A DNA stretch of 56,125 nt from Fragilaria crotonensis (Eukaryota; Bacillariophyta; Fragilariophyceae; Fragilariales; Fragilariaceae): assembly GCA_022925895.1 (NCBI GenBank), contig JAKSYS010000401.1, forward strand, positions 1 to 56,125, written 5' to 3'. The position numbers were made by a program, and so were the translations under genes. Each line of letters starts with the position of its first letter. The stretch's first letter is position 1. Under the pieces are notes generated by a model, which worked only from the letters and a program-made list of their open reading frames with translations, did not search any database and was not told the origin of the DNA. Below are positions 1-56,125 of this stretch, piece after piece.

Positions 1-274
1 ATATGGATCGCCTGATGAACCATGAAACGAAAATACTGTTTCATCGCTTACGAAATCATTGAACGCGAGCGCCGCTGAAACAGTGAAAGATCCGTGGCGA
101 CAGGACCTGATTGGTTGTAACACGTTTTCCTGACGATCGTAGTCACGGACTACTAAACAAATGCCTACTACGGCACAGTGGTCGGCTTGGGAGTCGTGAT
201 CGGATGCAGATTCATGGACAACCTGACTTGTCGAGCAATCCCAATGGTCGAATGGCGGCCAAGCGTGCGCAGCG

Positions 275-841
275 TCACTCTGGGCTCGTCGTTAGACTTT
301 CTTCTGGCGCGGGAGCGCCGCGTTCATGCGATTGCTGGCACCATTTCGCACTCGTTGCGGGCTCATCGGCCGACGCCGGAGTCCTTGAAAAGAGAGTGCT
401 GTCATCATCTGCAACCGAGGTCTTCTTCAGTTGCATCGCCGATTGGGACATCTGGCGGTTGACGGCACGTCGCTCTCTTTGGCGCTTCGTTATCATATAC
501 GCATCATTCGCCACACTTAAGGCGCTTGGAAGCAAGATCCTTTCTTCGAGGAAGTCTGGCATATAGTCCTGGTGCGGACACGATGCTTCAAAATTGGAGC
601 GCAACATTTCCACAGACGTAATGCGTGTTTTGACGGCATCAAACTTGTCGGTTTTGATACCATCAACAAGAGAGGTGTCGAACCTTCGAACGTGGATCGA
701 TACCACATGTCCGTGCTCTATCCAGCCTTCCAAGAACACTAAGCAAGGCTGCTTGTGCACATATTTGTCGAAATTTGAGCGACGCTGCTGCTCGCTGTGG
801 TAGACTGTATACTCCAGCTTGTCTTCGGCCATCGTGGCCAT
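275..841 (-). CDS. Hypothetical protein, 188 codons
   Basis: I do not recognise this protein. The first 125 residues or so look like coding sequence: mixed charged and hydrophobic residues with few low-complexity runs, including a basic stretch near residue 120 (KRQRERR). The last 60 residues are Ser/Ala/Pro-rich and may be out of frame or non-coding. The ATG at 841 is followed three codons later by another ATG. There is no signal peptide or membrane segment. It lies alone at the window edge, upstream of a retrotransposon, so it could be a host gene or a fragment of another mobile element. Competing ORFs on both strands across the same bases make the call weak. Confidence 0.35.
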   Translation of the reverse strand: MATMAEDKLEYTVYHSEQQRRSNFDKYVHKQPCLVFLEGWIEHGHVVSIHVRRFDTSLVDGIKTDKFDAVKTRITSVEMLRSNFEASCPHQDYMPDFLEERILLPSALSVANDAYMITKRQRERRAVNRQMSQSAMQLKKTSVADDDSTLFSRTPASADEPATSAKWCQQSHERGAPAPEESLTTSPE

Positions 842-2400
842 GCTGTCGACATGCCGGGCCCAAGTAATGGCTGTAGAAGCTTTGATAGCTAGGCCATCCT
901 ATCATCTCCGGTTTCGCGCTGGTTTGTCATTCGTCCAGGCACGGTCTTTGCGAGTGATGCGCAAGATTATGTCCAATACCTTTCGCGATTGACAGGTAGC
1001 TAGACAGGATTTGCCGTCGCGATCATTCCATCCTGCTGCACTGTTGGGAAGATCTCCTCATCGGGCGCAATCACCCAGTGTCACATATGACGTATGCTAG
1101 CGGGATCTTACGTTTTTTTCCAGCACCGAGCGCAGGTACTTGTCGATGGCTTTATCGTTTCGGCCAGTCCTTCAAGTTGATGATGGGCAAGTCATCAGGA
1201 TACTTGTGGTGGATTCGAACTCACGATATTCGCAAATGCTGCAAATGTTGTCGAGCGTAACGTTTGCGATGACCACTGTACAACTCCGAGTCACCTGCCT
1301 GATGGCGAAGGTAGAACGGTTCTGGATCTGCGCGGATCCAGCGGTGGCCCCGTTGCGTGGAGGAATCGTTCCTCAGGGCAACTTTTGATCTTGTCATCAG
1401 ACTGGACTCTGATCTCCACTAGGGAGTTAATGCCCTGGTCCTCGACAGGGACTCTGAGCAGCCTGTTCAGAGAACCCGATACGGCCCAGCATAGCCGTGC
1501 ATTACAGGATATCCATGTCAGCATAGAACTCAAAACCGGGAGAGAACCGAAAGAGCGATCAAGGACCCTCCCTGAAGTTCCGGGGTCAATCCCTGTTGGA
1601 TGCGTTCAACGGAGATCACGTATTACGCCAGTGCGAGTATAATCATTCGTACTGTATAATATATACTCTTGCCTAACGGGCGATGTATGAATCTTTCATC
1701 CGCGATGGTACGGATCGAAGGATGGATGTGATCAATCCATCAATCGGTTGTCGAGATCGGTTCAACAAATTGAATGGGGATCAGATAATCACCTCATTCC
1801 GATTCAGGCCACATGCACCATCTCGCATGTTATGGTTCACTGGTTTCAACGGGTAATTTTTATGGCAGTTCAACGCATGCCTGGGCACAGCTGACGAGTC
1901 ACTCGACGCGAGCGAAGGGAGCAGCCCTATTCACTAAGAGCATGTACATTGCCATCGAAATCGTCAGATGACATCGTCCGTCATCATCCAGAGCGGTGGG
2001 TCTGATAAACTGAGTAAAAGTAGACATGCTAAGGGAGACGGTGCAACGATATGCTAGTAACGGGTATAGATCATGGGATAGGTCAAGTTGTGAGATCGAG
2101 CTATTGTACCGCATACTGTACAGTCGTGTACCGTACAACGCATACAATAAATCAGTGGTCCAGACTAATATATGCTTGAAACTTATTTTTGCCAAAAGGG
2201 CATCAGGAAAATTCGGATTCTTTCATGTGGCTTCTGCATCGCTGATAAGACGAATCGTAGATGTGTTTCCTGATCCCTCTGGTATTCGTGCGCCAATATT
2301 TGCAAATTGGCCTATCCAGACTAATTTATGTTAGGGGTCAAAAAATGGCATGTTGCACATATGCATAGTCTGGACCAGACTAAATACTGTACTCGGTGTA
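842..2400. other. No supported gene
   Basis: Short ORFs of 60-102 codons occur on both strands, but none has a recognisable domain or convincing composition. The stretch 1200-1640 has longer open frames on both strands without a clear winner, so a decayed mobile-element fragment is possible. The stretch 1640-2400 appears to be intergenic and ends at the insertion site of the 12-kb Copia element. Confidence 0.5.
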
Positions 2401-2405
2401 CTGAC
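2401..2405. repeat. Target-site duplication, left copy (CTGAC)
   Basis: CTGAC directly precedes the left LTR and recurs at 14475-14479 directly after the right LTR. Five-base duplications are standard for Copia integrases. This fixes both element boundaries to the base. Confidence 0.93.
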
Positions 2406-3295
2406 TGATATGGTTCGGGTTAACGGAACCTAGCGACGCGCAGGTCGGCATAGGGTTCGGGTTAAGAACCAGGACGTAACCGTTACGGGGTACGCCCCCA
2501 GTAGGTAAGTGTCTAGTACGACACTGACTACTGCTCAGTTCATCTATAAACGGTACAGCTACGCAGTGCTGTCTACCGCTACAGATAACGATATGCGTAC
2601 TATCTGTCGTTCTATCGCTACATGAATGTGCGAGAGACTGACTAGTAGAAATATCGTGTGTCGCATAGTGTGTGTGCACTGTCTATCTGTTTATCGTTAT
2701 GTACAGTAACGTTAAACTTAGACGTGCGCGTACTATCGACGGGCAGAGGAAGTTGTGTGCGAAAGGTACTGTTGTACCGGTCGCCGTGTTGTGCTGTATT
2801 GTCGTCGTAGTGAGTACCGTCGTACTGGCTACTAATATTTACATACAGTGGGTATATGATGTCATGACGACGGCGGGTAAAAACGCGTCATGGTCGATCA
2901 TCATCATCGTGCGAAAAATATGTGCAGTAAGTAAAAGGTGAGTGACACTAAAATATGAAAAATTGACAATTGTGGGAAAAGGAGAGGGCGACCGATGAGA
3001 GGTCTGATGAAAGGAGTGTTCCTTGGAACAATCAGGAACACTCCTCGTTTCGTGGAGACGTCGTTTCGCGTGGTGACGCTGTTTTTGATATACGAGGCGT
3101 TGAGTCTCGTTTGAAAACGATGTTCATCTCGGGATGAGATGAACATGATTTGAATCGACGTGAGTTTTGATTCCAGTCGTGCAGTGTCGCACTGGTTACT
3201 GGAGCATCGATGTAATGTTTTACTGTGCACTCGGGCGTCAGTAATTAGGATAGGGATAATGTAAAAATATGTAGGGCGATACGGAATGTTTAACA
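2406..3295 (-). repeat. 3' LTR of the 12-kb Copia element (890 bp)
   Basis: On the element strand it begins TGTTAAACATTCC and ends TATCA. It matches 13574-14474 along its whole length. Most differences are one- or two-base indels, usually with the shorter run in this copy, for example at the A-runs near 2936, 2951 and 2977. Confidence 0.93.
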
Positions 3296-3781
3296 CCCTC
3301 TTGAATCAAATCTCTGTAGATTCACTTGTAGTTGTAGCATGTGATCAGGAAGTGTACAGAAGACTTTGTCAATGTGTTGATCAATTTTGGAAGAGACTTG
3401 TGTTTTTGTGAGGATGTCGGCAAGTTGAGAATCGCAAGGTATCCAATGTAGTTGATGTATACCGTCTTGTTGGCCTTGACGGACATAGTGGAAACGTCGT
3501 TCGATGTGACGAGTCTTGCGGGTTAATTTACCGTTCTTGGCGATCTGCACAGTGGCTTCGTTGTCGATCATAAGAATCGATGGAATGGTTGGAAGACGCT
3601 GCATAGATTCGCGCCAATGTTTGGTTCCGAGATATGTCATGTCGTAGAGTAGCATCCGAATGTGAGCTGTGGCCATGGATGCAGAGCATGCGGCCATGTA
3701 TTCGGCCTCGGACGTTGACATAGCAATTGGTGTTGGCATCGTAGAGTTGGCTTCGATGAGAGCACCGTTGTGAAAGATCAT
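3290..3781 (-). pseudogene. Copia RNase H and pol C-terminus (fragment)
   Basis: This is the last segment of pol. It shows the Copia RNase H signatures STSEAEYMA, an acidic DNEAT motif, the TRHIERRFHYVR block and QLADILTK, which normally closes Copia polyproteins. The frame begins inside the RNase H domain and is separated from the RT segment by frame changes between 3782 and 4320. The stop codon falls at the LTR junction. RNase H would remove the RNA strand during reverse transcription. The motifs are intact, but the segment is disconnected from the rest of pol as assembled. Confidence 0.88.
3296..3305 (-). other. Polypurine tract of the 12-kb Copia element
   Basis: On the element strand TTCAAGAGGG lies immediately upstream of the 3' LTR TGTTA start. 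A short purine run in this place is the plus-strand primer expected of an LTR retrotransposon. Confidence 0.75.
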
Positions 3782-3953
3782 ATAACCGACAGTAGAGCGG
3801 CCAGTGTCAGGGCAATCTTGCCAGCTGGCGTCGGAAAATACGGTTAAGTCGGAATGGGGAATGCGGTGTTGACGACATATGTCGTAAACAGGGTTGGTCG
3901 TGGCATCCGGTAGAACTTGATGGCATAATATGGGCGACGGCGTAGGTAGCCAA

Positions 3954-4881
3954 TCAGCCAGATAAGAGCACGGAAGTCGAGTTCGCCAGGGCAGACGCAG
4001 GCTTTTGCAAGTTTGCAGACTGCAAAGAGGATATCAGCACGGGTGTTGTAGGCAAGATAGAGTAGCGTACATACAGCGGAGCGGAATGGGAGGCGTCGTG
4101 TTGTTCGACAACTTGTTTGTCATGATCGGTGACAGGTCGATTGTCTTTACTGAAGGTGTAATCCGGTGGGAATGGTGTTTCACGTTCAGGGAACTCGGAG
4201 TTGGGATCGTAACGTTGCAAAGTGTTGAGAACGTAGCGATGTTGGTCGAGGGTGTAGGTTTTGTCTTTGTGTTGATGGATGCATTTGCAAGAACCATTGA
4301 GCAGGTCCAAGGAACTTGACGTCAAAGCGATTGCGGACAGATTCTTCGAATTTTTTCGATGGCGTCATTGCTGCCAGCGTAGAGCATGTCGTCGACAAAG
4401 AAGAGAAGGCGTAACCATTGGTTGTGTTTGTTGTAAAAGACAAAATAGGAGGGTTCAGACTGGGATTGGATGAATCCTTTGGAGTAAAGCCATTCAGAGA
4501 ATTCAATGTTCCAATATTTTCCAGAGTAAACAAGTCCATAGATTCCCTTGTTCAAAAGGGCTGGAGTTCCAAAGTATTTAGCATATTCAGGAAGTAATAT
4601 GCATACTCAAGTGGAAGTCTGACAAAGTGGCGACCGATGACTTTGGCTTGTAGATATGCGCCAATGAAGTCGGCACTTTTGAGTGTGCGGGATGCACAGA
4701 TTGTTGAGAGAAGTAACTTGACCCCTCTTGAAGATGCACAGGGTGACCATGTGTCCTCAAAAGGTTGAGGTACCTCAATTGGGATGGTGTTAGTTGTCTT
4801 GCTGGATTCAGGATTGTTTTCAGCATTGTCTTGTTTTTGTTGTTGGAGAAATTGCTGGTAAGCAGCTTTAGTTTTCTTCAA
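3954..4881 (-). pseudogene. Copia reverse transcriptase (frameshifted)
   Basis: Two overlapping frames together encode a Copia RT palm. The upstream frame (4881-4552) has the SADFIGAYLQA block with the first catalytic Asp and the following RLP motif. The next frame (4555-4322) has NKGIYGLVYSGKYW and the FFVDDMLYAGS catalytic motif near 4390. A third frame (to 3954) continues with thumb-like sequence. At least two frameshifts separate these pieces. The catalytic aspartates are present, so the breaks are recent or artefactual rather than old decay. Confidence 0.85.
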
Positions 4882-5006
4882 TCGTCGTTTTCCAAGTCGC
4901 CACGGGCGACAAGGCGAGCTTTAAGTTTTTCAAGTTTACCAGTTGCAGTTTGTTTTGCTTTCAAGACAAGTTTGACAGGGATGATGAGTTCATCTTTCCG
5001 GGTTGT

Positions 5007-6299
5007 TCACCCAGGATGAAGGTATCGTGGTCGATTAAGTTCTTGATTTCCATGCGAATAGCATGTAGCCAGGGTTGCGGACGTCATCGTCAAGTTTGAG
5101 AACGGCTTTGAAGGATTGCGGTTCAGGAAGATACTTGTCCACTGGATCGTCGGTGGCGAAGTTGTGGATGCGTCAACAGCAAGCATGGCAGTGTGGATGG
5201 GATCAACTGATGGCAGAGATTCAGCACACTCTTGGAAGTATAAAGTCATTTCCTTGTGAAGTGGGGTGTGTCTCAGTTGGTGAAAGGTCCAGTTGATCAG
5301 CTGAGGAGTTGGTGGTGTTGGTCCAGGAGAGATGTCAGATTCTGTGATGGGATCAGTGTCATCAATATCATCTTCTGGATGGGTAGTGCTTGAAGGGCCA
5401 TTGTCTTGTGCTTGTAAAAGTTGTTCAGAGTCATGGAGTTCTTCAAGATAGGTGGATGGTGTGATGCCTAGATTGGCAGCAGATCCGGTTTGGTGGACAA
5501 TTGATGGTTCAGAGTTGTCCAAAGATTGGAGTCCATTGGGATCCAAGTGAGATCGGATGGGAATGGCTCCGGCAAAGGGCTTTGAATCGAAGGCAAGGGC
5601 AGAGCTGAAGTCTTCATCAAAGTAGGCGTCGCGAGTGATGACGATGCGCTGCGGATGATCAGGAGAGTAAACGAGCCATCCGGCTGAGTTCTCTGGGAAT
5701 CCGATGAAGATACCACGGGAAGCACGTTGGAGTTGTTGCTTATAGGTAATGAGCTTGTTGCGGAAGGTCGGTTCGTAGCGCTTGAAGTAGACAGGGCATC
5801 CAAATACGCGGAAGTTGGCAAGGCTTGGTTTTCTGCCATAGCTGTATTGGAAGGGTGTGGTTGGGTTGCCATGTTGATCAGTCACATTCTTGGCTGGACA
5901 AGCATTAATAATGCTAACAGCATAGGCATGTGCATGATGGAAGAAGGCACCGCCAAGTCGGGCAGTGTTGAGAAGTACATTTGCAGTGTTGTGAACTTCT
6001 CCATTTGGCTTCACAGATGCCATTCATTTCTTGGTGTTCTGGAGCAGCAGCTTCAAGTTTGATTCCAAGGTTGTTGCATTCTGTGATGAATTTTGCAGAT
6101 GTAAAGGCAGATCCGGCATCAGTACGGATGAAGCGGACGGACTTTGTGCGCCAAGTAGTTCTGTCTGAGTAAGCCAGGACTTAAGGGCTGTGATGATGGA
6201 TGTGGTGCTTTCAGTTGGAAGTCCTATCCAGCCAGTTAGCTTGCCAGGTGTTGTGACAATAGAGGTAGGCTGAATAGTTTGTTGCAGTGGTGAGTCCAA
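5007..6299 (-). pseudogene. Copia integrase core and C-terminal region (frameshifted)
   Basis: The main frame (6023-5007, 338 codons) starts in the second half of the integrase fold and holds the conserved block FRVFGCPVYFKRYEP, followed by the Copia integrase tail with SRGIFIGFPENSAGW. A second frame (6299-6024) and sequence read across it supply the middle of the catalytic core, including a D2-like RTDAG segment and an Asn/Glu region just before 6023. An acidic Pro/Thr-rich linker leads towards RT. Integrase would insert the cDNA and make the 5-bp duplication seen at the element ends. Confidence 0.85.
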
Positions 6300-7221
6300 A
6301 CCGAAAGGGGTTTCTCATGAGATCAAGGTGAAGTTGGTGAAACGGTTCTGAGCCTTGTCTGAGAGGAATTTTGCTGCGAGCGTGTTTTTGGCTAATCGAG
6401 ATACGAATTGGCCAAGTGTTTTTGTCAATCGCAGGCGAGAGTGTATGATCATTCCAAGCGTGATGCAGGGATCCGGTCATGAGATTGCGGAAATTTCTGT
6501 GCGCAAGGCGACGGGATATGGTCTCAAGAGGCAAAGAAGTTGTTGGTCTTGAGGTGTCAGCTTGTGTAGGATCAACATGTTGGTCAAATGCAGGGGAGAA
6601 GGAAGTTTCATCAGGTGTGGTGTCCACAGGTTGTGCCATGGTAGAAAAGGCATTCTGTGTTGGGAGTTCATGCAGGAGCAGGGGCCATGTGTATTTTGAA
6701 TTGTTTGGGAACTGGATTGTAGTGGCTCTGTTCTGGATGATGACTGTGAAATTCTGGGTTGCAGAGATGGTTGTCAGGGAAAGAAGGCGGTGGCTGAGAC
6801 CTTCAATATAATAAACATCAGTTAGGCCAAGGATAGACTTTTGTCCTTCATCAGAGGTGAAGTAGCAGTCAGTGGTTCCTTTGAATGTTGAGATCTTGGT
6901 GGTTCCGTCAGCAAGAGAGACAGGGATGTGGCAGGCTTCAACATCACGAAGGTCGCTGAAAACGGGTGTATAATGACATGTGGCACCACTGTCAGGTAGC
7001 CAGTTGTCAAGACTTGGTGGTCCAAATCTTTGATGTGTTGATAAGGGGTCTTCAGGGAAGAGTTCTGTTGAGCCTGTGTTGGGTGGAGAGTTTGGTGCTG
7101 ATGGTAAGAAATCATTGTTGAGCAATGCTCTGTTGATTTCCATCTGAGGAGCATTGACATCAGGCCATGAGGTTGCTGCAGATGGGGCATTGAAGGTGTC
7201 CTGGAGATCACAGGAGGCCAT
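6211..7221 (-). pseudogene. Copia protease, GAG-pre-integrase and integrase start
   Basis: The frame encodes an aspartic protease with LPDSGATCHYTP near residue 80, the Copia form of the D-S/T-G active site. It continues into a GAG-pre-integrase zinc-binding region (RRLAHRNFRNLM and following His/Cys) and the first integrase Asp in HLDLMRNPF. Protease cuts the polyprotein and the pre-integrase region binds DNA ends. It overlaps the gag frame at its start and the integrase frame at its end, so both joins need a frame change. Confidence 0.87.
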
Positions 7222-8720
7222 GTATGCTTGATGGTGAAAAGCATGGGAGTTAGAGCAGTTGAGTCAGTAATGAAGTAAGCACGCTGGTTGCGGGGTGCTG
7301 CATTTTCATTGTTTGGATTTCTGGGCGGCGGTCCTCCACGGTTGTTCTGGTTAGTTGATGAGCGATTGGCGGTTATGCATCGATTAGCATAGTGGCCAAG
7401 TCTACCACAGTTATTGCATACAATATTTGCAGCATTGGATGTGTTAGGGTTTCGTCTCACAGCTGGTGTGTTGTTTGGAGGGCGCCGTTGATTTCCATTG
7501 TTTGAAGATATCGGTCTGAGAGGGCGTGAGCCGCGATTCTGTTGTTGAAAAGGGCGAGATTGTTGTGGTGTGCTTCTGCGATCATTGTTGTTATGTTGTC
7601 TTGGTGGTGCAGGAGCTTGATTCGGTCCTCGATTGTTTGGTCGATGCGGTGGTCTGTTGTTTGAAGCAGTGTACGGTCGCATCATAGAACTGAAGGCATG
7701 TTGTTGGCGTGGTGTGAAAACGCGCGTTGTGCCTTGGCGAGGTCGAGAGGATTGGTTTGAAAACGGTTGACGTGCAGAATTTGCATGCTGGTTGTAATTG
7801 CGTTGATTTTGGGAAGGGAGAGTGAGTCCACGCGAGTCGTCGATGTTCAGCAAATGGCTCTCAAGTTCCGCAAAAGTGGGTAGTTCTTCGTCATTCAACT
7901 CAGCTCGACGGATGTCGGCGTCAAAACGTTGGTAGGAAGCAGCATAAAAGTGGTGATTGCTGCCGCCACGGATGGTTCGCTTGATAATGTCGGCATCGGT
8001 GTTAGGGATACCGGCATGATAGCAGTCGCGCGTTAGAGTCCGAATGCGATTCAAGTATGATGTCGCAACTTCTTGGTGACCTTGTTTGATCGAGTAGAAG
8101 GATTCGCGCGTGCGTTCAATGTGATCTTGGGTGAGTGGGGCACAATGACGTCTTAGAGTCAGAATGGCAGTTCTGGCATCAGGTGGACAGTCAATGATGT
8201 GCTTCTGGCAAGGATCACTGATGTTGGTGAAGATCAGGTTGTAGAGTGCTGTGCCAATGCATGGATGGGAGTAGCTGATTTGCTTTGGCCAAAGGTCAAA
8301 GACGTTGCGTGTCCATGGAGATATGTTGCAAACAATTCGAAGGTTGTCCATAAAGGCATTGAACTGACGTCGTCGTTGGAGAAGATCACTTGGATAGTTC
8401 AGCTTTCGAAGGTTTGCAGTCTTGGCGTATTTCAGGAGCGTTCTTGTTAGATCTTCAATCGGAGGATATGTGAAGTCGGTTCTTGTTGATGAAGTCAGGG
8501 CATCAGGAGAACCTAAGGGAATCTGAGGCGGTCCGTTGTCGTCTTCTTGTTCGTCGTCTTGGTCGTCGTCGTCGAAGAATGTCTCTTGTCTTGGCGGGTA
8601 AGCGAACGTTGGGTGAGTTTCTGAGCGTTTTGTCGGTAACGGAGCGTTTGGTCTTGACGTTGGTGTTTTGGGAACAATTTCAGCGGGTGGAGGCTGGGTT
8701 TGGTCTGCTGTGTCGGACAA
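6822..8720 (-). CDS. Copia Gag with zinc knuckle
   Basis: The 632-codon ORF starts with a Pro/acidic leader. Residues of about 90-330 form a UBN2/retrotran_gag-like helical capsid region (DLLQRRRQFNAFMDNL, RTRESFYSIKQGHQEVATSYL). An Asn/Gln/Arg/Pro-rich stretch follows, then a CCHC zinc knuckle CNNCGRLGHYANRC near 7380-7422. The part below about 7250 is probably out of frame, because the protease frame starts at 7221; true Gag then ends soon after the knuckle. Gag would form the cytoplasmic particle and bind genomic RNA. An upstream frame (9309-8680) overlaps its start, so Gag may be longer or fused to upstream coding sequence. Confidence 0.88.
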   Translation of the reverse strand: MSDTADQTQPPPAEIVPKTPTSRPNAPLPTKRSETHPTFAYPPRQETFFDDDDQDDEQEDDNGPPQIPLGSPDALTSSTRTDFTYPPIEDLTRTLLKYAKTANLRKLNYPSDLLQRRRQFNAFMDNLRIVCNISPWTRNVFDLWPKQISYSHPCIGTALYNLIFTNISDPCQKHIIDCPPDARTAILTLRRHCAPLTQDHIERTRESFYSIKQGHQEVATSYLNRIRTLTRDCYHAGIPNTDADIIKRTIRGGSNHHFYAASYQRFDADIRRAELNDEELPTFAELESHLLNIDDSRGLTLPSQNQRNYNQHANSARQPFSNQSSRPRQGTTRVFTPRQQHAFSSMMRPYTASNNRPPHRPNNRGPNQAPAPPRQHNNNDRRSTPQQSRPFQQQNRGSRPLRPISSNNGNQRRPPNNTPAVRRNPNTSNAANIVCNNCGRLGHYANRCITANRSSTNQNNRGGPPPRNPNNENAAPRNQRAYFITDSTALTPMLFTIKHTWPPVISRTPSMPHLQQPHGLMSMLLRWKSTEHCSTMISYHQHQTLHPTQAQQNSSLKTPYQHIKDLDHQVLTTGYLTVVPHVIIHPFSATFVMLKPATSLSLLLTEPPRSQHSKEPLTATSPLMKDKSLSLA

Positions 8721-9309
8721 GGGGGGTTTTTGGTGTTAGAATTTGTCCGACTGCACGTGACAGACGCTGCAAGGGATTCGACGGATTTTCTGTCGGATTT
8801 TGTGGCGAAGTGTCAATAAAAGGAGCAGGAGTGTCAGAAATGGGTGAGTTTTCAGGAATTGCTGACGTTTCATGTTCTGTTTCGTCAATTTCGGTAGAAC
8901 TGTCTGAGTTTTCAGGATTGGGGGTTGCAGGTTCGATTCCCGGGTTGTTTTCCGGTAGAAGCGATGATCTGCGTGTTAGAACAACTAATGCATTGTGTTC
9001 AAGAGGACATTGTTGTTTTTCCAAATCATATCTAATTACATTGCAATTATCCTCTGTTGCTACATTCACATCATTGTGTCTGTGGCCAGGAGGGATAAGT
9101 GAGTTGCAAGTAATAGATTTGGCTGTGCTTTCATTGTCAGAACACAAGGAACTGGACTCACCAGGAATGACATTAAGGAGTAATTCTGGAGTCTTGTTTG
9201 TGTATGGGTATTCTGGGTGATTGTGCTGTTGCCAGAAAAATGAAAAGCGATTGTGTTTGATCTGATCAGCCGGCTTTTGAGGGCGTCTTGAAGATGTGGC
9301 AAGGCCCAA
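8680..9309 (-). CDS. Unidentified ORF immediately upstream of gag
   Basis: The 209-codon frame lies just before gag and overlaps its start by about 40 bases in another frame. It is rich in Ser, Thr, Pro, Asn and Glu in its second half (STEIDETEHETSAIPEN), like a disordered linker. No domain is recognised. The overlap could reflect a single indel joining it to Gag as an N-terminal extension, or a separate protein. It belongs to the 4.6-kb extra region of this element. Confidence 0.45.
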   Translation of the reverse strand: MGLATSSRRPQKPADQIKHNRFSFFWQQHNHPEYPYTNKTPELLLNVIPGESSSLCSDNESTAKSITCNSLIPPGHRHNDVNVATEDNCNVIRYDLEKQQCPLEHNALVVLTRRSSLLPENNPGIEPATPNPENSDSSTEIDETEHETSAIPENSPISDTPAPFIDTSPQNPTENPSNPLQRLSRAVGQILTPKTPLVRHSRPNPASTR

Positions 9310-9483
9310 GCGCGGTAGACATTGTCGGATCCACGTTTCGTGGTGATAACTTGGATAAGTCTGATAGCAAGATCAAGGGAACAGTGTGAGGATCATCAAC
9401 AACATGGTGGACAGGGTTTGACTGGCGCCAAAGTTGACTGGGATTGTTAGGACATGCCCATTGATTTGCTTCATAGTTTGCAG

Positions 9484-10044
9484 TCATAGGAATGCAAGCT
9501 TGAGTCTGAAAAAGGGCTTGAACTGTGGTTGAAGTGTAGGGTTCAACATTGCCATTTCTGTGATCAAAATGATGGGCAGATTGCCAGAATCATAGATGAT
9601 AGGGAAGGTGTGTGCTCCTTCCTTTGGAATAGGCAGTTCAACTTGAGATCCAGAGGTGTAGGATGGGTTCTCTGAGTGTGTACCTTGGAAGATGAGAACA
9701 TTGGATGGTTCTGGGGTCTGCGGTAGCACACGTTGGGGATCGATAACATCAAGAGTCTTGACAACACGGAAGAGTAGATACTCATGATCTGGTAGAAAGT
9801 CGATCGAGTAGTTGTAGGTGTTGGTAGAAATTGGGATGAAGTGGGACTTGTCCGAGGAATATTGATGGTTTCCAGCGGGGATGTCGATCTCTTGGAGGTA
9901 ATTTGGAGATATATCTCGACAAATCACAAAGTTCACTGCTAGGGTGGTAGCAGGGTTCATTGCATAGGTAGTGTTGCCATGGAGCTGCTCAGTTGTAGGT
10001 AGAGTAGCCATTGGGAAGGCAGAGCAATGGTAGTTGAAGATCAT
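9484..10044 (-). CDS. Unidentified ORF in the pre-gag region, 186 codons
   Basis: This frame has more globular composition than its neighbours, with alternating hydrophobic segments (STNTYNYSIDFLPDHEYLLFRVVKTL) suggesting beta structure. I recognise no family. It is followed by a small frame at 9487-9266. It probably belongs to one long protein broken by indels rather than being an independent gene. Confidence 0.45.
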   Translation of the reverse strand: MIFNYHCSAFPMATLPTTEQLHGNTTYAMNPATTLAVNFVICRDISPNYLQEIDIPAGNHQYSSDKSHFIPISTNTYNYSIDFLPDHEYLLFRVVKTLDVIDPQRVLPQTPEPSNVLIFQGTHSENPSYTSGSQVELPIPKEGAHTFPIIYDSGNLPIILITEMAMLNPTLQPQFKPFFRLKLAFL

Positions 10045-11375
10045 GTCAGCTGGGGTAGGGCTCCAAGAATGATGTTGGTAGGTTGCAAATCTGGGTCATC
10101 ACCATTGGTGACTTGGTAGAGAGAGATGCATGGTGTTGGAGGGCAGCTGAGATGAGGGACCTTGCAGCTAGAGAGCTTCTAGGTGGGATTTCGGGAGATG
10201 GGTCACCAAAGCCGTTCACAAGCGGAGAATAAGTGAAGGCAAATAGTGAGGTTGAGCCAAAGTTGGTAGGATGCTCATTGTAGGATGAGCGTTGGCTGTC
10301 TTGTCGCTTGTCGAAGGGTTGGAAGCAACTTGCTGGTCTTGGAAGAAAGTGTGAATGAATGCAGGGACGTCTCTGAAATTACTTCGGTTGGGAAATAAAC
10401 GCAGTGCTGTCGCAAAGGATGGCACATTCGGATGATATCAGAGAGGTCATGTGGCATGAACTTGAAAGTGGAATCTTGACTTGAGGGGTAGGTCAGAAAG
10501 TGAACAAGATGCAGTGTCTTGAAGGCATAGAGAATGGCAAGGGCACATTCATGGCCTGGGGTGTCTGGCTCATGATCAGTCAGGAGACTCAGATAAGAGG
10601 CAGGGTGCCATCTGGGAAGTTAGTTTGGAGCAATTCAGCAGGTAAATTGTCCATGACTAAGTTGGTTGTCCTGTTCAAAGTGTGTTGCATACATTGGATG
10701 TACTCAATGCTGTCATCATTGTCAGCAATAGTTGTATGATCCACAGTTAGGACAGGGTGAAGTTCGCGGAAGAAATGACGTAGGTGGTCCGTAGTGAGGT
10801 CACGGATACATTTCTTGGTCGCGCGTCCGATTGGATGTATCGGAGGCAGAAGGATGCAGCGGTGATGCTAACGTCAACGCATGCAGGTAGGTTGCGCATG
10901 GTGACTGGCCCATTAACATTATCCTGCAAAGTTGCATCAGGGTAATATAGAAGGGCGGCATGAGGGTTAGTCCTGAGTCAAGCTCAGAGGATGCAGGAAG
11001 GGCACATGGTGGATTGGGTCCAATGTGCTGTCTGTCGGTAGGGGACAAACGGTGTCAAGTCGGTAGGGATCCGTAGGGTGATCACTTGACATGGCTTGAC
11101 GAAGTTGGGCAGTGCCTGTAGTCGAGAAAGGGGTCGAGGCGATGCGATGTTCGGTGAGTGAAGTGGAATGGCGTGCTGAGGATGGCGGGTGAGTCGTAGG
11201 AATCAGTGTGGTGAAAGGTGAATAGCGTGTAAGTATGAAGGTGTGTGAGCGATAGTCGAAGATGAAGTGAGCGCCGGAAGTGGCGGTGAAGTGAGAATAA
11301 AGGTGCGGTTTCGGATGCAAACGTGAAGGAGATGGATGTCTGTCGAAGCTGAAGGGCGTTGGGATCCTAAAAGCT
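10045..11375 (-). other. Pre-gag region with broken short frames
   Basis: Several overlapping minus-strand frames of 60-117 codons occur here (for example 10425-10216, 11048-10800 and 11320-10967) with no dominant reading frame. Composition resembles the flanking coding-like ORFs of the same element, so this is most simply the middle of the same long coding region interrupted by indels. Confidence 0.4.
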
Positions 11376-12338
11376 TCAGGGTCTTGAATGAGACGTGAGG
11401 CGTTGCACGCGTAGATGATGTCGTAGTCGTCGCTGTCGACGATGGGATGAAAATATGAGGGTCTTCAGAGATGTGTTGAAAATAAAAGGCAGTTTGTGGG
11501 CTGCAGTTTTCGATGAAAAATTGTGATATGTGACTGACGAAAAGCGGGTAGTTTTCTTGTTCGTCTTGTCTGTCTCACCGTAGATCTTGGTGTCCGGGCG
11601 ATGGAAGGCGGACATTGCGTGTGGCTGTGCTGGAAACGTAGACGTCAGCATGTCCACAGACGCGTGGGTGGTGTCCGTGGGAGGGCAATTCGACGTAGGG
11701 AATTTCGATTTCTCGTCCTGGGGAGGAGTCTTGATGAATATTTCGTCCATTGGTTTTGTTCGGATTCCGTCTGTAAAGGCAGTGTGAGGAGTACATGACG
11801 TACGTGTGAGTTCAGGCATGTACAAATGCACGCTACGTCTACTACTCAGCGCAGGCGGCGAGTAGATAGAGGTATTGGCTGACATGTTAACTACAGCAAG
11901 GACATTTTCGCAAATGTCGTCGTTGAAGTTGGGGTTAACGGCATTTTCGATTCCGGGATCGCGCTCGGACATCGGACCAATGCCGTCGTTGTGACCGGGG
12001 CCATTGATGGCGTCACCGTGGACGGGGGTGTTCTCGTCGGGGAGACTGGTGACTGAAATGCCGCGAGTGCGGCCGGAGGTTGTGCTGGGCGGAGTCCCAG
12101 GGAAGAACACTGTGCCGCCGTGTATGACCGCATTGATGCGGTGTGGGAAGAAGCGCGTAGCGTACCCAGGCGTAGAAGGGCAGTACTCGCGGAAGAACTG
12201 TTCGTCTGTCGTAGAGACCGCCGTAAAAACAGTACCAGGAGGAAAAACCACATGTTCTGGCGTCGCGGGTGTATACTCGTTGTCGGCGCCATACATGAAT
12301 TTGCGTTTTGGAATGGTTGTCATCCATTTTGCCGTCAC
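11376..12338 (-). CDS. Unidentified Thr/Pro-rich ORF in the pre-gag region, 320 codons
   Basis: This is the longest intact frame upstream of gag. The first 90 residues look folded (YTPATPEHVVFPPGTVFTAV, FFPHRINAVIHGGTVFFPG) and the rest is Thr/Ser/Pro/Asp-rich. The ATG overlaps the stop codon of the upstream frame (12715-12335) as ATGA, and the protein reads on smoothly from that frame. The simplest view is a single longer protein with an indel, although ATGA-type reinitiation is possible. No nuclease, methyltransferase, envelope or other accessory domain is recognised. Confidence 0.5.
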   Translation of the reverse strand: MTAKWMTTIPKRKFMYGADNEYTPATPEHVVFPPGTVFTAVSTTDEQFFREYCPSTPGYATRFFPHRINAVIHGGTVFFPGTPPSTTSGRTRGISVTSLPDENTPVHGDAINGPGHNDGIGPMSERDPGIENAVNPNFNDDICENVLAVVNMSANTSIYSPPALSSRRSVHLYMPELTRTSCTPHTAFTDGIRTKPMDEIFIKTPPQDEKSKFPTSNCPPTDTTHASVDMLTSTFPAQPHAMSAFHRPDTKIYGETDKTNKKTTRFSSVTYHNFSSKTAAHKLPFIFNTSLKTLIFSSHRRQRRLRHHLRVQRLTSHSRP

Positions 12339-13299
12339 TGTTTCGTCTCGTTCTCCGCCAATTTCTGGCGGATTAAGGTCAGTGAGGTCTTGTTCGAAAG
12401 CTCTTTCGTCGCCGGAGAGGATGGCGTCGTCAGAATTCTCGGGAGAGCGTCTTCGGGGAGCACGGTAGTGAAACGCGTTTTTTCTTGAAATAACTTGATG
12501 GGCTTCGCGGTTTCGACGATTTCTCTACGAGTAATCGTCGGATTGCGGATTGAGAAGTGCATTGGAAAGCACTTTCGGAGACGGTTCGAATGGTACCCTC
12601 TTGTCGTTGGAGAGGTCTTCGGCGTTGAACGCCGGGATCTTGAAAGAGTCGCATTTCGCGACTTCATTGTAGTCCTTGTTCTTGATGATTGCGACGTTGG
12701 TATCGAAGCTAACACGTTGTTTCTTGATAGGCCTTTCGTAGGAGGCGAGGGGAGTCTTCTTGGCGCGGGAGGGAGGTGGGAGGAGTGTTATTGCGCGCGT
12801 CGTCGTCATTGTCATTTTGGGTTCGGCGGCTTCGATGTCGTTGGTGGCGCCGTTTGCGTTGGAAATAGAATGGGAGCGACCCATTTCGGTAGATCCTGCT
12901 TCGTTGGAGGGTTCGCAGGCGTAGGTAACCCTGGTCTTGGTGTCTTGGGCGCGTTCTTGCTCGACGAGTGCAAGGAAACGCGAGATCTCGGCGGACTCTT
13001 GTTGAGGAGTCAGGGCCGTGCGAGCGCGCTGAAAATCGCCTGGAGCCTTGTTGGTGCTCTTCTTGGGCGTGAAGGTGTTAGTTCCAGCTGTAGGATAAGT
13101 GTTAGTGAAGTGGTTAGAAGTTGCAGCATAGATGTTTGAAGTGTTGCAAGGTAGAACAGCATTTTGAGTGCATCAAAAGGAGCTGCAAAATCGCCGTCGG
13201 CGGCGACGTAGTTCGCCATGTGCTTCGTAGGCTTCACACAATGGGCGGAGGAGGGTTGGCCTTGGTTGGAGGCGAACGGGTGGGCGCTGGGTTGGCCAT
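12335..13299 (-). CDS. N-terminal part of the pre-gag coding region (frameshifted)
   Basis: An ATG at 13299 begins a Pro/Thr-rich start. The frames that follow (13139-12885 region, 12884-12525, then 12715-12335) read as one basic and polar protein with short charged blocks such as KKTPLASYERPIKKQRVSFD. The change of frame near 12530 joins ALLNPQSDDY to REIVETAKPIKLF. No domain is recognised. Its place about 270 bases inside the 5' LTR is where gag normally starts, so this may be an extra first ORF of the element. Confidence 0.45.
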
Positions 13300-13557
13300 G
13301 GTGAGTGTTGCAAAGTTGAGGATGAAGTGTTAGTTGGGTGAGAACAGTTTTGCAAAAAAAAGTGAGCGCAAGGAATGAGAATTTCTTTCTCCCAGCAGTA
13401 GGGACATGTACTGCTGGTATCAATTGAGGGCTGGAATGAAAAAGAACAAGGGTTAGAGCAATTTAAATCGGTGCTAGGCACCAGATTTAAATTGAGACAG
13501 GTCGGAGTTTCCGGGGAGGGAACCCGGCGACCGGTCAGGATATGGGCCAGGACGGGG

Positions 13558-13573
13558 GTCTGGCGAGCAACCA
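13558..13573 (-). other. Primer-binding site of the 12-kb Copia element
   Basis: On the element strand the base after the 5' LTR terminal CA begins TGGTTGCTCGCCAGAC. A TGGT start, complementary to the ACCA of a tRNA 3' end, in this place is the minus-strand primer site. I cannot say which tRNA it matches. Confidence 0.65.
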
Positions 13574-14474
13574 TGATATGGTTCGGGTTAACGGAACCTA
13601 GCGACGCGCAGGTCGGCATAGGGTTCGGGTTAAGAACCAGGACGTAACCGTTACGGGGTACGCCCCCAGTAGGTAAGTGTCTAGTACGACACTGACTACT
13701 GCTCAGTTCATCTATAAACGGTACAGCTACGCAGTGCTGTCTACCGCTACAGATAACGATATGCGTACTATCTGTCGTTCTATCGCTACATGAATGTGCG
13801 AGAGACTGACTAGTAGAAATATCGTGTGTCGCATAGTGTGCACTGTCTATCTGTTTATCGTTATGTACAGTAACGTTAAACTTAGACGTGCGCGTACTAT
13901 CGACGGGCAGAGGAAGTTGTGTGCGAAAGGTACTGTTGTACCGGTCGCCGTGTTGTGCTGTATTGTCGTCGTAGTGAGTACCGTCGTACTGGCTACTAAT
14001 ATTTATACAGCACGGTGTATATGATGTCATGACGACGGCGGGTAAAAACGCGTCATGGTCGATCATCATCATCGTGCGAAAAATATGTGCAGTAAGTAAA
14101 AAGGTGAGTGACACTAAAAATATGAAAAATTGACAATTGTGGGAAAAAGGAGAGGGCGACCTTGATGAGAGGTCTGATGAAAGGGGAGTGTTCCTTGGAA
14201 CAATCAGGAACACTCCTCGTTTCGTGGAGACGTCGTTTCGCGTGGTGACGCTGTTTTTGATATACGAGGCGTTGAGTCTCGTTTGAAAACGAGTGTTCAT
14301 GCTCATGGGATGAGATGAACATGTTTTGAATCGACGTGAGTTTTGATTCCAGTCGTGTAGTGTCGCACTGGTTACTGGAGCATCGATGTATTGTTTTACT
14401 GTGCACTCGGGCGTCAGTAATTAGGGATAGGGATAATGTAAAAATATGTAGGGCGACATACGGAATGTTTAACA
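13574..14474 (-). repeat. 5' LTR of the 12-kb Copia element (901 bp)
   Basis: It pairs with 2406-3295 and should contain the element promoter. It is 11 bp longer than its partner through scattered short indels, with only a few substitutions, so insertion was recent. Confidence 0.93.
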
Positions 14475-14479
14475 CTGAC
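14475..14479. repeat. Target-site duplication, right copy (CTGAC)
   Basis: This is the second copy of the 5-bp repeat that flanks the element. Removing the element and one copy leaves the pre-insertion site GTGTACTGACTACTTTG. Confidence 0.93.
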
Positions 14480-14900
14480 TACTTTGTAACCGGATACACG
14501 GGGAATGCAAGTAGAGAGTCGTACTTGTACGCCGCGTTCCGCGTTAGTCGTTAGTCGTGATTGTATTCTTAGAACTTGGGTGTGAACGTATGAGCTACGC
14601 AAACACAGTATGATGTATCTGTATCAGAGGACTGAGGACTGTCTCTCCTCTCTTTCAATACCAGGTACAAGTACAGTATGATACAGCGTACTCTCTACTA
14701 GTATCATACTTGTACTATGATAGTAGAATTCATTGTAGCCCACCACTACATAGGATTGGCGCATGACTCGAAGTTTCGGCGTTTTGCGGTTTGCGGAGTC
14801 CACCTTCTCTGTAGTAAGTGTGACTTGTGGCACGTGGGTGAATTTTGGGATATCTTAGTTCGGTCCTACAAGCACGTTCACAGATCAAAAGGAAAGTATT

Positions 14901-17234
14901 ATGTCATTCCGCGCATCTTCAACGCCGTCTGATGGCCGTCGTGGTGTGTACCAGGACGATCAGGGCTTCAATCAACTGAAGACCCCACCGTCGCGAGACG
15001 ATGTCAACGACTCTTGCGTTGAACAATTCAGATCTTACAGTCCTATCTCGCTCATCAGTGAAGACGATAGTACGAAACCCCCTCCTGTGCCGAAGAGGGA
15101 TAATTCCCCAGAAGAACTACGTCGAATGGTTTCATTCGGATCGCTCGAATTATCTCAACCTGACACCACCGTAACAGTTCACATTGATACGGATGACGAT
15201 TCATCTGCGCATCAAGAGAAGTCTGCGTGCTCCTCGGCAGAGACAGCGCATGCCTCAAACATGGAGCATTTTTCTTCCACAAGGACTTTTAAAGCATCAA
15301 ACGCCACCAAGAAATCTGGGACGCACGTTGTTGAAGACGTCGATGTTGGCATGTCCAGAAATGAACGTAAAGTGAACAGGTTGAAGAAACTGTTTCAAGT
15401 CCCAACAATTGCTGCAATAGCTGGTGAGCATGAACCTGATATTCAACATCAAACGAATGTTCATGGTGATGCAGTTGGCACCGTTTCTGAAACGGAGTAC
15501 AGATTGACACCCGGACTTGGCTATCGAGGTGCTGAAGATATCGATGTTGTCACCATTGACGCCAAATCGACGAAAAATCTACGTTTTCCGACTACTGTAG
15601 CAGCTGCCGGTGTGCAAGAACCCAATGTTCAACACCAGAAAAATGAATATGGCGATCTTCCTTGCTCCGTTCCTGAAATGGAGTACATTTTCAAACCCGA
15701 CCTTGAATGCCCGTCGCAAAGTCCACCACAAGTCACAGAGGCGACGATCCCAGCAATGGATCTAGACCTGCATGGCGAGAACCTCGCTGAATCGGGATTG
15801 CGAGTTGCGAACGTGGAAGAGTTATTTAAAGACGAGAGCGTTTGCGAAGAGCAGTTTCGCACTCCGGTTCACAAAAAATGGTGCTTCTTGGCCGTATTCG
15901 TGGTAATTCTATTGGGAATAGGCATACCGGTGTATTTGACGCTTGTCAAGGGTGAAAATAGTAGTCCCGGCCCTACTACTATCCCGACAAATGCAAGCTC
16001 CCCCACGTCAAGCCCATCAGGAACTCCCACTGTATCCCCAACTCGTGATGAAGATTTTGATAGCATTGAGGAAATTCTCACGAGATTCTTCGGTAATTCC
16101 TCAACCGATCAACAATCCCCTCAATCAAAAGCTCTAGCTTGGATGGTGAACAACGACACAAGCAACTTGACAGCCGATACCAGTCACGAGATGGAGATCA
16201 AAGACAGGTACATCTTGGTTGTTTTATACTTCGCCATGCGTGGTGATTATTGGTTCCATCATTCGGACTTCCTTTCTTCGAAACATCATTGCTTGTGGAA
16301 TATCAGCGCCCCAGCTGCTGGTTTCCTTGGAATCACTTGCGATGTTTTGAAGCAGGTAATCCGGTTGGATCTGATGAGGAACGGCCTGAACGGGATGATT
16401 CCTAGTGAAATCAGATTCTTGACAAAACTAGAGGGATTAAATCTCACAGGCAACAACATTTCAGGCAATCTCCCTTCGTCGCTTGATCAACTAACAAAGC
16501 TGCAAGGTGTTGATTGTAGTCACAATAATTTATTCGGGACGATACCTCCGGAGCTCTTCCAGATCTCAACACTCCAAGTTGTTAAGCTTGGTAACAATTC
16601 ACTAAACGGAACCCTACCTGATTTCGATGACGAGAAGGGAAATGTTTCGGATGTGACTAATTCGCTGGCGGGAACACTCTCGGAGGGACTCGGTAATCTG
16701 AGTTCACCCGGTCTCGTAGATCTTGGGAACAAGTCGCGTTCTGGGACGATTCCCAAGTCCATAGGCTCACACAAAGCGTTGGTGACCTTGATTCTTGACA
16801 ACAATAAGCTCAAGGGCAGTCTCCCTTCAACCCTAGGGAGCCTAAGCAAAATGGAAGTGTTCTCCGCCAACAATAATGGATTAAGTGGCACAATACCGAC
16901 AGAAATGGGACGCCTAACGAACTTGACGAGATTGGAATTGATGTCCAACGAATTATATGGTCAAATCCCGTCGGAGCTAGGCCTCCTCGGTGAGCTCAAG
17001 ATTCTGAATTTGGCTGATAATAAATTCAATGGAACAGTTCCAACTCAGCTTGGCGATTTGTCTCGATTGCAGACCGTCCATCTCGAAAATAATTCATTGG
17101 GTGGCGACATGGAGAGCTTTTGCAAGAATAAGGCTTCGTTTTTGGGGGTAGACTGTGATGGTGAAATTAAATGCACATGCTGCACTTTTTGCTGTAACTC
17201 TTCGGACGTGTGCACAGATAGGTCTAATGCATAG
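14901..17234 (+). CDS. LRR transmembrane receptor-like protein, 777 aa (LRR copy 1)
   Basis: A cytosolic N-terminal region of about 325 residues (Ser/Asp/Glu-rich, disordered) is followed by one membrane segment at about residues 328-348 (FLAVFVVILLGIGIPVYLTL). Next come a Ser/Pro/Thr linker, a Cys-paired cap (HHCLW...GITCD), about ten plant-type leucine-rich repeats from residue 484 (LxxLxLxxNxLxGxIP), and a Cys cluster CTCCTFCC near the end. The protein is probably type II, with LRRs outside the cell or in the secretory lumen. There is no kinase domain. Ligand and function are unknown; LRR ectodomains usually bind peptides or proteins. The ATG at 14901 matches the start of the tandem copy at 18369. 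The middle LRRs are slightly degenerate compared with copy 3 (FAN deleted before NSLAG). Confidence 0.9.
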   Translation: MSFRASSTPSDGRRGVYQDDQGFNQLKTPPSRDDVNDSCVEQFRSYSPISLISEDDSTKPPPVPKRDNSPEELRRMVSFGSLELSQPDTTVTVHIDTDDDSSAHQEKSACSSAETAHASNMEHFSSTRTFKASNATKKSGTHVVEDVDVGMSRNERKVNRLKKLFQVPTIAAIAGEHEPDIQHQTNVHGDAVGTVSETEYRLTPGLGYRGAEDIDVVTIDAKSTKNLRFPTTVAAAGVQEPNVQHQKNEYGDLPCSVPEMEYIFKPDLECPSQSPPQVTEATIPAMDLDLHGENLAESGLRVANVEELFKDESVCEEQFRTPVHKKWCFLAVFVVILLGIGIPVYLTLVKGENSSPGPTTIPTNASSPTSSPSGTPTVSPTRDEDFDSIEEILTRFFGNSSTDQQSPQSKALAWMVNNDTSNLTADTSHEMEIKDRYILVVLYFAMRGDYWFHHSDFLSSKHHCLWNISAPAAGFLGITCDVLKQVIRLDLMRNGLNGMIPSEIRFLTKLEGLNLTGNNISGNLPSSLDQLTKLQGVDCSHNNLFGTIPPELFQISTLQVVKLGNNSLNGTLPDFDDEKGNVSDVTNSLAGTLSEGLGNLSSPGLVDLGNKSRSGTIPKSIGSHKALVTLILDNNKLKGSLPSTLGSLSKMEVFSANNNGLSGTIPTEMGRLTNLTRLELMSNELYGQIPSELGLLGELKILNLADNKFNGTVPTQLGDLSRLQTVHLENNSLGGDMESFCKNKASFLGVDCDGEIKCTCCTFCCNSSDVCTDRSNA

Positions 17235-18042
17235 AAAATGGATTGTGCTAGTGTTTAGTCACCTTTGGTAGCCTCTTTCTTCTTCTCTGGCTTTTTGCCC
17301 TGTTTTTTGTCAGCGATGTACTGGGCAAAAAGCCCAACTACGACTATTTGCACACCCACGCAAGGCTTATCAGAAACTACAGGTTTGGGTCAATACTTCA
17401 TTGATCAGATGAATGAACTTCGACTAGAGTTCTGCCCCAGTCAAGAATATCTCGTTCTGAAATCGGCCGGTTGTGTGCTTCCTGCTAGAGAGTAGAACTT
17501 GGATAAAATGTGTCTCATCCGCTGAATCAGAGTAATTGCACTGGTTCCATAGGGTATATGGTATATGATATTGGTATCGGTCGCTGCGTCTGGCTTTCTT
17601 TGCAATGCCCTGCTAGAAATTGGAAGTGCATGTTTCTGATAGCGGAGCACTGCGTCATGTGTGAACTGCAAGTACACGCGTGGAGCGGCGCCAACCGAAC
17701 GATGCGTGGTGGTGATTCCGCTGACGAATAAACTAAATATTCCTTGCCGTACAATTGATCGTGTCGTTCGCGACATTCTGCTACCTGAGAACTGGGGGCA
17801 GGCATCGATAGCAAATGCTTGATCATATCCGTTCTTCGACATGGATCATCGCTTTCCTGCGGGCCCCAAGACAGTGATTTTGACTTAGCGATTCGCCGTT
17901 GTCGAGAAACGCGGATCGATGTGACTTTAGTGAATCAAATGGGTGAATGCCACTCATTGTACCACGTGATACGGTACCAGAGGACCGAAATCTAGTAGTA
18001 GGGCTTAGTACGGTGAACGTGCACGCGTTCAAATTTATCAGT
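16023..18042. repeat. Segmental duplication, copy A (LRR ectodomain, hydroxylase tail, spacer)
   Basis: This segment is nearly identical to 30966-32867 continued at 42193-42257. It starts in the Pro/Thr linker of the LRR protein and runs through the ectodomain, the hydroxylase tail fragment and a non-coding spacer. Copy A has about 38 extra bases near 17650-17690 lying between two GGAGC words, where copy B has one GGAGC. It retains the uninterrupted site ACGGTACCAGAGG at 17971, which in copy B holds the 9.3-kb element. Confidence 0.9.
17255..17378 (-). pseudogene. 3'-end fragment of a PA/prolyl-4-hydroxylase-like gene
   Basis: Read leftwards, these bases encode about 40 C-terminal residues of the gene at 44961-46572: a CVGV membrane-segment start, IADKKQGKKPEKK, then a stop at 17255-17257. 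Similarity ends near 17378, beyond which stops appear. It sits tail to tail with LRR copy 1, as the full gene does with LRR copy 4, so the duplication that spread the LRR gene carried the end of its convergent neighbour. Confidence 0.85.
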
Positions 18043-18368
18043 CGTACAGTAAGTCGGAAGCCCTTTATTATATAGTCGTGACAGCTTGTATTCTGAATTT
18101 GAAGTTTCAACCATGAACACAGTTGTGTGTACGATACTGATGTCTCCATCGCAATCGGAGTACATGACTCCAAGTTTCAGCGTTTTGCGCTTGGCGTAGT
18201 CCATTGTATCTGTCGTGCTAGTCGTAAGTGTGACTGGTGGCTGAATTTTAGGATGTATCTGAAACCGCGCTCAAGACAAACGGAATGGGCAACACGCATA
18301 GTCGTGCATTTGAATATTGAATCCTGTCCTACAAGCTCGTTCACAGCTCAGATCTCAAGGAAAGTACC

Positions 18369-19208
18369 ATGTCATTCCGCGGATCGTCGACGCCGTCTGA
18401 TGGCCGTCGTGGTGTCGACCATGACGATGCTGGCATCAATCATCAACAGACCCCACCATCGCGAGATGATGCCGACGACTCATTCGTTGAACAAGTCAGA
18501 GCTTACAGTCCTATCTCGTTTATTAGTGAAGACGATGGTACGAAACCCCTTCCTGTGCCGAAGAGGCATAATGTTCCAGAGAAACTTGGACGAATGGTTT
18601 CATTCGGATCGGTCAAGTTATCTGAACCGAGCGCCACGGTGAGAGTTGTTAATGATAGTGATGATGAATCATCCGGGCGTCACGGAAGTCCGTGTGCTCA
18701 TCCGCAGAGACAGCGCATGCATCAAACATGGTGTTTTCTTCCTCAGAAAGGACTATAAAAGCATCAAACGTCACCAAGAAATCGGGGTTAGAAGTCGTTA
18801 AACAAGTCCACGTTGGCATGTCCAGAAATGAACGTAAAGCTATCAGGTTGGAAAACTTGTTTCAAGTCCCAACAATTGCTGCAATAGCTGATGAGCTAGA
18901 TCCTGATCTTCAACATCATTCGAATGTGCATTTTGATGGAGTTGGCACCGTTTCTGAAACGGAATACAGATTGGAGCCCGGACTTGGATACCCATTTACT
19001 GACGAAATCGATGTTGGCATTACACAAATGCGATGCACAGACGCCAAATCGACGAAGAACGAACGCTTTCCGACATTTGCAGCAGATGCTGGTGCACAAA
19101 AATCAAATTTTCAACTCCAGACACATGAACACGGTCATCTCCCCTTGCACCGTTCCTGAAAAGGAGTGCATTTTCGAACCCGACCTTGAATGCCTGACGC
19201 AATGTTAA
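18369..19208 (+). pseudogene. Truncated LRR protein gene (LRR copy 2, N-terminal half only)
   Basis: The sequence matches the cytosolic region of LRR copy 1 from its ATG (SSTPSDGRRGV, EDDGTKPLPVPKRHN, GMSRNERKA, VPTIAAIAD). It crosses three frames, with breaks near 18690 and 19150, and stops at 19206-19208 before the membrane segment. The whole LRR ectodomain is absent. Upstream bases from about 18150 resemble those upstream of copy 1 from about 14755, so the promoter was duplicated too. Extra codons near 19020 show divergence from copy 1. Confidence 0.85.
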
Positions 19209-20351
19209 AAGGAACTACTGAAATACGCTGAGGGGCGCCATTATTGTCAATAAGCGAAGAGGCAGGTGGATGCAAGTGATGCATTATGCAAATTTGTATG
19301 CGACCCTTGTTACGTCTTCTGACATTTTCTTCAATGGCGAAAGGATTGTAGGAATCCATGCATGCTGCAAGAAATAAATTGGTGGGAAGGGAGTTGTCAT
19401 CGACTGGAGGAACTTTGAATACCCACATACACGAACAGAACACACATTCGAAACGCAAGTCATCAACACTTCGACTACTACTATTATAGGCAATAGTTAA
19501 ATTTCAAGTCCAGAAATATCATCATGGCATAAAGTAATAAATCACTCCGCAATCGGCTGAACATGAAAACGTTTCAGCCCTTACACTTGCATAGACGTAA
19601 AACAACACACTTGTGGAGAACTAGTTCTCCTCAGCGCCCACCACTTCAACATACTGTGAGTAAATGTCCTGTTTCAGAGGCAGATCACACTGACGATACC
19701 TCTTTCAACGGGTGTCGACCTTGTTCAGTCAGACAATCATTACATTACACAGTATTTACCGCCAGACAATTCTCCTCACAAACATAATAGACATGACTGC
19801 AAGCATCTTTCAGTCCATTTTTCCTTTAGGAAGTAAGCGCATTCGAAAGAAGTGAACATGAGCAGCTCGAAAGGAGTAAATGACGAGAGATACATCTGCC
19901 ATCTGCCTGGCAAACGAAATGGATTTGCGCATTTGTCTGTATTGACCTTGCGGTTTTGCGAGCCAATCCGACGTGGGACACTGGACACGCATACTCTGCT
20001 ACCGTACCATACTACTAGCCATTATACACAGTACGATGTCCGTAGACTTGAAGTGTACGGAGCGCTGCCGTACCGAAGTTGTTCGCTGCGCCACTTCGAA
20101 ACCAGTCTGTCTTCTCTCTTGTTCCCGTTTGGGTTGCCCAAGTACTTCCGTATTACCTCGGAAATGCGACCGAGGTAGTACTTCTCTTATAGGATTCCAC
20201 GAAATTCCGGATCTTGCACTACTGGTACTATGCCCCATAGTTGGGGTACTTGAAGACGTTTTCGGTAGATTTATGTGGACCATACTCAGTCCAAACAATA
20301 GTACCAGCAGTTTGGGAACTGCGACTTTCGTTGCACTTGCAGTAAATTTAC
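19209..20351. other. No supported gene
   Basis: Only short frames on both strands with no domain. An inverted repeat ACCTCGG/CCGAGGT sits near 20155-20176. The region separates the truncated LRR copy from the Crypton ORF and probably contains the Crypton left end, which I cannot place. Confidence 0.45.
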
Positions 20352-22432
20352 ATGTGGTACATATGGAACGAATGCGACAAGTTTCGTAAGGTACCCTTTG
20401 GCTCATTTGTAATACTTGTCGATAGAATGGTTGACACCAAAACTCTGACAAAGTACAAATGTATTCTTGCTTCGTTCATGTCTTTTCTCCACAATCGTCC
20501 TGTTGGAGGTGAGTATCATCGGGATCATGTTCATGCAATGGAGGTGTTAGCTGCTATAACTCCGAATGATGTGCTGCGGTATATGAATTTGAAGACTTTG
20601 GGACAACAGAACCTGCGGGAGATGCGAATCCCATTTCAGCACGAGCAAACTCCTTGGCAATGGACAAGAAAGCAATCTCGTATTTCATGCCTAATCGCGA
20701 CATGTGGAGTGTGACAAGAACTGAAGGTAACCCTACCCGTAGTGCGCTCGTAAATGGTCTGATCAAGCGTGTCAAGAAGAAAGAGGCAAGGAAACAAGGG
20801 GTGGATTCGCAGACTCGACGGCCCATGCTTGGTCAGGAATTTGTTGTAATGCATGACCTTTTGAATCGTAATGTTTTGTCTGCAGGCCAGAGGGGTGAAG
20901 GTGCACATGATGTATTCTGGAAAAGGTATGGTATATCGGCGATGGTGAACTTCCAATTCCATTTGATAGCTCGAGTTGATGACTCAACTCAACTTGTACT
21001 GGAGCATATTCGAGTCCACGATGCGTTTCAAATGCATTGAAAACCAGATTGAACTGGTCCAAAAATGTGGACGATGAACGAGATGCACCATGGCAGATTG
21101 TGTTGGGGTCCCTGAATCCTGTATATTGTGTTTTGTGCTCACTCGCATTGTGGCTTGAATTAAATTTGAAGTTGAATCCGACAGCAATGAATTCTCCATA
21201 TGTTTTTGCATCAGCGATGACGTACGTGTTCCAGATGGAGGACTGAAGACAAAGGCAATGATACAATCTTTATTTACACGTATGTTCAGACGCCAGGAAT
21301 TCAAGGGGAGGAGAATGGTGACGGTGAATTGTCTATGCTGGGAGTCACAGCATTCGAAAGTATGCTGCGACATTTGCCCGACGATGTGGGGTCACTAAAG
21401 ACGAGAAAGATATCAGAGGTAGATGGAAAGGAACAGGTAGAGTATCCGATGTCTATGATGATGTTGAGCTTCCATTTCCCGATGCGAAGGTTGCTGAGAA
21501 GTTGTGTGGTGGCGGACCTTGCTTTTATGTGCCTGACGAGACACTTGACGCGACTATGATGAACACATTCGTTCTGAGTCGAGTCGTTCCAAATATCAGG
21601 AAGCGACTCCCAGAATCGGCGTGTCTTGTACTTGGTAAGGCGTTGTTGTGGTTGATTTGCTCTCCGCTTGCTGATGAGTACGTTCCGGGTGATTTCAAAC
21701 GTGACGTTCTTTCGGAATGGGAACATGTTCGCGGGCAGATGTTGATCCTGAAATGAATCCAATCAAGAAGATGGCGGTGACGGTGTCAGGCGATCACGGA
21801 GCAGTCTTCATTGATATGGTTGGGGCAATTGATGTGGATGGAGTAGCTGGACAGCCTGCGCTTGGGACGAATGTGACAATGCGAAATCAATTGTTGGGTA
21901 TGCAGTCGGGTTTGTTGTCCCTACGACAAGACAATGTGGAATTAAAGACAGCGGTCAATCGAATTCAATTGAATCTGGAGCGGTGTTTTGGCATTTTGAA
22001 TGGAAATGTGAGGCGAATTGCATTGCAACCTGCGAGGCGACGGACTGCTGGTGGGGAGAGAGGCGAGGGCGAAGCAGGAGCGGAGGAGGTGCCTGAAAGA
22101 GCTGCTGCGAACGACCTCGCAATGATGGCGACGCTGATGCCGACGCCCAGAAGTCTTCACGACCTCTGGCAAGAGTATCATCATGGAGTCGGTGGGAGGA
22201 AAGCAGCTAGACTGTTCTCCTACACTGAGCGAGGTCGCTCAAAGCATCGGTACAGCCGACGCAAGGTTGTGTGGGACTTGGTATCAAGATTGATTCGCAT
22301 GGGGATACTGCAGAGACCGCCATAGACAAGATTTATGCTGTCTATGGTGGTCAGACTTCAGTGACCAACATCATTAATGGGCTGAAGAGGGATAAGAAGG
22401 ATGGGACTCTGAATCCCAACTTTAGAATTTAG
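20352..22432 (+). mobile_element. Crypton-type tyrosine-recombinase DNA transposon (frameshifted ORF)
   Basis: A single protein of about 670 residues can be followed through several frames from 20352 or the ATG at 20427 to the TAG at 22430-22432. The recombinase core has the first catalytic Arg in FHLIARVDDSTQL (codon near 20972), a block LKTRLNWSKNV, SHSIRKYA (HxxR at 21346-21357) and RGRWK...SDVYDDVELP with the presumed nucleophile Tyr at 21454-21456. A coiled-coil-like stretch follows, then a C-terminal DNA-binding region (LWQEYHHGVGGRKAARLF, IDKIYAVYGGQTSVTNI) like the GCR1_C domain of Cryptons. Cryptons move as DNA through a circular form and have no RT. At least three frame breaks (near 20596, 21037 and 21238) are each explained by one missing base; further breaks lie near 21340 and 22320. 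Element ends are not visible. Confidence 0.85.
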
Positions 22433-22790
22433 CTCGCCGTAGTATGTTTTCTACTGTACTAGTACGATACGAAGCTTTTTCTTACCATTTATACGTACTG
22501 TCGTACGCCGGAATCCTCCATTTTAGCACGGCGACAGCACGGAGTTTTTTCTACTTGGTGAATATACGAAGCCCTACATGGTTGCTTTATTTGTTTCATG
22601 AATTTTAGGTACATCCGTAGTGTCGGGCACGGCAAATAATTTACTGGTACTGGCTAGTATAAGTTGGTCGTATGCTGACGTTGGCTTGGCCGAGGGGAGT
22701 TCCCTCGGCAGTAACTCCAGCTCCAACTCCCCGGAGGTTGGATGGTCCAGCCATTGAACTATCTCTTTTGCTCAGAGCTGTCAACCTCCA
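22433..22790. other. No supported gene
   Basis: Non-coding sequence between the Crypton stop and the end of the DIRS-like recombinase frame. A short inverted structure (GAGGGGAGTTCCCTC) lies near 22691-22706. Termini of both neighbouring elements may be here, but I could not define them. Confidence 0.45.
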
Positions 22791-24015
22791 TTAGTGGTGC
22801 AAGTGCATCCGATGAGCTTCCTTTCTCGATCCGTTCGCGAGCACAGTGCCCCCTTTTGATCTCGTTCGAGGGTCACCCGAGCTTGTCCTCCGTGAGTCCG
22901 TTGCGTCGAAGAAGGAGTCATTGTGTATCATGTCTCGGCTCAACTGGTTTGTCCATTCCAGGACTTGGGGTCGAATGTAATCGAGGAAAGCATCCGACGA
23001 CCATCGACCCAATATCATGATCTTTGCCACCGGGTGGTTCATCAAGAACAATCCCATGGCGGCTCCCGATCGTATTGACCTTGTTCCTATCTCGCCAGGC
23101 CCGTATCCGAAGGTTCCGGCTCCTCCTCCTTTCAGACACGTTGATCTCAGACTCCATCGGAGTTCGCCGCTTGTGATTTCCGCCGTAGTGCCGGTCATCT
23201 GCTGTGCCGAACTGATCGGCGTGTCCGGTCCTGAATTCGGCACTCTATCCAGGATCCTCCGAACAAGGGAGGCTAATCGCAGAACGGGGCACATGATGCT
23301 GTCTCCTGTTCGCTCCTGGGTTCTCCTATCCATCTTGAGACCATTTTTCTGATTTTCGAAGGTCACTGTTACCCTCCTTGCTCCTCGGAGCTCGTTTGAC
23401 GAGGAGTGGGGTATCTCTCGGTGTGCAGCGTCTCGGAAGATTACTCCTGCCTCGGAGTCTGACGGCCTTCGTTCGTCCTGGTGTTTCCGTCTTCGTTATT
23501 TCGCATGCCCTCATTGCGAAAAAATAAGCTGTGATCGCGACCTCGGCAATGACTGCCCCACGGGTGTCCTTCCCGGACTCCGTCCCTGCCCCCGCCTGTT
23601 CATACATCGCTCGTAACAGTTGAGGGGTCACGGCCTTTGCTTCCTTTTGGAGGGTCGACGTTGTCACAGGCCTTCAGCCAGGCTCGGACGAAGGGTTGCA
23701 AGTTCGGAGATCCTTGAGGTGCAGGGGCTGCTCCTGAAATTGATCCGAAACGCCGTAGCCAGGTTGCTTGTGGTTTTGCGCAGAGTACTTGCGACCACTG
23801 GTTCGCGACGATTGCCCGTAGGTCTGCCCCTGCGTCCCAAGTTGCTTGTCGGTAGAAGTCGAGGAAGGCCCTGATGAAGAGACTCCTTTCGTTGTCGGAT
23901 AACAGAGCGAGGCCGGGGTCAGCATCGTACCCGACGTGATGGCAGTAACCTTTCCACCTTCTCCACGTCCTGTCGAAGGATTCGTTGCTGCCCTCTTGCC
24001 TTGCGTCAAAGATGA
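22791..24015 (-). CDS. Tyrosine recombinase of DIRS-like element A (frameshifted)
   Basis: The N-terminal SAM-like region lies in the 24652-23600 frame (SNESFDRTWRRWKGYCHHVG). The next frame (23667-23326) has the first catalytic Arg in AYFFAMRACEITKTE. The last frame (23366-22791) has TRSIRSGAAMG and GRWSSDAFLDYIRPQV with the Tyr codon at 22977-22979. The enzyme would insert circular cDNA at the target. Three frames are needed. The residue at the usual His of HxxR is Arg here (codon 23079-23081, with catalytic Arg 23070-23072), which differs from HSLR in element B and HSIR in the Crypton. Confidence 0.85.
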
Positions 24016-27000
24016 CTCTGCGATTCGCAGCACTTGCGTAGTCCAGGATAGCATCTCTTCCGGCAGTTGGGAGATGACGAAGTTCGCCGGTACCTGTGAT
24101 GGGTACGAGGCAAGAAATCGAATTGTTAGCTCGTCGTTTGCTGGCATGTCTGCGGCTATTGGATGTCTCTTCCCCCTCAAGGCTTCCCCGGCGAAGGAGA
24201 GCAGGTCGGCTACAATGTTGAGATCGCCTTTCAGATGCTGTGAAGCCAGACAGCACCGAAAGTCGATCAACAGAGTCGCTATCTTCCTCGCGACTAGCAA
24301 GTGGGCGCTCTGGTCGTCCCCTCTCGTGTCCAATCGGGATGAGTAGTGGAGCCATCCTATTGCTGATGTGTTGTCGCCGATTGCCAGGATGCGATGCTCG
24401 CCTCCCTCCGATTCGAGACAGGCAAGCCAGATGTTTATGGCCATTCCGATGAACTCGAGAAGGTTGTTGATTCCCTTGTGCCCGAAGATTGGGCTCGAAC
24501 TCGGGATCCGTAATCGCCAGGCCCTTCCAGACAGGCTGTACCCTCCGAGGCCGTATGGACAGGCATCGGACCAGCAGAGTTTGTCCGGCTCCCGGGTGGT
24601 CAGGAGGTTCATGGATACGCCCTTGTTGGCGTGGGTGAGGAACCCTTCCCACAGCAGGAGGTCTGACAGGGCCTCGGTCCCGACTTTCCTCCCGCCCCTG
24701 CCCTTCCCCCTCGGTCCTGACTCGAGTCCTGCTCGAATCCTGCTCATGAAGTGGCGAGCGTTCGGTATGATGTAAGCTGTGTGGTTCAGCCTACCTACCA
24801 GGGTCTCGAGCTCTTTCGCGGGGCACTGCTTCGACGCACGAAGACGCCTGAGGTCTCCCGACCAGGCGAGGTACTTGTCGTCCGGGAGGGATATCTCCAG
24901 AAGCCGAGTATTGATCCTCCACCCTAGGACTATCTGGATTTCCTCCGGCCGGCCCTCCGCTATGAGCTTTGGGATGGAGAGGATCGGTCTGCGTGGGATA
25001 GGCTCCTCAGTGTCGCCCGCGTGTGGGCGACTGGTGAGGTGCATCGCCAAGGGGACAATGTTGGGTTGTCTTCGGCAGTTCTCGGGGGTGTCCAGGAATA
25101 CATTGATCAAGTCGTCAATGAATCCGTCCACCCTTCCTCCTGCCTTGGTTGGTGGGATGCTCACTGCCATTCTCCGGGCTTGTACGATGGGGATGTCTGC
25201 CGATAGGCGTCGGGGTTCCGGCGTCCGTGGCTGTGCTGGGCTCCGGACTTCGTCAGGGTTCCAGTCATCGCACTGCCCTATCTCGTTCGCCAGGTCGGTC
25301 ACCAACTCCGAGAACATGCACCAGGTTGGTGGGTTTGGTGATCCACCGAAGGTGAGACGAAGAGAAAGGAAGGCAGTTTCTCCGTTGATTGCGATGGTTT
25401 GGGTCGCCGCCTCTGCGCTGTGGGCTATTCGCCTATACGCATCACTGTAATCGTACTTGCTGATAAGAATCAGCAAGGTCGGGTTCTGGGACCGCAGGGA
25501 CACAATGAAGTGGACTATCCGCGGGAAGCACCACCCGTACACCATCTCCACGTACGCCGACATGTTGACCCGCGCGTTGATCGAGGTCGGCTCGGGTTCG
25601 ATTGGTGGAGAAGCTCAGGTCCTGCGTTAACCTATACTTGATCTTCCGCTCGCCGTCGTGGTCGATAGACCATTGTTGGACCAACCCTAGGGGTTGCACC
25701 ATTGCTCCTGGGATCAACGTGACCACCGAGATGGGCAGAGGTATTGTAAATCCGTGGGCGACGTCCTTGGCTAGGAGTTCTCTCACTCGCTCCCGTTCCA
25801 GCTGCGCTGACTTGTGGTTTCCCCGGGCAAGCATGGCTGCCACCTCTTCTCTCTTTTCTTCGGAGCTTAAGTCCCTGACAAATACGTAGTGCATCCCTTC
25901 GCTTAGGAGGCTCGCAAGTCGAGGGAAGTGGGGGTGCCTTCCAATCAGGGTCCGGAGCTGTCCCACCGGGCGGAACTCCGACCCGAACCCAAGCGTGGAG
26001 GAGCTGTTGTCCCGGATCAACCTTCCCAAGTCAAAGTCCAGCGCTCTCAGCACACTTGCGTTGTGTTCGGAAGCCTCTTCTGAGAGCTCGAACCGGACTG
26101 GGGGCTTCGTTGGCGCTATCGAGGGATCAGCGCATATTTTCTTGATCGCCGCCAGGAACCAGTCCGGTGGCTCGAAATCGTCGCAGGGACCCACGACTGG
26201 AGTTGGGAAGAACAGAGATGCATCCCCCGGGAGGTGGCTTTCTCTGCGCTGGCGAACATCACTTGGGGACTCACCTATTGCTTCCCGGTCCGATTCGTTG
26301 GCCTCCTTGAGTCGTTTGGCATTACGTTCGTCGCCTCGAGAGGGGCACACGCCGGGGTGTTTGCCACTGCCTGGCTTTCCAGGGTATAGGCCGTTTGCGC
26401 TGGGCCGTCGTGCTGTGCTGGGTGCCGACACACTCAGGAGGGACCTTACCAGTTCCGCGGCGCTCACCCTCTCGATCCGGCTACTGCCCCCTACCGGCTG
26501 GGGGGATTCACCCCGCGACATCCGCGGGTCCCCCCCGGTGGCGTCGGATGACTCCAGTAACGCTTCGTACCTCAGTCGGGCGCGCCGGGCCTCCAATGCG
26601 TCGGCTCTGAACCTGCCCTCCGAGGTCGGGTCCTCCTGGTGGCGGTCCCTCCCCGCCCCCACAGGAGGGGTGGCGCTAGTAGCTGTTGTCACCCGGTTTC
26701 CGGTTATGCCCTCGGGTTCCCCACGACCGACGTTCATAGTCGTGGTCGGTCGGGGGAGGTCGTCCTCTTGTGTTGTGTTCCGGCCTTCCGGGTCGGTGTG
26801 TCCCCCGGGCACGACTTTCCTCGATCCTGGCCTCGTGTGTGACGAGTCCCGGCTCGTCGAGGCTAATCCTGCTGATTCCGTGGTGTCGTTGAGACCGTAC
26901 TGGCCCTGGGTAGTCGATGGAGCGCGCAGGGCCGTACTGGCCCTTGCCGGACTTAGCGTTGCCTTACTGGCTGGTCCGGTTCCCGACGTCATAATAGTTT

Positions 27001-27229
27001 CCGTACCGGAATCTGTCAGGCTGTTCGCTCCTCCCCATGTCGTAGGAGTTCCCATACTAGTCCTCCCAACTTTACGTTCCCTCACCTCCGTACTGGAGTG
27101 TGGGTCGTGACGCCTCCCTTCCTGTTGTTTCCTGGCGGATTCCGTTCTGGGATCTGGGCCGTGTCGTCCCCCTCCCTTCATTCCTCGTTCTCGTTTTCCT
27201 TCCCCCATCCCTTGTTCCCTTCGAGCCAT
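23980..27229 (-). CDS. Reverse transcriptase-RNase H of DIRS-like element A
   Basis: The first frame (27229-25442) opens with a 500-residue Arg/Gly/Ser/Thr-rich linker and reaches the RT fingers (KYRLTQDLSFS). The second (25563-23674) continues with KYDYSDAYRRIAHS, FGGSPNPPTWCMFSE and the FIDDL catalytic motif near 25111-25122. RNase H follows with SDACPYGLGG, NNLLEFIGMAI, IGDNTSAIGWLH and GDLNIVADLLS, giving the D-E-D-D set. A frame change near 25590 breaks RT between motifs. The final part of the second frame reads into the recombinase, so RT, RNase H and recombinase were probably one polyprotein. Confidence 0.87.
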
Positions 27230-27339
27230 TGAATGATCTGTCCTGAGGGAGCGGGGGTGGGGGTGGGCGGCGAGGGTGGTCGGCGTGAGAAGGTGGGGCC
27301 ATCAGTCGTGAAGGGGGCGGACGCCGATGGCCGACGCCT

Positions 27340-29458
27340 TCAGGCGCCGTACACGGCCTTAAAGCGAGCGGTGGCCGTCGCTCGAGCGGTCTCGGACATG
27401 GCGCTGGATGTGATGTGGGCGAGGGAGCAGCCTTGTTGGCATACGCCCGTCGACTGGAAGCGCACGCACATGGGAGCCCTCTGGGCTTTGTTGAGTCGCT
27501 TGGGGATTCGGGTGTCCAGGAGTACTGGCCACCCTTTGAGGCCTGGCATTTTGGTGCCGAACAGGTCGAGAAAGTCCACTCCAGAGGGCAGGGTCCAGTC
27601 TGTCACGGGCTCCTTGTTAGGGTGGTTGACGGACGAGTTCGAAGATTCGGTGTGGTTGGCGGTCGCCGTCGCCGTTTTCTTCTTCTTTGTCACTTTCTCT
27701 GGCGTTCCGATCCCCACCGCGACTCGTTTGGTTTTGTCGGCTGATGGCGTTGGGTGACTCAGCGCTGCGGGGAGGACGACATTGAGACCTTGACCGTCTT
27801 CGAGGCGCTCAATTAGTTCCTCGGCTTTGTTAACAAGGTACCGGGATTGACCGTCGGCGGCGATGTCGTCCCAACGTGTGACCTTGTTGAAGAAGGTCTG
27901 AAGGTTCCGGTCCAGTGAGTAGCAGAACTTTGCTCCGAAATCTTTTTCTGACTTGAAACGGTCGTTCAGGATGGTTGTCATCCGCGCCCAGCGGCTCGCA
28001 TCCAGCACGTAGGCGAGTCCCTTTCCCGCAATGGTCCCATCGCACGTTAGGAGTTCGAGCGTGTCGTGCGCCGTTTGGAGTTGTACTCGAAGGTCATGCG
28101 GAGTGTTTGGGGTATAGAACCCTTGCCTCATGTAGAATTCCAGGGTTGCTTCGTCGACCTCCATTCCAAGGTACTCTCGGAGAAGTTCGTTTCCACCTTT
28201 CCCTCCTTTTGTGCCGAGATCCACCGTTTTGGGGTGGAACATGAAGATGGTGAACCCGCCGGGGTTTGCGCGATTGGGGTCCTGCGATAGGAATCCGTTC
28301 GAGAGCATTCGGTGAAATCCTCCTACTGAGAAAGTCCCTTCCCAGTCCCGCATCTCTGACTGGATCAGGTTGAGTGCCTTTTGGGGCGTTGTGCTCGTGG
28401 TGAGGTTCCGCATGAACTCTGTCATAGCTGGCTCGACGTTCATCCGTCGGGTGCAGAGTGATGTGAACAAACCTCTCTGCGTCGGTCCCATCGTCTTGAG
28501 GATGGATTTCTCGGATTCCTTCTTTCTGCGGTCTTCTTCCGTTCCCTCGTGGAACCGACTGAGAAGGGCAACCATGCTCTGGGATGACGCCGCCATCATC
28601 TGCATGCTGGCACTACCCTCCCCAGGCGTTGTCGGGTCTTGGGTTTCGCCCTCGGAGGGGTTTGTTGTTCCAGTTATGATTCTCCCCCTAACTCCCCTGA
28701 TCAGATGGTTCATCATGGTGTTCTCGGGAACGTCTTCCAATCGGACCTCCGCCAGGATCCCTTGTTCGGACGCCCACAAGAATGCCAATGTGTCCTCCAG
28801 GCCCTCCGCTTCGGCTTCGCGTTCAATACTGATCTCATCGTCGTCTGCCGCCGCGGCCTGAAAGGCTTCTATGATTTTGAACGCCAGATCCTTGGCCGAC
28901 ACCACTTTTGCTCCTCCGACTTCTTCGAAAGTGCTGGCTGTGATTAGGCAGTGGTTAGGGATATGCGTCAATATTGTGTTGTCGGCGGCCTCGAGGTTCG
29001 TAAATTCTTCTGGTGATTCGGCGGCCATCATGTTATCCAGTCGCGGGACTCTCCACGCTCGGGCGGGACCATCATCTCCCAGCTCCACGGGTTCCAATGC
29101 TGCTGGTGCGACCATGTCGTCTCGATTGACCGTCTTGAACGAGGTGGTGTCCCCGAGGTTTCCGTGCGCGAACGCGAGTACGAACCCGTCCTCCGTGTTG
29201 CATGCAAAGCCATGGTGGAGGATCTGCATTGTTCCTCTCTCCCGGGGACCATCAGCATATTTCCGTAGTCACTCCCTGTGATAGTCTCGGTTAGTTTGGT
29301 GACGTTGCTGAGGTGGCTTTCTGTCCTCCTTGCCATTGCTGCAAAGTTCGTTTCGAAAAGAGTCTGGAACGGGCCCCTATCGGTCCGATTTGGGCGTAAA
29401 AGTCCGTCCACTTGGTAGGTGCAGGGTTATCCCCTGCGAAGCTGACAATGGGAGCCAT
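27340..29458 (-). CDS. Gag-like protein of DIRS-like element A
   Basis: The best start is ATG at 29458 (MAPIVSFAGDNPAPTKWTDF). The reading then passes through the frame containing FQTLFETNFAAMARRTESHL and enters the 629-codon frame at about 29229, so two one-base breaks lie near the start. The main frame is helical and acidic and ends with a CCCH-type finger (C-x8-C-x3-C-x3-H; MCVRFQSTGVCQQGCSLAH) about 30 residues before the stop. It would coat element RNA. No known Gag family is recognised by motif; the call rests on position upstream of RT and on the RNA-binding finger, a layout shared with element B. Confidence 0.72.
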
Positions 29459-30170
29459 TGAATAAATTTAAACGATTAGTACGCTATTGACTTAGAAGCT
29501 GGGTTGGAAAGGGCACAATCGATTCAAGTTGATGGATCGATGTGTGCAAAGTTTCCCACTCCAGCTTAGATCGGCGATTTCACGTTTGGGTTCCGTTCAA
29601 CCGTGACTCCGGTTGTCTCCTTATCCGGTACGAATTGTATTCATGCAAATAGCCGATAGTCCCGACCGTTGCGCCCATGTAATTGGGCTACTGTCGTGAT
29701 CCTGGTTTAGTAGCGCTGGAGGCACAGTACCGTGCTCTCATACCAGACCATGTAATCATGTACCAGTACGATTCAATAATGTTCCGGATCATTTTTGTAA
29801 AATGAATCTGCCCTTGACTCGCACAAAGCTCTCTCTGTTAACTTTTTTAAGAGTGTATTCCTATTAATTGTGCATTGTTCATTAAGATTTAAAACATTGA
29901 GAACTACTCTAGTAGGTTGTGAGTATACTACAGCACACGTTTGAGAACGCAAACAGTTCCTATTCTTGACCTTCTCGTTGTTGTATTAACGTTTCGTCTC
30001 GCGTGCACGGACGACTCGAGAATACGAGTGGTTCATTGCTTGGCATACTATCTTGTAGGAGAGCTACCGGTATTCTGTCGGAGTTGATCTGACTTGACGG
30101 TCTTGGAGACCAATCGCATCAACGCTTCAACTCACATGCACTCTCTTTCTATTCCAGTAATGCTTAAAAC
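29459..30170. other. No supported gene
   Basis: AT-rich non-coding stretch between DIRS-like element A and LRR copy 3. It should hold the promoter of LRR copy 3 and the upstream end of the DIRS-like element. No clear TATA element or inverted terminal repeat was identified. Confidence 0.45.
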
Positions 30171-32150
30171 TTGTTTCGGATGGAGAATCGTGGCAGTGCC
30201 GATAACGTTGACGACGTTGCGAAGGATTCTTCACGTGCTGGAGGAATCCAGGAGAGTGACTTTGCTGAAGAATTCTCATCGGATTTGCCAAGCACGGCCA
30301 TGCTGTCGTCGGCACCTTCTGGTTCCTCTCCCTACGCTTCGTTATCGTCGCCATCCGCAGCAAAGGTTGATGATCGTGACGTTGCTCATGGTGCTGGTCG
30401 TGTCGGTGATACCAAGAAATTGGAACATGCACCACCGACTGACCCAAGAATGCAATTACCCGCCGCCGGGTTTGGAATGGTAGACTCGATGGGAAGACCT
30501 CCAGTTGTTTATGCAAGCAATTCCGACGTTGGTCCTGGAGCATTTCCAGTACGATCAGGTCGGAACACTGCAACACGTCGGACAGTCAGGTCTCCAATTC
30601 GTTCGTATGATTCCCCTAGAGAGTTTACGAATGAAGAATCCAAACAGGATGATGGAGTGCGGAACTCCGCAGTTGCTGGAATTGGTGTGTATGCTGTGGA
30701 AGCACAACGGGTACCAGACGGAAGCGAGGATGGAACGGTGTTGGTGGCCGAGGCCCAATACGTCAGAACGAAATGGTATCAACGTCGTTGGATTTTTGTG
30801 GGTCTTGCCTTGCTTGCGTGCGGTTTTGCCGCTGCGGTGGTAGTGATGGTTGTACTTTTAGTTCGACAACCATCTGCGGCTGCCAGTTCTTCATTGACGC
30901 CCCCTCCCACCGTCCAAACAACAGGCGCGCCCTCCATTCCGGAACTAACTGCTAGTCCAGTTCCCACTCCCACTGTATCCCCAACTCGTGATGAAGATAG
31001 CATTGAGGAAATTCTCTCGATTCGCTTCGGTAATTCCTCAACCGATCAACAATCCCCTCAATCAAAAGCTCGAGCTTGGATGAAGAACAACGACACATGG
31101 GTATTGAATGCCGACATCAGTGCCACGATGGAGATCGAAGAAAGGTACATCCTGGTTGTGTTGTATTTCGCCATGCAAGGTAGTGCCTGGTTCAATCAAT
31201 CGGACTTCCTTTCTTCGAAACATCATTGCTTGTGGAATACCAGCGCCCCAGCTGCTGGTTTCCTTGGAATCACTTGCGATGCTTTGAAGCAGGTAATCCG
31301 GTTGGATCTGATGAGGAACGGCCTGAACGGGACGATTCCTAGTGAAATCAGATTCTTGACAAAACTAGAGGGATTAAATCTCACAGGCAACAACATTTCA
31401 GGCAATCTCCCTTCGTCGCTTGATCAACTAACAAAGCTGCAAGGTGTTGATTGTAGTCACAATAATTTATTCGGGACGATACCTCCGGAGCTCTTCCAGA
31501 TCTCAACACTCCAAGTTGTTAAGCTTGGTAACAATTCACTAAACGGAACCCTACCTGATTTCGATGACAAGAAGGGAAATGTTTCGGATGTCTTCGCGAA
31601 TAATTCGCTGGCGGGAACACCCTCGGAGGGACTCGGTAATCGGAACAAGTCGCGTTCTGGGACGATTCCCAAGTCCATAGGCTCACACAAAGCGTTGGTG
31701 ACCTTGATTCTTGACAACAATGAGCTCAAGGGCAGTCTCCCTTCAAGCCTAGGGAGCCTAAGCAAAATGGAAGTGTTCTCCGCCAACAATAATGAATTAA
31801 GTGGCACAATACCGACAGAAATGGGACGCCTTACGAACTTGACGAGATTGGAATTGATGTCCAACGAATTATATGGTGAAATCCCGTCGGAGCTAGGCCT
31901 CCTCGGTGAGCTCAAGATTCTGAATTTGGCTGATAATAAATTCAATGGAACAGTTCCAACTCAGCTTGGCGATTTGTCTCGATTGCAGACCGTCCATCTC
32001 GAAAATAATTCATTGGGTGGCGACATGGAGAGCTTTTGCAAGAATAAGGCTTCGTTTTTGGGGGCAGACTGTGATGGTGAAATTACATGCACATGCTGCA
32101 CTTATTGCTGTAACGCTTCGGACGTGTGCACAAATCTGTCTCCGGCATAG
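30171..32150 (+). CDS. LRR transmembrane receptor-like protein, 659 aa (LRR copy 3)
   Basis: The protein is a type II-like single-pass form: cytosolic region of about 203 residues (Ser/Gly/Asp-rich), membrane segment at about 205-230 (WIFVGLALLACGFAAAVVVMVVLLV), Pro/Thr linker, Cys-paired cap, about ten LRRs and the Cys cluster CTCCTYCC. Translation may start at 30171 (MFRM) or 30180 (MENRG). From the PTVSPTRDED linker onward it is nearly identical to LRR copy 1, but its cytosolic and membrane parts are unrelated to copy 1. This suggests segment shuffling or gene conversion of the ectodomain. One LRR is shortened relative to copy 1 (LSSPGLVDLG missing). Function unknown. Confidence 0.9.
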   Translation: MFRMENRGSADNVDDVAKDSSRAGGIQESDFAEEFSSDLPSTAMLSSAPSGSSPYASLSSPSAAKVDDRDVAHGAGRVGDTKKLEHAPPTDPRMQLPAAGFGMVDSMGRPPVVYASNSDVGPGAFPVRSGRNTATRRTVRSPIRSYDSPREFTNEESKQDDGVRNSAVAGIGVYAVEAQRVPDGSEDGTVLVAEAQYVRTKWYQRRWIFVGLALLACGFAAAVVVMVVLLVRQPSAAASSSLTPPPTVQTTGAPSIPELTASPVPTPTVSPTRDEDSIEEILSIRFGNSSTDQQSPQSKARAWMKNNDTWVLNADISATMEIEERYILVVLYFAMQGSAWFNQSDFLSSKHHCLWNTSAPAAGFLGITCDALKQVIRLDLMRNGLNGTIPSEIRFLTKLEGLNLTGNNISGNLPSSLDQLTKLQGVDCSHNNLFGTIPPELFQISTLQVVKLGNNSLNGTLPDFDDKKGNVSDVFANNSLAGTPSEGLGNRNKSRSGTIPKSIGSHKALVTLILDNNELKGSLPSSLGSLSKMEVFSANNNELSGTIPTEMGRLTNLTRLELMSNELYGEIPSELGLLGELKILNLADNKFNGTVPTQLGDLSRLQTVHLENNSLGGDMESFCKNKASFLGADCDGEITCTCCTYCCNASDVCTNLSPA

Positions 32151-32867
32151 AAAATGGATTGTGCTAGTGTTTAGTCACCTTTGGTAGCCTCTTTCTTCTT
32201 CTCTGGCTTCTTGCCCTTCTGTTTGTCAGCGATGTACTGGGCAAAAAGCCCAACTACGAGTATTTGCACACCCACGCAATGCATATCAGAAACTACAGGT
32301 TTGGGTCAATACTTCATTGATCAGATGAATGAACTTCGACTAGAGTTCTGCCCCAGTCAAGAATATCTCGTTCTGAAATCGGCCGGTTGTGTGCTTCCTG
32401 CTAGAGAGTAGAACTTGGATAAAATGTGTCTCATCCGCTGAATCAGAGTAATTGCACTGGTTCCATAGGGTATATGGTATATGATATTGGTATCGGTCGC
32501 TGCGTCTGGCTTTCTTTGCAATGCCCTGCTAGAAATTGGAAGTGCATGTTTCTGATAGCGGAGCGGCGCCAACCGAACGATGCGTGGTGGTGATTCCGCT
32601 GACGAATAAACTAAATATTCCTTGACGTACAATTGATCGTGTCGTTCGCGACATTCTGCTACCTGAGAACTGGGGGCAGGCATCGATAGCAAATGCTTGA
32701 TCATATCCGTTCTTCGACATGGATCATCGCTTTCCTGCGGGCCCCAAGACAGTGATTTTGACTTAGCGATTCGCCATTGTCGAGAAACGCGGATCGATGT
32801 GGCTTTAGTGAATCAAACAAATGGGTGATAGACTGATATGCCACTCATTGTACCACGTGATACGGTA
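30966..32867. repeat. Segmental duplication, copy B (left part)
   Basis: This matches 16023-17976. It includes the LRR copy 3 ectodomain, the hydroxylase tail and the spacer, and breaks off at ACGGTA where the 9.3-kb element begins. The remaining matching bases resume at 42193. Confidence 0.9.
32171..32294 (-). pseudogene. 3'-end fragment of a PA/prolyl-4-hydroxylase-like gene (second copy)
   Basis: This is the same 40-codon C-terminal fragment as at 17255-17378, with the stop at 32171-32173, lying 20 bases beyond the stop of LRR copy 3. It has no upstream coding sequence and cannot make a hydroxylase. Confidence 0.85.
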
Positions 32868-32891
32868 CTAGCATAACCCATATAGTGGGAC
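32868..32891 (+). repeat. Left terminal inverted repeat (24 bp)
   Basis: It begins CTAGCATAACCC and is the exact reverse complement of 42169-42192. Similarity between the two ends stops right after base 24. Confidence 0.93.
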
Positions 32892-34791
32892 TAAAAAAAT
32901 TAATCGATACCAAAAAACCGGTCGTCAGAGGCTGACAGCACCTCAAAATGTGCAGAATTGTGAGGCGCACAAACTGGTCGAAGAAGAATGGCGAAAGGAC
33001 TGATAATCAGAAAGATATCTTTAGTCGTAGTTTTTTTTTGGATGATTTTTTTAACTCAATAGTGGGACTCGTCGTGCATTTATCGTGTTGTCAATGTTTG
33101 AAAATAATTCACGTTCCACCTTGTGCCCCCAAAAAAATTATGCTCGACTTTTGGGCATCATAACTCTTGATGAATCCAAAGATTTCCACAACCATCAACT
33201 GTAACCCCTACTGAAAATTGCAGATAAGACACTAAGCCAATGCAACAGTAGACGAGTGAGCTACTCCCTTCTATTGCAGTACCCAAGTGTCTATCTAACA
33301 TTCGTCGTTACGTAAATGACATACTGACGGCCCTAGGACATTCGACCGCAGCGCGGTCGAGGGCAAACAACTTGTTCCCTGATGGAAATCACTCACTTGT
33401 TTTGCAAATGAGCGATTTGAATACATCGGTGATGCGATATCTGCCGATGTACTTTTTGCTAGTTTCACAACAATGTCATGACGCCAACGTCATTTGTAAT
33501 ACCCTGTTATCCAGATGTTTGAGACTAAGAGTGGTCCAACATCTCTAATTTCGCAAACCATTGTGCCTGTCACTTTTGGCCAATGGCGCGCGTGCAGTTC
33601 TACCCCATGTCAATGATAACCGTGAATCGCGTTAACCATTCGACTCCAATAATTGAGATCTTTTACGATCCAATAATTGGCGATTACCCTTTTTGGATGT
33701 CTGGTACCTCGAGAGGACCAGCACCCATTCGCAAACCATTGTACCCATCATGTACGGTCAATGGAGCGCGGCTATTTCCCTTTCTTTTCAATGATCATTG
33801 CTACTAATCAAGCAAATCAGATAATCTTCATTATCATGATCCGATGCTAGCAATTACCCTAACGAATGCCTTGTACTACGAATAATCCGGAATTCATTTG
33901 GTGGCTATCGCATTCACATCTCTGTTCAACGGCGCGCGCGCCTTTTTTGACCAATGATTACTAATGAATGCACGCACTACACCAATCTCTTCTAACCACT
34001 AGAGATTTGTCGAGAGGCAGTAAACAAACGCAGCCGAACGAACTGCAAGAGAACGATGTTTGATTAACAATCCCAAAAAGCGATAAACAACCATACACTT
34101 GTCGCTCATCGTTCGTATTGCGTGATGTCGACGCCGATCTTTCCCATATTTGATATGACTTACCTATCCAACTCTAACTACGTACCATTTGCCATGTAAT
34201 GCATGTAAAGATACCAATATTTATATTGCCTCAGGATCTCTAAGTAATTTGCAATGACCCAGTAGAACCACCTTATCACTCAATCTCACTGTTTAGAGAA
34301 ATCAACGCGCCTAATTTGTCATAACTCGGAACCGGTATATAAAATTCCGAATCACTAAAATCATAAAAACCTTGGTCACACTTTCGTGTCAGACCGCGTC
34401 TTTATAAAACACAGTACCGTATATCGTAAGTTAAATCAATAACCAATTTTACCCAATACAAAGTTATCCCTACTTGCATCTGAAAGATGCCGATCGTGTG
34501 ACTAAAAACTAATTACCCTTTTCAAGAACTTATGGGTATGAACTGTATGATGGTACATAGACATGAAATGTGTCTGACAGTAGATGCAACACAAAACCTG
34601 TCAGTCATTCACAACAACGAATTTATTGGCCTTTCCCAAAGTGTTACTCAAATGAGCATTTATTAAGCTGTACAGCTTAGCTTGTGGTGTACTAGAGGGA
34701 CTGACTTCCCTTATTTCTAACATTTTAATTTAAGGATTACAATCCGTCGAATTCATCGATAAGCCTTTACACAGTAACTCTCAACTCCACG
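32892..34791. other. Non-coding left region of the 9.3-kb element
   Basis: No gene is supported over 1.9 kb. It is AT-rich and repetitive. A short hairpin (CGACCGCAGCGCGGTCG) lies near 33345-33361. Diverged repeats sharing CGCAAACCATTGT, GCGCG and ATTACCCT words occur at 33500-33980. The promoter of the gag ORF at 34792 should lie here. Confidence 0.5.
33500..33985. repeat. Degenerate tandem repeats of about 175 bp
   Basis: Three diverged units can be aligned by eye through TTCGCAAACCATTGT (33554 and 33729), a following CAATGG..GCGCG segment, and GATTACCCT/AATTACCCT words (33684 and 33852). The third unit (GGCGCGCGCG...CCAATGATTAC) is more diverged. They may be part of a terminal repeat or regulatory region. 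Confidence 0.5.
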
Positions 34792-37271
34792 ATGCCCTCT
34801 ACAACCCCATCTACGGACCCTTCGTTCCGTGACCTCGCACTCCAAGCAGCCAACTCAGCCAAGATGGTCAGCTTTGCCAACGCAACCACGCTAAACCAGG
34901 CGCATGCAGACAGGGTCAACGCAACCTTTGCTAAAACCTGCCCAACTCTCACCCGTTTCGCAACCCTATGCGACACTGGTGTTGTGAAGCAATTTGCTTT
35001 TATCTTGCATGCTTCCAAAAAGATGGCCGTCTTGTCTTGCCCTTTCCCAGCCCAAGGTCGAAACGGCGAGGAGGTATTTGCTGGGAGTCTCGGCGACTCT
35101 ATGGATTTCCCATGCCCAGTCACTATTCGGATGAAAGATGTGCGGGGTGACGTATTGAGTATCTGCGAGACTCGCGCCGAAGCCAATGCTTTCCAGCTCC
35201 CAACGTCAGAGTCAAACCCACTCGAGGAAGACGCGCCTCCAGGCGACGAGCAAGACTTCGTTGTATTGGCAACCGGCCCTGAGCGTATCGGTATCGAACT
35301 GAACGTCCCTACCAAGGAACCATGCTTCGTCGCGGTTCCAAAAGTCCTCCCAGTACCAAGCGGTGCGAAGGCATGCGCGGAGTTTAGCTCTAGCACGTCT
35401 ATCGATGACACAGAAGCCATTCCATCCGTCCCCGTCGCTAGTATGACAGCCATCTGGTATGAAGCAATGAGGTATGGCATCAGAAAGCTCGACAACTGTT
35501 CTCTCCAAGCCCGGGATGTCCTTTTTCACTACGAAAGCCTTGAGAAAGCAGAATTCACCAACGAGAATTGCAAATTGGTGTCGCATTTTACAACGATCGT
35601 TACTTACCTCAACCCGGAAGACGAACTGTACCATACAGTCACTAAGCATTTTCTTGAAGAAAAAGAGAAACTGTTGCTTATGTATGGGGCAAAGATCATT
35701 GTGGCGAACCCACCTGCTAATGCGGCACCACCGCAACTCCCATTCCAAACAAACCCCGCCAACCAGTACCTCGCAGCAATTCCCACAGGAGTAATGAACC
35801 CACCGCAGTCGGAAATGAATGTATTGCTCGAAGGATTGGCGAAGGCTATCAGCGATTCATCTTCTAAGACACTCACTGGAACGGAGCGTGAAAAAGCGTC
35901 AGAAGCCGAAGATGCAAAACGTTTCTACGGGATCTTGTTTGGCTCCGTTCGCGACGTTTTCGGAGAAGATGGCACCGCATCTAAAATGTTTGTCCATGCA
36001 ACCCTCCACCCCTTGTTTGTGCCTGTCGTGGCGGCGAACAAAAATTCCAAGGCGACAAAAGCTATGCATGAAGCTGTCGAAACCATGGCGGCGGAACTCA
36101 GCATGCAAGACAATCATTTCGCATCCGCGAGCAACTTATTCCCCCGCATGTTCGACCAGCCTCTCACCGCGGCACTCGAACCGGTCAGTGGGAGTACCAG
36201 CACACAGTGCTGAACCCAGAAGGTATCAAAACAAACTTCGGCATCCACCATCTTGCTCCGCCACGAACATGGACGACAGCATATATCACGCGCCAGCAAG
36301 GAGAACTCCAATTGACCCAACAAGAGCAAGTCGAAGAAGACAGAAGCCGCCTCCAAGCAAAGACCACAGAGCTTTACCACTCGGGATGTATGGGATCCAT
36401 ATCGGATATACACGAGATGATTGGCAATTTTATGGTCTCATGAGTGTAATCATCGACTTTGACCGTGCCAACCCGCCCTTAATTTGGACAGAGATTGCCC
36501 AATACGTCCAGATACTACGGTCAGGCGACGGCAAAGGGTTCACCAGTCGCCACCGCAACATCAAAGAAGTTATGTTCAATATCGGACAAGACGTCCAATC
36601 AATCATCGCTGGTTTTGTTTCAGAAGCAAGAAAGACGAGTTACAAGGCAGCCGTGAAAGCAGGGAATGACATATCCCCACTTATTTTTTCCATGGCACAG
36701 AACCAAGCAAACGAACTTCGAAGCAGATTCACGCTGACCGTGCTGGCAGCATCCGCAGGAACGTACAAAGATGTATCCGTCATCTACAAACTTTTCATGC
36801 CGGAACCGACAAAAGATGAAAAGGACAAGAAGAAACGAGAAGCAGGACAGGATGCTTATTCGAATTCCTCGTCGTCCGCACGTAACCGTCCGTTTGCCAC
36901 AACAGGTGGAGGCAATCATAACTCAGGATCTTCCCCTCAGCCGACTAACCGCGTGACCCCGAACGGAAGTCCAACCGCAGCAGCCTCTCTGCCAGGAAAA
37001 CTGTCTTCGTTCATACATCGCCGGCACCACAAAGTTACCCCACCCGGGTGCAATTTTCCTCACCCGACTCGTGCAAACCAATTCACAATCCTCTGTTGCA
37101 GAAGTGCTTTTGAAGGTCGCAGCTGCACCATTCCAACATGCGCCTTCTATCACTTCCCCAACCAACTAACCCAAGTTCCCCGAGACTTGAAAGATAAATT
37201 GAAAGAATGGGTGTCCAACCACAATCTTGTTTCATGGCACGCAGACGCGGCCAACTGGGCCAACCCACCAG
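34792..37271 (+). CDS. Gag-like protein of DIRS-like element B (exon 1, frameshifted)
   Basis: The first frame (34792-36213) is a mixed helical protein. Reading then uses a second frame at about 36215-36380 and a third from about 36385, so two one-base breaks are present. The C-terminal part (YTRDDWQFYGLMSVIIDFDR onwards) ends in a CCCH-type finger near 37100-37144 (C-x8-C-x4-C-x3-H; CRSAFEGRSCTIPTCAFYH). This matches the finger placement in element A and supports a Gag-like RNA-binding role. Unspliced RNA would end the protein at the TAA at 37316-37318; spliced RNA would continue into pol. Confidence 0.75.
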
Positions 37272-37387
37272 GTAATGTCCGCTCGGGCTCTCGCGCAGCA
37301 ACCAATCTCCCTCCTTAACTGCCGCCTCCAAGTATAACTAACCACAATCATATAGTACCTGTTTTCTTCCCTAATTTCCGCTTGCAG
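37272..37387 (+). other. Predicted spliceosomal intron between gag and pol of DIRS-like element B
   Basis: It begins GTAATG at 37272 and ends TTCCGCTTGCAG at 37387. An ACTAAC branch-like word lies at 37337-37342, about 45 bases before the acceptor, and the acceptor is preceded by a pyrimidine-rich run. The length is 116 bases. Splicing joins phase 1 to phase 1 (G plus AT gives an Asp codon), removes the in-frame TAA at 37316 and opens a frame of about 160 codons downstream. Confidence 0.75.
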
Positions 37388-39557
37388 ATACCACCAACAT
37401 CATACAATCGCAAACCACAGAACCCTTTGCCGACGAACGTGCTGCACAAAAGGATTGTCCACTCACCACCATGTTACGGTCGGATGCGGGGGGGAAACCC
37501 CCAATCCACCAAAACGTGACGAAAATCGGCCCAGATCCAAGCTCCACCGGCCCGAACACAATGCCCCATTCGGATCGAAGCGCCGTGACCAACACCGCCA
37601 GCGAAGACACAGTACCGGTCACGTCCGAATATTTGCAGACTATGACACCGACTCTCGATTCAACAGGCATTGTTAACGAGGCTATGTGCCTCACAAACTT
37701 AAGCGACAACTGGACGCAAGGCAAGCTGACGTCAAAACGTTTGGACACCTTTGCCAAAGTTGCCCTTCCGTCAACTGTGCAAATTCAACTCGCCCAACCC
37801 TTTGGTAAGGACTCCTCACTCATTCCTTTTACGCGCAAAAATGTTTTCGTCATGTCTTGCTACCTGTTTTAAAAAGTGGTTTTTTATCGTGTCGTGCCAC
37901 AAAGTACCTCGAAAAGGCATCTCGGCGAGTGCGACAGCTCCAGATGATGCGAAAGAAATACGACGCCGTCGACTTCTTACCTTTGCAAGGATTCCAAGAG
38001 GATTGGGAATCAACAACAACCATTCGTACCGATTGGAAGTCAATGACGTCGGCATGTCTACTTCACTTTAACGGAGATGTAGCGACAATGGTGCGATGGA
38101 TCGGAGGGCCACATGTTAACGCACACCTTGACATCCCCGCAATCCTCGCAAAACTTAAGTTGATTGTCGACCCTGACATCTATGCTGACGTAAGTCGTAT
38201 ACTTTTGCTGGGAGCACCAGCACGGTGTAATTCGTCAGCGACGGAAGAGAACTTCCAAGCGTATCTGCAATACGGCAATCATAAATCCGTGACGAATAAC
38301 CAACAAGTGTATGCCTCAACGATTGTGAAGCAAAACAAACGGGGACTCACCCTAATTATGGACCCGCAACTCATCCACTTCGCATTAGATGCTCACTTGT
38401 CGCCACAAGGTCTCGTCGACGTCCTTCATCCCAGACGAAAGCCTAGACCGTTGTCCGACAGCAGCTTCCGACCTTGGCCAGGAGCAATGGCCATTAATGA
38501 TTGGACGAGCAAAAAGAACGAGCCGCAACTCCATTTTGCCAAGTCATTTTTGAACTTCTGCGTGTGGCAATGGAATCTCGCCATCACTTACCCAACCCAT
38601 GACCGCCATACTGGTGATGACGACGTTCAATGTGCATTCCCACGTCTAAAATATCACCCCCAGTTAGTTGCAATGCACAGTTCCATTTCCAATCACACAT
38701 TGGTCATGAACACAGGACTTACCTTCGGTGACAACACAAGCCCCTCCAACTGGGAACCAATTGCGAGGGCCCGCCAACAACTCGCGCAACACTACTGGCT
38801 CCACCAGCCGGACATGGTCCAAGAACGAGCAAAGAAGTACCTCCCAACATTCAAGTTTGCCCCACCAGCAACCGAAGTCGAGAAAGCCGCATTTGCTATA
38901 GCAATCCCAGACTCCATAAATACAGGAGTTATGGATGAGAATGGAAGCCGTCGGGCGCCAACATACGACCACCACGTTGATGACAATATGTACGGTGACA
39001 TATCTGACTTCATGCCTCTCGCGGCAGCAGCAAGCGTTATAGCCTTGTATGAAATCCTGGGATATCCTGATGGAAGAATCCCCGACCCAATATCGTGGGA
39101 CAAATTTGCAACTGTTCATGGGCACATAAGGAGAGTGGTCGGGTGGGATTTCAATACCCGCGACCTCACATTTGCACTTCCCGATGACAAGAGGGAAGCA
39201 ATTCTGGTAACACTCGAGGATTGGAGCACAAAAACATCATGCACTCTAGTCGAAGCTGCCGAATTGCATGGGACACTTGCCGATGCATCTCGAGCAAACA
39301 GAAAAGGTCGTGCAATGTTCTTTGGATTTCAAAACGCATTGCGCCGAACCATTCGGGAACGATACCACAAAGTAAAGGGGTACTACTCGCGCCAATCCAA
39401 ACGCAAGTACCTGTCCCAACAACTCCCACAGCACTTGCATCATCGCCTGGACTCACTGATTGCTCGAGACATGGCTGCACTCATATGGCGAACGAAAACA
39501 ATTCTCCCAGTTCCTGCGTCAGCCCGCTTCGAACTCCAAAACCTTCGATCCCTTTAG
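37388..39557 (+). CDS. Reverse transcriptase of DIRS-like element B
   Basis: The first part (37388-37872) is a linker read only if the intron is spliced. A second donor-like GTAAGG at 37805 and a change of frame before 37905 suggest another intron or an indel. The main frame (37857-39557) has RT motifs: RHTGDDDVQCAFPRLKYHP (palm Asp near 38620), FGDNTSPSNWEP, and YDHHVDDNMYGD with the catalytic pair at 38979-38984, followed by a thumb and connection region. The motif spacing parallels element A. The frame ends at 39557, where RNase H continues in another frame. Confidence 0.85.
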
Positions 39558-40249
39558 CTGACAAGAACCGGCCATGGTCCATTAATATCGGGCACGTAAT
39601 CCCTCGCGACGCGCAGTTCACTAGCCTTGGCGATGCATGTGGGATCGGAGGCGGAGCGTACTGCCACGAACTCCGTTATTGGTTCGATATAGTGTGGTCG
39701 GAACAAACCCACCAACGATTCCAAAGCGGCCAGGTCCATATCAACGTCCTCGAGTTTATTGTTGTCTTAATCCAACTCGCTGCAGCGATCACGAGGCACG
39801 AAAACGGATTCCAATTTGACGGACAATATATCCGCCCCCTCCACAAGCTGTTGATTCGGTCGGACAACTCGCCATCGTGTAACTGGGCACACAAAGCGTC
39901 GGCAAAATCAGAGAGAGGGCAACTTTTCGTCAGTATATATGCTGACATGATCGAGCGAACCGAGCTCACAGTTGATTGTACCCACATCGCGGGAACCGAT
40001 AACGACCTCGCTGATTTTATTTCGCGACCCCTCCCCGATCCCATCACTCACATTGCCCGATGCCAACAGATATTTCTAAAGGAGCCGAGGCTGCAGTCTT
40101 ACTGCTTTTTCCGGCCTCATCCCGAGCTCTTATCATGCCTGGTGTCCAGGCTGTCCACCGTACATTGGCAAGCAAGCCCGCCTCTCCCAAAGTCGCTCGG
40201 ACGATTCGAAACCGCCGACTCCATTACCTCTTGTTCTGTTATCATATGA
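39520..40249 (+). CDS. RNase H of DIRS-like element B
   Basis: The frame shows the RNase H residues in order: SLGDACGIGGGAYC (Asp), HINVLEFIVVLIQL (Glu), LIRSDNSPSCNW (Asp) and HIAGTDNDLADFIS (Asp). It overlaps the RT frame and continues it after one frame change near 39520, and ends at 40249 just before the recombinase frame. One polyprotein is likely. It degrades the RNA strand of the hybrid during reverse transcription. Confidence 0.87.
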
Positions 40250-40262
40250 AGATGACGGACGA

Positions 40263-41297
40263 TTGGCTTCTCGAAAACCAGCCGCAAGAAAGGGCAAATT
40301 TCCAACTGGCAATGTATGCCACTCACCTGGCGACGGATCAACGTTGCACTGCCGTGCTATCAAGTCGAGCACGATCGCAAGTTACTTACATGATATTGCA
40401 ACGTTCTTAGGACGTTTCCGACCAATTGACCCCCGGTTTGTTTCAGCGGCCGATACAACTTTGGCACCTGCTATCGCAAAGGTACTCGCCGAACAACGAC
40501 GATGGGAAACGGTCCCAAATCGACGTGAACCATTTACGGTCGAAATGCATCTCGCCATCGCCAACCTGTCAAGTTCCCATGAGGATGATTGTTGTCTGAA
40601 CGCCGCCATGGTAAACTGGACACTGTGTAACCTTTATGCGGGTTGCCGAGGCATTGAATGGGCACAGACACAGCTCATCCACAAGCCCGTCAACAAGTTC
40701 CACATGAATCGTTTCAAAAACGCATACGCGTTCACGCTGTCCGACGTTCTATGTTTCACAGAAAATTCAGGCCCCCTAACATTCGCGCAAGCACTGGCTC
40801 ACCCGCTCACAGTCGGGAAACTCAAACTCCGATTCGAAGAACAAAAAAATGGCCAAAACGGAGAGTGGAAATTATTCACCAAAAACCACAGCAATCCGCA
40901 CCTCTGTTTTGTCATGCATTTCATGCGCATACTTGCGAGGCATAAACGCCTGACCAATGCATCGCCAACCCAACCTTTGAGTGTCTACCGAGGCACGGAC
41001 GGAACAGTCTTTAATATCACAACAGTCGACATCGACGTGACGCTCCGACACGCAGCCGCTACCGTGTATAAACTTGACCCTGTCACCCACCACGCTACTC
41101 TTAGTCTATGGTCCAGTCACTCACTACGCGTCGGTGCATGTACCCTATTGTATTCAAAAGGGTTTAGTGAGATGGAAATCAAGTATTTGTTGCGGTGGAA
41201 AAGCAATGCATTCATGACTTACCTGCGCAATCTGGTTCACCTCCCGCCGTCAAACGACGCGGTGAACGACACAAGCGAAATACCTAATTTTGTGTAA
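40263..41297 (+). CDS. Tyrosine recombinase of DIRS-like element B
   Basis: The frame has 344 codons. An N-terminal SAM-like helical region starts near SSTIASYLHDIATFLG. The catalytic domain carries Arg in LYAGCRGIEW (codon 40647-40649), HSLR (His 41118-41120, Arg 41127-41129) and LLRWKSNAFMTYL with the Tyr at 41220-41222. All key residues are present and the catalytic half is open, so this is the best preserved of the three recombinases in the window. It would insert a circular cDNA. The start is uncertain because it follows RNase H with a frame change. Confidence 0.88.
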   Translation: MASRKPAARKGKFPTGNVCHSPGDGSTLHCRAIKSSTIASYLHDIATFLGRFRPIDPRFVSAADTTLAPAIAKVLAEQRRWETVPNRREPFTVEMHLAIANLSSSHEDDCCLNAAMVNWTLCNLYAGCRGIEWAQTQLIHKPVNKFHMNRFKNAYAFTLSDVLCFTENSGPLTFAQALAHPLTVGKLKLRFEEQKNGQNGEWKLFTKNHSNPHLCFVMHFMRILARHKRLTNASPTQPLSVYRGTDGTVFNITTVDIDVTLRHAAATVYKLDPVTHHATLSLWSSHSLRVGACTLLYSKGFSEMEIKYLLRWKSNAFMTYLRNLVHLPPSNDAVNDTSEIPNFV

Positions 41298-42168
41298 TCA
41301 GATTTACCCTTTCGGGTAGCGTTCGCATGTGTATTAACATTCCCGAGCAAGCAGAGCCACCTCGGTGCCCACACCATGTGTTGTAATTAGCCCGACGAGC
41401 GCATCCGCCTTGCCTGCATGCCGCAAGGTCCAGCGTTAGTCTACACTGAATTATCGAATTGAGAAGCGAACATCACACATATGACATATGAAAACGTATG
41501 TCAAAAATCATAACGCATGCCCACCAAAACGGTACATACGCCTAAGTCGGCGAGCGTGCAAACGCGCTAGTGTACCGACACACAATATCATTTTACATGT
41601 CTGTCTTGTTGTCTTACTAATAAAAAACGAGTTTTAGCAACCCAACTGTTTAAACCATGTTAGATGCTTGTTACGTTGGCGTGCAAAACGCAATTATAAC
41701 AACCCGACTGAAACACAGAATATTTTTTTTTTTTTTTCCGGCTGTCTGCCGCCGCACGATATGGCCCCCAACCCTGCGCTACACTGCGTATACCAGCGTC
41801 AGCAGACGACACGGGCAGGCCAGTGCTTTAGTGAACCATCCGGGAATCCGTTGGACTCCTCGGATACTCTAAAATCGTCATAGTCACTACGTTTTTTTGC
41901 CCACTATGCTACTGTCACTACGTCATATTCGTAGAAGAAGTACACATACGACAGTACCATGAATGCTCCATACGTAGTTGCTATGTGGTTACACTATTGC
42001 ACAGCCATACCGTTCGACAGTGCAGTACAGCTGAGGCGACTTCTGGGAATCCATAGGATTCACTGTTAACTACCGTTCTTAAGTAGCACAATCACCAGCC
42101 TTCAGGGATGAATTAAATGTGAAAACGACAATTTTGTTTGGTGTCCCACTACTCTTTGAAAAAAACCC
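41298..42168. other. Non-coding right region of the 9.3-kb element
   Basis: No gene is supported. A T-run of about 16 lies near 41720. A small inverted word (TTACCCTTTCGGGTAG) lies right after the recombinase stop. The word GTCCCACTA near 42143 repeats part of the terminal inverted repeat. I found no internal complementary region by eye. Confidence 0.5.
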
Positions 42169-42192
42169 GTCCCACTATATGGGTTATGCTAG
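42169..42192 (-). repeat. Right terminal inverted repeat (24 bp)
   Basis: It ends GGGTTATGCTAG and is the reverse complement of 32868-32891. TA follows at 42193-42194. Confidence 0.93.
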
Positions 42193-42257
42193 TACCAGAG
42201 GACCGAAATCTAGTAGGGCTTAGTACGGTGAACGTGCACGCGTTCAAATTTATCAGT
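42193..42257. repeat. Segmental duplication, copy B (right part)
   Basis: This matches 17975-18042, with a three-base difference in the AGTAGTAGGG run. It is the continuation of 30966-32867 after the 9.3-kb insertion. Confidence 0.9.
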
Positions 42258-42669
42258 ATTTTACAGAACGTCGTAATATTAAGCCGCGTTATTAGGCCCA
42301 TCCTTATCGAGAGCAAAAACTGGGTTGCAAAACTGACCTCCAACTTTTTTTTTCAACTTTGTCCACTTCCCGTCCTTATCGACGCCAGACAAAAAAGTGC
42401 CTTTTTCCGGGTGCTTTGAGACGTCACCCCTTGTTTCCTTGTGAATTCGTTTTCGAGTAGTAGATTGTATGGCATACATGCCTCCAACAATGGAGCGAAT
42501 TTGATGAAATCATTGTCGACGACCATGGTGCCAACAGCTATAAAGAAGAAGACAACTGGAAAGAGATTGGAGCCTCTTAAGTTTGTGGGTGGTTCCAAGT
42601 TTATGAAGGAATTGCAGAGGACCGTATTTTTTGCAGCCTATGAATCAGTCGTATTCTCTTCTGGGAATG

Positions 42670-43790
42670 TTTTACAGACAAAGAACAGAAGGAGATGCTC
42701 CGTCGCAGCATTCTTGGATCTGAAGACCCTGATGACATTTCACTCCCAGAGCAAATGGTTCTCGGTGTCAACCAGTTTGCACATCTATATGATGATGTGC
42801 CATTGGAAAATAACGATGACAGAAATGCAACTTCAGCACTCGGGGGGGCAGGTACTAATGAGGATTTGATTCTCGGCAGGTCGTCACATCGCAATGAATA
42901 CGACAAGAGGCTCAAGGATTGTTTCTTTCCACAAAAAAGTTCGGGAGGTAAGCTTCACATTTATGCAAATAAGCCAGACGGAATCACCAAATCATTGTTG
43001 ATTGCCAAGAACATGTCAAATCCAGTTGACGTTTCTGTACAAACAATCATGCGAGCTGCAAAGGAGGTTCGAAATGGGAGGAAGGCACTTGCATGTGTCA
43101 AAGAAGCCGAAAGTGACTATAAAGATGGAACACTTCCATCTGGGCGGACCATTTCTGATTATCATCGGTATGTCCGGGAACGGATGTTTGTGAAACTGAA
43201 GGGCACCATTGGTGCTGATTGTGATGATGCTGACGCCGATGATGATGTTATCGGATCAGAGGATGTTGAGAAACAACAAGACGATAATGGCAATCGATTA
43301 ATCAATCCTGAAGAGATGCCAGAAGATTATTATTTCTCCGGCATGATTGCTTTCTTCTTGTGGGGTCATATCATCGAAGACCCCAATCAAGAGTGCTACC
43401 GGTCAAAACAATTCCAAATTGGCGATAGTGCACCAGAGGAAAAAGGACTTCAGGCAGGAGGCAGATAAAGAAAGAGACCGCTAGGGCCGAATCAAAGCAG
43501 CGAGACATGGGAGCAGCAACCCCGGTTCGCCATTTAAGCGAGGTGCTACACTGTCGCAACAAATTGAAATTGCCAAGTTGCAGGCCGCAAGGGCTATCGA
43601 AGAGAGGCGTACCTCGACCATGATTATACGATTGCCTTAATGAGCATTCAGAAGGATATTGACCATCATATGGCTCTAGCCAAGCTCTGGGATGCGAAGG
43701 ATCGGAACGATCCTATCTTTTCCAAGATCAACGACCTCTTTGATTCGAAACAAAAGTTGAGTGTGACATTTGCTGAAAAGCAGATCATCC
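42670..43790 (+). CDS. Hypothetical protein, partial and frameshifted
   Basis: The main frame (42695-43468, 257 codons) is hydrophilic, with an acidic stretch (DCDDADADDDVIGSEDVEK). It continues in other frames as FRQEADKERETARAESKQRDM and later IQKDIDHHMALAKLW, a Lys/Glu-rich helical tail that reaches the LRR junction at about 43790. At least two frame changes occur (near 43445 and 43600). No domain is recognised. The start is unclear; reading may enter from further upstream. It could be a host gene whose 3' end was replaced by LRR sequence, or a mobile-element protein. Confidence 0.5.
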
Positions 43791-44928
43791 TCAACCGATC
43801 AACAATCCCCTCAATCAAAAGCCCTAGCTTGGATGTTGAACAACGACACATGGGTATTGAAAGCCGACATCAGTGCCACGATGGAGATCAAAGAAAGGTA
43901 CATCCTGGTTGTGTTATATTTCGCCTTGCATGGTAGTGCCTGGTTCAATCAATCGGAATTCCTTTCTTCGGGACATCATTGCTCGTGGCATGTGAAAGCT
44001 GTAGCACCATCTGATGGTTTCCTCGGAAGCACTTGCAATCCTTCCAACCAAACAATGCGTTTGGATCTGATGGGGAACGGCCTAAACGGGACTATTCCTC
44101 ATGAAATCCAATATTTAACAGGACTTGTGGGATTGAATTTCTCAGACAACATTTCAGGCAACATCCCTTCGTCGCTTGGCCAACTCAATAAACTTCAAGA
44201 TATTGATTGTAGTGACAATGTGCTATCTGGGACGGTACCTGCGGAGCTCTTCCAGATCGCAATACTTCACTTTGTCGATTTTGGTTCGAATTCACTGAAC
44301 GGAACCCTGCCTGAAATCGACAATAATGTGCAAGAAATTCGTTCGTTTGCCTTCGCAAATAATACGCTGTCAGGAACGCTCCCGAAGGGACTCCTTGATC
44401 TGAGTTCACTCAGCCTCCTTGATCTTGGGAACAATTTGCTTACCGGGACGATCCCCAAGTCCACGGGCTCACACAAAGCGTTGGTGACCTTGATTCTTGG
44501 CAACAATGAACTAAAGGGCGGCCTCCCTTCATCCCTAGGGAGCCTAAGCAAAATGGAAGTGTTGTCCGCCAACAATAATGGATTGAATGGCACAATACCG
44601 ACAGAAATGGGAAACCTAAAGAACTTGGTGATATTGGAGTTGATGTCCAACGATTTCTCTGGTGAAATCCCGTCGGAGCTAGGCCTCCTCGGTGACCTCA
44701 AGATTCTGAATTTGGCTGATAATGAGTTCGAAGGGAAAGTTCCAACTCAGCTTGGCGATTTGTCTCGATTGCAGACTGTCCATCTCCAAAAGAATTTATT
44801 GGGTCGCGACATGGGAAGCTTTTGCAAGGAGTATAAGGGTTCGTTTTGGGGCAGACTGTGGTGGTGAAATCGCATGCACATGCTGCACTTATTGCTGTAA
44901 CTCTGCGGGCGCGTGCAAAGAGGTATAA
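43790..44928 (+). pseudogene. LRR ectodomain without membrane anchor (LRR copy 4)
   Basis: Homology to LRR copies 1 and 3 starts at SSTDQQSPQSKALAW and runs through the cap and ten repeats to the Cys cluster. The cytosolic region, membrane segment and Pro/Thr linker are missing; unrelated hypothetical coding sequence lies directly upstream. Most repeats are better preserved than in copy 1. A one-base deficit in the G-run near 44847 shifts the end out of frame; the alternative frame restores ACTCCTYCCNSAGACKEV and the TAA at 44926-44928. The open frame has an ATG at 43770, but there is no signal peptide. It is convergent with the hydroxylase gene, 32 bases apart. Confidence 0.8.
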
Positions 44929-44960
44929 ATTAAGGCAAAGAAAATGGATTGTTCTACGGC

Positions 44961-46279
44961 TTAGTCATCTTTGGAAGCCTTTTTCTTCTTCTCTGGCTTT
45001 TTGCCCTGTATTTTGTCGGCGATGTATGCATACTGCACAATAAGCCCGATTACGAGTACTGGCACCCCCACGCAAGCCTTATCAAAGTATGATGAACCTT
45101 GCTCCATTCCAAAACGTTCGACCAACAAATTATGCAACTGCGCCAGAAGGAAAGACGAGCCGATGAAGTCAAAGAGCGGAACAACTATCCTTCGTGCGTA
45201 CGACACGGGTTGGACCAGTACGAACTTCTGCGCAATATAAACGGTGCCTTTGGACGGCATCATGGCGTGGAGGGTATCGTAATCAAGGTCCATTCCATTG
45301 TCAATGGTGTTGTGGTGCACAATCGCCATGCCCTGTTTGGGGCGAATTTTGATGGGTTCCTTGGCGTTCGGATAAACAACTGAAGGCTCCTCGCCATCGC
45401 TCAGGAATATCGTAATTGTGGCCATAGCAACGGTATTTGGAAAAACATCATAGTGAGGCTTACGGTGTGATCCAGCCTCATACTTGTCAACGATGAAGTC
45501 GCTGAAATGAATCGCCGGGAATCCGGTTACTTGTTCGATTCTTTCTTCAATTGCTTTGCTGGCTGGAAGCTGCCAAAGTCCCTGCCAAAGCGTAGCACGT
45601 TGTACGTTGTGTAGCTTTTCTGTATTGTAAGAGAGATCTAGCAAAGAATCACCAGCAATTGGTTTCATCTTCTTGTCAGCTTTCTTGATCAACATTGCAC
45701 ACTCCTCAGCAATCAACAAATTATGAATCAAATACAAAACAGGATTTCTGGGCATGACATCTTCAAAAAATGGACGATCTCCACCAGCGTAAAGGCGAAT
45801 ACGATCTGGCATTCCATTGTTAACAACGTCCTCCTGTCTTGTCTCAGCAGTGACTGTCGCGGTTGTCAAGACATTGGCCGAGTTGTATGAGATCATCACA
45901 ACAGGGATATCGATCCCATCAGCAGCGTCTCCTTCAGGTGACGGGAGGCGATAAATCTCGTCTGGATGCTTCTTGTCAATATTGACCACAATCAATGCTG
46001 CAGCTCCACTTTTCTTGGCAAGCTGCGCCATTTGCCATCCCTCCAGGTCTCCTTGATTCGTCATGACAACCATATTTCCATGCACTTCATCCGCATTGTC
46101 CAATAACGCAACAGGTTCCATCGTCTCCCTATTAATTCCTGACACTGGGTCAGCTAAAACTGGTCGAGTTTCTACCTCCAACAAGGCTGCTTGTGCGGTT
46201 TGAGGCCCAAAATGTGCCACTGAACAGTCTAATGCACTAATATCCAACGAGAAAACGTTGTGAGGAGACTGGTCACACA
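44961..46279 (-). CDS. PA-domain prolyl-4-hydroxylase-like 2-oxoglutarate/Fe(II) oxygenase (main exon)
   Basis: The first third has a protease-associated (PA) fold signature (GWQMAQLAKKSGAAALIVVN, DIPVVMISY). The oxygenase domain follows: CAMLIKKADKK, FSDFIVDKYEAGSHRKPHYD with the H-x-D iron ligands, and a distal His in TLHAMMPSKGTVYIAQKF with a nearby Lys fitting the 2-oxoglutarate site. A hydrophobic segment (VPVLVIGLIVQYAYI) and a Lys-rich tail end the protein, suggesting C-terminal membrane anchoring with a cytosolic KKKK tail. The enzyme class hydroxylates prolyl residues using O2, Fe(II) and 2-oxoglutarate in the secretory pathway. The exon at 46379-46572 supplies a signal peptide. It is the full-length source of the two tail fragments near LRR copies 1 and 3. 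Confidence 0.87.
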
Positions 46280-46378
46280 CTGCCAGTCACATTTATGCAT
46301 CAAGCTATGCACTACCTTCACAGTTTCAAGAACACGCACAGAGGAATAGCAAGCGAAATAGCAAAACCATCACCTTAC

Positions 46379-46572
46379 CTAATGACAGCAGAGTGTCCCC
46401 ATTCCATCACTGCCGCTTCGGCCTCGGTACGACGAGGAAACTCGCGATACACCAAATCTTGGAGGTTCTTTTCCTTTCTGCTTGCTACCAGCGTTATAGA
46501 TGATAACAGAAGAGTAACTGATAGCAGGAACAACCTGAAATGTTGCTTCGATGATGCAATCGTCGTCGTCAT
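46379..46572 (-). CDS. First exon of the hydroxylase-like gene (signal peptide)
   Basis: The ATG at 46572 starts a classic signal peptide: FRLFLLSVTLLLSSITLVAS after a short polar start. It continues to TEAEAAVMEWGHSAVI. A GTAAGG donor lies at 46378 and a GGCAG acceptor at 46280, leaving an intron of about 99 bases. The simple junction puts the exons out of phase, so one indel, another splice site (for example GT at CT|GTCATT with the acceptor at ACCAG) or an assembly error is involved. Without this exon the main ORF has no ATG at its start. Confidence 0.7.
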
Positions 46573-46799
46573 GGTCGTTTGATGCCACCAACGAAAGTAG
46601 ACTACAAGTACTGGTCGTACTTATTAGAAGAGAAGTGTTTAAGATTTGCTTTCTTGCGGCTAACAGGCTAAGATAGCACGAGCGCCACCTGGCATCCTGT
46701 CACCTGATGGATGTATAGACGGAGCTAATTTTTTACAACAGTCTCAATCTCAAGTCCGAAGTCCCAACCCGCGGTACAGTACAAGTACGAGTACCTGCT

Positions 46800-46870
46800 A
46801 ATACAGTATATAATCTCTACTCGGAGTACTTGTAGTTCGACGTCAGACGTCTGTCGTCAGACGTCACCAA
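46800..46870 (+). promoter_or_regulatory. Candidate promoter with repeated ACGTCA motifs
   Basis: A TATATAAT-like word at about 46806-46813 lies about 105 bases upstream of the ATG at 46917. ACGTCA occurs at 46840-46845 and 46861-46866, with further GACGTC/GTCAGACGT words between. In Phaeodactylum, TGACGT/ACGTCA words act as CO2- and cAMP-responsive elements of carbonic anhydrase genes. Use here is inference from the motif alone. Confidence 0.4.
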
Positions 46871-46916
46871 ACGAAAGCCACAGCAACTGTTTCACAAGAA
46901 TACGAAAAGAGAGACG

Positions 46917-47783
46917 ATGATGCGCTATAGTCTCGCTCGCCTCAACGGTGTTTCGCACGCCCGTCATCGCTGTCTATCGACGCTCGTGATCCCTGTCGAG
47001 CTTATCTCGGACACCTTATGACCAAACGGGTTCATTGGGAAGAGGCACCTGAACAAGGCCATGACCCAGGTCTTGGCAAATCCACTTCCCAACGCGCCCC
47101 GTCCAGTCGTTTTTTCGGTGATTCGAGTCCCCTTCTTTCTCGAGCCGCAGTACGACGAGAAAAAGCCATTTATTGAAACAAATCGTGAACGTCTTATTCA
47201 AAAGTGGGGCGGGAAGCAGGGATGGGAACGCCAGAAGAATGCTCACGATTTGAAAGGCCGCGGTCTCGAAGCTGGCATCCCGCACTTTAATTTGGATCGA
47301 TTGACCAGCAACACCATGGCGTCGCATCGATTAATTCAACACATTGGCAAGACTCACGGCCTTGCTGCGAGTGAGGCGATTTACGACTTGTTAAACCAAT
47401 ACTATTTTGTCGATGGATACTCTCTCAATGATCGGCCGCGACTTGCCAAGACTGTTGCCGATCAACTCGTCAAGATACTGCCGAATAGTGCACCAAAGGA
47501 GGAGGAAATTCTGGAGTTTTTGAATGGACAACAGGGTCGAAGGGAAATTGAACAGGCCCTCGCCGCCTTGCGGAAGCTTGGAGTTCACGGGATCCCCAAG
47601 TTCATCATTGAAGGGACAACGGTAGTCGATGGTGCTGCTCGATCTGACGTCTTTGTAAACATCTTCCGAGAAATCGAACGTCGAGGCGAAGTTCAATCTG
47701 GGCCCGTTTTTGCGGATATATTAGGCTTGCGGCAAGAAGTTATCGAGCAAGGTAGTCATCGCCCAGAAGATATGGCGGCCTAG
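46917..47783 (+). CDS. DsbA/FrnE-like thioredoxin-fold oxidoreductase, probable selenoprotein
   Basis: From ATG 46917 to TAG 47781 one frame of 288 codons is open except for TGA at codon 35 (47019-47021). The TGA stands where the family has the first Cys of CPWC: IPVELISDTL, then TGA, then PNGFIGKRHL. The frame on both sides is the FrnE/2-hydroxychromene-carboxylate isomerase-like DsbA fold: first strand before the TGA, helical insert, and HGIPKFII with the cis-Pro loop near residue 225. Residues 1-25 are basic and Ser/Arg-rich, fitting a mitochondrial targeting peptide. The second Cys is replaced by Gly, giving UPNG. If selenocysteine is not inserted, the ATG at 47061 would give a protein without its active site. 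A SECIS-like hairpin lies downstream. A nonsense mutation is the alternative. Confidence 0.75.
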
Positions 47784-47859
47784 TCTGTCGTTGTGAGGTT
47801 GTGAGGCACACACCCGCGTTTCCTCATTAGACCATTTAGCAAAGCGTGCACGCATGCCG

Positions 47860-47905
47860 CCAGAATGATAATCAAGAGCGGACGTTGTTCTTGATTTGAT
47901 ATTGG
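47860..47905 (+). promoter_or_regulatory. SECIS-like hairpin in the 3' region
   Basis: The structure lies 77 bases after the stop of the gene above. Helix I is CCAG (47860-47863) with TTGG (47902-47905). A small internal loop is followed by a TGAT/TGAT quartet (47866-47869 with 47897-47900) that allows U.U, G.A, A.G and U.U pairs, the hallmark of SECIS cores, preceded by A. Helix II is eight perfect pairs (AATCAAGA 47870-47877 with 47889-47896). The apical loop of 11 bases lacks the usual unpaired AA or CC, so it is either atypical or not functional. Confidence 0.5.
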
Positions 47906-47920
47906 ACTGTCATGCAACCA

Positions 47921-48074
47921 CTGTTTGCAGCTGCGTCAAGAGAGGATAGCGTATAGAAGATACCCATTCACCTTGAGTAGTTTCATTCGTATTCACGCTG
48001 TTTGCAGCTGCGTCAAGAGAGGATAGCATATAGAAGATACCCATTCACCTTGAGTAGTTTCATTCGTATTCACG
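47921..48074. repeat. Tandem duplication, two copies of 77 bp
   Basis: 47921-47997 and 47998-48074 are identical but for one base (GATAGCG versus GATAGCA). The repeat lies between the 3' ends of two convergent genes, just beyond the SECIS-like hairpin. A recent slippage or unequal exchange is likely. Confidence 0.95.
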
Positions 48075-48341
48075 CTAAGCCAAGTGGATTGTTGAATATA
48101 TTCCACGAAATTGATAGTGCAGAGTGCACTCGAAAAGCGTAATCGCAGTTCTGGTAATTGTACTTGGAGTTTTGAGTACAAGTAGATCTCGGCCCCATTT
48201 ATCATGTTGCAAATAGCAAGTTCCAGGTACAGTATTACCATAGCCATTTGGAGCAAATAGGCCTGCGGGAGAAGCCAATCATCAATCACAAAATGCTTAC
48301 TAAGTTAGTCGTGCAGTTAACTATCGAAAGCCACCTTATCT

Positions 48342-49112
48342 TCAAGCTGAAATGGGTTCCGCGGGCTGAGGAGTCGCCATCATGACCTCCATTGCCTTGG
48401 CATCCGCTTGCCATCCAGTGTGAAGCTGGATGGCCATATCATCTGGAAACACGTCTTCTTTCCCAGTTAAAAGGGCATCCACAATAGCGGTCGCAACGGC
48501 GGATGGTGGAGTCTTGTCAAATGGAAGACCGTCTGCCATGTCTGTGTCTATCGGACCTGGATAGACACCAATCACCAGTGTTTCATGTCCAAAGTCGCGA
48601 CGTTGTGCTTGCGTCAATGAATGAATGGCGGCCTTTGAGGCAGAGTAGGTACCAGCAATGTTGAAATTGATAAAGCTGGCAATCGAGGCGACGTTGACAA
48701 CGGCAGTATTGGTCTTTCCCTTGAGGGTCTTTGCAAAGCTTTGGTTGATTCTCAGAGGTCCAAAATAGTTTACTTCGATCTCCTTGACTGCCTCTTCCAG
48801 AGCGTCGTTGTCAAGTGCCGAGGCAGCATATCCCGCATATCCAGCATTGTTGATGAGAAGATTAACATCTGGGTAGAGGTCAGCGAGGCTCGCAATTTGG
48901 TCCTTGTCTGCAACATCGAGGGAAACAGCAACAACTCGTCCGCCGGCTGTCTGAACGAGTTCATCCAGCTGACTTGCGTCGCGAGCCGTGGCGTACACCT
49001 TCTTGGCGCCGTTGGCAAGCAGGGCATCCACAATGGCGCGGCCGATGCCATTCTTCTTGTTCGTTCCAGTCACGAATGCGACGGAGTCGTTGATTTGGAA
49101 TGTAGAAGTCAT
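48342..49112 (-). CDS. Short-chain dehydrogenase/reductase (SDR), 256 aa
   Basis: This is a classical SDR. The nucleotide-binding motif is TGTNKKNGIGRA near residue 15, followed by LDVAD near 65, NNAGYAG near 90, a Ser in NVASIASF near 142 and YSASK (catalytic Tyr and Lys) near 155-159, then PGPIDTDM. It would reduce or oxidise a carbonyl or alcohol with NAD(P)(H); the substrate cannot be read from sequence. Length is normal for the family and the frame is intact. The ATG at 49112 precedes the first strand by eight residues, the usual distance. No targeting signal is evident, so it is probably cytosolic. It is convergent with the DsbA-like gene. Confidence 0.93.
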   Translation of the reverse strand: MTSTFQINDSVAFVTGTNKKNGIGRAIVDALLANGAKKVYATARDASQLDELVQTAGGRVVAVSLDVADKDQIASLADLYPDVNLLINNAGYAGYAASALDNDALEEAVKEIEVNYFGPLRINQSFAKTLKGKTNTAVVNVASIASFINFNIAGTYSASKAAIHSLTQAQRRDFGHETLVIGVYPGPIDTDMADGLPFDKTPPSAVATAIVDALLTGKEDVFPDDMAIQLHTGWQADAKAMEVMMATPQPAEPISA

Positions 49113-49565
49113 TATTGTGTTGCTTTGTTGTTCTTCTTTTTGTTTTGCTTATTTTGTGAGCATTGTAGGGGGCATGAATGCGAGCGATGAATGCTTGCGT
49201 ATGAACTCAGGGAGATGGTCGCGAATCCAGAATCCAACCGAGATATATCCATTCATGGTTTCATAATATCCGTTCATTGATCGTCCTGGATCATCAAGGA
49301 GAATCGCAGCGAGACACAAACGTACTCGGACTGTACCCAGTGCATGTTTCTAATAAGATACGTTCGTTGATCGTCTTGGATCATCATGGAACTGTCGAAT
49401 TTCAAATCCTTTTTTAATCACGGAATTTGATGACATCATTTAGACGTTGGATGTCGCGAACGCCGTAAACTATTCTAAACGGTACTAAAACAGTACGTCA
49501 TACTCTACTAGGGATATCGCATTGCGTGGACCGTGATGACGGATTCAAAATAAAAGGAGAAGTTA
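49113..49565. other. Intergenic region between the SDR gene and the second Copia element
   Basis: No gene is supported. It contains the SDR upstream region. A word CGTTGATCGTC.TGGATCATCA occurs twice, near 49274-49297 and 49367-49389. The stretch ends at the left LTR start. Confidence 0.55.
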
Positions 49566-49843
49566 TGAATAAATCTAGTGGTACAGTGGTACTGGGTTAC
49601 GGTATGGGATACCGTATGATGCCCGTTGCCATGGTGCGCATTAGCGAGTGGTAACTAGCCGTTACCAAGCGTGCACGTTAGCGAGCATATATCTGATAAG
49701 ATGTGTGGTTGCTCGAGCTGCGAGATGCGAGCGTACTTATCTTAGGATTGCTTTTACACCTTTTAACCAAGTTACCTTTAGCGTAAGTCAGAGGATCTCT
49801 CGATCCCACGACGGAATTTATACGGTTTATCAGACCCATTACA
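49566..49843 (+). repeat. 5' LTR of the second Copia element (278 bp)
   Basis: It begins TGAATAAATC and ends ATTACA. The first 224 bases recur at 55902-56125. The end is inferred from the terminal CA followed by a TGG primer-site start one base later. It is short compared with the 890-900 bp LTRs of the other Copia element. Confidence 0.85.
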
Positions 49844-49844
49844 A

Positions 49845-49858
49845 TGGCGTTGGCGGAG
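49845..49858 (+). other. Primer-binding site of the second Copia element
   Basis: TGGCGTTGGCGGAG begins one base after the LTR end. The TGG start fits a tRNA 3' CCA; the tRNA is not identified. A purine-rich GAGAGAGGGG simple repeat follows. Confidence 0.55.
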
Positions 49859-50153
49859 AGAGAGAGGGGGAGAGAGAGAATCCGAAAGAGAGAAGGAATG
49901 GAATGTTCAACATGGTGTCAACATACTGATTGATGCCAGCGACGGCTGACAATGGGCATCAGTAGCACACATTGTTGATTGTGGCGATGAGGGAATCCTC
50001 ACACACACAAAGCGAAGCGTAGCGCCAACATAACAGGGATTGATCACCCCTACGTGTTGGAAAACATGTCTGCTCAAACATGTATATCAATAGCGTTAAG
50101 TTGGGAATCCACTAACGTCAAATTTGCGTTGCGTCAAACCTCACACAGATAAA

Positions 50154-51643
50154 ATGGCCGAACTCATTGGTATTGCCGGAGATGGAGCCGGTGTTGCGTT
50201 GGCAGGAGATCCCTTAATCGGGATGGAAAGTATTTTGCAGACCATTGGCTTCACTGTGGCCGAGGAGCGAGCCAGTATCCTTGAAGCAGGACTCGCGGAG
50301 TACGAGGATTTTCGTTACCTTGTCGAGAAAGATATCAGGGACATGGCCGAAGAATTTGGAAAGCGCACCGTCGCGAACGGGCGCATTGTTTTGGGCTAGG
50401 ACGCACGAAGAAACTCACCGGTGTCATGCACTGGATTCAAGATTGTTTCCGTGCGGACGATATGCCGTCTCATATCACATTCAACAACGAAGTGTTGTTC
50501 CAAGCGTTAAGCCTTGCACAGATTCGCAAATCCGATGTCGACCTAGTCGTTACCAACACGAAGGCGGCGGACCCCGGAAAGTTCAAGGATGAGCGAAAGT
50601 GGCCAGAGTGGGAGAAGGCATTTACTAACTATTTATCTGTTATTCCAGGCGTGAGCGGAATCCCATTGGCGTACATTGTAAGGGAAGAAGAGGAACCAGA
50701 AGACAATTTCATCTATGCTACGTTCAATGAACGTGTTATCAAGCGTGCCCCACTGAGAGGACAGTATTACATTGCGGACGCGCGACGAGTTCACAACCTA
50801 CTCGTTGGATTTTTACAAGGCGAGAACACAGAGAATTGGATCAGAGCAATTGCTAAGTATCAAGATGGGCGAAAGGACATGATTGCGTTGCGTAGGCACT
50901 ACGCTGGTGAAGGAAACTCGACTCGTCGTATTTCTGACGCCAAGAAAATCCAAACAACTTTGCATTACAAAACTGAGCGTGCTCTTCCTTTTAACAAATT
51001 TCTTGATTCCTTACAGCGCATGTTCACTATCTTTGAGGAGGAAAACGAACCATTGACAGAAAGAGCGAAGGTGGATGAACTGCTTACTAAGGTCCAGAAT
51101 TCGAATTTGTCCGCAGCAGTTGCCCAACTGCGTTACCAGTTGAACACTCAAGGGATCTCGTTTACGGTGGCCGCCAATCATCTCAACTCCGAAGTCTCCC
51201 AGACACCAGACTACCAGATATCTAGAAAGATCAATGCCACAACCACAGGTCGCGGCGGAGGTGGACGAACTGGGGGGAGGGGAAGGCGTGGCTACCAGGG
51301 ACGTGGACCCGGCCGTGGCCGCACTAGCGGCCGCGGTGGGAGAGGTGGCGAAAAGTCTACTACATACTACTCTCCGGCGGAATGGGAGAAACTGTCCTTT
51401 GAAGAACGAGACAAGATCAGGAAAGAGCGCGATAGGAAAGGAGAGCAAGGTGGCTCCAAACGCAGTATATCTGAAATGACCACCAAACAGTTGACAACCG
51501 CCATCATCAGCTCCATCCAGAAAGCGACAGCAAGCGACGACAGCAGCATCAGCACCACACCCTCCACTCCGAAAAAATCGAATACACAGGCAGGAAACTC
51601 GTTCGGGGGAAAAGAAAGTGCCAAGCGAACAAAACACGAATGA
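50154..51643 (+). CDS. Copia Gag of the second element (one frameshift)
   Basis: The ATG at 50154 opens a frame (ELIGIAGDGAGVALAGDPL) that stops at 50397-50399. The coding sequence continues in the frame of 50426-51643 as GRTKKLTGVMHWIQDCF, one base apart. The middle (WPEWEKAFTNYLSVIPGVSG to residues like LTERAKVDELLTKV) is a Copia capsid region. The end is an Arg/Gly-rich stretch (RGRRGYQGRGPGRGRTSGRG) instead of a zinc knuckle, probably for RNA binding. The TGA at 51641-51643 is in the same frame as pol. Confidence 0.87.
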
Positions 51644-54600
51644 CCATCGGTGGCGGCCTATCAATCCACCATCCGGAGGGCAAGGTCGCTACCATCAAAT
51701 CATCGTATCGTCTCGTCCCTCCAGCATTCAGAACCACATTTTGCCCGTTGCGAACTCGATTCGCATGCTGACACTTGCGCTCTTGGGAGCAATTTCACTC
51801 TTTTATCGTACACAGGCCGCGAATGCGATGTATCCCCTTACAACGCATCGCACGAACCAGAACGAAATGTCCCCATTGTCAGCGCAGGAACCTCGTACAC
51901 TTGCCAAACCTCGGGCGTTACCTACATCCTTGTCATCCACGAAGCACTATGGTTTGGTGACAAACTTCAACACTCCTTACTGAATCCCAACCAATTGCGA
52001 TTTGCCGGCATGGAAGTTCACGACAACCCGTTTGCCCGCGAACATCGTATTTCCATTGACCATCCCGACCTGCACATACCTCTTGACATTACAGGCACCA
52101 CTATCTTCCTTGAATCGTCCACACCCACTCAACACGAGCTGGATACTTGTCCACATATACATCTAACACTCGACTCCGATTGGAATCCACACACCGTGCA
52201 ACTGGCGTCAGCGCAGCGTGCGGAGGCGGAAATGAGCGGCGCGAGTGATATTGAACCTGGACTTGCACAAATATCAGCGGTGTTTTGTTGCAACCAAATG
52301 GCGGAAGCGATGAACGAACAACGACACATAAAGGCCACCACCGTCGATGTGCCAGGAACGAAAACTTTTATATCTAACAAGCGTCACACACAGATAACAA
52401 GCGAACAATTAAGCGAGCGATGGAATATCGGACTATCGCAAGCGAAGAACACGTTAAAAGTAACAACACAGCGCGGCGTTCGATCAGCGATCATGCCACT
52501 GAGCAGACGATATCGAACGGACAGAATGTATAATCAGCGAAAATTGCGAAATCAAAAGTTCTACACTGACACCTTGTTTGGAAAATGCAAATCGATCACC
52601 AACAACACATGTGCACAAATATTTGCGAACGAAGCATATTTCGTGAAAGCGTATCCGATGGAAAAGAAATCGATGGCTGGGCTTGCTCTGCGACAATTTA
52701 TAAGAGACTATGGCGTGCCGGAACAACTGACATCTGACGGCGCAGCAGAGCAAACTGGTCCCAAAACAGAGTTCATGAAGAACGTAAGGAAGTATCAAAT
52801 CGACCACCATCTAAGCGAACCACACAGGCCACAGCAAAACAGGGCAGAGTCCGTAATTCGGGAAGTGAAGAAGCGTTGGTTCAGGCAGATGACTAAAAGA
52901 AAAGTCCCGAAAAGGCTCTGGGATTATGGTATTGTATGGGTGTGCGAAATCATGTCGCTGACATCGAACTCAACCTTTGCGTTAGACGGGAGAACACCAA
53001 CCGAACAAATCACGGGCGAGACTCCAGACATATCGGAATACCTGGACTTTACTTTCTATGATTGGGTATGGTATAAAGACAACGCTGGGGTTGGGGACAA
53101 CTCCTGTGGGCGATGGCTTGGCGTTTCGCACAGAGTGGGAAATCTAATGTCATACTGGATACTAACCGAGAACGGGAGAGTCATATCGAGAACAACTGTA
53201 CAGCGAGTCACCAACTTGGAGCAAGGCACAGCAGAAGTCAAAGAGCGAATGTCGAGTTTTAATGAGCGCGTGTCGACTGTCCTCAACGATGCCAACCATA
53301 TCATACAAGAAAATGATGGCGATAGGCAGCTTCAGGATTGGGACAACTACACACTTGAAGACGACCCGGACTTTGCGGAAGAGTTCAACAACATGGTCTC
53401 GGATGATAAAATCCCTGAAGCCGATGACACGTTCACCCCAGATCTATTTGACGACACATACTTAAACAAGGAAGTGGCGATCGCGAGAGGTGCCGGAACA
53501 GAAGAGGATGTACAATATGGTAAAGTGACCAAGCGACTGCGCGATGCGGAAGGCCGACCGATTGGAACGGCACATGAGAATCCTTTGCTAGATACGCGAG
53601 AATACGATGTGGAATTCATGGACGGACACAATGAATCACTGTCTGCCAATTTAATTGCTCAACACTTGTACTCACAAATTGACGAAGAAGGAAACAGACA
53701 TGTTATGCTCGACGACATTACAGATCACAGGCGAAAAGAAAGCGCAGTTGACAAGAGCGATGAGTTCACGACAATGTCGAATGGCGTAAAGCGTCGGAGA
53801 GAAACAACTCAGGGTTGGCAGTTACTGTGCCAATGGAGAGACGGAAGCACGAATTGGGTTGCATTAAAGGACATGAAACAATCGTACCCAGTCCAAGTTG
53901 CAGAATATGCAATAGCCAATCGAATCGACGATGAACCAGCGTTTGCGTGGTGGGTCAAACATGTGATCAGAAAGCGCGACCGAATCCTATCTAAGATCAA
54001 ATCCAAATACTGGCAAAGGACACACAAATACGGAATCAGGATACCCAAAACCGTGGAGCAAGCGTTAGCGTTTGATAAACAGAACGGCAACACTCTATGG
54101 TGGGATGCGATATGTAAAGAAATGAAGAACGTCAGGCCAGCTTTTGAGAAATGGGAGCAACCCGAGCGAGAAATGCTACCCGGATACCAGAAGATTAAGT
54201 GCCATTTCATTTTCGACGTTAAGATGGGAGAGAACTTCCGTAGAAAAGCGAGGTTGGTGGCGAACGGTAACCAGACAGAGACCCCAACATCATTGACGTA
54301 CTCGTCCGTGGTATCACGAGACTCCGTAAGAATTGCTTTGCTTGTTGCTTCACTTAATAACTTACAATTGTTGGCTTGCGATATCCAAAATGCATACCTC
54401 ACAGCAGACTGCAGAGAGAAAATTTACATCACAGCTGGTCCAGAATTTGGATCGGAAGCAGGCTCCACAATGATCATTCGGAAAGCGTTATACGGTCTGA
54501 AATCAAGTGGAGCAGCGTTCAGGGCTCACTTAGCGGAGACCCTCTACGAACTGAACTACCAACCAACGAAAGGAGATCCTGACGTATGGATAAGGCCGGC

Positions 54601-55720
54601 GACTAAAGCGGATGGCTTCGAATACTATGAAATGGTATTGGTATATGTTGACGACATCCTTTGCATATCGGACGATCCGAAGGCCACTATGAAAGGAATC
54701 CAAGCGACGTTCAAACTCAAGGACGACCGGATCGAAAAGCCGGAGATGTACTTGGGAGCGACGTTGACCGAAAAGAACCTGAACGGAACCATGTGCTGGA
54801 CAATGTCATCCGAGCAATATGTGAAGGCTGCAATCGCGAACGTTGAAGCGAAATTGGACGAAAGTGGGCAAAGATTACCATCAAGGTGCTCGTCGCCATT
54901 ACAAGCAGGCTATCGACCGGAGCTAGATGTTTCAGCGGAGCTCAAAATCGATGGAATAAGATATTACCAAGAATTGATTGGCGTTTTGAGATGGGCGATT
55001 GAGCTGGGAAGGATTGATATCACAATGGAAGTGTCTATGTTGTCTACTCACCTTGCTATGCCCCGCGAAGGACACTTACAGCAGGCGTATCATGTGTTCG
55101 GATATTTGAAAGCGAAACCAAAGAAGACACTTGCTTTCGACCCAACTCACCCAGACATTGATGAAGCGAGATTCGAAAAGTGCGACTGGCATGATTTTTA
55201 TAGAGGGGCGGCAGAATCGATTCCAGGGGACATGCCGGACCCCAGAGGTAATGTTGTTTCCACTCATTGTTTTGTTGACGCTGACCACGCAGGTAACAGA
55301 GTGACCAGAAGGTCGCAGACAGGGATTTTATTGTTTGTGAACCGAGCCCCAATCATATGGTATAGTAAGCGACAAAACACCGTCGAAACGTCGACGTTCG
55401 GGAGCGAATTTGTGGCGATGAGAATTGCAGTCGAGTTGGTTGAAGCTTTACGCTACAAGTTGCGGATGTTCGGGATACCGATCGAAGGATCCACGAACGT
55501 ATTCTGCGACAACGAAGCGGTCACCAAGAACGCGATTAACCCGGAATCTACTCTCAAGAAGAAGCATAACGCAATTGCATACCACCGAACGCGTGAAGCT
55601 GTGGCTGCGGGAACTATCCGAGTTACCAAAGAAGATGGAAAGACGAACTTGGCGGACGTATTGACGAAACCGTTGTCGCAGATGACGAAAGATTTTTTAT
55701 GCGATCGGTTCATGTATTGA
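51644..55720 (+). CDS. Copia Pol, complete, about 1,358 codons
   Basis: Numbered from GTG 51650. Protease: CELDSHADTCALG near residue 35-45, with DSH in place of DSG/DTG as in diatom CoDi elements. Integrase: Asp near 305 (FYTDTLFGK), SDGAAEQ near 362 and Glu in QNRAESVI near 398, D-D-35-E spacing. A chromodomain-like segment at about 722-760 (LLCQWRDGSTNWVALKDM). RT: KCHFIFDVKMG near 850, CDIQNAYL near 912, ALYGLKSSG and VYVDDILCIS near 998. RNase H: CFVDADHAGN near 1208, ETSTFGSEFVAM and NLADVLTKPL. There is no ATG near the start; the frame continues directly from gag across one TGA, so expression as a Gag-Pol readthrough product is likely. No breaks are seen. Confidence 0.93.
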   Translation, partial: PSVAAYQSTIRRARSLPSNHRIVSSLQHSEPHFARCELDSHADTCALGSNFTLLSYTGRECDVSPYNASHEPERNVPIVSAGTSYTCQTSGVTYILVIHEALWFGDKLQHSLLNPNQLRFAGMEVHDNPFAREHRISIDHPDLHIPLDITGTTIFLESSTPTQHELDTCPHIHLTLDSDWNPHTVQLASAQRAEAEMSGASDIEPGLAQISAVFCCNQMAEAMNEQRHIKATTVDVPGTKTFISNKRHTQITSEQLSERWNIGLSQAKNTLKVTTQRGVRSAIMPLSRRYRTDRMYNQRKLRNQKFYTDTLFGKCKSITNNTCAQIFANEAYFVKAYPMEKKSMAGLALRQFIRDYGVPEQLTSDGAAEQTGPKTEFMKNVRKYQIDHHLSEPHRPQQNRAESVIREVKKRWFRQMTKRKVPKRLWDYGIVWVCEIMSLTSNSTFALDGRTPTEQITGETPDISEYLDFTFYDWVWYKDNAGVGDNSCGRWLGVSHRVGNLMSYWILTENGRVISRTTVQRVTNLEQGTAEVKERMSSFNERVSTVLNDANHIIQENDGDRQLQDWDNYTLEDDPDFAEEFNNMVSDDKIPEADDTFTPDLFDDTYLNKEVAIARGAGTEEDVQYGKVTKRLRDAEGRPIGTAHENPLLDTREYDVEFMDGHNESLSANLIAQHLYSQIDEEGNRHVMLDDITDHRRKESAVDKSDEFTTMSNGVKRRRETTQGWQLLCQWRDGSTNWVALKDMKQSYPVQVAEYAIANRIDDEPAFAWWVKHVIRKRDRILSKIKSKYWQRTHKYGIRIPKTVEQALAFDKQNGNTLWWDAICKEMKNVRPAFEKWEQPEREMLPGYQKIKCHFIFDVKMGENFRRKARLVANGNQTETPTSLTYSSVVSRDSVRIALLVASLNNLQLLACDIQNAYLTADCREKIYITAGPEFGSEAGSTMIIRKALYGLKSSGAAFRAHLAETLYELNYQPTKGDPDVWIRPATKADGFEYYEMVLVYVDDILCISDDPKATMKGIQATFKLKDDRIEKPEMYLGATLTEKNLNGTMCWTMSSEQYVKAAIANVEAKLDESGQRLPSRCSSPLQAGYRPELDVSAELKIDGIRYYQELIGVLRWAIELGRIDITMEVSMLSTHLAMPREGHLQQAYHVFGYLKAKPKKTLAFDPTHPDIDEARFEKCDWHDFYRGAAESIPGDMPDPRGNVVSTHCFVDADHAGNRVTRRSQTGILLFVNRAPIIWYSKRQNTVETSTFGSEFVAMRIAVELVEALRYKLRMFGIPIEGSTNVFCDNEAVTKNAINPESTLKKKHNAIAYHRTREAVAAGTIRVTKEDGKTNLADVLTKPLSQMTKDFLCDRFMY

Positions 55721-55890
55721 ATGGGAATGCGGAAGAGCCAAGGTTCATCGAACGCTGATAGTTGCAGCGTCGGTTACCTCCTGAGCACGCAAGACGTGTG
55801 GCTATAAAATTCAGGTCGATGTTGCGCGATGATTGAGGAGTTTCAGAGTTGATTTGAGAGCGATCATAGAGTCGGCAGCCTCGTCTTATG

Positions 55891-55900
55891 TTCGAGGGGA
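55891..55900 (+). other. Polypurine tract of the second Copia element
   Basis: TTCGAGGGGA followed by one C lies directly before the 3' LTR start TGAATAAATC. A purine run is expected here for plus-strand priming. Confidence 0.65.
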
Positions 55901-55901
55901 C

Positions 55902-56125
55902 TGAATAAATCTAGTGGTACAGTGGTACTGGGTTACGGTATGGGATACCGTATGATGCCCGTTGCCATGGTGCGCATTAGCGAGTGGTAACTAGCCGTTA
56001 CCAAGCGTGCACGTTAGCGAGCATATATCTGATAAGATGTGTGGTTGCTCGAGCTGCGAGATGCGAGCGTACTTATCTTAGGATTGCTTTTACACCTTTT
56101 AACCAAGTTACCTTTAGCGTAAGTC
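55902..56125 (+). repeat. 3' LTR of the second Copia element (cut by the window end)
   Basis: This is the first 224 bases of the LTR, matching 49566-49789. The rest lies beyond the window. Confidence 0.93.

Follow-up and report, generated by a model that had tools for sequence, protein, structure and literature searches.

A probable selenoprotein of the DsbA/FrnE type in the diatom Fragilaria crotonensis that lacks the usual partner cysteine

The gene and its surroundings

The window, by which we mean the whole stretch of 56,125 nucleotides of Fragilaria crotonensis DNA that was analysed, carries on its forward strand a DsbA/FrnE-like coding frame (46917..47783) that runs from an ATG at 46917 to a TAG stop at 47781-47783 and yields 288 residues when one TGA is read through as U. 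This single in-frame TGA (47019..47021, forward strand) is codon 35, and lies at the position of the first catalytic Cys in a U-P-N-G motif, where we propose that selenocysteine (Sec) is inserted. It is preceded by an Arg-rich N-terminal leader containing RCLST (approximately residues 1-28; 46917..47000, forward strand), which in its composition resembles a mitochondrial presequence. Near the other end of the frame stands the motif G-I-P-K-F (47589..47603, forward strand), which includes a proline, Pro227, that is found in 6 of 6 alignment rows and presumably occupies the place of the cis-Pro of DsbA-type proteins. The window protein contains no Cys after its leader. Read with TGA as a stop, the same DNA offers a shortened ORF of 240 aa from a Met at 47061 (47061..47783, forward strand), and two relatives, P0001 and P0002, begin at the matching Met. 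Downstream of the stop codon lies a SECIS-like hairpin (47865..47900, forward strand), just beyond which a 77-bp unit occurs in tandem duplicate with 98% matches (47921-48076). The 288-residue protein has one match in the genome (62.1 Mb, 881 contigs).

Two reverse-strand genes flank this frame: a divergent gene for a PA-domain protein with a sub-cut-off match to 2OG-Fe(II) oxygenases (44961-46280), and a convergent gene for a short-chain dehydrogenase (SDR; 48342-49112). The latter terminates at TGA, which rules out a reassignment of TGA in the nuclear code. Elsewhere on the forward strand, a 1356-aa ORF with the reverse transcriptase domain RVT_2 (51650-55720) is presumably of Copia type, and by eye other long ORFs of the window resemble retroelements as well. 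Three forward-strand ORFs (14901-17234, 30171-32150 and 43770-44867, the third shorter) are alike by eye and probably represent a local gene family; the one at 14901-17234 has leucine-rich repeats in Pfam.

Family placement and the active site

The read-through protein matches the Pfam DSBA family (PF01323) over residues 27-248 with 34.3 bits (cut-off 25.6), while the part after the TGA alone scores lower, at 28.6 bits; neither version has a match in NCBIfam. A PDB protein named FrnE likewise aligns across the TGA (residues 25-250, approximately 30 bits). Designed PPR proteins ranked above FrnE in the same search, and were set aside as chance matches arising from their repeats, since their single alignments reach only 6-8 bits. 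When the window protein is aligned with three relatives from bacteria (the first 3 of 123 matching plasmid records), codon 35 falls opposite the first Cys of CPWC and Gly38 opposite the second, such that DTL-U-PNGFIGK in the window protein corresponds to D-x-x-C-PWCYIGK. The original prediction, which was made from the sequence alone, had described family-like sequence on both sides of a single TGA, the exact placement of that TGA at the first Cys of CxxC, and a Gly in place of the partner Cys; the Pfam and FrnE alignments both cross codon 35, the position of the TGA is as described, and relatives that span the site have the Gly too.

A CxxC or UxxC motif with both redox residues is therefore absent: the window protein reads UPNG, Gly is present in 7 of 7 site-spanning relatives among those listed, and six further relatives (those with TQ[RW] starts, below) are compatible with Gly at the second position by back-translation. 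Judged by its sequence, the protein is a member of the DSBA family, since it exceeds the curated cut-off across the domain, but not as a dithiol enzyme. On the strength of the Pfam and FrnE sequence matches, it would be expected to adopt a thioredoxin fold with a helical insert.

Related proteins at the TGA codon

We compared 135 relatives, comprising the best 120 of 479 matches and additions from two further searches, and assigned their start classes by regular expression. The site is spanned by 7 of the 135 relatives listed, with Pro-Asn-Gly following it in all seven. One of these, P0010 (SDTLCPNGYIGKK), has Cys and reads CPNG, while the other six (P0007, P0009, P0044, P0121, P0125 and P0128) have Trp, a letter that is ambiguous here between TGA and TGG. 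A gene caller using code 4 would write TGA as W, and the six sequences with Trp stem from ena, jgi, lgn and ncbi sources. A sense codon other than Cys or Sec at this site in orthologues would have spoken against a selenoprotein, and none emerged beyond this ambiguous Trp among the seven listed; Sec at codon 35, as originally predicted, is supported as the best reading.

Most of the relatives listed start downstream of the site: the first residue lies after IGKK in 99 of 135 (P0001 and P0002 included) and at IGKK in 4, while in 25 an unrelated leader runs up to IGKK, in many cases probably because an intron beside the site has been translated through. A TGA that blocks any upstream start would leave relatives beginning after the site, although an intron or a contig end would act alike. 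More specific are six relatives that start with MTQR, MTQW or VTQR (P0018, P0025, P0029, P0043, P0071 and P0129), of which P0025 belongs to the class of 99 and the other five to the class of 25. The underlying (A/G)TG ACC CAA (C/T)GG, shifted by one frame, is TGA CCC AA(C/T) GG, the U-P-N-G site, and the window DNA reads MTKR in the overlapping frame. Given that a start of M-T or V-T always holds a TGA one base on, the weight of this observation lies in how often those four residues recur, and TQ[RW] is common to 6 of the 16 relatives listed that start with [MV]T. A start in the overlapping frame, on the same TGA, best explains these six sequences, in which the TGA is deduced from protein letters and Pro and Asn are compatible but not fixed.

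Two of the six, P0025 (Cylindrotheca) and P0071 (Entomoneis), have MMETSP transcript names, so that, if the overlapping-frame start is correct, the TGA would be retained in mRNA and would not be spliced out, the other outcome that could have undone the original prediction. Both switch frame a few codons further along, apparently through frameshift correction by the gene caller.

The remaining frame is 58-92% identical to 36 aligned relatives, and the relatives that could be named are from Cylindrotheca, Nitzschia, Entomoneis, Mayamaea and Thalassiosira, all of which we take to be diatoms. After the R-V-P motif, 93 of the 135 relatives listed have no Cys, 39 have one and 3 have two, and in a 37-row alignment every Cys column is occupied in at most 2 rows. 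Leaders like that of the window protein are present in four relatives (P0009, P0121, P0125 and P0128). Searches of viral contigs and of GTDB genome contigs confirmed no DNA of a relative.

Selenocysteine decoding in the same genome

A search of the genome recovered five genes in which TGA occupies the Sec position, and these served as controls: a glutathione peroxidase (GPx; NVASQUGLT), a SelT (YCVGUGMKR) and three MsrA (GUFW). SelD is present as well (265 bits; cut-off 125); this match (L019, G000:C753:64624-65583) lies within an open frame of 855 aa, and is consequently probably part of a fusion protein. Neither SepSecS nor, by Rfam or two DNA patterns, tRNA-Sec was found in the 62-Mb draft assembly. 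The Rfam tRNA-Sec model gave four sub-cut-off matches, all on contig C881, and the two patterns gave 0 and 19 matches, among which ARAGORN (applied to 11 of the 19 loci) and Rfam (applied to 7) recovered no tRNA-Sec. Given a draft assembly and searches that cannot span introns, we read the absence of both components as missing data, yet the gap is real. A tRNA-Sec has been reported for the diatom T. pseudonana together with 16 selenoproteins, among which the excerpted text of that report does not name DsbA or FrnE (PMC2375036).

The 14 MsrA rows in the genome include three with TGA (L024 on C786, L025 on C164 and L028 on C871), one with TAA and ten with no stop. Two SelT genes lie approximately 20 kb apart (L016, G000:C173:54882-55295; L017, G000:C173:74351-74758) and share 81% DNA identity over 752 alignment columns; one reads CVGU (codon TGA), the other SEEC (codon TGC), and the Cys-type paralogue keeps a degenerate SECIS-like remnant, CAATGAC. 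The pair looks like a recent exchange of Sec and Cys accompanied by loss of the first Cys. A further GPx row, with two TGA codons (L012 on C282), was excluded as a control, since Cys occupies its site and both TGAs fall where the frame has already been left.

A SECIS-like element downstream of the gene

The hairpin scan and folding identify a SECIS-like core and hairpin at 47865..47900 (forward strand), with the form (GA)AUGAU...UGAU, an 11-bp upper stem and a 5-nt loop, beginning 82 nt past the stop codon; with its lower helix, the entire fold extends over 47852..47915 (forward strand; folding of 47848-47925). The upper stem reaches -10.7 kcal/mol and the fold of 47848-47925 reaches -23.1 kcal/mol, a value equalled in 4 of 200 shuffles. 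Published SECIS search thresholds, as excerpted from PMC2375036, are -3.7 kcal/mol for the upper stem and -12.6 kcal/mol for the whole fold; both are surpassed, and the NTGA..GA core with its helix is present. The U.U/G.A/A.G/U.U quartet anticipated by the original prediction is thus found, as UGAU/UGAU, and so is the anticipated lack of the apical AA: the hairpin has no AA or CC at 10-13 nt, where the published search rule places an unpaired AA or CC after the core (PMC2375036, in the part consulted). Inspected by eye, the control genes vary in this respect, with AA at 10 in GPx and MsrA L024, AA at 8 in MsrA L025, and neither AA nor CC within 10-13 nt in SelT and MsrA L028.

This hairpin is the sole ATGA candidate of the gene in the scan. 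Among 1104 overlapping 200-nt stretches from the rest of the window (both strands), 10 hold an ATGA..GA hairpin of equal score, and one of these combines GAATGA with an equally stable upper stem; of 1000 dinucleotide shuffles, 2 score as high. All five control genes have GAATGAC at 31-63 nt past the stop, and the present gene has GAATGAT at 80 nt. Applied to the five controls, the scan ranked the GAATGAC hairpin first in three and second in GPx, and missed it in MsrA L028. Both strands of the rest of the window (111,130 bases) contain two instances of GAATGA[CT] combined with a hairpin at least as stable as -3.5 kcal/mol, a figure to be read knowing that the pattern was set after the controls and this gene were seen, and that [CT] was widened for this gene. 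Rfam gave no SECIS match at 46700-48700 with all families, and none for SECIS_1 in the genome; since SECIS_1 misses 5 of 5 control loci too, its failure here is uninformative.

Alternative explanations

We consider it likely, with a probability of roughly 0.88, that this gene encodes a diatom Sec-containing DsbA/FrnE-like protein whose TGA would be decoded by means of the hairpin at 47865-47900, and which would act through a single selenol and an external thiol. An unlikely variant, though one that deserves consideration, accepts UGA as Sec but assigns the SECIS function to another structure. The missing apical AA is consistent with this variant, as is an overlapping TTGA hairpin at approximately 47892-47942, which is the runner-up with 16-nt arms (-18.0 versus -21.4), while with 14-nt arms it moves ahead (-18.0 versus -16.7); hairpins also form at three further start sites. 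The proposed hairpin, by comparison, is alone in its ATGA core, lies near the position seen in the five controls and has GAATGA in common with them, and the SelT gene of the same genome also does without AA or CC at 10-13 nt. It is even less probable that the relatives have true Trp (TGG) and that the window bears a TGG-to-TGA nonsense mutation, leaving a pseudogene or only the N-terminally shortened protein of 240 aa. Trp is indeed the letter in six of the seven site-spanning relatives listed, and a standard ORF from Met 47061 exists; but those records come from four sources, with Trp being what code 4 callers give for TGA, one relative has Cys, the six [MV]TQ[RW] starts fit TGA-Pro-Asn-Gly and 99 of the 135 relatives listed begin after the site. 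Moreover, the remaining frame is intact, conserved and present as a single gene copy, and the 240-aa form would be left without an active site.

Very little favours an intron that contains the TGA and is spliced out. The unrelated leaders of 25 of the 135 relatives listed do suggest that many of these have an intron next to the site, but the continuous frame of the window matches SDTL-x-PNG[YF]IGKK on both sides of the codon, so that splicing would delete the motif, and P0025 and P0071, the relatives that carry transcript names, seem from their starts to retain the TGA. Furthermore, P0128 reads SDTLWPNG before its insert, placing its intron after the site, which also counts against this explanation. 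A sequencing error that turned TGC or TGT into TGA is hardly credible: although one relative has Cys, a TGA is deduced in six others and a SECIS-like hairpin is present.

Comparison with known proteins and a proposed mechanism

The FrnE protein recovered from PDB (5cnw/5cp1), which we take to be DR_0659, shares D-x-x-[C/U]-P-x-x-[YF]IGK with the window protein, but differs in having Cys at both positions and no Sec, and many FrnE proteins carry a C-terminal CXXXXC besides. The motif of Deinococcus FrnE (D. radiodurans DR_0659) is given as CP(W/F)C (PMC8945050, in excerpt). DsbA selenoproteins have been described, as U(or C)XXC, in Ciona, Branchiostoma (amphioxus), Micromonas and marine bacteria (PMC2874816, in excerpt); these are likewise DsbA-like and carry Sec where the upstream active-site Cys would stand, and those of Ciona and Branchiostoma likewise have a SECIS in the 3'UTR, whereas the window protein departs from their UXXC in that the second Cys is Gly. 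A DSBA selenoprotein family has also been reported in algae (PMC7539508), and Sec-FrnE in Mamiellophyceae and M. viride (PMC6627142); compared by description, these belong to the same broad Sec-containing family, and the excerpts of both sources do not state the motif. A literature search combining DsbA, selenocysteine and diatom returned only PMC7539508, the supplements or database of which may already hold a diatom entry. The claim of the original prediction that this is a new selenoprotein must consequently be narrowed: Sec-containing DsbA/FrnE proteins are already in print (PMC7539508, PMC6627142 and PMC2874816), and it is the UPNG form, with loss of the partner Cys, that is not described in the parts consulted of these papers or of PMC8945050.

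A potential mechanism can be outlined on the basis of these comparisons. The TGA at 47019 would be translated as Sec by the eukaryotic SECIS-dependent machinery, with the 47865-47900 hairpin in the 3'UTR directing insertion. Sec would retain the nucleophilic position; Gly occupies the resolving one, and Cys is absent beyond the leader. As the chain has no conserved resolving Cys, we infer a single-selenol cycle, in which the mixed intermediate would be resolved by an external thiol, for example glutathione, and the protein is most likely a single-selenol oxidoreductase that needs such a thiol. Cited work indicates that the upstream Cys of DsbA can catalyse exchange without the downstream Cys (PMC2874816, in excerpt). 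The Arg/Ser-rich leaders of the window protein and of four relatives suggest a location in the mitochondrial matrix.

Implications for diatom selenoproteins

Selenoproteins of the DsbA/FrnE type are already known, and in the diatom version the usual partner Cys has been lost. On balance, we favour the broader proposition that pennate and centric diatoms possess a FrnE-like mono-selenol enzyme that has lost its resolving Cys, has no conserved Cys in its body, works with Sec and glutathione or another thiol, and is probably mitochondrial; it would constitute a branch within the DsbA clan that the literature excerpts considered here do not describe, and would have been hidden because gene callers cut the protein after the UGA. 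With this locus, the diatom selenoproteome gains a well-supported member, and the finding suggests that many of the 'DsbA family' entries for it in databases, at approximately 240 aa, are truncated immediately downstream of the catalytic residue. Should the single-selenol design be true, these proteins would provide a natural test of how Sec acts in a DsbA-type enzyme that has no resolving Cys, for which P0010, with CPNG, offers a natural Cys counterpart for comparison.
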